In this document: piece after piece, positions 1-42,281 of the stretch
Layout: each line of letters begins with the position of its first letter
How positions within the stretch are numbered: position 1 is the first letter of the stretch
Source: Bacteroidales bacterium
GTDB lineage: Bacteria; Bacteroidota; Bacteroidia; Bacteroidales; UBA1402
DNA: 42,281 nt
Assembly (NCBI GenBank): GCA_017446025.1
Contig: JAFSRR010000097.1
Span: 1-42,281, forward strand
Reading direction: 5' to 3'
Made by a program: the position numbers and the translations under genes
The notes under the pieces: generated by a model
What the model was told of the DNA's origin: nothing
The model's database searches: none
Seen by the model: the letters and a program-made list of their open reading frames with translations, nothing else

Positions 1-1056
1 GTCAAGATGATGGGCGCCGACGCCGGCATGTCGATGAGCCTGTCGCTGGCCTACGCCTCGGTGGGCGTGTTCTGCGCCGGCCTGCTGTATCTGGTCATGT
101 CGCTGCTCATCAAGATCTACGGCACCAAGAAAATCATGAAGTTCTTCCCGCCCATTGTCACCGGTCCGATTGTCATCTCCATCGGTCTGGCCCTGTCGGG
201 TACGGCCCTGTCGAGCTGCAACGCCAACTGGTGGATAGCCTTGGTGGCCATTGTCATCGTCATTGTGTGCAATATCTGGGGCAAGGGCCTGATCAAGATC
301 GTGCCCATCCTGATGGGTGTGCTCGGCTCCTACATCTTTGCCGCCTGCATCGGCGAGGTCGATTTCAGCTCGCTCAAGGACGCTGCCTGGATCGGACTGC
401 CTGTGGCTCGCGAAAATACTGTGCTGGCTGTGTTTGACAATCCCGACTGGTCATTCCTGCTGTCGGCTGTCATCGCCGTCTTCCCGATTGCCATCGCCAC
501 CATGGTCGAACATGTCGGCGACATCTGTGCCATCCAGTCGACCGTCGGTGAAAACTTCCTCGAGGATCCCGGTCTGCACCGCACCATGCTGGGCGACGGT
601 CTGGCCACTTCGCTGGCCGCCCTGTTCGGCGCTCCCGCCAACACCACCTACGGTGAGAACACCGGTGTGCTGAACCTGACCCGCGTCTTCGATCCCAGAG
701 TGATCCGCATCGCTGCCTTGTTTGCCATCCTGCTGTCGTTCTGCCCGAAGTTTGCTGCCTTGATTGCCTTGATGCCTACGGCTACCATCGGCGGTATCTC
801 CCTGATCCTCTATGGTATGATTTCGGCTGTCGGTATCCGCAACCTGGTAGAGAGCCACACCGACCTGACCAAGTCGAAGAACGTGCTGGTAGCTGCCGTC
901 ATCCTGGTGCTGGCCATCGGTATCAAGTACGGTCTGAACGACCAGATATCCATCGGCTTCACCTCCCTGTCGGGTCTGGCTGTCGCCGCCATCGTCGGCA
1001 TCGTCCTGAATGCCATCCTGCCCGATGACAAGAAGGGTGAAATGGCTGTATTGTAA
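1..1056 (+). CDS. uraA: Uracil/xanthine permease, NCS2 family (5' end missing)
   Basis: An integral inner-membrane symporter of the nucleobase:cation symporter-2 family, importing uracil or a related base with H+ or Na+. The reading frame is open from the first base, so the N-terminus lies outside the window. The visible part holds a series of hydrophobic helices. It includes the conserved stretch MVEHVGDICAIQ, whose acidic residue matches the substrate-contacting Glu of UraA, and then GAPANTTYGENTG, the second conserved NCS2 loop with its Glu. The C-terminus is short and charged (DDKKGEMAVL). The next gene starts 33 bases downstream. Uracil and xanthine specificity cannot be separated here; uracil is preferred on overall resemblance. 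Confidence 0.88.
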   Translation, partial: VKMMGADAGMSMSLSLAYASVGVFCAGLLYLVMSLLIKIYGTKKIMKFFPPIVTGPIVISIGLALSGTALSSCNANWWIALVAIVIVIVCNIWGKGLIKIVPILMGVLGSYIFAACIGEVDFSSLKDAAWIGLPVARENTVLAVFDNPDWSFLLSAVIAVFPIAIATMVEHVGDICAIQSTVGENFLEDPGLHRTMLGDGLATSLAALFGAPANTTYGENTGVLNLTRVFDPRVIRIAALFAILLSFCPKFAALIALMPTATIGGISLILYGMISAVGIRNLVESHTDLTKSKNVLVAAVILVLAIGIKYGLNDQISIGFTSLSGLAVAAIVGIVLNAILPDDKKGEMAVL

Positions 1057-1089
1057 TTGAAAGATTGATTTGTTTAAACCTGAGATAAG

Positions 1090-1587
1090 ATGAAAAAGTA
1101 TCTGACCTATCTGATGAGCGCCATGGTGCTCGTCTCCCTTTTCGCCTGCGAAGGCCCTGCCGGACGTGACGGTCGCGACGGCCAGGACGGCTTGGACACC
1201 CAGTTCAAGAATGTCACTCTGACCGCCGGCCAGCAGAACTGGACCAAGTTTGAAGAACCCCAGAATGATGCTCCTTTCTATTACGCCTGCTCGTTCGATG
1301 TGCCGGAAATCACTGAGGAAGTTTTTAACAACGGCGTGGTGATCTGCTATGTCAATTTGGCCGGCGCCCAGCAGCTGCTGCCTTATGTCTGCCATTATCA
1401 GACGCTTGACGAATTGAATCAACCTATCCGTTGGACCCGTACCATCGACTGCCAGATTGCCGTGAGAAAAGTGACGGTTTTTGTGACATACTCCGATTTC
1501 TTTGATGCAGGAACACCCGAAGCCATGTCCTTCCATCTGGCCATCCTCACTTCGGGGGCGAGCCAGCGTGCGAGCGGCGGCAGATAA
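1090..1587 (+). CDS. Small collagen-like lipoprotein, function unknown
   Basis: A 165-residue predicted lipoprotein. The signal peptide ends in the lipobox LFAC, with Cys20 as the likely lipidated residue. Directly after it come about five Gly-X-Y triplets (GPAGRDGRDGQDG), a short collagen-like linker seen at the start of many Bacteroidota lipoproteins. The remaining ~125 residues look like a beta-rich globular domain with no family I recognise. It probably sits on the outer membrane, with the triplets acting as a spacer. It follows the permease by 33 bases and may be co-transcribed with it; a strong hairpin terminator follows the stop. The last residues (SGASQRASGGR) are low in complexity. 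Confidence 0.75.
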   Translation: MKKYLTYLMSAMVLVSLFACEGPAGRDGRDGQDGLDTQFKNVTLTAGQQNWTKFEEPQNDAPFYYACSFDVPEITEEVFNNGVVICYVNLAGAQQLLPYVCHYQTLDELNQPIRWTRTIDCQIAVRKVTVFVTYSDFFDAGTPEAMSFHLAILTSGASQRASGGR

Positions 1588-1610
1588 TGCCTCTGTGACA
1601 AGCCTATTGG

Positions 1611-1646
1611 GCGGCCGGCTCCGGTAACGGGGCTGGCCGCTGTTTT
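1611..1646 (+). terminator. Rho-independent terminator after the lipoprotein gene
   Basis: A 13-bp GC-rich stem (1611-1623 with 1628-1640, two G-T pairs), a GTAA loop and a short T-rich tail (TGTTTT). It separates the permease/lipoprotein unit from the promoter at 1668. Confidence 0.75.
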
Positions 1647-1667
1647 CATAGAAAAATTAGTGCGGAG

Positions 1668-1698
1668 TTTGTTATGTTGAAAAAAAACACTACTTTTG
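1668..1698 (+). promoter_or_regulatory. Bacteroides-type promoter for DUF177-rpmF
   Basis: TTTG at 1668-1671, a 19-base spacer, and TACTTTTG at 1691-1698. This is a full match to the Bacteroidota housekeeping sigma consensus (-33 TTTG, -7 TAnnTTTG). Transcription would start near 1705, leaving a leader of about 20 bases before the ATG at 1725. Confidence 0.8.
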
Positions 1699-1724
1699 CG
1701 CGGTTTTTCAGAAAGGTCTGAGTC

Positions 1725-2309
1725 ATGGGCAAGTTCGATGCTTTCAAATTACCTTTGAAAAGTCTTACAGTGGGTAGCCATGAATATGAGTATCAGTTGG
1801 ATACGAATTGGTTTACCCTGATAGACGGCCCCGAGGTGGGCAAGGGCAATGTCCATGCGAAGGTTACGGTCAACAATACCGGCTACCTCTATGAGGTGCT
1901 TTTCAAACTTGACGGAGTGGTGGAAGTGCCTTGCGACCGTTGCCTGGAGGATATGCCTCTGGCAGTGGATCAGGAGAGTCGCCTGGTGGTGAAGCTGGGA
2001 CCGGAATATGCTGAAGAGAGCGAGGATGTCATCATCATCCCGGAGGCCGACGGCGAACTGAACATCGCCTGGTTTCTCTACGAGATCATCGCCCTGGCTG
2101 TCCCCCTGAAGCATGTCCACCCGCCGGGAAAATGCAACAAGGCCATGTCCTCGAAGCTCCGCAAGCACCTGGCCAAGAGCGCGGACGACGAAGATGGCGA
2201 GGAAGATTTCCTCCTGGACGACTTGTTGGACGAAGGCGGCGAGGAAGAGGCCGAGACCAATCCCATCTGGGACGAACTGAAGAAACTGAAGGATTTGGAC
2301 AATAATTAA
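1725..2309 (+). CDS. DUF177 / YceD family protein
   Basis: A 194-residue cytoplasmic protein of the DUF177 (YceD, plant DUF177A) family, which is linked to 23S rRNA accumulation or 50S assembly and is almost always encoded next to rpmF. Supporting features are the family CxxC (PCDRCLEDM, near residue 66), the later PPGKCNK segment, and a very acidic C-terminal third (DDEDGEEDFLLDDLLDEGGEEE). The gene starts just downstream of a consensus promoter, and rpmF follows after 16 bases. The ribosome-assembly role is known for the family and inferred here. Confidence 0.85.
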   Translation: MGKFDAFKLPLKSLTVGSHEYEYQLDTNWFTLIDGPEVGKGNVHAKVTVNNTGYLYEVLFKLDGVVEVPCDRCLEDMPLAVDQESRLVVKLGPEYAEESEDVIIIPEADGELNIAWFLYEIIALAVPLKHVHPPGKCNKAMSSKLRKHLAKSADDEDGEEDFLLDDLLDEGGEEEAETNPIWDELKKLKDLDNN

Positions 2310-2325
2310 TTTAAAAGATAGAACA

Positions 2326-2517
2326 ATGGCACATCCTAGACACAAACACTCGAACACGAGAACCGCTAAGAGAAGAACCCACTACAAGGCTGAGGCTCCC
2401 ACGCTGGCTGTATGCCCCAACTGCGGTAACCACTACGTATATCACACGGTCTGCGGCGAATGCGGCTACTATCGTGGCAAGGTGGCTATCGAAATGACCG
2501 AGGAGAAAGTTTCCTAA
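2326..2517 (+). CDS. rpmF: 50S ribosomal protein L32 (bL32)
   Basis: A 63-residue protein with the L32 start MAHPRHKHSNTRTAKRR and a zinc ribbon with two Cys pairs (CPNCGN and CGECGYY), so this is the zinc-binding form. It binds 23S rRNA near the peptidyl-transferase side of the large subunit. It lies 16 bases after the DUF177 gene in the usual pair. In several Bacteroidales fabH would be expected next; here a 134-base gap leads straight to era. Confidence 0.97.
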   Translation: MAHPRHKHSNTRTAKRRTHYKAEAPTLAVCPNCGNHYVYHTVCGECGYYRGKVAIEMTEEKVS

Positions 2518-2544
2518 GGAAGCTGAAAACTCTTCCGGGACCTC

Positions 2545-2559
2545 TCCCGCCAAGCGGGG
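2545..2559 (+). other. Short GC hairpin in the rpmF-era gap
   Basis: Stem TCCCGC (2545-2550) with GCGGGG (2554-2559), loop CAA, in the 134-base gap between rpmF and era. No T-run follows, so it is not a standard terminator. It could stabilise the 3' end of a processed rpmF mRNA. The rest of the gap shows no clear gene and only a poor promoter match (TAGTTGCG near 2610). Confidence 0.4.
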
Positions 2560-2651
2560 AAAGGCAGCCTGGCAACCTTATAATGGAACGGATGACACAG
2601 TATTGTACAATAGTTGCGTCTCCGTTTTTCTTTTAATACAAGAGAGAGAAT

Positions 2652-3533
2652 ATGTTCAAAGCCGGTTTTGTCAATATCGTGGGCAATCCCAATGTAGGCA
2701 AGTCAACCCTGATGAACGCGCTGGTGGGGGAGCGGATATCGATCATCACCTCCAAGGCCCAGACCACGCGCCACCGCATCCTGGGCATTGTCAACGAGCC
2801 CGGTTGCCAGATCGTGTATTCCGACACGCCGGGGGTGCTCAAGCCCGCCTCGCGCCTGCAGGAATCCATGCTGGCCTTCTCGTCGTCGGCCCTGGTCGAT
2901 GCCGATGTGCTGCTCTATATCACCGACACGGTGGAGAAGATCGACAAGAACGGTGAGTTCCTCCGGAAAGTGCAGGAGACGGATATCCCGGTGCTGCTGG
3001 TCGTCAACAAGATCGACCTGTCCGACCCGGCCCGGCTCGAGGCCCAGACCGACGAGCTGAAAGCCCTGATGCCCCGCGCCGAGGTGATTCCCATGTCGGC
3101 CTTGCACGGTTTCAACGTGGACTATCTGCAACGCCGCATCCGCGAGCTGCTGCCCGAGTCGCCGCCCTATTTCAGCGAGGACGCCCTCACCGACCGGCCC
3201 CTGCGCTTCTTTGTGTCGGAGATCATCCGCGAAAAGATACTCCTTTATTATCAGAAGGAGGTCCCCTATGCCGTCGAGGTGGTGGTCGAATCGTACAAGG
3301 AGGAGAAAAACCGGGTCAACATCCAGGCCGTCATCCGGGTGGAGCGCGAGACGCAGAAGGGCATTATCATCGGCCATGGCGGGGCGGCCCTGAAGAAAGT
3401 GGGTATGGAAGCCCGCAAGGACATCGAAAGGTTCATCGACCGCAAGGTCTTTTTGGAACTCTTCGTCAAAGTGGAAAAAGATTGGCGCAGCCGCGATGCG
3501 ATGCTCAAATCGCTGGGCTACAAGCCGGAGTAA
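2652..3533 (+). CDS. era: GTPase Era
   Basis: A 293-residue ribosome-assembly GTPase that binds the 3' end of 16S rRNA and checks 30S maturation. The G1 loop is GNPNVGKST (residues 11-19), the switch II motif DTPG is at 58-61, and NKID lies near 120. The C-terminal third is a KH RNA-binding domain with the GxxG loop in [10 protein letters not shown]. Length is normal for the family. The start is the first ATG before the G1 motif, preceded by AAGAGAGAG. der follows after 7 bases, giving an era-der pair. Confidence 0.97.
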
Positions 3534-3540
3534 TATAGGT

Positions 3541-4860
3541 ATGAGTAATCTGGTAGCAATAGTGGGCCGCCCCAACGTGGGCAAATCGACCCTGTTCAAC
3601 CGGCTGGTCGAAGGCCGTCAGGCCATCGTCAACGAGCAGGCCGGCACCACCCGAGACCGCCATTACGGCAAGTCGGAATGGAACGGCGTGGAGTTTTCGG
3701 TGGTCGATACCGGCGGCTGGGTGGTCGGCTCGGACGATATTTTCGAAGAGGAAATCCGCAAGCAGGTGGAGATATCGATCGAGGAGAGCGATGTGATCCT
3801 TTTCCTGGTCGATGTGCAAAACGGCCTGACCGACCTGGACATGGCGGTGGCCGAGATCCTGCGCCGCGTCAAGAAGCGCCCCGTGCTGGTGGTGTGCAAC
3901 AAGACGGACGAAAGCGTGATGAGCTATGCCTCGGCCGAATTCTACAAGCTGGGCCTGGGCGATCCCTGGTGCATCTCGGCCATGAACGGCTCGGGCACGG
4001 GCGAACTGCTCGACAAACTCATCAGCCTGTTTCCCGAAAAGCAGGACGACGAGACCCAGGGCGAGGCCATCCCGCGCATCGCTGTAGTGGGTCGGCCCAA
4101 TGCCGGCAAGTCGTCGCTCATCAATGCCTTCATCGGTGAAGACCGCCACATCGTGACCGACGTGGCCGGTACCACCCGCGACGCCGTGCTGACCCGCTTC
4201 GACAAGTTCGGCTTCGATTTCTTCCTGGTCGATACGGCCGGCATCCGCAAGAAGGCCAAGGTGGTCGAGGACATCGAGTTCTATTCGGTGATGCGTTCCA
4301 TCCGGGCCATCGAGACGGCCGATGTGTGCCTGCTGCTGATCGATGCCACCCGCGGCATCGAGAGCCAGGATATGAACATCTTCCAGTTGATCCAGCGCAA
4401 TAAAAAGGGCATGGTGGTCTGCGTGAACAAGTGGGACCTGGTCGAGGGCAAGGACAGCAACACGCTGCGCAAGACCGAGGAGGCCATCCGCTCGCGCTTC
4501 GCCCCTTTCACCGATTTTCCGATCGTCTTCACTTCGGCCCTGACCAAGCAGCGCATCTTCAAGGCCCTCGAAGCGGCCCAGAAGGTCTATGACGCCCGCC
4601 AGCGGCACATCCCCACGGCCCGCCTCAATGAATTCTTCCTGCCGCTGATCGAAAACTATCCGCCGCCTGCCACCAAGGGCAAGTATATCAAGATAAAATA
4701 CGTCACCCAGCTGCAGGGACCGACCACGCCGTCGTTTGTCTTCTTTGCCAACCTGCCGCAGTATGTCAAGGAGCCCTACAAGCGTTTCCTGGAAAACAAG
4801 CTGCGCGGGGAGTTCGACTTCAGCGGCACACCGATACAATTGTTCATCCGTCAAAAATAA
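3541..4860 (+). CDS. der: Ribosome biogenesis GTPase Der (EngA)
   Basis: A 439-residue tandem GTPase needed for 50S maturation. The first G domain has GRPNVGKST (about residues 8-16) and NKTDE; the second has GRPNAGKSS (about 183), a DTAG motif and NKWD. A C-terminal KH-like domain follows. The open frame extends upstream to 3496 into the end of era, but the start at 3541 places the G1 motif at the standard distance and avoids overlap with era. A DUF3467 gene begins 6 bases after the stop, implying co-transcription. Confidence 0.97.
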
Positions 4861-4866
4861 ACAGTC

Positions 4867-5169
4867 ATGGAAAACAAGGAACCCCAGAACCAACTCAACA
4901 TCGAGCTGCCCGAAGAGGTAGCCCAGGGTATTTATTCCAATCTGGCCATCATCTCGCACTCCAGTGCCGAGTTTGTGCTGGACTTCGTCCGCATGCTGCC
5001 CGGTGTGCCCAAGGCCAAGGTCAAATCGCGCATCATCCTCACCCCGGAACATGCCAAAAGGCTGCTGCTGGCCCTGCAGGAGAACATCGCCAAGTATGAG
5101 CAGCAGTTCGGCCCGATCCGCAAGCCCCAGGCCATGCCGCCGATGGGCTTTTCCACTGGTGAAGCCTGA
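4867..5169 (+). CDS. DUF3467 domain protein
   Basis: A 100-residue soluble protein of the DUF3467 family, found across Bacteroidota and some other phyla, with no established function. Recognisable features are the [16 protein letters not shown] segment and the [16 protein letters not shown] helix. From memory, in Bacteroides this gene sits between rpoC and rpsL; here it directly follows der by 6 bases and precedes the rpsL promoter. The constant link to transcription and translation genes hints at a role there, which is inference. Confidence 0.85.
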
Positions 5170-5195
5170 TCGAGGAAAATTTTTTGACAGACTTA

Positions 5196-5227
5196 TTTGG
5201 TTTGTCGAGAAAGAGTTTGTATCTTTG
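5196..5227 (+). promoter_or_regulatory. Promoter of the str/S10/spc/alpha superoperon
   Basis: A perfect -7 box TATCTTTG at 5220-5227. Two TTTG elements lie upstream: 5196-5199 (20-base spacer, preferred) and 5201-5204 (15-base spacer). The start site would be near 5234, giving a ~50-base AT-rich leader before rpsL. This is the only obvious strong promoter ahead of the ribosomal block. Confidence 0.75.
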
Positions 5228-5285
5228 CGCGCTATTTTGCAGAGAGTGTAAATTATATATCAACTACAGAACTAAAAACAGTAAA

Positions 5286-5663
5286 ATGCCTACAATTCAG
5301 CAATTAGTAAGAAAAGGTAGGGAGAGTCTGACAGACAAGAGCAAAGCTCCTGCTTTGGATTTCTGCCCCCAGAGACGCGGCGTTTGTGTGCGTGTTTACA
5401 CCACCACCCCCAAAAAGCCGAACTCAGCTATGCGTAAGGTGGCCAGGGTTCGTCTGACCAATTCCAAGGAAGTCAACTGCTACATTCCCGGTGAAGGTCA
5501 CAACCTGCAGGAACACTCTATCGTGCTGGTTCGCGGCGGTCGTGTCAAAGACCTCCCCGGTGTCCGTTACCACATTGTCCGCGGCACCTTGGATACGGCC
5601 GGTGTTGCCTCCCGTACCCAGAGACGTTCGAAATACGGTGCCAAACGTCCCAAACAGAAATAA
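5286..5663 (+). CDS. rpsL: 30S ribosomal protein S12 (uS12)
   Basis: A 125-residue decoding-centre protein. It starts [12 protein letters not shown] and contains the conserved loops [17 protein letters not shown] and [17 protein letters not shown], including the lysine positions where streptomycin resistance mutations arise in other bacteria. An open frame extends upstream to 5184, but that would overlap the promoter at 5196-5227 and add residues absent from S12, so 5286 is the start. It is the first gene of the superoperon. Confidence 0.98.
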
Positions 5664-5791
5664 AGCTATTAAAAAACCCAAGTTTTAAGTGTTGGTTTTG
5701 TAGGAACCGCTGTTCCGAAGGTTGAGTAAATGTCCGGGCGAGGACGTTGAAGATCGTAACAACCAAACAAAAACGTAATTTTTCTATCAAG
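5664..5791 (+). promoter_or_regulatory. Structured rpsL-rpsG spacer, possible S7 control site
   Basis: This 128-base spacer is the longest gap in the ribosomal block. It holds two small hairpins: GGAAC/GTTCC at 5703-5716 and GTCC/GGAC at 5732-5745. In E. coli the S12-S7 spacer is the target of S7 autoregulation. A similar role is possible here, but no primary-sequence match is claimed. Confidence 0.3.
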
Positions 5792-6268
5792 ATGAGAAAA
5801 GCTAAACCGAAAAAACGTGTGATCCTGCCTGATCCCGTTTTTAACGACACTAAGGTGACTAAATTTGTCAACCATCTGATGTATGACGGCAAGAAGAACG
5901 TCTCTTTCGAGATCTTCTATGAAGCTTTGGATATCGTCAAGGCAAAGATGCCTAACGAGGAGAAGACCCCCCTCGAAATCTGGAAAGCCGCACTCGACAA
6001 CATTACCCCTCAGGTCGAAGTGAAATCACGCCGTATCGGCGGTGCCACTTTCCAAGTACCTACCGAAATCCGTTCGGACCGGAAGGAATCCATTTCAATG
6101 AAAAATGTTATTCTGTTCGCCCGTAAGCGTGGCGGCAAGACCATGGCCGACAAACTCGCTGCCGAGATCATGGACGCCTACAACAACCAGGGCGGCGCAT
6201 TCAAGCGTAAAGAGGATATGCACCGTATGGCCGAAGCTAACCGTGCTTTCGCTCATTTCCGTTTCTAA
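5792..6268 (+). CDS. rpsG: 30S ribosomal protein S7 (uS7)
   Basis: A 158-residue primary 16S rRNA binder that organises the 30S head and contacts tRNA in the E site. It starts [17 protein letters not shown], a usual Bacteroidales S7 start and length. An in-frame ATG 45 bases upstream (5747) would add 15 residues not seen in the family and is rejected. It ends [15 protein letters not shown]. fusA follows after 26 bases. Confidence 0.97.
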
Positions 6269-6294
6269 CATTTCAGCATTAGTATATAAGGTAT

Positions 6295-8412
6295 ATGGCA
6301 AAAGCAGACTTGCATCTCACGCGCAATATCGGTATCATGGCCCATATCGATGCAGGAAAGACGACGACTTCCGAGCGTATTCTTTTCTACACCGGTCTGA
6401 CGCATAAAATCGGTGAAGTGCACGATGGTGCTGCTACCATGGACTGGATGGAGCAGGAGCAGGAGAGGGGTATCACCATCACCTCTGCCGCTACTACTAC
6501 CTACTGGAACTATGCTGACAAGAAGTACAAGATCAATCTGATCGACACTCCGGGACACGACGATTTCACTGTCGAGGTGGAACGTTCCCTGCGCGGGCAG
6601 GACGGCGCCGTTGCCGTGTTCTGCGCCGTGGGCGGTGTGGAGCCCCAGTCGGAGACCGTGTGGCGCCAGGCCGACAAATACAATGTGCCACGTGTCGGTT
6701 ATGTGAACAAGATGGATCGTTCGGGTGCCGATTTCTTCTCTGTGGTCAAGCAGATGAAATCGGTGCTCAATGCCAATCCCTGTCCCATCCAGATTCCCAT
6801 CGGCTCGGAAGAGTCTTTCAAAGGCGTCATCGACCTGATCCGCATGAAAGCCCTCTACTGGCACGACGAAACCATGGGCGCCGAATACTCTGTCGAGGAG
6901 ATTCCCGCCGCCCTGCAGGACGAGGCTCAGGAATGGCGTGACAAGATGCTGGAACAGGCCGCCGAGTTCGACGACGAGTTGATGGAAAAGTACTTCGACA
7001 AACCGGAGACCATCACCGAGGCCGAAATCAAGCGCGCCATCCGTAAAGCCACCCTGGCCATGGAAATGCAGCCGGTGGTTTGTGGCACATCTTTCAAGAA
7101 CAAGGGTGTCCAGCCGCTGCTGGATGCCGTTTGTGCCTATCTTCCCTGTCCGCTCGACACGGAGGCCATCAAGGGTACGGACCCCCGCACCGATAATGAA
7201 ATCACCCGCACGCCCGATGAGAGCCAGCCGCTGACAGCCCTGGCCTTCAAGATCGCCACCGACCCCTATGTGGGTCGTCTGTGCTTTGTGTGCGTGTATT
7301 CGGGCAAGATGGTTTCGGGCAGCTATGTCTATAATTCCCGCTCGGACAAGAAGGAGCGTCTGTCGCGTATCTTCCAGATGCACGCCAACAAGCAGAATCC
7401 GGTCGATGAGATCGGTGCTGGCGACATTTGCGCCGTGGTCGGCATGAAGGATATCCGTACGGGCGACACCCTTTGTGATGAGAACAAGCCTATTGTCCTG
7501 GAGTCGATGGATTTTCCGGCTCCCGTGATCGGTATTGCCGTCGAGCCCAAGACCCAGAAGGATTTGGACAAACTCGATATGGGCCTGGCCAAGCTGGCCG
7601 AGGAAGACCCCACCTTTACCGTCCACACCGACGAGCAGTCGGGCCAGACGGTGATCAGCGGCATGGGCGAGCTTCATCTGGAAATCATCATCGACCGTCT
7701 GCGTCGCGAGTTCAAGGTGGAGTGCAACCAGGGCCAGCCTCAGGTTTCCTACAAGGAGGCCATCACCGAGGAGGTGCAACTGCGTGAGGTCTATAAGAAA
7801 CAGACCGGCGGTCGTGGTAAATTTGCCGACATCATCGTCAAGGTGGGTCCCAAGGATCCCGAATTCGAGGGTGCTCTGCAATTTGTCAGCGAGGTCAAGG
7901 GCGGCAACGTGCCTACCGAGTTCATCCCCTCTGTGGAAAAAGGTTTCAAAACCGCCATGGAGAACGGCGTTCTGGCCGGCTATCCGATGGACGGCCTGAA
8001 GGTGACCCTGCTCGACGGTTCGTTCCACCCGGTCGATTCGGATGCCCTCTCGTTTGAAGTCTGCGCCATGCAGGCCTTCCGCCATGCTTGTGAAAAGGCA
8101 CGGCCCTGCCTCTTGGAGCCGATCATGAAGCTGGAGGTGATCACCCCGGAAGAGAACATGGGCGATGTCATCGGCGACCTGAACCGTCGTCGCGGCATGG
8201 TCTCAGGTATGGATACCAACCGTTCGGGTGCCCGTGTGGTCAAGGCCACCGTGCCCCTGGCCGAGACGTTCGGCTATGTGACGGCCCTGCGTACCATCAC
8301 TTCGGGACGCGCCACCAGCAGTATGGAGTTCTTCGAGTATGCTCCCGTCAGTGCCAACCTGGCTCGGGAGGTCTTGAAGGAACGCTCAGGTAGAACAGAT
8401 TTAATACAGTAA
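6295..8412 (+). CDS. fusA: Elongation factor G, with unusual switch II region
   Basis: A 705-residue translocase GTPase. It has P-loop AHIDAGKTT (residues 16-24), switch [17 protein letters not shown], and the full domain II-V set ([48 protein letters not shown]). Two positions are odd. The switch II motif reads DTPGHDDF, with Asp89 right after catalytic His88 where EF-G normally has Val. The helix that follows reads SLRGQDGAV, where RVLDGAV or RILDGAV is usual, so Gly101-Gln102 replace two hydrophobic residues. Everything else matches the housekeeping EF-G of the str operon, not a tetracycline-protection protein. Confidence 0.96.
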
Positions 8413-8417
8413 TAACC

Positions 8418-8449
8418 GAGTCAGTACAAATAGCTCTACGGACTCAATT
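8418..8449 (+). promoter_or_regulatory. Hairpin between fusA and rpsJ
   Basis: GAGTC-A-GTA (8418-8426) pairs with TAC-G-GACTC (8437-8445) around one A·G mismatch, and AATTTT follows. It sits in the 51-base gap separating the str genes from the S10 genes. It could be a weak attenuator or a processing site. Confidence 0.35.
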
Positions 8450-8463
8450 TTAAAACAACATTT

Positions 8464-8769
8464 ATGAGCCAGAAAATCAGAATCAAACTGAAATCTTACG
8501 ATCACAACCTGGTCGACAAGTCGGCCGAGAAGATCGTCAAGACAGTGAAAGCTACGGGTGCTGTGGTCAGCGGACCGATTCCCCTTCCCACGCACAAGCG
8601 TATCTTTACCGTGAACCGTTCGACCTTCGTCAACAAGAAGTCGCGCGAACAGTTCGAATTGTCCTCTTATAAGCGTTTCATCGACATTTATAACTCAGGA
8701 TCCAAGACCGTCGATGCTTTGATGAAGCTCGAGCTGCCCAGCGGCGTGGAAGTTGAAATCAAGGTCTGA
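8464..8769 (+). CDS. rpsJ: 30S ribosomal protein S10 (uS10)
   Basis: A 101-residue 30S head protein, also the NusE antitermination factor in E. coli. It starts [18 protein letters not shown] and carries the conserved [17 protein letters not shown] loop. There is no tuf gene between fusA and rpsJ, unlike in proteobacteria. The 63-base gap to rplC contains no obvious promoter or L4-type leader structure. Confidence 0.97.
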
Positions 8770-8832
8770 TAGCGTGTCAGAAACCAAAGCTAGACAAATT
8801 ATTTTTCATTCATTATTAAACAATTAGTAGAA

Positions 8833-9453
8833 ATGCCAGGATTGATTGGAAAAAAAGTCGGCATGACGTCCGTCTTCAGTGCTGATGGAAAGAACATTCC
8901 ATGCACTGTTATTGAAGCCGGTCCCTGTGTTGTTGCTCAGATCAAGACGGTTGAGACTGACGGCTACGAAGCCGTGCAGCTGGGCTTTGAAGAAAAAAGC
9001 GAAAAGCACACCAACCGTGCTGAGAAAGGCCATTTTGACAAGGCTGGAGTAGCTCCTCAGAGACATCTGGTTGAGTTCGAAGGTTTCGGCTTTGAGCTGA
9101 AGGCCGGTGACAAGATCACCGTTGACCAGCTCTTTGAGGCCGGTGAGGAGGTAGATGTTATCGGTACCTCCAAAGGTAAGGGATTTCAGGGCGTTGTTAA
9201 ACGCCATGGTTTCCAAGGTGTAGGCGGTCAGACCCATGGTCAGCACAACCGTCTTCGTCACCCGGGTTCTATGGGTGCTTCTTCGTGGCCCTCACGCGTG
9301 TTCAAGGGCATGCGCATGGCCGGACGTACAGGTGGTGAACGTGTCACCGTTCAGAATCTGGATGTAATTAAGGTGATTCCCGAACACAACCTCTTGCTGG
9401 TCAAGGGTTCTGTTCCCGGAGCAAAAGGTTCAATCGTCATTATTGAGAAGTAA
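8833..9453 (+). CDS. rplC: 50S ribosomal protein L3 (uL3)
   Basis: A 206-residue large-subunit assembly initiator reaching the peptidyl-transferase centre. Recognised from [15 protein letters not shown] at the start and the central loop [17 protein letters not shown] with the following [21 protein letters not shown] segment (quoted here only in part). Normal length. rplD starts 2 bases after the stop. Confidence 0.97.
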
Positions 9454-9455
9454 TT

Positions 9456-10085
9456 ATGGAACTGAGTGTATTTAATATCAAAGGAGAAGACACCGGTCGC
9501 AAGATCACTCTGAGTGACTCGGTGTTTGGCATTGAACCCAATGACCACGTCCTGTGGCTGGCTGTCAAGCAGCATCTGGCCAACAAGCGTCAGGGAACCC
9601 ACAAGTCGAAACAGCGTAGCGAAATCTCCGGTTCGACCAAGAAGCTCGGTCGTCAGAAAGGTGGCGGCGGTGCCCGTCATGGTGACATCAACTCGCCCGT
9701 CATGGTCGGTGGTGGCCGCGTGTTCGGTCCTGTGCCCCGTGACTACGGCTTCAAGCTGAACAAGAAGGTGAAAGCGCTGGCCCGTAAGTCTGCCTTGACC
9801 TACAAGGCTCAGGACAGTGCCATCAAGGTGGTTGAAGATTTTGCTTTCGAGGCTCCGAAGACCAAGGATTTCGTTGCCCTGATCAAGAATTTGCAACTTC
9901 CTGAAAAAAAGATAGTTTTGGTATTGTCAGAACAAAATAAAAACGTATATTTGTCGGCTCGTAATTTGCCGAAAGTAGAAGTTATAACGGTTTCTGAATT
10001 AGATACTTATACAATCATGTCGGCTAATTCTCTCGTGCTGTCGGAAGGTTCTGTCGCCGCAGTCGAGGGCGTTTTTAATGCATAA
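9456..10085 (+). CDS. rplD: 50S ribosomal protein L4 (uL4)
   Basis: A 209-residue protein lining the peptide exit tunnel. It has the conserved extended loop ([18 protein letters not shown] and [16 protein letters not shown]). In E. coli L4 also represses its own operon; no such leader is visible here. Codon use changes sharply from about 9898 to 10015: AT-rich codons (ATA, TTG, GTA, TTA, AAT) replace the GC-rich ones used before and after. This stretch carries a consensus promoter (9923-9953). The protein still reads as normal L4. Confidence 0.96.
9923..9953 (+). promoter_or_regulatory. Candidate internal promoter in rplD
   Basis: TATATTTG at 9946-9953 matches TAnnTTTG exactly. ATTG at 9923-9926, 19 bases upstream, matches three of the four -33 bases. 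It lies in the only markedly AT-rich stretch of rplD and would give transcripts starting near 9960, ahead of rplW and the rest of the S10/spc genes. Confidence 0.5.
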
Positions 10086-10098
10086 GGAGAACAAGACA

Positions 10099-10389
10099 AT
10101 GGGAATTATTATTAAACCTATCGTAACTGAAAAGATGACGGCTGTCTCTGAGAAGATGGCCCGTTATGGTTTCCGTGTGCAGCCGGAGGCAAACAAGCTG
10201 GAAATCGCCAAGGAGGTAGAGCGCCTGTATAATGTCACTGTGGTCAGTGTCAATACGGCCAACTATCGTCCCAAAAACAAGAACCGCTACACCAAGGGCG
10301 GTTTGATCAAGGGTAAGACGTCTGCGTTCAAAAAGGCCGTGGTCACTTTGAAGGAAGGCGATGTTATTGATTTTTATAGCAATCTATAA
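10099..10389 (+). CDS. rplW: 50S ribosomal protein L23 (uL23)
   Basis: A 96-residue protein at the tunnel exit, where trigger factor and SRP dock. It starts [14 protein letters not shown] and ends [11 protein letters not shown]. An in-frame ATG at 10078 would overlap rplD. The ATG at 10099 follows an AAGGAGAAC ribosome-binding site and gives the family-length N-terminus, so it is chosen. Confidence 0.96.
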
Positions 10390-10394
10390 GTAAA

Positions 10395-11219
10395 ATGGCA
10401 GTACGTAAATTCAAGCCCACAACACCTGGGCAGAGACATAAGGTTATCGGTGCCTTCGAAAACATCACTGCTTCGGCACCGGAGAAATCTCTTGTTTACG
10501 GATTGAGAAAATCCGGTGGACGCAACAATTCTGGTAAGATGACCATGCGCTACATGGGCGGCGGTCACAAGAGAAAATTCCGTTTCATCGATTTCAAGAG
10601 AAATAAATTTGGTGTTCCTGCAACTGTCAAGACGATCGAGTACGACCCCAACCGTTCGGCCCGCATCGCTTTGCTGTATTATGCAGATGGTGAGAAAGCC
10701 TATATTATCGCTCCGGATGGACTGCAGCCCGGTCAGGTGCTGATGTCCGGCGAAAACGCCGCTCCCGAAGTAGGTAATGCGCTTCCCTTGAAGAATATCC
10801 CTGTTGGTACAGTGATTCATAATATTGAACTGCGTCCGGGTCAGGGTGCCAAGATGGTTCGCTCGGCTGGTACGTTTGCACAGCTGGTCTCGAAAGAGGA
10901 CGACTATGCAATCATCCGTATGCCTTCGGGTGAAACCCGCAAGATCCTGGCAACCTGTCTGGCTACCGTCGGCAGTGTCGGCAACTCCGACCATGGTCTG
11001 GAAAGCCGTGGCAAGGCCGGTGCTTCGAGATGGGTCGGTCGTCGTCCGAGAAACCGTGGTGTGGTCATGAACCCTGTCGATCACCCGATGGGTGGTGGTG
11101 AAGGCCGTGCTTCCGGTGGTCATCCGAGATCCCGCAAGGGCTTGTTGGCAAAGGGCTTGAGAACAAGAGCTCCCAAGAAACTGTCGAACAAGTATATTAT
11201 TGAAAGAAGAAAGAAATAA
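10395..11219 (+). CDS. rplB: 50S ribosomal protein L2 (uL2)
   Basis: A 274-residue protein essential for subunit joining and peptidyl transfer. It carries the conserved [17 protein letters not shown] loop near residue 45 and the C-terminal [15 protein letters not shown] motif with the universally conserved His of the HPMGGGEG segment. rplW lies 5 bases upstream and rpsS 15 bases downstream. Confidence 0.98.
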
Positions 11220-11234
11220 TAAAGCAGTAGTATT

Positions 11235-11501
11235 ATGAGTCGTTCATTGAAGAAAGGACCGTTTATCAGCACCAGATTGGAGAACAGGATTCTGGCCATG
11301 AATGAATCCGGCAAGAAGAGTGTCGTCAAGACCTGGTCGCGTGCTTCTATGATCTCTCCCGATTTCGTAGGTCACACCATCGCGGTTCATAATGGAAACA
11401 AATTTATTCCGGTGTACGTCACCGAAAACATGGTCGGACACAAGCTGGGTGAATTCGCTCCCACGCGCACGTTCAGAGGCCATAGTGGAAACAGAAAATA
11501 A
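11235..11501 (+). CDS. rpsS: 30S ribosomal protein S19 (uS19)
   Basis: An 88-residue 30S head protein that forms a complex with S13. Typical elements are [11 protein letters not shown] at the start, the [17 protein letters not shown] core and the [16 protein letters not shown]-terminus. Confidence 0.97.
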
Positions 11502-11516
11502 AAAAAGAAATAAACA

Positions 11517-11948
11517 ATGGGTGCAAGAAAAAGAATAGCAGCAGACGCAAGGAAAGAAGCCTTGAAGTCGATGTATTTTGCCAAATTGAATGGTGTTCCC
11601 ACATCACCTCGTAAGATGCGTCTGGTTGCCGATATGATCCGCGGTAAGGAAGTCTTCCTCGCGCTGGGCATGCTGAAGTTCTCGAACAAGGACGCTGCCG
11701 CCCGCATGGAGAAACTGCTTCGTTCCGCCATATCCAACTGGGAACAGAAGAATGAGCGCAAGGCAGAAGCCGGCGAACTCTATGTCAGTGAGATCAAGGT
11801 CGATTCAGCCATGATGCTGAAGCGTCTGCGTCCGGCTCCTCAGGGCCGCGGCTACAGAATCCGCAAGCGTTCGAACCATGTTACTTTGGCCGTTGATACG
11901 ATCAAGAAAGAAGTAGTTAACGAGAATACTAACGAACAAAATTCATAA
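11517..11948 (+). CDS. rplV: 50S ribosomal protein L22 (uL22)
   Basis: A 143-residue protein with a beta-hairpin reaching into the exit tunnel, where macrolide resistance changes occur in other species. Conserved parts are [30 protein letters not shown] and [19 protein letters not shown]. It ends in a short Asn/Glu-rich tail. rpsC starts 4 bases after the stop. Confidence 0.97.
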
Positions 11949-11952
11949 CCAA

Positions 11953-12696
11953 ATGGGACAGAAAGTAAATCCGGTAAGTAACCGTTTAGGTATCATCAAA
12001 GGTTGGGATTCCAACTGGTACGGTGGTGATAACTATGGAGATACCTTGTTGGAGGACAGCAAGATACGTAAGTATCTGAACGCCCGTTTGGCTAAGGCAA
12101 GTGTTTCTCGTATTGTCATTGAGCGTACCTTGAAACTGGTCACCATCACCGTTTGCACGGCCCGTCCCGGTATCATCATCGGCAAGGGCGGCCAGGAAGT
12201 GGACAAGCTCAAGGAAGAACTCAAGAAGATCACCGACAAGGACGTACAGATCAATATTTTTGAAATCAAGCGTCCCGAACTGGATGCCGTGATCGTCGCC
12301 AACAACATCGCCCGTCAGATCGAAGGCAAGATTGCCTACCGTCGTGCTGTCAAGATGGCTGTGGCCTCGACCATGCGTATGGGTGCCGAGGGTATCAAGG
12401 TGCTGGTTTCCGGTCGTCTGAACGGTGCTGAAATTGCCCGTTCCGAGATGTACAAGGAAGGCCGTACCCCGCTGCATACCTTCCGTGCCGACATCGACTA
12501 CGCTCAGGCTGAAGCCCTGACCAAGGTCGGTCTGATCGGTATCAAGGTCTGGATCTGCCGTGGCGAAATCTATGGCAAGGTCGATCTGGCTCCCCAGTTT
12601 ACGGCATTCAAGGAAACCGGTCGCGGTGGCAACACCGGCGAGCGTCGTGACGACCGCCGTGGTTTCCGCAAGAAAAAAAGTAGTAATAACCGATAA
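11953..12696 (+). CDS. rpsC: 30S ribosomal protein S3 (uS3)
   Basis: A 247-residue protein at the mRNA entry channel with helicase-like function. The N-terminal KH domain has the GxxG loop in [15 protein letters not shown], followed by the S3 C-terminal domain ([20 protein letters not shown], and HTFRADIDY). It ends with a basic Arg/Lys/Ser tail. Confidence 0.97.
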
Positions 12697-12708
12697 CAGA
12701 TACGCAAG

Positions 12709-13140
12709 ATGTTACAACCGAAAAGAACAAAATTCAGAAGACCGCAAAAGGGCCGCATGAAAGGTATGGCCCAGCGTGGTAACCAATTGGCGTTCGGTTC
12801 TTTTGGAATAAAAACGTTGGAAAGCAAATGGATTACCGCTCCGCAGATTGAGGCTGCCCGTATCGCAGTAACCCGTTATATGCAGCGCCAGGGACAGATC
12901 TGGATCCGTATTTTCCCGGATAAGCCCTTTACCAAGAAACCGGCTGAAGTACGTATGGGTAAAGGTAAAGGTTCGCCCGAAGGATTTGTGGCTCCCGTCA
13001 CTCCCGGCCGCATCCTCATCGAAGTGGAAGGTGTTTCGTTTGAAATCGCCCAGGAAGCTTTGCGCCTGGCCGCCCAGAAACTTCCGGTCAAGACCAAGTT
13101 CGTTGTGAGACGAGACTATGATGAATCTCAAAATGTATAA
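12709..13140 (+). CDS. rplP: 50S ribosomal protein L16 (uL16)
   Basis: A 143-residue protein near the A site that helps position tRNA. Shows [19 protein letters not shown] at the start, the [20 protein letters not shown] loop, and the Arg-bearing [10 protein letters not shown] segment that is a target of ribosomal oxygenases in some bacteria. Confidence 0.97.
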
Positions 13141-13145
13141 GCCTT

Positions 13146-13349
13146 ATGAAGATCAAAGAAGTTAGAGAATTGACGACCAAGGAAATCTTGGAACGTATCG
13201 ATGCAGAAACTGCTCGCTTGAGCTCTTTGAAACTGCAGCACAGCATCTCTCCTCTGGACAATCCCATGCAGATCAAGGATGCACGTCGGCTTATTGCACG
13301 TTTGAAGACCGTGTTGGAAGAAAGAAGTAATCAAGAACAAGCTAATTAA
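13146..13349 (+). CDS. rpmC: 50S ribosomal protein L29 (uL29)
   Basis: A 67-residue two-helix protein near the exit tunnel. It starts [19 protein letters not shown] and has the conserved [19 protein letters not shown] helix. It sits between rplP (5 bases) and rpsQ (8 bases), the standard S10 order. Confidence 0.95.
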
Positions 13350-13357
13350 TAAGTCTG

Positions 13358-13612
13358 ATGGAAAGAAATTTAAGAAAAGAAAGACTGGGTGTGGTCGTTA
13401 GCAACAAGGGCGACAAGTCTGTCGTGGTTGCTGCTAAGTTCAAAGAGAAACATCCGATCTACGGCAAGTTCGTCAGCAAGACCAAGAAGTACTATGCACA
13501 TGACGAAAACAATGATTGCAACGTCGGCGATACCGTGCGCATCATGGAGACCCGTCCGTTGAGCAAGACCAAAAGATGGAGATTAGTTGAAATCGTTGAA
13601 AGAGCTAAATAA
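13358..13612 (+). CDS. rpsQ: 30S ribosomal protein S17 (uS17)
   Basis: An 84-residue OB-fold primary 16S rRNA binder. It carries the [19 protein letters not shown] strand pair, the [19 protein letters not shown] segment and the [16 protein letters not shown] end. It closes the S10 group. Confidence 0.96.
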
Positions 13613-13614
13613 TC

Positions 13615-13980
13615 ATGATACAGACAGAGACTAGGCTGAATGTAGCCGACAACAGTGGTGCAAAAGAAGTGCTTTGTATCCGTGTACTGGGCGGTACGAA
13701 GAAACGCTATGCAACCGTAGGTGACATTATCGTAGTAGCGGTAAAGAAGGTCATCCCCTCCAGTGATATGAAGAAAGGTGTCGTCTCGAAGGCTGTCGTG
13801 GTTCGTACGAAGAAAGAAATCAAGCGTGCCGACGGCTCTTACATCCGTTTCGACGACAATGCCTGTGTTATGCTGACCAATGCCGATGAACTTCGCGGCA
13901 GCCGTATCTTCGGTCCGGTAGCCCGTGAGCTTCGTGCAACGAACATGAAAATTGTTTCTTTGGCTCCGGAAGTACTTTAA
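13615..13980 (+). CDS. rplN: 50S ribosomal protein L14 (uL14)
   Basis: A 121-residue protein at the subunit interface and the docking site of the silencing factor RsfS. It starts [19 protein letters not shown] and ends in the family pattern [11 protein letters not shown]. First gene of the spc group, 2 bases after rpsQ. Confidence 0.97.
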
Positions 13981-14001
13981 TTAACAGAAACAAATCAAGT
14001 C

Positions 14002-14322
14002 ATGAGTAAGTTACATATTAAGAAAGGCGATACCGTTTACGTTAATGCCGGCGAAGACAAGGGCAAAACCGGTCGGGTGCTGAGCGTGGACGTTGACAAG
14101 AAACGTGCTATCGTAGAAGGTATCAACATGGTATCGAAGCATACCAAGCCTAATGCAAAGAGTCCCCAGGGCGGCATCCTGAAACAGGAAGCCCCGATCC
14201 ACATCTCGAATCTGAACCCGGTAGATCCGAAGACCGGCAAGCCGACCCGCATCGGCCGTGTTCGCAATGAGGAGGGTAAATTAGTTCGTGTATCCAAAAT
14301 TTCAGGAGAGGAGATCAAATAA
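14002..14322 (+). CDS. rplX: 50S ribosomal protein L24 (uL24)
   Basis: A 106-residue assembly initiator with an N-terminal KOW motif ([20 protein letters not shown]) and the conserved [12 protein letters not shown] segment. Its TAA stop overlaps the rplE ATG by one base (TAATG), suggesting translational coupling. Confidence 0.97.
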
Positions 14323-14876
14323 TGAATACAGCAAGTCTGAAACAAGATTATAAGGAACGTATCGTTCCGTTGTTGACCAAGGAATTTGGTTACCATACGG
14401 TGATGCAGGTGCCCAAGCTCAAGAAGATCGTCATCAACCAGGGTCTGGGTATCGCAGTGGCCGACAAGAAGATCATCGACACTGCTATTGCAGAACTGAC
14501 GGCCATTACCGGTCAGAAAGCTGTGGCTACCATCTCGCGCAAGGATATCGCCAACTTCAAGTTGCGTAAGAAAATGCCCGTGGGTGTGATGGTTACACTG
14601 CGTCGTGAGCAGATGTATGAGTTCCTCGAGCGTCTGGTACGCGTGGCCCTGCCCCGTATCCGCGACTTCAAGGGTATCGAAGGTCGTCTGGACGGCCGCG
14701 GCAACTACACGCTGGGTATCCAGGAACAGATCATCTTCCCTGAAATCAACATCGACAACATCGAGCGTCTGATGGGTATGAACATTACGATGGTTACCAG
14801 TGCAAAAACCGACGAAGAAGGCTACGCCCTGCTTCGCGAATTCGGTCTGCCTTTTAAGAACAACAAAAACAATTGA
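14322..14876 (+). CDS. rplE: 50S ribosomal protein L5 (uL5)
   Basis: A 184-residue central-protuberance protein binding 5S rRNA and contacting P-site tRNA. Shows [19 protein letters not shown], the [20 protein letters not shown] helix, and [12 protein letters not shown]. The start overlaps the rplX stop by one base. Confidence 0.97.
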
Positions 14877-14880
14877 CGTT

Positions 14881-15150
14881 ATGGCAAAAGAATCAATGAA
14901 AGCCCGCGAGGTAAGACGTGCTTACCTGATTGCCCGTTATGCCGAGAAGAGAAAACAACTCAAGGCCGATGGTAATTACGAAGCACTGCAAGACCTGCCC
15001 AAGAACTCTTGTCCGACACGTATCCACAACCGTTGCAAAATGACCGGTCGTCCCAAAGGATACATCAGACAGTTCGGTATTTCGCGTATTCAGTTCCGTG
15101 AAATGGCATCCAAAGGTCTTATCCCCGGTGTCAAGAAGGCTAGCTGGTAA
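14881..15150 (+). CDS. rpsN: 30S ribosomal protein S14, zinc-free form (uS14)
   Basis: An 89-residue 30S head protein. Its length and only two Cys residues (CPTRIHNRC), lacking the paired CxxC of the short form, identify the zinc-independent class. It ends [11 protein letters not shown]. An in-frame ATG upstream at 14800 lies inside rplE and is rejected; 14881 begins [13 protein letters not shown], the usual start. Confidence 0.97.
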
Positions 15151-15225
15151 AAAGAGGCAAGTGATTTCTATCACATAAGTGTTAAATATTGTCCGGAACA
15201 GCCGGATCAATTTAAATCAAAGTTT
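15151..15225 (+). promoter_or_regulatory. Structured rpsN-rpsH spacer
   Basis: A 75-base spacer with two hairpins: GTGAT/ATCAC around a TTCT loop near 15160-15175, and a 9-bp stem with one bulged T at 15188-15211 (ATTGTCCGG with CCGGA-T-CAAT, loop AACAG). No T-run follows, so it is not a terminator. It lies just before the gene for S8, the spc autoregulator in E. coli, so an S8-binding site is possible but unproven. Confidence 0.35.
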
Positions 15226-15624
15226 ATGACAGATCCTATTGCAGATTATCTGACAAGATTGCGGAACGCTATCCAGGCCAACCACAGAGTCGTGGACGTT
15301 CCTGCATCGAACCTGAAAAAAGAGATCACCAAGATCCTTTTTCAGAAGGGTTATATCCTGAACTACAAGTTCGAGGATGAGGTCGGCCCCCAGGGCAACA
15401 TCAAGATTGCCTTGAAATACGACCCGGTGACCAAGGTCAACGCCATCAAGTCGTTGACGCGTGTTTCCAAACCCGGTCTTCGCCACTATGTCGGCTATCG
15501 TGAGATGCCGCGCGTGCTGAACGGACTGGGCATCGCCATTCTTTCCACTTCCAAGGGCGTGATGACCGACAAGGAAGCCAAGGAGCAGAAACTGGGCGGT
15601 GAAGTTTTGTGTTTCGTCTATTAA
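15226..15624 (+). CDS. rpsH: 30S ribosomal protein S8 (uS8)
   Basis: A 132-residue primary 16S rRNA binder, which in E. coli also represses the spc operon. It starts MTDPIADYLTRLRNA and ends with the conserved LSTSKGVMTDKEAKEQKLGG segment and GEVLCFVY. Confidence 0.97.
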   Translation: MTDPIADYLTRLRNAIQANHRVVDVPASNLKKEITKILFQKGYILNYKFEDEVGPQGNIKIALKYDPVTKVNAIKSLTRVSKPGLRHYVGYREMPRVLNGLGIAILSTSKGVMTDKEAKEQKLGGEVLCFVY

Positions 15625-15642
15625 TTAAGGGAGGAGAAGATT

Positions 15643-16200
15643 ATGTCAAGAATAGGAAAATTGCCCATCGCTCTTCCTCAAGGTGTCAGCATTACCGTTG
15701 ACGGTAACAATGTGGTAACGGTCAAGGGCCCGAAGGGTACCCTTTCGCAGGCTGTCAATCCCGACATCACTGTCAAGGTTGAAGACGGTCATATTGCACT
15801 GAGCCGTCCCACTGACGATAAAGAACATCGTTCTTTGCATGGTTTGTATCGTGCGTTGATTCATAATATGGTTGTTGGCGTTTCCGAAGGTTTCAAGAAA
15901 TCACAGGAACTGGTCGGCGTGGGCTATCGTGCCACCAGCGAAGGTCAGATCCTGAAGCTCGCCCTGGGTTACACCCATGAAATCTGGCTTTGCCTCCCCG
16001 ATGAGGTCAAGGTGCAGACGGTGACCGAAAGAAACAAAAACCCGATGATTTATTTGGAGTCCTGTGACAAGCAGCTGCTGGGCCAGGTATGTGCCAAGAT
16101 CCGTTCCTTCCGCAAGCCTGAACCTTACAAGGGCAAGGGTATCCGCTTCGAAGGTGAATACGTTCGTCGTAAAGCGGGCAAGTCGGCTGCTAAGAAATAA
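15643..16200 (+). CDS. rplF: 50S ribosomal protein L6 (uL6)
   Basis: A 185-residue protein near the factor-binding site. Two L6 repeats are visible, with MSRIGKLPIALPQGVSI at the start, VGVGYRATSEGQILKLALGY in the middle, and RKPEPYKGKGIRFEGEYVRR near the end. It finishes with a Lys/Ala tail. Confidence 0.97.
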   Translation: MSRIGKLPIALPQGVSITVDGNNVVTVKGPKGTLSQAVNPDITVKVEDGHIALSRPTDDKEHRSLHGLYRALIHNMVVGVSEGFKKSQELVGVGYRATSEGQILKLALGYTHEIWLCLPDEVKVQTVTERNKNPMIYLESCDKQLLGQVCAKIRSFRKPEPYKGKGIRFEGEYVRRKAGKSAAKK

Positions 16201-16222
16201 TCACTTTAATATTTCATAGATT

Positions 16223-16567
16223 ATGACAACGAAAGAAATAAGAAGAATAAAAATCAAAGCCCGTGTCCGCTCGAAAGTCTCCGGCACGGCTGAGATGCCC
16301 CGCATGACCGTTTTCAGAAGCAACAAGCAGATCTACGTGCAGTTTATCGACGACAAGGCCGGTAAGACCCTGGCTTCTGCCTCTTCGCTGAAACTGGAAG
16401 AGAAGGTCGGCAAGAAAGATCAGGCTGTCAAAGTCGGTGAAATGGCCGCCAAGAATGCCTTGGAAGCTGGTATCACCGCCGTGGTCTTCGACCGCAACGG
16501 CTACTTGTATCATGGTAGAATCAAAGAATTGGCTGATGCCGCACGCAAAGGCGGTCTTAAATTTTAA
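16223..16567 (+). CDS. rplR: 50S ribosomal protein L18 (uL18)
   Basis: A 114-residue 5S rRNA binder. It has a basic N-terminus, the [15 protein letters not shown] strand pair, and the C-terminal [20 protein letters not shown] motif. rpsE starts 5 bases after the stop. Confidence 0.97.
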
Positions 16568-16572
16568 ACACT

Positions 16573-17091
16573 ATGGCAGGACAAATAAACAGAGTAAAGT
16601 CAACCAACGATCTGGAGTTGAAAGACAGACTGGTAGCTATCAATCGTGTGACCAAGGTGACCAAGGGCGGACGTGCTTTCAGTTTCGCAGCGATTGTCGT
16701 TGTCGGAAATGAAGACGGCGTTGTCGGCTACGGCCTGGGTAAAGCCGGTGAAGTTACCGCAGCCATTGCCAAGGGTGCCGAGGCTGCTAAGAAGAACCTG
16801 ATCCGTGTTCCTGTGCTGAAGGGTACCATCCCCCACGAACAGACCACCAAGTTCGGCGGTGCAGAAGTCATTCTGATCCCTGCTTCCCACGGTACCGGTC
16901 TGAAGGCCGGCGGTGCCATGCGTGCCGTCCTGGAGAGCGTCGGTATCACCGACGTGCTGGCCAAGAGCAAGGGTTCGTCCAACCCTCACAACCTGGTCAA
17001 AGCCACCATCAAGGCCCTGAGCGAAATGCGCGACGCCTATGCAGTGGCCAAAGCCCGTGGTATTTCCGTTGAACGTGTTTTTAAAGGATAA
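16573..17091 (+). CDS. rpsE: 30S ribosomal protein S5 (uS5)
   Basis: A 172-residue decoding-fidelity protein. The N-terminal dsRBD-like domain ([20 protein letters not shown]) and the C-terminal domain ([17 protein letters not shown], and [15 protein letters not shown]) are both present. It is followed by an AGGAGG-like ribosome-binding site for rpmD. Confidence 0.97.
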
Positions 17092-17103
17092 GGAGGATTT
17101 TTT

Positions 17104-17283
17104 ATGGCAACTATCAAAATCAAGCAAGTCAAGAGCCGTATCGGTGCTCCCGCTGTTCAGAAAAGAACCCTGGATGCACTGGGCATCAAGAAAATGAATC
17201 AGATTGTAGAGCATGAAGCCACACCTGCTATCCTTGGTATGGTCGAAAAAGTAAAACACTTAGTGAAAATTGTGGAGGAATAA
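17104..17283 (+). CDS. rpmD: 50S ribosomal protein L30 (uL30)
   Basis: A 59-residue gene between rpsE and rplO, exactly where the spc operon has rpmD. The translation begins MATIKIKQVKSRIGAP, includes QKRTLDALGIKKMNQIVEH, and ends KHLVKIVEE, all typical of L30. The ATG follows AAGGAGGATTTTTT, one of the clearest Shine-Dalgarno-like sites in the operon. It is 12 bases after rpsE and 5 bases before rplO. Confidence 0.97.
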   Translation: MATIKIKQVKSRIGAPAVQKRTLDALGIKKMNQIVEHEATPAILGMVEKVKHLVKIVEE

Positions 17284-17288
17284 GCGTT

Positions 17289-17762
17289 ATGAATTTAAAT
17301 AATCTCAAACCTGCGGCTGGTTCAACCAAACCCCGCAAACGTATCGGTCGTGGTCCCGGTTCCGGCAGAGGCGGGACGTCAACCAGAGGTCACAAAGGCG
17401 CCAAGTCGAGATCCGGCTACAGTCGCAAGATCGGTTTTGAAGGCGGTCAGATGCCTCTGCAGCGTCGTCTGCCGAAGTTCGGCTTCAAGAACATCAACCG
17501 TATCGACTACAAGGCCATCAACATTTCCACCCTGCAGGCACTGGCCGACAAGGGCGTGACCAAGATCGACCTGGATGTTCTCCAGGAGGCCGGTTACATC
17601 TCAGCCACCCAGCTCGTCAAGATCCTGGGCAACGGCTCGCTGACGGCCAAGGTCGATGTCACCGCCAATGCTTTCTCGGCATCTGCCGTCAAGGCCATCG
17701 AGGCCGCCGGCGGTACGGCAACTGTCTATGGACGTGTGGCTGAAGAAGAAAACAACGACTGA
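17289..17762 (+). CDS. rplO: 50S ribosomal protein L15 (uL15)
   Basis: A 157-residue late-assembly protein. The N-terminal half is the flexible Gly/Arg-rich tail (RKRIGRGPGSGRGGTSTRGH) and FEGGQMPLQRRLPKFGF; the C-terminal half is the globular rRNA-binding domain. secY follows after 21 bases, the usual order. Confidence 0.97.
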   Translation: MNLNNLKPAAGSTKPRKRIGRGPGSGRGGTSTRGHKGAKSRSGYSRKIGFEGGQMPLQRRLPKFGFKNINRIDYKAINISTLQALADKGVTKIDLDVLQEAGYISATQLVKILGNGSLTAKVDVTANAFSASAVKAIEAAGGTATVYGRVAEEENND

Positions 17763-17783
17763 TAATTTTTAAAGAACAATCGA

Positions 17784-19112
17784 ATGAAATTCGTTGAAAC
17801 ATTAAAGAATATCTGGAAGATCGAGGAACTGAGAGACCGGTTGCTGACGACTCTTCTGTTTGTCGCCGTATTCCGTTTCGGTTCGTTCGTCGTTCTGCCG
17901 GGCATCGATCCCAGCGCCCTGACAGGCCTTCAGCAACAGACTAGCGAAGGTATCATGTCGCTGTTGGATATGTTCACCGGCGGTGCCTTCTCGAATGCTT
18001 CTGTCTTTGGTCTCGGTATCATGCCCTATATCTCTGCTTCCATCGTGATCCAGTTGCTGGGCATCGCCGTACCTTACTTCCAGAAGCTGCAGCGGGAAGG
18101 CGAGAGCGGTCACCGCAAGCTCAACCAGTACACCCGTTATCTGACGGTGCTGGTGCTGCTCATCCAAGGTCCGGCCTTCCTGGCCAACCTGAGCGCCCAG
18201 CAGGTGCCCATGCCCGGTGGATTCTGGTTCAGGCTTTCTTCGGTGCTCCTGCTGGCTGCCGGCAGTATGTTCATCCTGTGGTTGGGTGAGCGTATCACGG
18301 ACAAGGGTATCGGCAACGGTATCTCGATGATCATCCTCATCGGTATCATCGCCCGTCTGCCCCAGTCGCTGGTACAGGAGTTCCTGTCGCGTTGGGAAAC
18401 AGCCGCCGGCGGTCTGGTGATGTTCATCGCCGAGATCCTGCTGTTGCTGGCCGTGACCGTGCTGGCCATCATGCTGGTACAGGGAACGCGCAAGGTGCCC
18501 GTACAGTATGCCAAGCGTGTGGTAGGCAACCGTCAGTATGGCGGTGCCCGTCAGTATATCCCCTTGAAGGTGAATGCTGCCGGTGTAATGCCCATCATCT
18601 TCGCCCAGGCCATTATGTTCATTCCGCTGTCCTTCATCCGTTACTCTGCGTCGGGCGGTGGAAGCAACTTCTGGCGTATCATGACGGATATCAACGGTTT
18701 CTGGTATAATTGCATTTATGCCGTCCTGATTATCCTGTTCACCTATTTCTACACGGCTATTACGATCAATCCCACGCAGATGGCGGAGGATATGAAGCGC
18801 AACGGCGGCTTCATCCCCGGTGTCAAGCCCGGTCGGAAGACGGCAGACTACATCGACGACATCATGTCGAGAATCACGCTGCCCGGCTCCTTTTTCCTGG
18901 CTTTCGTCGCCATCATGCCTGTCTTTGCCAAGATGCTCGGCATCACGGTCGGCTTCTCCCAGTTCTTCGGAGGTACGTCTCTGCTGATTCTGGTCGGTGT
19001 CGTCCTGGATACGCTGCAGCAGATTGAGAGCCACTTGCTGATGCGTCACTACGACGGTCTGCTCAAGAGTGGCCGCATCAAAGGCAGAACGGGTAGTATC
19101 GCTGCGTATTAA
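17784..19112 (+). CDS. secY: Preprotein translocase subunit SecY
   Basis: A 442-residue core of the inner-membrane Sec channel. Ten hydrophobic helices are readable. Family landmarks are the plug region around ALTGLQQQTSEGIMSLLDMF, the cytosolic loop with GNRQYGGARQYIPLKVN that contacts SecA and the ribosome, and NPTQMAEDMKRNGGFIPGVK before the last helices. The C-terminus is short and basic (KSGRIKGRTGSIAAY). Confidence 0.98.
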   Translation: MKFVETLKNIWKIEELRDRLLTTLLFVAVFRFGSFVVLPGIDPSALTGLQQQTSEGIMSLLDMFTGGAFSNASVFGLGIMPYISASIVIQLLGIAVPYFQKLQREGESGHRKLNQYTRYLTVLVLLIQGPAFLANLSAQQVPMPGGFWFRLSSVLLLAAGSMFILWLGERITDKGIGNGISMIILIGIIARLPQSLVQEFLSRWETAAGGLVMFIAEILLLLAVTVLAIMLVQGTRKVPVQYAKRVVGNRQYGGARQYIPLKVNAAGVMPIIFAQAIMFIPLSFIRYSASGGGSNFWRIMTDINGFWYNCIYAVLIILFTYFYTAITINPTQMAEDMKRNGGFIPGVKPGRKTADYIDDIMSRITLPGSFFLAFVAIMPVFAKMLGITVGFSQFFGGTSLLILVGVVLDTLQQIESHLLMRHYDGLLKSGRIKGRTGSIAAY

Positions 19113-19126
19113 TTGACAGTGAAATA

Positions 19127-19912
19127 ATGATCTATCTCAAGACTGAGGACGAAATAGCGCTGCTTCGCGAAAGCAACCAGATTGTAGCCAAGACCTTGGC
19201 CGAGGTCGGGAAGTATATCCAGCCCGGTGTCACGACCAAGTATCTTGATCAGATAGGCGAGGACTTCATCCGCTCGTGCGGGGCCGTCCCCTCCTTTCTG
19301 AACTACAACGGCTATCCCGCGTCGCTATGTCTTTCGATCAACGATGTCGTGGTGCATGGCATCCCGTCGGTCAAGACGGTGCTGCGCGAAGGCGACATCC
19401 TGTCGGTCGATTGCGGTGCCTACAAGAACGGCTTTCACGGCGACTCAACTTATACTTTCAGAGTTGGCGAGGTTGACGAAAAAGTCGTAAATTTGCTGCG
19501 GACTACGAAGGAGTCTTTGTATCTGGGCATTGAGCAGGCCATCGACGGCAATCGTCTGGGCGATATCGGCAATGCCGTACAGACCCATTGCCAGAAAAGA
19601 GGCTACTCGGTGGTTCGCGAAATGGTAGGACACGGCGTCGGTCGTCATCTGCACGAAGAGCCCGAGGTTTGCAACTACGGCAAGCGAGGCTCGGGCGTGC
19701 TCTTGAAGGCCGGCATGGTGATTGCCATCGAGCCGATGATCAACATGGGCAGCCGGCACATCGTCATTGAGAACGACGGCTGGACGACCCGCACGATGGA
19801 CAGAAAGCCTTCGGCTCATTTCGAGCACACGGTGGTGGTCCGCAAAGGCAAGGCAGAGATCCTGTCTTCCTTCGACTATGTCCAGGAGGTCTTGGGAGAT
19901 CGTTTTATTTAA
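19127..19912 (+). CDS. map: Methionine aminopeptidase, type I
   Basis: A 261-residue dinuclear-metal enzyme that removes the initiator Met from nascent proteins. The pita-bread fold residues are visible in order: His in NDVVVHGIPS, two Asp in SVDCGAYKNGFHGDSTYTF, His in GHGVGRHLHEEP, Glu in AIEPMI and Glu in FEHTVVV. A TAAATTTG box inside the gene (19488-19495) could be an internal promoter for infA and the alpha genes. It lies 14 bases after secY and 15 before infA. Confidence 0.97.
   Translation: MIYLKTEDEIALLRESNQIVAKTLAEVGKYIQPGVTTKYLDQIGEDFIRSCGAVPSFLNYNGYPASLCLSINDVVVHGIPSVKTVLREGDILSVDCGAYKNGFHGDSTYTFRVGEVDEKVVNLLRTTKESLYLGIEQAIDGNRLGDIGNAVQTHCQKRGYSVVREMVGHGVGRHLHEEPEVCNYGKRGSGVLLKAGMVIAIEPMINMGSRHIVIENDGWTTRTMDRKPSAHFEHTVVVRKGKAEILSSFDYVQEVLGDRFI
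19463..19495 (+). promoter_or_regulatory. Possible internal promoter in map
   Basis: TAAATTTG at 19488-19495 matches TAnnTTTG. A weak -33 (GTTG, 19463-19466) lies 21 bases upstream. It could add transcription of infA, rpmJ and the rpsM-rplQ group. The weak -33 keeps confidence low. Confidence 0.3.
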
Positions 19913-19927
19913 ATATAGGATAGAATT

Positions 19928-20146
19928 ATGGCAAAGCAAGCTGCAATCGAACAGGACGGAACAATCGTCGAGGCATTGTCCAATGCAATGTTCCGCGTAG
20001 AATTGGAGAACGGCCACGAAATTACGGCTCATATCTCCGGCAAGATGCGTATGCACTACATCCGTATCCTGCCCGGCGATAAGGTTAGGGTGGAGATGTC
20101 GCCCTATGATTTGTCAAAAGGAAGAATCTCGTTTAGATACAAGTAA
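19928..20146 (+). CDS. infA: Translation initiation factor IF-1
   Basis: A 72-residue OB-fold protein that blocks the A site during initiation. It shows [20 protein letters not shown], the central [20 protein letters not shown] and ends [11 protein letters not shown]. Position between map and rpmJ is standard. Confidence 0.98.
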
Positions 20147-20162
20147 TTAAACACATAGAAAA

Positions 20163-20279
20163 ATGAAAGTCAGAGCATCTATCAAAAAGCGCAGCGCCGA
20201 CTGCAAGATTGTCCGCAGAAAAGGCCGGCTGTATGTGATCAGCAAAAAGAACCCCAAGTTCAAACAACGTCAGGGATAA
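20163..20279 (+). CDS. rpmJ: 50S ribosomal protein L36, zinc-free form (bL36)
   Basis: A 38-residue gene between infA (16 bases) and rpsM (26 bases). The translation starts [20 protein letters not shown] and ends NPKFKQRQG, a clear L36. Only one of the zinc-ligand Cys residues remains (CKIVRR) and there is no second CxxxxH motif, so it is the zinc-independent type. Confidence 0.97.
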
Positions 20280-20305
20280 ATAGTAACAAATTATAAAACA
20301 GAATT

Positions 20306-20686
20306 ATGGCAATAAGAATTGTTGGTGTAGATTTGCCCCAGAACAAAAGAGGCGAGATTGCGTTGACCTATATCTTCGGTATCGGTCGCAGCAGTGCCCA
20401 GAAGATCCTGGCCGCTGCCGGTGTCGACAAGGACATCAAGGTCAAGGATTGGAACGATGAACAGGCCGGTGCCGTTCGTGAAATCATCGGTAGAGATTAC
20501 AAAGTGGAAGGTGATTTGCGCTCGGAAATCCAGCTCAACATCAAGCGACTGATGGATATCGGCTGCTATCGCGGTGTCCGTCATCGTGTCGGTCTGCCTG
20601 TCCGCGGTCAGAGTACCAAGAACAACGCCCGTACTCGCAAGGGCAAGAAGAAAACCGTTGCTAACAAGAAGAAAGCAACGAAGTAA
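20306..20686 (+). CDS. rpsM: 30S ribosomal protein S13 (uS13)
   Basis: A 126-residue head protein touching P-site tRNA and bridging to the 50S subunit. It starts [20 protein letters not shown], with the helix-two-turn-helix segment and the [20 protein letters not shown] region, and ends in a basic tail. First gene of the alpha group. Confidence 0.97.
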
Positions 20687-20723
20687 GTTAGCCAAGATTA
20701 TTGATTAAATAAAGTACAGAAAA

Positions 20724-21113
20724 ATGGCAAAAAAGCAAGTTGCAGCTAAGAAAAGAAACGTCAAAGTTGACGCCATCGGACAAGCGCACATCCATTCGTC
20801 TTTCAACAACATCATTGTCTCCCTTGCCAATGCCAACGGTCAGATCATTTCGTGGTCTTCGGCCGGCAAGATGGGATTCAGAGGTTCGAAAAAGAATACT
20901 CCTTATGCCGCCCAAATGGCAGCTCAGGACTGTGCGAAGGTCGCCTATGACCTTGGCTTGAGAAAAGTCAAGGCGTATGTTAAAGGTCCCGGTAACGGTC
21001 GCGAATCGGCTGTTCGTACTATTCATGGTGCTGGTATTGAAGTGACGGAGATCATCGACGTGACTCCGCTGCCTCATAACGGATGCCGTCCTCCGAAGAG
21101 AAGACGCGTTTAA
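20724..21113 (+). CDS. rpsK: 30S ribosomal protein S11 (uS11)
   Basis: A 129-residue platform protein near the mRNA exit. Conserved parts are [19 protein letters not shown], the [19 protein letters not shown] loop, and the C-terminal [16 protein letters not shown]. Confidence 0.98.
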
Positions 21114-21149
21114 GTTGTTGTATTTGTTGAATCTTTAAATTAGAACACA

Positions 21150-21758
21150 ATGGCAAGATATACTGGCCCGAAAAGCAGAATAGCCCGTAAATTCGGCGAA
21201 CCTATCTATGGTCCTGACAAAGTGCTGAGCAAGAAGAACTATGCTCCGGGCTTTCAGGGCAACAACCGCAAAAGAAAATCTTCTGAATATGGCATTCAGT
21301 TGAGAGAGAAGCAGAAAGCAAAATACACCTACGGTGTTTTGGAAAGACAGTTCCGTCTGACTTTCGAAAAGGCACAGCGTGCCAAAGGCATCACCGGTGA
21401 AGTGCTGCTGCAGCTGCTCGAATCCCGTCTGGACAACCTCGTCTATCGTCTGGGCTTTGCTCCCACCCGCGACGCGGCCCGTCAGCTGGTTTCTCATCGT
21501 CATATCGTGCTCGATGGCAAGGTTGCCAACATCCCTTCCATCATTGTCAAGCCCGGTCAGACGGTGGGTGTCCGCGAACGTTCCAAGGCCCTCGAGGTCA
21601 TCGAGAACTCCCTGTCTGGATTCAACCACAGCAAATACCCCTGGCTGGAGTACAACGCCAGCGACAAGTCAGGCAAGTACCTGCACATCCCTGAACGTGC
21701 TGATATTCCTGAGAACATCAAGGAACAGCTGATTGTTGAACTCTATTCCAAACAATAA
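21150..21758 (+). CDS. rpsD: 30S ribosomal protein S4 (uS4)
   Basis: A 202-residue assembly initiator for the 30S body, and in E. coli the repressor of the alpha operon. It begins [20 protein letters not shown] and contains an S4 RNA-binding domain ([15 protein letters not shown], then [20 protein letters not shown]). rpoA follows after 8 bases. Confidence 0.98.
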
Positions 21759-21766
21759 TTGAGATC

Positions 21767-22756
21767 ATGGCAATTTTAGCATTTCAAAAACCAGAAAAGG
21801 TCATCATGCTGGAAGCTAACGACAAATTCGGCAAGTTCGAATTTCGTCCGTTGGAACCCGGTTTTGGTATAACGATCGGTAATGCCCTGCGCCGCATCCT
21901 GCTTTCCTCCTTGGAAGGCTACGCTATCAATTCGATGCGCGTCGAAGGCGTCACCCATGAATTTGCCACGATCAAGGGGGTGCGCGAAGATGTGACCAAT
22001 ATCATTTTGAATCTCAAGCAGATCCGTTTCAAACGTATCGCCGAGGATGTGGATGCCGAGAAGGTCATCGTCAAGGTGAGCGGCGAAGAACTCACCGCCA
22101 AGGAAATCGGCAAGGCTTTCAGTCACTTCGAGGTGCTGAATCCCGAGCTGAAGATCTGCAGCATGGAGAAGGGTACTTCGTTCAACCTGGAACTCACTGT
22201 CAACAAGGGCCGCGGCTATGTGCCCGCCGATGAGCAGGAGCTGCAGGACACCGACATCTACACCATCGCCATCGACTCTATCTATACCCCGATCCGCAAT
22301 GTGAAATACACTGTCGAGAACTATCGTGTAGAGCAGAAGACCGACTACGAGAAACTGGTCATCGAGATTACGACCGACGGTTCTGTCCATCCCAAGGAGG
22401 CTTTGAAAGAGGCTGCCCGTATCCTGATCTATCATTTCATGTTGTTCTCCGACGACAAGATCACGCTCGATACGACTGAGGTCGAGACCGGTGAAGAGTT
22501 TGACGAGGAAATCCTCCACATGCGTCAGCTGCTCAAGACCAAGCTGACCGACATGGATCTTTCCGTCCGTGCACTCAACTGTCTGAAGGCTGCCAACGTC
22601 GAGACCCTGGGTCAGTTGGCTACCTACAACAAGACCGATCTGCTCAAGTTCCGCAACTTCGGCAAAAAGTCCCTTACCGAACTGGATGATTTGCTCTCCA
22701 GAATGAATCTTTCCTTCGGAATGGATATTTCCAAGTACAAATTAGATAAAGAATAA
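21767..22756 (+). CDS. rpoA: RNA polymerase subunit alpha
   Basis: A 329-residue assembly platform of RNA polymerase. The N-terminal dimerisation domain (residues ~1-235) includes [20 protein letters not shown]. An acidic linker follows, then the C-terminal domain (about 255-329) with two helix-hairpin-helix units ([20 protein letters not shown] and [16 protein letters not shown]), which contacts UP elements and activators. Normal length for Bacteroidota. rplQ lies 5 bases downstream. Confidence 0.98.
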
Positions 22757-22761
22757 GAAAG

Positions 22762-23319
22762 ATGAGACATAATAAGAAATTCAATCACCTGGGCCGTCAG
22801 GCCGCTCACAGACATGCGATGCTGTCGAACATGGCTGCTTCGCTGATCATGCACAAGCGCATTTTCACGACCCTCGCCAAGGCCAAAGCCCTGAAGATCG
22901 TCGTTGAGCCCATGATCACGGCTGCCAAGAACGATACCACCGCTTCCCGTCGTCTGGTTTTCAAGACCCTGCAGAATAAAGAAGCCGTCACCGAACTGTT
23001 CCAGACTGTTGCCCAGAAAGTGGCCGACCGTCCCGGTGGCTACACCCGTATTCTGAAGACTGGAAACCGTCTGGGTGACAATGCTCAGATGTGTTTCATC
23101 GAGCTGGTCGACTTCAACGAGAACATGCTCAAGACCAAGGTCGAGAAGAAGACCCGCACGCGTCGTTCGTCGGCCAAGAAGAAAGCCGAAGCTGCCGAAG
23201 TCGTCGAGGCTCCTGCCGCTGAAGCTCCCGCCGTCGAGGAAGCTCCCGTTGCCGAGGCTCCTGCCGCTGAAGTTCCTGCCGAAGAGGCCCCTGCTGCCGA
23301 AGCTCCTACCGCTGAATAA
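22762..23319 (+). CDS. rplQ: 50S ribosomal protein L17 with Ala/Pro/Glu tail (bL17)
   Basis: A 185-residue protein. Residues 1 to about 125 form the normal L17 fold ([20 protein letters not shown], then [20 protein letters not shown]). A basic stretch [12 protein letters not shown] leads into about 45 residues of imperfect E-A-P-A-A-E repeats, so the protein is longer than E. coli L17 (127 residues). Tails of this kind occur in Bacteroidota L17; this one is long. It is the last gene of the block and is followed by a strong terminator. Confidence 0.96.
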
Positions 23320-23340
23320 TTTCAAATTCAGATATCACGA

Positions 23341-23372
23341 AGAGGGCAACCATCGGGTTACCCTCTTTTTTT
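23341..23372 (+). terminator. Terminator of the ribosomal superoperon
   Basis: AGAGGGCAACC (23341-23351) pairs with GGTTACCCTCT (23356-23366) with one C·A mismatch around an ATCG loop, followed by a run of seven T ending at 23372. It lies 21 bases after the rplQ stop. Confidence 0.88.
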
Positions 23373-23410
23373 GTACCCGTTGCCGGCAGCTTGGTCGGAG
23401 TGGAAAAAAT

Positions 23411-23498
23411 GTCTTACCTTTATGCCGCTTTTGGAAATGCCATCGTCATCACAACATAATACGGGAGCGCCCAACGGGCGGCTGGGAACGGAGCCGGT
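23411..23498 (+). repeat. Left copy of the 88-bp direct repeat (MATE 5' end)
   Basis: Matches 26231-26318 at 86 of 88 positions, with the first 77 bases identical. Looser similarity with small indels extends about 20 bases further upstream (GGCAG, GGTCGGA and GGAAAAA blocks). The right copy is the start of the MATE gene. The offset between copies is exactly 2,820 bases. The two mismatches change Thr (here, LGTEPV) to Ala (right copy, LGAEPV). Confidence 0.95.
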
Positions 23499-23532
23499 AT
23501 TGCACCGGGCTCTGTTTTTAGCTTCAGTCTGA
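23422..23532 (+). pseudogene. Truncated 5' remnant of the MATE gene
   Basis: The frame starting at the ATG at 23422 reads MPLLEMPSSSQHNTGAPNGR then LGTEPV, the same as the intact MATE protein starting at 26242 except for one Thr/Ala change. It then departs into ten unrelated residues and a TGA. The match stops exactly where the repeat ends (23498). LGTEPV is the form often seen at the start of MATE proteins, so this copy may keep the older sequence. No function as a protein is expected. Confidence 0.8.
23487..23519 (+). terminator. Terminator at the left repeat junction
   Basis: A 12-bp stem with one bulged G (23487-23498 with 23504-23516), loop ATTGC, and a T-run at 23515-23519 that partly pairs with AA. 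The 5' arm lies in the repeat and the 3' arm in the unique cassette sequence. It would stop transcription coming from the repeat or reading through from rplQ. Confidence 0.7.
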
Positions 23533-23579
23533 TTCTATTCAGTAACCACTACAGAATACAACTATATAAAGAATTTTTT

Positions 23580-23610
23580 TTTGATAATTGTGTTTAAAGT
23601 GCGACCTTTA
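23580..23610 (+). promoter_or_regulatory. Weak promoter ahead of the methyltransferase-like gene
   Basis: TTTG at 23580-23583, a 19-base spacer, then GACCTTTA at 23603-23610, which keeps four of the six fixed bases of TAnnTTTG. It would start transcripts near 23617, about 35 bases before the chosen ATG. Confidence 0.35.
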
Positions 23611-23652
23611 CGCCCAATAATCATTTATAATGGAAGATATTATAAGGAAAAG

Positions 23653-24567
23653 ATGAATCCTATTAGAAAAATAATCAAGGACTTTTATATAAGGTGGCAC
23701 GAGCGCGTGGTGCACCACCTCGAAAGCAAGACAGATAATTATCTTTGGAACATTTGGTCGTGGTGTCAGAATGAGACTATGCTGAGACAAGGGGTTATTA
23801 AAGATACTCCTGATTACAAGTATTATTCTCAACTGCATAGAATCCTTGATATTAAGAAACTGGCTGGGAATTATCATCTGGCACGAATAGGGAAAAAGGG
23901 TGATGGTGGATATTATATGGCGGAGAACGAAAAGGGGGCTTATTCAGATTCAGATTGTCTTATTGCATATTCCCTGGGGATAGCCGACGATGTGTCATGG
24001 GATCTTTTTATGGCAGAGAAAGGGTATAATGTATTCCAATACGATGGCTGCATCAAGCAAATACCTGTCAATCATCCTTCTTTTCATTGGGAAAGAATTA
24101 ATATTACAGGGGATGTAGAATCCAAAACACAAAAGCGTCTGACTACTCTTTTGAAGCAAAATGGTCATTCGGATCTTCGTGGCATGATTTTGAAATGTGA
24201 TATCGAAGGGTCTGAATGGGGCATGCTTAATGAAATGGAAGAATCACAATTGGATTGTTTTGACCAGGTTTTGTTGGAATTGCACAGTCTTGTATATAGT
24301 CAAAAGAGAGAGGCCATTCTTTCTGCATTGGAGAAACTCAGTCACACACACTCTCTGGTTTATCTTCATGCAAATAACAACGGGATAGTCAATTATACGG
24401 ATAAAATGGTCACTCCCGATTTGATAGAGGGGACATTTGTGAACAAGAAGTTTTTTGAAACGCAAGAACTTGATGCCGTTCTGCCCCTTCGGACGGATGA
24501 TAGAAATCTTTCAGGGAAGCAGGATATTTTAGTAGGGAGGTGGAATATACGGGAAGGCGAGTTTTAG
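23653..24567 (+). CDS. Methyltransf_22 / FkbM-like methyltransferase
   Basis: A 304-residue cytoplasmic protein with the pattern of the METTL24/Methyltransf_22 branch of SAM-dependent methyltransferases: KGDGGYYM, a motif-I-like stretch YSLGIADDVSWD, FQYDGCIKQIP, and the hallmark LKCDIEGSEWGML, then LLELHSL and YLHANNNG. Substrate is unknown; related proteins are often found near glycan genes. The frame is open further upstream through a TTG at 23581, but the ATG at 23653 follows AAGGAAAAG and gives a sensible N-terminus. Codon use is AT-rich. The CotH-like gene starts 58 bases later, so the two are probably co-transcribed. Confidence 0.72.
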   Translation: MNPIRKIIKDFYIRWHERVVHHLESKTDNYLWNIWSWCQNETMLRQGVIKDTPDYKYYSQLHRILDIKKLAGNYHLARIGKKGDGGYYMAENEKGAYSDSDCLIAYSLGIADDVSWDLFMAEKGYNVFQYDGCIKQIPVNHPSFHWERINITGDVESKTQKRLTTLLKQNGHSDLRGMILKCDIEGSEWGMLNEMEESQLDCFDQVLLELHSLVYSQKREAILSALEKLSHTHSLVYLHANNNGIVNYTDKMVTPDLIEGTFVNKKFFETQELDAVLPLRTDDRNLSGKQDILVGRWNIREGEF

Positions 24568-24625
24568 AACCCGGTTTCAGTGTCGAAAAGGGAGGCGAGT
24601 TTACGGTGAAAAAACGTGACTGAAT

Positions 24626-26188
24626 ATGCGAGACGGCATCAAATTGTATTTGGCAATCCTCTTTTGTGTGTTGTTGGCAGCAGGTTGCCATGATACACGT
24701 GAACAGCCGACTCCGGCAAATCCTTGTTACATTGAAGTGCAAGACTCGGTTGTTTTGTTTAAATATTCGAGTGACACATTGTATTTAAACAGCGACTTGC
24801 CTATTTCTGACGGCAGGCTTGTTTGTCATCGTTCTTTTCCTCCTAAAAGAAGTGGAGCCAATGATGCTCCTGATTCTTTTTTGATTACAGAAATAAAGAG
24901 CAAGGGAGAAAACCTGTGGCGAATAGTTCTCTCTGACACAGGTGATAGTTATGTCTATGAAAATTCTTTTTGTTTCAGTTGGTCGGGGCGCCTGAATGAT
25001 ACTGGGGATACTTGTTTGGTGGTCAGTGCTCCGTTCACGGTATGCAAGCCTTTTTTTACCGGGCTGCCTGCTTTGGTGCTAAACACCCCGGATGCTGTAC
25101 CGATAGTTTCCAAAACACAGTGGATAACAGGTGCAGAGATGGTTTTGTTTGATGAAAACGGCCATCAGCTTTATCAAGGAGGCTTGGAAATAAAAGGCCG
25201 TGGCAACAGTACTTGGAATGCACCTAAAAAACCATATTCTTTAAGACTGGATATTAAAGCCGGTTTGTTTGACATGCCACCAAATCGGCGATGGGTGTTG
25301 TTGGCCAATTATCTGGACCGGACGTTGCTGCGCAACCATCTGGCTTTCTTTTTGGAGGGAGCGGAAGGTAACACCTCTGCTTGGACGCCTCGTGGGCAGT
25401 TTGTCGAACTGATTCTGAATGGTGAACATCTGGGTAATTATTACTTATGTGAGAAAATCAGTGTGGGTGATAATAGAATCGATCTGAAGACTAATAGCCC
25501 ATCGGATGCTGACATCAGTTTCATGGTTGAAATGGATACCAATTTTGATGAAGTCAACAAGTTTCGTACTCCTGTCCGGCAACTCCCGGTGATGATTCAT
25601 GAACCGGATGAAAACGACTTGACAGCGGAACAGGCTTCATATATCGAAAATTACTTTTCTCGTCTCGAGCAGTTGATATATAACAGCAATTCTTTGAGTG
25701 AGGAGAGTTACGGGTGTTTGCTTGACTTGGACAGTTATGTAGATTATTGGCTGATCAATGAACTAACTGGTAATACGGAGAGCTGGTGGCCCAAAAGTGT
25801 TTTCATGTATCGTGACAAAGGGGGGAAGTTGATTGTCGGCCCAGTATGGGATTATGACTGGGGGACTTTCGGAAAGCGTTATGAGAACAAGTTTTGTTGC
25901 TTGGATTGCCTTTGGACACGACAACTTCTGCTAAATGGTGATTTCAGAAATCTGGCGGCTGAAAGATGGAACAAGTTGTTACCGGGATTGGCGACTGTGT
26001 TTGATGAAATCGACAGGCAAAGGGATCGCTTGTCATATTCGGCGGCGATCAATGAGTCTATGTGGCCCAATGACAGGGATATTAATGGCGATGAGACCTT
26101 GTCGTACGAGGAGGCTGTTGAGCTACTGAAGAGGAATCTACGGGAACGCATGGATTGGATCAGCGAGCACATACATTCCATTCAGTAA
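24626..26188 (+). CDS. CotH-kinase-like lipoprotein
   Basis: A 520-residue lipoprotein (lipobox LAAGC, Cys21). After a ~150-residue N-terminal region comes a CotH domain: KGRGNSTWNAPKKPYSLRLD (about 190-210), LLANYLDRTLLRNHLAF, VELILNGEHLGNYYLCEKI (about 262-280) and the metal-binding motif GPVWDYDWGTFG with Asp near 409 and 411. CotH of Bacillus is an atypical kinase that phosphorylates spore-coat proteins; substrates of the Bacteroidota lipoprotein forms are not established. Lipidation suggests it acts outside the cytoplasm. It ends 53 bases before the MATE ATG. Kinase activity is inferred from the domain only. Confidence 0.85.
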   Translation: MRDGIKLYLAILFCVLLAAGCHDTREQPTPANPCYIEVQDSVVLFKYSSDTLYLNSDLPISDGRLVCHRSFPPKRSGANDAPDSFLITEIKSKGENLWRIVLSDTGDSYVYENSFCFSWSGRLNDTGDTCLVVSAPFTVCKPFFTGLPALVLNTPDAVPIVSKTQWITGAEMVLFDENGHQLYQGGLEIKGRGNSTWNAPKKPYSLRLDIKAGLFDMPPNRRWVLLANYLDRTLLRNHLAFFLEGAEGNTSAWTPRGQFVELILNGEHLGNYYLCEKISVGDNRIDLKTNSPSDADISFMVEMDTNFDEVNKFRTPVRQLPVMIHEPDENDLTAEQASYIENYFSRLEQLIYNSNSLSEESYGCLLDLDSYVDYWLINELTGNTESWWPKSVFMYRDKGGKLIVGPVWDYDWGTFGKRYENKFCCLDCLWTRQLLLNGDFRNLAAERWNKLLPGLATVFDEIDRQRDRLSYSAAINESMWPNDRDINGDETLSYEEAVELLKRNLRERMDWISEHIHSIQ

Positions 26189-26230
26189 CTACAATTCTTC
26201 GAGAGTGGCAGGTCGGATGAAGCGGAAAAA

Positions 26231-26318
26231 GTCTTACCTTTATGCCGCTTTTGGAAATGCCATCGTCATCACAACATAATACGGGAGCGCCCAACGGGCG
26301 GCTGGGAGCAGAGCCGGT
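26231..26318 (+). repeat. Right copy of the 88-bp direct repeat (MATE 5' end)
   Basis: Pairs with 23411-23498. It covers the last bases before the MATE ATG and about 25 codons. A TACCTTTA box (26235-26242), seven of eight bases of TAnnTTTG, overlaps the first ATG in both copies. Confidence 0.95.
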
Positions 26319-27639
26319 GGGGCGTTTGTTGCTGGAATATGCATTGCCGGCCATCATTGCCATGGTGGCCTCATCGCTGTACAACATCGTTGACAGGGTG
26401 TTTATCGGCAACGGGGTGGGGCCCGAGGCGATTGCCGGCCTGGCGGTGGCCATGCCCTTGATGAACATCACGGCGGCTTTCGGGGCCATGGTCGGAGTGG
26501 GCTCGGCTTCCATTATCTCCATCCGGCTTGGCCAGAAACGACTGGACGATGCTACCCATGTGCTGGGCAACGCCCTGTTGCTCAATTTTATCATCGGCAC
26601 GCTGGTGGCCGTCGGCGGGCTCATCTGGCTGGATCCGCTGCTCCGTGCTTTCGGGGCCAGCGAGCGAGTGCTGCCTCATGCCCGGGGATTCATGCAGGTG
26701 ATCCTGCTGGCCAATCTGTTTAACCACAATTTCTTGGGGTTCAACAATATCATGCGTGCCACGGGCTATCCGCGCAAGGCCATGCTGTCGACCTTCCTTA
26801 CCGTGGGGGTCAACCTTGTGCTGGCACCGCTGTTTATCTTCGGCTTCCACTGGGGGCTGCGGGGCGCCGCGCTGGCCACGGCTTCGGCCCAGTTTTGCGG
26901 CTTCGTGTGGGTGATGTGGCATTTTTGCAGCCCCAGACACAACCTGCATTTCCGCCGGGGCTTCTTCCACTTGCGGCTCGGGGTGATTTCGGACATTGTT
27001 TCGATTGGTTCGTCCAATTTCTTGATGAATCTCTGCACTTGCCTGGTGGTGATTATTTTGAACAAGAGCCTGGCCTATTACGGCGGTGAGCAGGGCGACC
27101 TGGCCATCGGGGCCTACGGGGTGTGCAACGCCATCGTGATGCTCTTTATCATGACCGTGCTGGGGCTGAACCAGGGCATGCAGCCCATCGTGGGCTACAA
27201 TTTCGGGGCGCGGCAGAACGGCCGCATGCTGCGGGCCTATCGTCTGACCATTGTGGTGGCCACCTGTATCACCACCCTGGGTTTTGCCTTGGGCGAGCTG
27301 TTCCCCGCCCAGATTGCCTCGGCCTTTACCGGCGACGAGGTGATGCGCTCGCTGGCGGCCCGCATGCTGCGCATCATCTTGATCAGCTTCCCGGTGGTGG
27401 GCTTCCAGATGGTGACCACTTCGTTTTTCCAGGCCATCGGCAAGGCGGGTTGGTCTATCTTCCTGAGCCTCACCCGCCAATTGATTTTCCTCATCCCGGC
27501 CTTGTGGCTGTTGCCGCGCTTTTTCGGCCTGCAGGGGGTGATGGCGGCCCTGCCTACCGGCGATGTGCTGGCCTCGCTGCTGACGCTGGCCGTGATCCTG
27601 ACACAAATCAGAAAATACCGTTCGTATCCGCTCGAATGA
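26242..27639 (+). CDS. MATE family multidrug/cation efflux transporter
   Basis: A 465-residue inner-membrane antiporter of the MATE (NorM/DinF) superfamily, exporting cationic compounds with Na+ or H+. Family signs are LLLEYALPAIIAMVASSLYN, IGNGVGPEAIAGLAVAMPLM and, in the second half, VLGLNQGMQPIVGYNFGARQ; two repeats of six hydrophobic helices are readable. The ATG at 26242 may not be the true start: 26257, five codons on, is the alternative if the overlapping TACCTTTA is a promoter box. The 5' end is duplicated at 23411. The stop (27637-27639) directly abuts the stop of the converging gene. Confidence 0.92.
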   Translation: MPLLEMPSSSQHNTGAPNGRLGAEPVGRLLLEYALPAIIAMVASSLYNIVDRVFIGNGVGPEAIAGLAVAMPLMNITAAFGAMVGVGSASIISIRLGQKRLDDATHVLGNALLLNFIIGTLVAVGGLIWLDPLLRAFGASERVLPHARGFMQVILLANLFNHNFLGFNNIMRATGYPRKAMLSTFLTVGVNLVLAPLFIFGFHWGLRGAALATASAQFCGFVWVMWHFCSPRHNLHFRRGFFHLRLGVISDIVSIGSSNFLMNLCTCLVVIILNKSLAYYGGEQGDLAIGAYGVCNAIVMLFIMTVLGLNQGMQPIVGYNFGARQNGRMLRAYRLTIVVATCITTLGFALGELFPAQIASAFTGDEVMRSLAARMLRIILISFPVVGFQMVTTSFFQAIGKAGWSIFLSLTRQLIFLIPALWLLPRFFGLQGVMAALPTGDVLASLLTLAVILTQIRKYRSYPLE

Positions 27640-30219
27640 TCAGCGGTTGAGCGAGCCGGTCTGCCCCTGGGCGGTGAGCACCTCGGCGTGGACGCTGATG
27701 CCGCTCGGATCGGCATTGTTGTAGAAGCGGATGGCGGCCTGGCCCTGGGCGTCGGTCTTCAGGTCGGGATTCCAGTAGAGGGTGCGCCGGTGGTCGAAGG
27801 GATCGGTGTCGAAAGCCCGGTCGTAGCGCGGATGGTAGAAATCCTTCACTTCATTGTACCCTTGCAGGGTGGTGCGGCGTATGCCGACCTGTGAGAGCTC
27901 GCTGTGCCCGTCGGGATAGGGATAGACCAGCACATAGGCGATCCGCTTGCCCATGTCGGCCGTCTCGTCGAGGGTCTCCAGATTGAAGCCGTTCTCGATG
28001 GCGATGTTCTTGACGCCGGGTTCCAGGATCTCTATCTTTTCTACCTGATCGACAAAGGGCAGCTCATCGCTGAGCTCTTCGTAGAGCCTGAGGGTGCGGG
28101 TGTTGAGTATCTTGACCGGAGCATCCAGGTAGTAGAGCACCTGGGAGGCCCTGCTGCTGCCTAGCTCGCCGTTGCCTTCGTTGAAGACATCCTTGATCCA
28201 GAACTTGTCGTTGACGGCTGTGAGGAAGGAAAACAGGTCGTCGGTGGTGTATTGGGCCTGGTCTTCCATCTTGTCGGTCTCCTTCTTGACTTCGTAGGTG
28301 ATGCTCACTTTCTGGCCGTAGTCTTCGTTGCGCTCCTTGCGCTTGGCGGTGATGGAGGCCTCCTGCAGCAGCACGTCGCCGGGCATGATATGGATCTCGC
28401 CCTGGCGGGCATAGTTCTCTTCGTAAGTGCGGCTCTTGACCTGGGAAAGGTTAGCCCGCAGGATGGGCGCTTCCTGCTCGGCGGGCGCAAAGGCCCGGGC
28501 AGTGGGCTGGAAATGGCGGTTGAGCGAGATGAAGACATTGCGCAGGCGCTGCCGCTCGTCGGTGACCTGCAGGGTGAGTCTCCATTGCCCGTCAAAATCG
28601 TAGAGGAAATTGTAGTTGCCGTCGATATCGGTGGTGCAGGCTCCCGTGAAGGCAGCCGAATCGGACAGCATGAGCAGGGTTACCTTGACGTCGGGCACGG
28701 GGGTGCGGCGCACAATCGATAGGATCTTGCCGTCGAGCAGGATGCCTTCCTCGATGGGGTGCTTCATTTCGAAGGCTTGCTGGCCCGACATCACTTCCCA
28801 GCGGTAGCGGCGCCAGCCCTGCACCATCATCAGCAGGTCGAGTTGCTGGCGGTGGCGGGCATCGTCTTTTTCGAAGTAGGCGGCCGGGTTCTTGATGTAG
28901 CCTTTCAGGTCGGAGGCCAGCAGCAACTGGCTGTAGATGTCGGTCTGCGGGGCGTTGGCCAGCACTTCGCTGCCGTCCCTGACGGAGAGCGAGAAAGCCT
29001 GGTCGGGCAGGGGCTGCTGTCGGCGGTCTTTCAGGCGGAACTTCATCGTGACCGGCTCGAAGGCCTTGTAGGTTTCCTTGTTCTGCTCGCAGTCGATTTC
29101 TATGGCGGCCGGGTCGTGGGCCGTGTTGCGCACAAAGATCATGCGCGAGGCCAGGATGCGCCCTTCGCTGTTATAGAGGAAAACTTCATTGACGCCGGAG
29201 GGCAGACCGGCCTTGGAAAAGGTGCCGGCCAGGGTGTTGGCCGTGACGGCCAGCGGCTGGTACAGGTACAGGCGGCCCCGGCAGGCGATGGCCAGGGCGA
29301 TGGTATCGTGCACCTGGGCATAATTGTTGAGCACGGTGATGCCCAGCTGGTCGGGCGAGAGGTTGTTGACTCTCAGCGTATAGCCTTCGCTCTCGATCTC
29401 GGGCAGATCCACCTGTTGCTTCTTGCCGTTGCGCGTCAACTGACAGGTGTATTTTTCTCCCGGCAGGGGAGTGAATTCAAAAAAGCCCATGCCTTGCCAG
29501 GCGGTGGCGAAGAAGGCCACGGTCTGGCCCTGGCTGTCGAGCACCTGGCCGCTCACATCGGCTTCGAAGCCCGCGTCGTTCCAGGCTTTGAAGGCGACCT
29601 GGTTGGGCAGGCCGGCGATGAGGTGGCCGCCTTCGGGGAAGAAGGCGATGAGCTGTTGTGCTTCGTTCTTGTCTGCGCTGACCGCGGCTTTTTCGCGCTT
29701 GTCGGGCAGGGGATCGGGGGCAATCTTCATCGTGGGGGTCTGCCGCCGGCCGGAACGCCGTTCATAGACGGCCTGGTCAAACACGGGGAACACCCGGGAG
29801 AAGACGACTTCCTGGCCGAAGTTGAGCATGCAGCGCGTGTAGGCCCTCACTTCGTAGAAGCCGGCGCTCAGCTCGGGCTTGAGGTAGAACACCCCGTGGG
29901 CCTGTCCGTCCTTGATGCGCAGCTTGAGGCTCTCGACAATGTTGCCGCTGCTGGAGAGCAGCTCCACGTAGAGCGTCTTGCTCATGGGGGTGAAATGATG
30001 GTTTTCGGCCAGCACGACATAGGCCTTGAACCAGATGTTCTCTCCAGTGAAATAGGTGTCGTTGTCGAAGTGCAGATAGACTTTTTCCTGGGCGTAGGAC
30101 TGGGAAAACAGCGTATAGTTTTTGGCCAGGGCCGCCAACCGGGCGGTCTGGGCCGACAAGGTCGCGGCTGAGGATAATAGGGTTGCGACAAGGAGGGCCG
30201 ATGCCAGTCGATGCTTCAT
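27640..30219 (-). CDS. Large secreted MG2/plug-like protein, function unknown
   Basis: An 859-residue exported protein with a Sec signal peptide (cleavage probably after LSA, residue ~23). It opens with EKVYLHFDNDTYFTGENIWF (about 44-63), the MG2-like beta-sandwich of a large Bacteroidota family. Middle sections are further beta-rich domains, including a carboxypeptidase-regulatory-like piece (PDVKVTLLMLSDSAAFTG). Near residue 690-730, VLYYLDAPVKI and VEKIEILEPG resemble a TonB-receptor plug, but no outer-membrane barrel follows. It ends with a beta domain containing TLYWNPDLKTDAQGQAAIRF. Such proteins are usually called hypothetical or TonB-plug proteins; role unknown. It lies 27 bases downstream of the coiled-coil gene, so they form an operon. 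Confidence 0.7.
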   Translation of the reverse strand: MKHRLASALLVATLLSSAATLSAQTARLAALAKNYTLFSQSYAQEKVYLHFDNDTYFTGENIWFKAYVVLAENHHFTPMSKTLYVELLSSSGNIVESLKLRIKDGQAHGVFYLKPELSAGFYEVRAYTRCMLNFGQEVVFSRVFPVFDQAVYERRSGRRQTPTMKIAPDPLPDKREKAAVSADKNEAQQLIAFFPEGGHLIAGLPNQVAFKAWNDAGFEADVSGQVLDSQGQTVAFFATAWQGMGFFEFTPLPGEKYTCQLTRNGKKQQVDLPEIESEGYTLRVNNLSPDQLGITVLNNYAQVHDTIALAIACRGRLYLYQPLAVTANTLAGTFSKAGLPSGVNEVFLYNSEGRILASRMIFVRNTAHDPAAIEIDCEQNKETYKAFEPVTMKFRLKDRRQQPLPDQAFSLSVRDGSEVLANAPQTDIYSQLLLASDLKGYIKNPAAYFEKDDARHRQQLDLLMMVQGWRRYRWEVMSGQQAFEMKHPIEEGILLDGKILSIVRRTPVPDVKVTLLMLSDSAAFTGACTTDIDGNYNFLYDFDGQWRLTLQVTDERQRLRNVFISLNRHFQPTARAFAPAEQEAPILRANLSQVKSRTYEENYARQGEIHIMPGDVLLQEASITAKRKERNEDYGQKVSITYEVKKETDKMEDQAQYTTDDLFSFLTAVNDKFWIKDVFNEGNGELGSSRASQVLYYLDAPVKILNTRTLRLYEELSDELPFVDQVEKIEILEPGVKNIAIENGFNLETLDETADMGKRIAYVLVYPYPDGHSELSQVGIRRTTLQGYNEVKDFYHPRYDRAFDTDPFDHRRTLYWNPDLKTDAQGQAAIRFYNNADPSGISVHAEVLTAQGQTGSLNR

Positions 30220-30246
30220 GGTAGCGTTTTTTGGAATGTGAAACGG

Positions 30247-31131
30247 TTATTTGCCCAGGACGAATTCGCGGCTGCCGATCAGAAAGCCGTCGGCAAAGTA
30301 GTCGGCACGGTAGGTGCCGGCATCGAGGTATTCCTGCACGTCCCAGTAGATGGTGACATGGGCTTCCTCGCCGTCATATTCGATGACCCTCGAGGCCGAG
30401 CAGGGCAGGGCGCTGCCTTCGAATTCGAAGGTCTGGGCATTGTCCTTGAGCAGGGGCAGGCCGTCGGGCCGGGTGATGCGCAGGTAGATGGCCTTCTGGC
30501 CCACCGGGGCGGAGATGTTCTTGGAAATGACAGCCTGGAACTCCAGCTGGCTCGTGCGGTTGAGCTTGGTGGTGGCACGGCCCTTGTTGGTGAGCTGGCG
30601 CACGGTGATGTCGCGCGCTTCGAGCATGGAGGCCAGCAGCACCTTTTCGGTGAGGACGGCTTTTTCCCTGGCCAGGGCCGTGGCTTCTTCACGGGCGGCC
30701 CGGTACTGGCGGGTCATGGCGCGGTTCTCTTCCTTGAGGCGGGTGTTGACCGTGTTCAGCGAGTCGATCTGTATGACATAGGAGCGCATCACGGAGCGGG
30801 CGGTCTCCAGTTCGCGGCGCAGCTCGGTGAGCCGGCGGGCGTTGTTGATCTTGAGTGTCTTGATTTCTTCGGCCAGGCGCAGGTTCTTGGTGCGCTCCTG
30901 GTCCAGCAGGGTGGCCAGGGAGTCGTTGCTGATGCGGATGCCGTAGTCTTCGTATTGCAGGGCCAGCTTGGAATAGTCTTCTTCCAATTCTTCCTTCTCG
31001 ATCTCGAACTGGTCGGTCATGGCCTGGATCACTTCGCTTTGGCGGTAATTGTCGATGTAGAGCCACACACCGAGCACCAAGAGCAGGAGCACGGCGGCCA
31101 TCAATACGTAGAGGGTGGTATTTTTCTTCAT
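30247..31131 (-). CDS. Membrane-anchored coiled-coil protein, function unknown
   Basis: A 294-residue protein. One N-terminal transmembrane helix (about residues 6-27, YVLMAAVLLLLVLGVWLYI) is followed by a long charged coiled coil (about 35-165, rich in Glu/Arg/Leu heptads) and a C-terminal beta-rich domain (about 190-294) ending GSREFVLGK. It is likely anchored in the inner membrane with the bulk in the periplasm. The frame is open for 22 more residues upstream to 31197, but those codons overlap the divergent promoter region, and MKKNTTLYVLM is a natural start. No known family is recognised. Confidence 0.7.
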   Translation of the reverse strand: MKKNTTLYVLMAAVLLLLVLGVWLYIDNYRQSEVIQAMTDQFEIEKEELEEDYSKLALQYEDYGIRISNDSLATLLDQERTKNLRLAEEIKTLKINNARRLTELRRELETARSVMRSYVIQIDSLNTVNTRLKEENRAMTRQYRAAREEATALAREKAVLTEKVLLASMLEARDITVRQLTNKGRATTKLNRTSQLEFQAVISKNISAPVGQKAIYLRITRPDGLPLLKDNAQTFEFEGSALPCSASRVIEYDGEEAHVTIYWDVQEYLDAGTYRADYFADGFLIGSREFVLGK

Positions 31132-31194
31132 AATAGACTGAATGATAGGACAGTCATCAGCACTGGACTTGTCTGCCCCGATGTTTCCATTCGG

Positions 31195-31202
31195 CAAAAG
31201 TA
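31195..31202 (-). promoter_or_regulatory. Minus-strand promoter box for the two-gene unit
   Basis: Reads TACTTTTG on the minus strand, an exact -7 match. No TTTG stands at the expected distance. The predicted start near 31188 leaves a leader of ~57 bases to the ATG at 31131. Confidence 0.5.
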
Positions 31203-31266
31203 GTGATTTTATCCCAATCTACCATCCGATATGTTTTCGGCGGGAAAAACTGAGGCAAAAAGAGTG

Positions 31267-31298
31267 CTTGTTTATTACTTCTTCTTTGAGTAACTTTG
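31267..31298 (+). promoter_or_regulatory. Promoter of the RbsD-like/methylmalonyl-CoA operon
   Basis: TAACTTTG at 31291-31298 matches TAnnTTTG; CTTG at 31267-31270 stands 20 bases upstream as a three-of-four -33. The start would be near 31305. No further promoter box is seen in the gap before the epimerase gene, so this one may serve the whole five-subunit set. Confidence 0.6.
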
Positions 31299-31333
31299 TT
31301 GCCTGGAAAATGACTCAAAAAAGTTATTGGGAA

Positions 31334-31810
31334 ATGAAGAATTTAGAGGATTTGAAAAGATGTCTGCCCCTGCTGGGACACCGCAACTGGATCCTGGTGG
31401 TGGACAAGGCCTACCCCTTGCAGTCGTCGGCCGGTATCGAATATCTTGACACCCAGGAAGAGTTGCTGCCCGTGCTGGACAAAGTGCTGACGATGCTTCG
31501 CTCTGCTTCGCACCTGAGCCCGGTGGTCTATCTGGACAAGGAACTGGAGTTTATGGACGACAGCCTCTCGGAGGGTGCCGATGCCTTGAAAGCCGAACTG
31601 AAAAAACTGACCCAGGGCTGGGAAGTGCGCCAGATCCTGCACGACGAGGTGTTTGCCAAGCTGGATGCCGCCTCGAAGCTTTTCAATGTCGTGGTCCTCA
31701 AGACCGAATCCCTGATTCCCTATACTTCCGTCTTCATCGAGCTGGAATGTGGCTACTGGGCCCCGGACAAGGAGGCCGAACTGCGCCGCCGTATCCAGGC
31801 CGCCCGCTGA
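31334..31810 (+). CDS. RbsD/FucU-like protein lacking the catalytic His
   Basis: A 158-residue protein resembling the RbsD/FucU sugar mutarotase fold. GHRNWILVVDKAYPLQSSAG lines up with the GHGDxIxxxDAHFPxHS start of FucU, and IPYTSVFIELECGYW with the TPYxNxxLxxG end. The His of the DAHFP motif, catalytic in FucU, is replaced (DKAYP), so mutarotase activity is doubtful. The start at 31334 (MKNLEDLKRC) is chosen because an upstream ATG at 31310 would sit about 5 bases from the predicted transcription start, and the frame further upstream crosses the promoter. It is followed after 52 bases by the epimerase gene. Confidence 0.6.
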   Translation: MKNLEDLKRCLPLLGHRNWILVVDKAYPLQSSAGIEYLDTQEELLPVLDKVLTMLRSASHLSPVVYLDKELEFMDDSLSEGADALKAELKKLTQGWEVRQILHDEVFAKLDAASKLFNVVVLKTESLIPYTSVFIELECGYWAPDKEAELRRRIQAAR

Positions 31811-31862
31811 GGACAACCCACAAAGAGAGACTAATCAACAAAACTAATCACACCATATCATT

Positions 31863-32276
31863 ATGAAACCTACTCACATTGAACATTTGGGTATTGCTGT
31901 GACCTCCCTGGAGGCCACGATGCCTTTCTTCGAGTTTTTAACCGGCAGTAAGTGCTATTCCATCGAGGAAGTAGCCGACCAGAAAGTCAGAACCGCCTTC
32001 TTCAAGGTAGGACAGACCAAGATCGAACTGCTCGAGCCGACCTGCCCCGAATCGACCATCGCCAAGTTCATCGAAAAGAACGGCGGTCGCGGCGGTGTGC
32101 ATCATGTCGCCTTCAACGTGGAAAATGTAGCCGAAGCACTGGCCGAAGCAGAAGCCGCCGGCCTGCAGCTCATCGACAAGGCTCCGCGCAAGGGCGCCGA
32201 GAACCTGATGATCGCCTTTCTGCATCCGAAGAGCACCTGCGGTGTGCTGACCGAACTTTGTGAACAACCCAAATAA
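31863..32276 (+). CDS. mce: Methylmalonyl-CoA epimerase
   Basis: A 137-residue enzyme of the vicinal oxygen chelate (glyoxalase) fold that interconverts (R)- and (S)-methylmalonyl-CoA in the succinate-to-propionate pathway. The metal ligands are visible: His8 in HIEHLGIAV, the Glu region KIELLEP, His in GGVHHVAFNV and Glu in GVLTELCE. Length is normal. It is directly followed by the decarboxylase genes (9 bases to the mmdA ATG), which supports the assignment over other glyoxalase-fold proteins. Confidence 0.94.
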   Translation: MKPTHIEHLGIAVTSLEATMPFFEFLTGSKCYSIEEVADQKVRTAFFKVGQTKIELLEPTCPESTIAKFIEKNGGRGGVHHVAFNVENVAEALAEAEAAGLQLIDKAPRKGAENLMIAFLHPKSTCGVLTELCEQPK

Positions 32277-32285
32277 GCATTGGCA

Positions 32286-33848
32286 ATGAACAGCAATCAG
32301 AATAAGATCCAGAAACTGGTGGACAAACGCCAGGAAGCGTTGCTGGGCGGCGGACAGAAGGCTGTCGATGCCCATCACGAAAAAGGCAAGTTCACGGCGC
32401 GTGAACGTATCAATATGCTGCTCGACGAAGGTTCCTTCGAAGAGGTTGACATGTTCCTGACCCATCGCTGCGCCGACTTCGGTATGGAGAAGAAGGTGTT
32501 CCTGGGCGACGGTGTGGCCGTCGGCTCGGGTACCATCGACGGACGTCTGGTCTATGTCTTCGCCCAGGATGCCACCGTCATCGGCGGTTCGCTGTCGGAG
32601 ACCATGGCCCAGAAGATCTGCAAGGTGATGGACATGGCCATGAAGATGGGGGCTCCCATCATCGGCCTGAACGATTCGGGCGGTGCCCGTATCCAGGAAG
32701 GTGCCTGCGCCCTGGCCGGTTATGCCGAAATTTTCGAGCGTAACATCCTGGCCTCCGGTGTTGTGCCCCAGATTTCAGTGATTTTCGGCCCCTGCGCCGG
32801 CGGTGCCGTCTATTCGCCGGCCCTGACCGACTTCATCATGATGACCGAACAGAACTCCTATATGTTCATCACCGGTCCGAAGGTGGTCAAGAGCGTGACG
32901 GGCGAAGATGTCACGGTCGAGGATCTGGGTGGTGCCCGTGTGCATGCCACCAAGTCGGGTGTGACCCATTTCGTGGCCGCCACCGAAGAGGAGGCCGTAC
33001 AGCAGGTACGCCGCCTGGTCAGCTTCATTCCGCAGAACAACATGGAAGAAGCTCCGCTCGTCGAGTGCAAGGACGATCCCGCCCGTATCGAGGATGCCCT
33101 GAACGAACTGGTTCCTGCCGATCCCAACAAGCCCTACAACATGAAGGACATCATCTACGCCATCGTTGACGACGGCGACTTCATGGAAGTACAGAAGGAC
33201 TACGCCAAGAATATCATCTGCGGTTTTGCCCGCTTCAACGGCCGCTCGACCGGCATCATCGCCAACCAGCCCAACTGGCTGGCCGGTGTGCTCGACTGCG
33301 ACGCTTCGCGCAAGGCTGCCCGCTTTGTCCGCTTCTGCGATGCCTTCAACATCCAGATCCTGACGCTGGTCGACGTGCCCGGTTTCCTCTGCGGAACAGG
33401 CCAGGAATATGCCGGCATCATCGATCACGGTGCCAAGTTGATGTTTGCCTACGGCGAAGCCACCGTGCCCAAGGTGACGGTGACCGTGCGCAAGTCCTAC
33501 GGCGGTTCGCACATCGTCATGTCGTGCAAGCAGTTGCGCGGTGACATGTGCTATGCCTGGCCCAATGCCGAAATCGCCGTCATGGGTGCCAGCGGTGCCG
33601 TCGGTGTGCTGCAGGCCAAGGCCCTGAAAGCCATCGAGGATCCCGAGGAAAAGAAGAAATTCATCGCCGAGAAGGAAGCCGAATATACCGAGAAGTTCGC
33701 TTCTCCCTACCAGGCTGCCAACCGCGGCTATATCGACGACGTCATCGAGCCGCGCTATACGCGTGCCCGGGTGGTCCGTGCCTTTGAGAACCTGCAGACC
33801 AAGCGCCTGACCAATCCTCTCAAGAAGCACAGTAATATTCCGCTTTAA
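32286..33848 (+). CDS. mmdA: Methylmalonyl-CoA decarboxylase alpha (carboxyltransferase)
   Basis: A 520-residue carboxyltransferase of the acyl-CoA carboxylase beta family, which moves CO2 from methylmalonyl-CoA to biotin. Both crotonase-like halves are present. Oxyanion-hole and CoA motifs are seen as [11 protein letters not shown] and [16 protein letters not shown] in the first half, and [19 protein letters not shown] and [13 protein letters not shown] in the second. A TTG at 32280 is an alternative start two codons upstream; the ATG is preferred. The decarboxylase role, as opposed to propionyl-CoA carboxylase, follows from the OadG- and OadB-type genes downstream. Confidence 0.93.
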
Positions 33849-33851
33849 AAC

Positions 33852-34220
33852 ATGACGACTATGATTTTAGCTGCAAACTGGAGCCACATCTGGATGGTCA
33901 CCCTGCTGGGTTTCTGCATGGTGCTCGTCCTTTTGGTGGTACTCATCTATTTCCTGAGATTATTCGGCGTCATCATGAAGCCGGGTGCCAAGTCGGCCAA
34001 GGCGGTGGACATCCCTCGTCTGCCCGAGTCAGAACCCGTGGCCGCTCCGGCCGCCGGACAGGACGACGAAGGCACGATGGCTGCAGTCGCCATGGCCCTG
34101 CATCTCTACTATCATGGCGTGCATGACGAAGAACCGACCAAGATCACGCTCAAGCGGACCGACCGTCGCTATTCGCCTTGGAATTCCAAGCTGTATGGCA
34201 TGAACAACCTCATTCGCTAA
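33852..34220 (+). CDS. mmdD: Decarboxylase delta/gamma subunit (OadG family)
   Basis: A 122-residue small subunit of the sodium-pump decarboxylase. One N-terminal transmembrane helix (WMVTLLGFCMVLVLLVVLIY) is followed by a Pro/Ala-rich linker and a soluble tail with AVAMALHLYYHGVHDEE. OadG-type subunits hold the carboxyltransferase to the membrane part. It lies 3 bases after mmdA and 15 before the biotin carrier gene. Confidence 0.85.
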   Translation: MTTMILAANWSHIWMVTLLGFCMVLVLLVVLIYFLRLFGVIMKPGAKSAKAVDIPRLPESEPVAAPAAGQDDEGTMAAVAMALHLYYHGVHDEEPTKITLKRTDRRYSPWNSKLYGMNNLIR

Positions 34221-34235
34221 TCAACAAACCCAACT

Positions 34236-34979
34236 ATGAAGGAATTTAAATTTGAAATAGACGGACGTGCCTATCAGGCTTCCGTCGAGGAATTGGAAGA
34301 CAATATGGCCCAGGTGGTGGTCAATGGCAAGGCTTTCCAGGTGAGGATGCCGCAGGAGGAAGCTCCCGCAGCCCGTACGGTCCGCCCGCAGGCCCAGAGC
34401 GCTGCTCCGGCCCCCAAGACGGCCGGTGGTGTCTTCACGGTCAAGTCGCCGCTGCCCGGTTCGATCGTCAAAGTGGTCGTTGCCGCCGGTCAGGCTGTAA
34501 AGAAAGGCGACCTGCTGCTCACCATGGAGTCGATGAAGATGGAAAACAATGTCGTCAGCGAAGTCGACGGCACCGTCAAGGCTGTCCTGGTAGAGGCTGG
34601 CAAGAACGTCATGCAGGACGACAAGCTGGTCGAAATCGAGACCGCTGCCGCCGCTGCTCCGGCTCCTGCTGCCGAGGCTCCCAAGCCCGCTGCTGCTCCG
34701 GCTCCCAAGGCTGAGGCCCCCAAGCCTGCCGCCGCTCCGGCGCCCAAGAACGAAGCTCCGGTGGCCGGCATCAAGGTGACCAGTCCGCTGCCCGGTTCTG
34801 TCATCAAGGTGATGGTCAGCGAAGGTCAGGCCGTCAAGAAAGGCGACACATTGCTGACCCTCGAAAGCATGAAGATGGAGAATGCCATCATGGCCGATGC
34901 CGACGGTGTGGTCAAGAAGATCGCCGTCGTGGCCGGTCAGAACGTCATGCAGGATGATTTGCTGGTTATAATCGGTTAA
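34236..34979 (+). CDS. mmdC: Biotin carrier subunit with two biotinyl domains
   Basis: A 247-residue protein that carries CO2 between the carboxyltransferase and the membrane decarboxylase. It has an N-terminal ~40-residue region, a first biotinyl domain (about 67-136) with ESMKMEN and Lys101, an Ala/Pro/Lys linker (about 137-176), and a second domain (about 178-247) with ESMKMEN and Lys213. Both keep the full biotinylation motif and the PLPGS start. Related Bacteroidales subunits usually have a single domain and about 140-150 residues. The two domains differ at many positions, so the duplication is not recent and is not a cloning-type direct repeat. Confidence 0.93.
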   Translation: MKEFKFEIDGRAYQASVEELEDNMAQVVVNGKAFQVRMPQEEAPAARTVRPQAQSAAPAPKTAGGVFTVKSPLPGSIVKVVVAAGQAVKKGDLLLTMESMKMENNVVSEVDGTVKAVLVEAGKNVMQDDKLVEIETAAAAAPAPAAEAPKPAAAPAPKAEAPKPAAAPAPKNEAPVAGIKVTSPLPGSVIKVMVSEGQAVKKGDTLLTLESMKMENAIMADADGVVKKIAVVAGQNVMQDDLLVIIG

Positions 34980-34991
34980 TACCACGAAACT

Positions 34992-36170
34992 ATGGGTGAT
35001 ATTCTCGAATTCTTCCAGAGCATGGGTTTCATGAACATTGCCTGGCAACAGGCTGCCATGCTGCTTATTTCTTTCTTCCTGCTTTACCTGGCAATCCATA
35101 AGAAATACGAACCGCTGTTGCTGCTGCCGATCGCTTTCGGCATGCTGTTGACCAACCTGCCCGGTGCCGGCATGTTCCATTCGGATCTGTGGTCGGCTTT
35201 CCTGGACGAAAACAATGCCAACTATCACAGCTACGGCGCCATCATGAAAGAAGGCGGCCTGCTCGACATCCTGTATATCGGTGTCAAGGCCGGTGTCTAT
35301 CCCTGCCTGATCTTTGTCGGGGTAGGGGCCATGACCGATTTCGGCCCGCTCATCGCCAATCCCAAGAGCTTGCTGCTGGGTGCTGCCGCACAGGTGGGCA
35401 TCTTCCTGACCTTCCTGGGGGCCAACGCCCTGGGCTTCACTGAAGCCCAGGCCGGTTCGATCGGTATCATCGGCGGTGCCGACGGCCCGACGTCCATCTT
35501 CCTCACCTCCAAGCTGGCTCCCGAGCTGCTCGGACCGATTGCCATTGCGGCCTATTCCTACATGGCCCTGGTACCGGTCATCCAGCCGCCCATCATGAAG
35601 GCCCTGACCACCAAGTCGGAACGCTGCATCAAGATGAAACAGCTGCGCGCTGTGAGTAAGACCGAAAAGATCATCTTCCCCGTTGTCATCACCACCGTGG
35701 TGGCCCTCATCCTGCCCGATGCAGCTCCGCTGATCGGCTGCCTGATGCTGGGCAACCTGATGAAGGAATGCGGTGTGGTGGAACGTCTCAGCCTGACCGC
35801 CCAGAACGACCTGATGAACATCGTGGTCATCTTCCTGGGTCTGTCGGTGGGCGCTACGGCCACGGCCAGCTCTTTCCTCAATATCCAGACCATTATGATC
35901 CTGGTCATGGGTATCATCGCCTTCAGCTGCGGTACAGCCGGCGGTATCTTGCTGGCCAAGCTGATGAACGTGTTCAGCCGCGAGAAGATCAATCCGCTGA
36001 TCGGTTCGGCCGGTGTTTCGGCTGTGCCGATGGCAGCCCGTGTCTCGCAGGCGGTGGGCCAGGAGGAAAATCCGGGCAACTTCCTGCTGATGCACGCCAT
36101 GGGTCCGAATGTGGCCGGTGTGATCGGTTCGGCTGTCGCTGCCGGTATCTTGTTGACCATGCTGGGATAA
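34992..36170 (+). CDS. mmdB: Na+-translocating decarboxylase beta subunit (OadB family)
   Basis: A 392-residue inner-membrane subunit that decarboxylates carboxybiotin and pumps Na+ outward. Family features are the conserved [20 protein letters not shown] region with the essential Asp, [18 protein letters not shown], and the C-terminal [20 protein letters not shown] helix. It is the last gene of the operon, 12 bases after the biotin carrier and just ahead of a strong terminator. Confidence 0.95.
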
Positions 36171-36193
36171 TCACCCGTCATACCATCATAGGG

Positions 36194-36225
36194 GAGGGAG
36201 GCTCAATGAGTCTCCCTCTTTTTTT
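36194..36225 (+). terminator. Terminator of the methylmalonyl-CoA operon
   Basis: An 11-bp stem (GAGGGAGGCTC with GAGTCTCCCTC, one G-T pair), loop AAT, then seven T (36219-36225), 24 bases after the mmdB stop. Confidence 0.92.
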
Positions 36226-36322
36226 ACTGCACATTTGGCCTGAGGTGGCTGTAGGGGAGGTATTTTGAGAATTATTAATGGCTCGTTCAACATATTTGAG
36301 TGTAAGGCATTGGATTGTTGGT

Positions 36323-36330
36323 TATATTTG
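36323..36330 (+). promoter_or_regulatory. Promoter box ahead of the aldolase-symporter cluster
   Basis: TATATTTG is an exact -7 match; the nearest TTTG (36295-36298) is 24 bases upstream, longer than the usual spacing. The start would be near 36337, 46 bases before the ATG at 36383. Confidence 0.5.
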
Positions 36331-36382
36331 CAACCGGTTGTGCCCTCCGGGCCGGATTTTGACATCCAAAAAGAGACACTAT

Positions 36383-37303
36383 ATGGGAAAGCAAGTATTC
36401 AAAGGAATCATACCGCCGATGATCACGCCGCTGTCGGATATCGACAAGCTGGATGTAGCTGGGCTGGAAAGGCTCATTGAGCATATCCTGGCCGGCGGAG
36501 TACACGGTTTGTTCATCCTGGGTACCACGGGCGAGGCCCAGAGCCTGAGCTACGCGCTGCGTCAGGAACTTATCGAGCGTGTCTGCCGCCAGGTGGCCGG
36601 CCGTGTGCCGGTGCTGGTAGGCATCACCGACACCTCCCTGACCGAGAGCCTGGCCCTGTCGGAGAAGGCTTGCCAGTGCGGTGCCGCCGCCGTGGTCTCG
36701 GCCGCTCCCTACTATTATGCCCCGGCCCAGGCCGAGCTGGTCGATTTCTATTCTGCCCTGGCCGACCGGCTGCCGTTGCCCATGTTCCTGTATAACATGC
36801 CTTCTCATGTGAAGGTGATGATGGAGCCCGACACGGTGGAGGCCATCGCCCGGCATCCCAACGTCATCGGCCTGAAAGACAGCTCGGCCAACCTGGTCTA
36901 TTTCCATACGCTGATCCAGCGCATGAAGAGCCGTCCCGACTTCTCGCTGCTGATGGGGCCGGAAGAGCTCACCGGCGAGGCTGTCCTGCTGGGTGGCCAT
37001 GGCGGAGTGAACGGCGGTGCCAACATGTTTCCCCGTCTGTATGTCGATATGTACGAGGTAGCCGCCTCGGCCGATATTCCCCGCCTGAGGAAAATCCAGG
37101 AAAGGATCATGGCCATCAGCACCACTGTCTATAAGGTGGGCCGCTACGGTTCGAGCTATCTGAAGGGGGTCAAGTGCACCTGTTCGCTGCTGGGCCTCTG
37201 CAGCGACGAGATGGCCCTGCCTTACCGCAAGTTCAATGCTCCGGAGCGCGAGAAACTGCGCCGCATCCTGGAGTCTCTCGGCGTGGAGGTTGTCAATCCT
37301 TGA
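36383..37303 (+). CDS. DapA/NanA-family Schiff-base aldolase
   Basis: A 306-residue TIM-barrel enzyme of the dihydrodipicolinate synthase superfamily. It shows GTTGE (residues 47-51), Tyr137 in LYNMPS and the Schiff-base Lys165 in IGLKDSS. The superfamily covers lysine biosynthesis, N-acetylneuraminate lyase and 2-keto-3-deoxy sugar acid aldolases. The neighbours (symporter, pectate lyase) favour a sugar-acid catabolic role, for example on products of unsaturated uronates; this is inference. The frame is open to 36278, but 36383 starts MGKQVFKGIIPPMITPL, the family N-terminus, downstream of the promoter box. The symporter ATG is 5 bases after the stop. Confidence 0.85.
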   Translation: MGKQVFKGIIPPMITPLSDIDKLDVAGLERLIEHILAGGVHGLFILGTTGEAQSLSYALRQELIERVCRQVAGRVPVLVGITDTSLTESLALSEKACQCGAAAVVSAAPYYYAPAQAELVDFYSALADRLPLPMFLYNMPSHVKVMMEPDTVEAIARHPNVIGLKDSSANLVYFHTLIQRMKSRPDFSLLMGPEELTGEAVLLGGHGGVNGGANMFPRLYVDMYEVAASADIPRLRKIQERIMAISTTVYKVGRYGSSYLKGVKCTCSLLGLCSDEMALPYRKFNAPEREKLRRILESLGVEVVNP

Positions 37304-37308
37304 GCATC

Positions 37309-38805
37309 ATGGTGACGGAAATCACAACCCTTGACTATATCGTCTTTCTGACCTTCCTGGCCGGCATCGTCATTTTCGGCTGCTCGTTCTATTTCCGTGA
37401 ACGCAAGCGCCAGTCGACGGGCGGTTTCACGGTGGCCAACGGCAGTTTGCCCTCCTGGGTGGTGGGTATGTCGATCTTTGCCACTTTCGTGAGCAGCATC
37501 AGTTTCCTGGGCTATCCCGGCGAAGCCTACGCCAACAACTGGAACCCCTTTGTCTTCAGCATATCGATCCCGGTGGCCGCCTGGCTGGCCGCCAAGCTGT
37601 TTGTGCCGCTCTACCGCAGCATGAACAGTGTGTCGGCCTATCAATACCTGGAAGTGCGCTTCGGCTATTGGGCCCGGGCCTATGTCTCGGTGTGCTACCT
37701 GCTCACACAGCTGGCCCGCATGGGATCGATCCTGTTCCTGCTGGCCCTGCCGCTCAACTTCATGTTGGGCTGGTCCATTCCGACCATCATCATCATCACC
37801 GGGGTGGCCGTGCTGTTGTTTGCCTCGATGGGCGGAATCAAGGCCGTGGTCTGGACAGACGCCATCCAGGGCATCATCCTGATCCTGGGCGCCCTGTTCT
37901 GTGCTGTGCTGCTCACCGTGAAGATACCTGGCGGGCTTTCCGAGTTGATCTCTGTGGGCAATGAATACCACAAGTTCAGCATGGGCTCCCTGGGCGGCAG
38001 CTTGACGGAGAAGACCTTCTGGGTGCTGCTCGTCTATGGCCTGTTTACCAACCTGCAGAACTACGGCATCGACCAGAACTATATCCAGCGCTATCTGACG
38101 GCCAAGGACGAGCACAGCGCCAAGAACTCCACTTTGTTCGGCGGTCTGCTCTATGTGCCTGTCTCGTTGATATTCGTCTATATCGGTACCGCCCTGTTTG
38201 TCTATTACAAGACGGCCGGCACCCTGCCTGCCGATGTGGCCGGCGACCAGGTGTTCCCGTATTTCATCGTGCACGGGCTGCCTACCGGCCTGACGGGCCT
38301 GATGATCGCCAGCGTGCTGGCGGCCGGCATGAGTACGGTCTCGACCAGCCTGAACAGTGCCTCGACCATCATCCTGACCGACTTCTACCGTCATTTCCGC
38401 AAGGATGCCGGTGAGAAGGAGGGAATGGCCGTGCTGTATATCTCCAGCGTGGTGCTGGGCGTGCTCGGAGTGATTGTGGCCCTGCTCATGATGGGTGTGG
38501 ACGGTGTGCTTGATACCTGGTGGAAACTGGCTTCCATTTTCAGCGGTGGCATGCTGGGCCTGTTCCTGCTGGGCTTCATTGTGCGCAAAGCCAAGAATCC
38601 GGCCGCTGTGACGGGTGTCATCATCGGTCTGCTGGTCATCGCCTGGATGAGCCTGAGTCCCTATGTCTTCAACGGCAGCTGGGAGCAGTATCGCTGCACG
38701 CTCAACGGCAACCTGACCATTGTATTCGGCACCACGGCCATCTTCCTGACCGGCTTCCTGGTGACGCTGCTCGGGGGCAAATGCCGCTGCCGGAAAAAAG
38801 AATAG
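37309..38805 (+). CDS. Sodium/solute symporter (SSS family)
   Basis: A 498-residue inner-membrane transporter of the SSSF fold (PutP, SGLT, NanT-type relatives). Around 13 hydrophobic helices are readable. Family landmarks are MSIFATFVSSISFLGYPGEA near the start, QNYGIDQNYIQRYLTAKDE in the middle, and MIASVLAAGMSTVSTSLNSA, the helix that supplies Na+ ligands. Substrate is not shown by sequence; pairing with a DapA-family aldolase 5 bases upstream suggests a sugar acid or sialic-acid-like compound. The frame is open upstream into the aldolase gene, but 37309 avoids that overlap. Confidence 0.92.
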   Translation: MVTEITTLDYIVFLTFLAGIVIFGCSFYFRERKRQSTGGFTVANGSLPSWVVGMSIFATFVSSISFLGYPGEAYANNWNPFVFSISIPVAAWLAAKLFVPLYRSMNSVSAYQYLEVRFGYWARAYVSVCYLLTQLARMGSILFLLALPLNFMLGWSIPTIIIITGVAVLLFASMGGIKAVVWTDAIQGIILILGALFCAVLLTVKIPGGLSELISVGNEYHKFSMGSLGGSLTEKTFWVLLVYGLFTNLQNYGIDQNYIQRYLTAKDEHSAKNSTLFGGLLYVPVSLIFVYIGTALFVYYKTAGTLPADVAGDQVFPYFIVHGLPTGLTGLMIASVLAAGMSTVSTSLNSASTIILTDFYRHFRKDAGEKEGMAVLYISSVVLGVLGVIVALLMMGVDGVLDTWWKLASIFSGGMLGLFLLGFIVRKAKNPAAVTGVIIGLLVIAWMSLSPYVFNGSWEQYRCTLNGNLTIVFGTTAIFLTGFLVTLLGGKCRCRKKE

Positions 38806-38832
38806 GAATAAGTTGATTAAAAGATAATTGAG

Positions 38833-40515
38833 ATGAAACGCACAGTTGTTTTGATGATGACAGCGGCTTTGGGCAGCCTGGGTCTGATGGCTCAGTATCC
38901 GAGTGTTCCCAAGGAAGATGCTGCAGCCGCACAGGCAAAAATGAATGTTATGTATGAGCGCAGCGATGCTGCCTGGAAGGAGGCGATGCCTATTATCCAG
39001 CAGGAGAAGGCTGAGAAGGGTAAACCCTATGTGCCCTGGGCCAGCCGTCCTTACGACCTGCCTCAAGCCAAGATTCCGGCTTTCCCCGGTGCGGAAGGCG
39101 GTGGCATGTACAGCTTCGGCGGTCGTGGCGGCAGGGTGCTGACCGTGACCAACCTCAACGATAGCGGCGAAGGTTCGCTGCGTTGGGCTTGCGAGCAGGG
39201 CGGTGCCCGTATCGTGGTCTTCAACGTGGCAGGCATCATCCGCCTGGAAACGCCTATCGTGGTGCGTGCCCCCTATATCACTATTGCTGGACAGACAGCT
39301 CCCGGGGACGGTGTCTGCGTTGCCGGGGAGAGTTTTTGGGTAGATACCCACGATGTGGTGGTCAGACATATGCGCTTCCGTCGTGGCGAGACCGGTGTGG
39401 CCCGTCGCGACGACAGTTTCGGCGGCAATCCGGTGGGCAATATCATGCTGGACCATATCTCAGCTTCCTGGGGTTTGGACGAGAATATCTCCTTCTACCG
39501 GCACATGTACAGTGACGGGACCGGGAGCGCCGACCAGAAACTGGGTACAGCTAATGTGACGATACAGAATTCCATCTCCTCGGAGGCTTTGGATACATGG
39601 AACCATGCTTTTGGCAGCACGCTGGGCGGTGAGAACTGCACGTTCATGCGCAATCTCTGGGCCTGTAACACGGGCCGCAATCCCTCGGTAGGCTGGCACG
39701 GTGTATTCAATTTTGTGAACAATGTCCTGTTCAACTGGGTCGGCCGTACGGTGGACGGCAGTGATTACCGGGGCATGTTCAATATGATCAACAACTATTA
39801 CAAGCCCGGTCCTGCCACGCCGAAAGGCCAGCCCATCAGTCAGCGCATCCTCAAACCCGAATCGGGTCGCAGCAAGCTGTCATATCGTACTTACGGACGT
39901 GTTTATGCCGACGGCAACATTGTCGAGGGCAACGAACGGGTGAGCCGCAACAACTGGGATGGCGGTATCCAGGTCGAAGACGGCTGGGACTGCGGTGTCC
40001 ATACCGATTCGATCCGCAGTTTGGAGCCGATGGCCATGCCTGAGTTCCCGATTATGTCGGCTGCCGAAGCATACGAATTCGTACTGGCCAACGCCGGTGC
40101 CACCTGGCCCCGCCGTGACGCGGTAGATGAACGTGTCATCAAGATGGTCCGCACGGGCAAGGTGGAAGCTTTGGAAAATGTCGATCTGTCGCAGGTGCCC
40201 CAGTTCCGTTACCGCCGGCTGCCTGCTGATTCCTACAAGATCGGTATTATCACCGATATTTCGCAGGTGGGCGGCTATCCCGAATATAAGGGCACTCCCT
40301 ATGTCGATACCGACAAGGACGGCATGCCCGACACCTGGGAGAAGAAATACGGTCTGAACCCCAACGATCCGAGTGATGCCATAAAGGACTGCAACGGTGA
40401 CGGTTACACCAACATCGAAAAGTACATCAACGGCATCAATCCCAAGAAGAAGGTCGATTGGACCAATCCCAAAAACAATCACGACACCCTGGCAGACAGG
40501 AAGTCTCTTTTGTAA
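38833..40515 (+). CDS. Secreted pectate lyase-like protein (PL1 type)
   Basis: A 560-residue exported protein with a signal peptide (cleavage near LGLMAQ, residue ~21). After ~60 residues comes a right-handed beta-helix of the pectate lyase 1 type: FPGAEGGGMYSFGGRGGRVL, TVTNLNDSGEGSLRWAC, ITIAGQTAPGDGVCV, VVRHMRFRRGE and MLDHISASWGLDENIS. The C-terminus carries calcium-loop repeats (DTDKDGMPDTWEKKYG, DCNGDGYTNIEKY, residues ~490-530). It would cleave de-esterified pectin by beta-elimination outside the cell, giving unsaturated galacturonides. It lies 27 bases after the symporter. Confidence 0.9.
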   Translation: MKRTVVLMMTAALGSLGLMAQYPSVPKEDAAAAQAKMNVMYERSDAAWKEAMPIIQQEKAEKGKPYVPWASRPYDLPQAKIPAFPGAEGGGMYSFGGRGGRVLTVTNLNDSGEGSLRWACEQGGARIVVFNVAGIIRLETPIVVRAPYITIAGQTAPGDGVCVAGESFWVDTHDVVVRHMRFRRGETGVARRDDSFGGNPVGNIMLDHISASWGLDENISFYRHMYSDGTGSADQKLGTANVTIQNSISSEALDTWNHAFGSTLGGENCTFMRNLWACNTGRNPSVGWHGVFNFVNNVLFNWVGRTVDGSDYRGMFNMINNYYKPGPATPKGQPISQRILKPESGRSKLSYRTYGRVYADGNIVEGNERVSRNNWDGGIQVEDGWDCGVHTDSIRSLEPMAMPEFPIMSAAEAYEFVLANAGATWPRRDAVDERVIKMVRTGKVEALENVDLSQVPQFRYRRLPADSYKIGIITDISQVGGYPEYKGTPYVDTDKDGMPDTWEKKYGLNPNDPSDAIKDCNGDGYTNIEKYINGINPKKKVDWTNPKNNHDTLADRKSLL

Positions 40516-40548
40516 GAAATGTATCAATAAACTATAAAACAAATATTT

Positions 40549-41199
40549 ATGAAGAAAACAGTATTGACCGTCCTGTTGTCGGCCATTGTGATGACAGGCT
40601 TCGCTCAGCAGAGCGACGAGGAGTATCGGAAAGTGATTCGCGGCCGTGCCGAAAAGATTGTCGCTACTCTCGAAATCACCGACAAGGCCATGCAGGAATT
40701 CATGACCGAACTGATTGCTACCCAGTATATTGACTTGGGTGTCATCAATGATGCTTTTGCTGCCAAAGAAAAAGAAATCAAGTCAATGAATGTTTCCAAG
40801 GAAGAGAAGGAAGCCCTCCTGGCCGCCGCCACTGATAACCAGCGTGCCCAATTGTCTGCCAAGCATTACTACTTTGTCAGTCAGTTGGATGCAAACCTCA
40901 CTTACGATCAAATCGAGAAAGTTAAGGATGGTATGACAATGGGTGTCTATCCCATTACATACAAAGCTCATCTGGATATGATTCCTACCCTCAGGGAAGA
41001 GGAAAAGGCCTATATCCGTGCTGCCCTGAAGGAAGCCCGAGAGTATGCCATGGACTGTTCAGACTCCAAGGTGAAGCATTCCTGGTTCGGCAAGTACAAA
41101 GGCCGCATCAACAATTATCTTTCCAAGCGCGGCTACGACCTGCAGAAGGAACGTGACGGCTGGAACGCCCGTATCAAGGCTGCCCAGGCTGCTCAATAA
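40549..41199 (+). CDS. DUF3826 domain protein, secreted
   Basis: A 216-residue protein with a signal peptide (MKKTVLTVLLSAIVMTGFAQ, cleaved near Ala19-Gln20). The mature part is mostly helical and charged, with conserved-looking segments ITYKAHLDMIPTLREEEKAY and WFGKYKGRINNYLSKRGYD. I recognise it as DUF3826, a Bacteroidota family often found beside pectin-degrading enzymes and without an assigned activity. It follows the lyase by 33 bases and is followed by a long hairpin, which may reduce expression of the next gene. Confidence 0.8.
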   Translation: MKKTVLTVLLSAIVMTGFAQQSDEEYRKVIRGRAEKIVATLEITDKAMQEFMTELIATQYIDLGVINDAFAAKEKEIKSMNVSKEEKEALLAAATDNQRAQLSAKHYYFVSQLDANLTYDQIEKVKDGMTMGVYPITYKAHLDMIPTLREEEKAYIRAALKEAREYAMDCSDSKVKHSWFGKYKGRINNYLSKRGYDLQKERDGWNARIKAAQAAQ

Positions 41200-41231
41200 G
41201 ATTGTTCGAACACCAACCTAACTTCCACAAT

Positions 41232-41275
41232 GCCGTCTGCCCTGTTTTCCGGTGAAAACGGCAGGCGGCGTTTAT
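41232..41275 (+). terminator. Long hairpin after the DUF3826 gene
   Basis: A 16-bp stem: GCCGTCTGCC (41232-41241) with GGCAGGCGGC (41260-41269), then GTTTTC with GAAAAC, with a CT bulge and a CGGT loop. The tail GTTTATC is poor in T, so it may be a weak terminator or an mRNA-stabilising end. Confidence 0.5.
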
Positions 41276-41292
41276 CATAAAAGAAAAGAGAA

Positions 41293-42281
41293 ATGAAACA
41301 TGTATGGATGTTGCCGTTGCTGATGTCGCTATGCCTGACAGGCTTGGAGGCACAGAATCGGATGCGGATGGCGGAATCGCCCTCCGTCAGCGCCGGTAGC
41401 GGGAATTCGCTCAACTACACCCGCGACAGTCGGGGGAACCAGATCCCCGATTTTTCCTATTGTGGCTATATGGCTTCGGAGAAGGCTATTCCCGAGGCTC
41501 CTGTCAAGGCAGTGGTAGCCCCCGTCAAGGGTGATGCCACCGCTGCTATCCAGGCTGCTTTGGACTATGTAGGTTCGCTGCCTGCCGATGAGCAGGGTAT
41601 CCGTGGCGCCGTTCTGTTGGAGAAGGGACGCTACGAAGTGTCCGGACGCCTTGTGATCCGTCACAGCGGCCTTGTCCTGCGGGGTAGCGGCTGCCAGGAA
41701 GACGGCACCGAGATCGTGGCTGCCTACGCCGACCGTACCAACCTCATCAGAATGGCCGGCCGGCTGGAAGACCAGGCCGGAACCATGTTACCCCTGAGTG
41801 CCGAGGCTCCGACTGGCGCCATGGAGGTCAGTGCTGCCGGACACCAGTTCAAGGCCGGCGACCACATCCGCGTGATTCGTGAGGGTACTGCCGACTGGAT
41901 CCTCGAAATGGATATGAAGGATTTCGGCGGTGAAACCGACTATATCGGCTGGAAGGTCAAGGATGCCACCCGTCTGGGCGACATCAACATCCGCTGGGAA
42001 CGCACCGTGGTGTCTGTTTCCGGTGACAAGATCACCCTGGATGCCCCCATCACCTGCGAAACCCGTCTGGGTGAAGGCTTCGTGCAGAGTTTCGAGGCTC
42101 CCGGCCGCATCACCCAAAGCGGTATTGAGAATCTGCGGCTGATTTCCATCTACGATGAAAGCAATCCCAAGGACGAGAACCATTGTTGGAACGCCATTGA
42201 GATAGACAATGTGGAAGATGCCTGGGTGCGTCGCGTCGAATTCCGTCATTTCGCCGGTTCGGCTGTTTTCATCACCGACAA
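41293..42281 (+). CDS. Beta-helix secreted protein, DUF4955-like (3' end missing)
   Basis: The frame is open from the ATG at 41293 to the window end (329 codons). A signal peptide (MKHVWMLPLLMSLCLTGLEA) is followed by SLNYTRDSRGNQIPDFSYCG, a segment typical of Bacteroidota proteins with a pectate-lyase/GH28-like beta-helix and a DUF4955 region, then ATAAIQAALDYVGSLPADE and RGAVLLEKGRYEVSGRLVIR, the usual entry of such a helix. It ends inside helix coils. It is likely another polysaccharide-acting enzyme of the same cluster, but the catalytic part is not all visible. The ATG follows AAAGAAAAGAGAA. Confidence 0.75.
   Translation, partial: MKHVWMLPLLMSLCLTGLEAQNRMRMAESPSVSAGSGNSLNYTRDSRGNQIPDFSYCGYMASEKAIPEAPVKAVVAPVKGDATAAIQAALDYVGSLPADEQGIRGAVLLEKGRYEVSGRLVIRHSGLVLRGSGCQEDGTEIVAAYADRTNLIRMAGRLEDQAGTMLPLSAEAPTGAMEVSAAGHQFKAGDHIRVIREGTADWILEMDMKDFGGETDYIGWKVKDATRLGDINIRWERTVVSVSGDKITLDAPITCETRLGEGFVQSFEAPGRITQSGIENLRLISIYDESNPKDENHCWNAIEIDNVEDAWVRRVEFRHFAGSAVFITD

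Follow-up and report, generated by a model that had tools for sequence, protein, structure and literature searches.

The interval between rplQ and a conserved gene for a coiled-coil-like protein in this window, the whole 42,281-nucleotide stretch of Bacteroidales DNA that was analysed, is probably a gene-turnover spot that has no integrase and has been remodelled by homologous and short-homology recombination. The direct repeat of a MATE gene 5' end, which brackets a two-gene islet in this interval, would be a scar of that remodelling. On this reading, the islet displays ordinary gene turnover driven by recombination, and no new element that integrates itself.

The left edge of the interval is formed by rplQ (L17) at the end of the ribosomal operon (22762–23319, plus strand; PF01196, E 4.5e-36). 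The right edge is the coiled-coil-like gene (30247–31197, minus strand), which adjoins rplQ with variable content in between in six genomes of the family (G006–G009, G011 and G012). Across the family, this interval ranges from 208 bp to several kb and holds different genes. In G007, the homolog of the coiled-coil-like gene lies 208 bp after rplQ, and this short site is also without MATE. G011 and G012 each have one intervening gene, which encodes a GT90 protein in G011 and a protein that begins alike in G012. An ECF-sigma/OMP cluster occupies the interval in G009, and glycosidase-type and MG2-like genes occupy it in G006 and G008. G001 carries rplQ on one contig and the MATE-hydrolase and MG2-coiled-coil genes on another. 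Because gene content differs among the family genomes, the interval is, judging from these comparisons, a variable spot, with MATE as one of its occupants. Six genomes of the genus yielded no rplQ-MATE locus that lacks the islet. The MG2-like gene of the window (27640–30219, minus strand; weak MG2/Big_1 matches and synteny) is present in two genera of the family, g1 and g2. At the 27640 boundary, MATE directly abuts the MG2-like gene, and the window lacks the alpha/beta hydrolase gene found after MATE in G004, G001 and G003. The tail of rplQ (23158–23316) encodes an Ala/Glu/Pro-rich C-terminus built of imperfect 15–18-bp units, and the length of the protein differs between the window species and its sister species G004 (185 vs 175 aa).

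Positions 23411–23498 and 26231–26318 are identical at 86 of 88 nucleotides, with a longest identical run of 77 and a spacing of 2,820; a recount confirmed these figures of the first-pass annotation and placed the only differences at 23488 and 23490. Simple arithmetic shows that a 77-nt exact match in 42 kb is not due to chance. The repeat comprises the MATE promoter region and the first ~20 codons of MATE, and weaker homology extends it by ~20–30 bp upstream, ending just past the rplQ terminator. The left copy covers 23385–23498 on the plus strand (core 23406–23498) and is 97% identical to the right one across 93 nt. Its translation, MPLLEMPSSSQHNTGAPNGRLGTEPV, ends at a stop after 36 codons, in agreement with its earlier description as a dead fragment. 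The right copy (26226–26318, plus strand) does begin the MATE efflux gene, which is intact (26242–27639, plus strand; PF01554, E 3.6e-51) and shares 92% amino acid identity with its counterpart in G004 and 70% with that in G001. We take the right copy to be the native gene start because the G001 ortholog reads TACCTTTG at the corresponding position and its N-terminus is comparable, with LGTQPV at its end. The motif TTACCTTTATG in the repeat resembles the consensus of the Bacteroidetes -7 box; a sigma-70 promoter scan gave a signal not clearly above that of shuffled sequences. A further repeat at 23532 and 26175 (D10; 16 of 18 positions matching) was attributed to chance.

Profile matches confirm the two genes that had been annotated between the copies. 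The Methyltransf_22-like gene (23653–24567, plus strand; PF13383, E 4.3e-5, above its cut-off) is 98% identical to G004 at the DNA level, and the CotH-like lipoprotein gene (24626–26188, plus strand; PF08757, E 7e-33) is a mosaic relative to G004. With GC contents of 40% and 45%, respectively, vs 60% for MATE, the cargo is of clearly lower GC, as noted before, and the unit looks foreign. Relatives of the methyltransferase at E 1e-20 among 393 genomes of the order were confined to its own genome, in a sample that did not list G004. The phages yielded no methyltransferase match and the viral contigs no relative, and a single distant match (26%) came from plasmids. PADLOC assigned no defence match to the islet proteins, and Rfam gave no hit at gathering score across 22700–28000.

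The sister species G004 (Bacteroidales bacterium RGIG4402, JAFUDT01, from roe deer omasum) carries a larger islet in the order rplQ, left copy, S74/T9SS gene, Methyltransf_22 gene, C25 peptidase gene, CotH gene and MATE. Its left copy and the sequence after the repeat form the identical novel junction seen in the window. Moreover, the window keeps fragments of both genes that it has lost relative to the G004 islet. Of the S74/T9SS gene, in whose G004 version a domain search identified an S74 chaperone domain and a T9SS sorting domain, the region upstream and a few initial codons remain at 23561–23646 (plus strand; aligned to L034 2200–2303). This remnant meets the region upstream of the Methyltransf_22 gene at a shared TATTAT. 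The C25 (gingipain-like) peptidase gene is intact in G004 (PF01364, E 4.7e-37), and the window keeps its last ~26 codons as a 3' remnant at ~24545–24624 (plus strand; 91% identity over 65 nt, 73% amino acid identity over the last 30 residues, E 2e-6). This remnant, which was absent from the first-pass annotation, is fused to the Methyltransf_22-like gene and supplies its last codons out of frame. Because fragments of both absent genes remain and both deletions sit at short direct matches, the two-gene form of the window is, on this comparison, a reduced islet left by deletion. The rplQ-MATE arrangement is carried by only two genomes, one for each species compared, and the order of events therefore rests on parsimony. 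In G002, which is 90–93% identical in DNA downstream and may be closer, the contig ends before the islet.

At the left joint, a degenerate 3'-end remnant of an IS3-family orfB (23485–23560, ~75 bp, minus strand) overlaps the last ~14 nt of the left MATE repeat. It matches an IS3 orfB of the same genome (83% over 41 nt) and contig ends of G003 (88% over 57 nt). Over ~13–14 nt, the MATE codons (GGGAACAGAGCCGGT in G004) resemble the IS3 end (GGAACAGAGCTCGGT), and this similar stretch is likely the joining point. The earlier statement that no recombinase lies inside the islet stands insofar as no intact one is present; it missed this degenerate transposase fragment. The remnant is short, just ~75 bp of a frameshifted orfB end with no intact transposase gene, which weakens the explanation that we favour. 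The plus strand of the joint contains a strong hairpin including a T run (23480–23523; fold of -27 kcal/mol, z -5.1), and the IS3 end already contains a similar palindrome. Transcripts started at the duplicated MATE promoter could be slowed or terminated by this hairpin before they reach the islet. The same genome also has, close to the end of a contig, an intact-looking two-ORF IS3-family element related to the remnant (L003 206–1557; C52).

Comparison of the window with G004 along the 42 kb, in 250-bp bins, yields an average identity of 88%. Synonymous divergence (dS) is 0.45 for rpoA, 0.49 for rplQ, 0.51 for secY and 0.65 for MATE, vs 0.022 for the methyltransferase. In terms of sites, 4 of 181 synonymous sites differ in the methyltransferase vs 151 of 348 in MATE (Fisher 2e-28). 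CotH alternates near-identical blocks with strongly diverged ones, up to near saturation, with 2 synonymous differences at 96 sites in codons 301–462 and 31.5 at 35 sites in codons 463–520. Within the left repeat, identity between the species switches from background to near identity at 23462/23463, with 10 mismatches in 57 positions up to 23462 and 4 in 173 after it (p 2e-4). The low methyltransferase dS relative to its neighbours, the CotH mosaic and the switch in the repeat together bear the signature of a recent exchange of the interior between the species by homologous recombination. The high-identity tract breaks up inside CotH and does not match the repeat-to-repeat unit; in the G000/G004 comparison, the right crossover therefore did not use the right repeat. 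Exchange is seen inside the spot, with the flanking core genes at background divergence, in a comparison of two genomes; rates need many strains. A second CotH lipoprotein gene of G004 (L153 2269–3867) lies at another locus, downstream of what by eye is a BspA-type leucine-rich-repeat-like gene, and has 49% amino acid identity. Gene conversion from this paralogue (C1) was rejected as an explanation for the identical CotH patches: it is about equally distant from both islet genes, and the islet CotH carries no sign of exchange with it.

We propose that, in the common stock of the window species and G004, a piece of foreign DNA, one end of which lay in an IS3-family transposase gene, would have entered the spot and been joined by short similarity to the first ~20 codons of MATE. 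A second, complete MATE gene would have been left on the far side, producing the duplicated 5' end. The islet would then have been remodelled, with two genes lost from the window lineage, each at short direct matches, and its interior swapped between the species by homologous recombination, with one switch point in the left repeat and a mosaic CotH as the outcome. The duplication is most plausibly a scar: the DNA would have integrated by way of homology in MATE and been joined through short similarity at the IS3 end, an origin that would amount to homology-facilitated illegitimate recombination. A different beginning, within the same picture of a turnover spot, is less likely but must be taken seriously as the source of the repeat: a tandem duplication of MATE, an IS3-family insertion into the first copy, a deletion from codon ~20 to the transposase end at the short similar stretch, and separate entry of the foreign genes by homologous recombination. 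The left copy does still have an upstream region of its own next to the rplQ terminator, the IS3 remnant is directly attached to it, and deletions at short direct matches occur twice elsewhere in the islet. However, nothing left over from the remainder of a first MATE gene was found, and this route requires more steps.

The first-pass annotation had instead proposed a small non-autonomous cassette that inserts site-specifically at the MATE 5' end, duplicates it and can excise again. The precise-looking 88-nt direct repeat, with its 77 identical bases, and the low-GC cargo without a recombinase speak for this reading. We consider it very unlikely, however, since G004 has the same junction and IS3 scrap around a different gene set, with repeat copies just 84% alike, the two-gene content is a deletion remnant, and the recombination tracts do not follow the unit. 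As for recombinases, the unit contains only the degenerate IS3 fragment; its cargo genes are those for Methyltransf_22 and CotH. The search that had been suggested for cassettes bounded by MATE 5' ends with other cargo found none in the six genus genomes, which also contain no further MATE 5' fragments, and the repeat core has no exact match in the viral contigs. As had been pointed out, the two copies could, in principle, recombine with each other and give back rplQ-MATE; RecA-type excision of the islet may be possible. That the two copies are an assembly artefact would be conceivable for a fragmented draft genome (81% complete, 104 contigs), but the left copy and junction recur on a 410-kb contig in the independent assembly of G004, where sequence and islet length differ, and this makes such an error extremely improbable.

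The turnover spot that we favour resembles integrase-less hotspots, in which recombination at flanking core genes has been described (Oliveira et al. 2017, PMC5635113): low-GC genes lie between conserved genes without a recombinase, there are signs of homologous exchange, and content between the same core genes varies in relatives. Unlike those hotspots, this spot carries a duplicated 5' end of a flanking gene, and the comparison here covers one genome per species. Displacement that leaves orphan remnants, perhaps via homology-facilitated illegitimate recombination, has been reported for effector modules in Vibrio (PMC5361080). The islet resembles these T6SS scars (PMC5361080, PMC3240628) in that homology, here in MATE, can account for its right side and a ~14-nt similar stretch for its left joint, and that a piece of a former occupant was left behind. 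However, its remnant comes from the 5' end of a transporter gene and not from an immunity gene, and the displacement event itself is inferred. Elements that bring along part of their target gene, and rebuild it when they integrate, likewise have a gene end directly repeated around foreign genes, whereas the islet has no integrase, the G004 copies have diverged, and content and tracts ignore the repeat-bounded unit.

As a scar, the repeat could in addition act as an arm for recombination. The repeat copies are 97% alike in the window vs 84% in G004 (Fisher p 0.014), which suggests either that they were homogenised later in the window lineage or that the islet entered an empty site by way of the repeat. 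In a bolder and rather doubtful version of the latter, the duplicated MATE 5' end would be a reusable handle for homologous recombination, letting donor islets move in and out of the rplQ-MATE site without an integrase; entry into an empty site would regenerate two near-identical copies. If true, this would explain the difference in copy identity between the two species. More generally, scars and homologous exchange at a turnover spot can together mimic a new integrating cassette. The islet offers a compact example from ruminant-gut Bacteroidales, in which a methyltransferase gene was transferred recently between species and CotH was exchanged as a patchwork.
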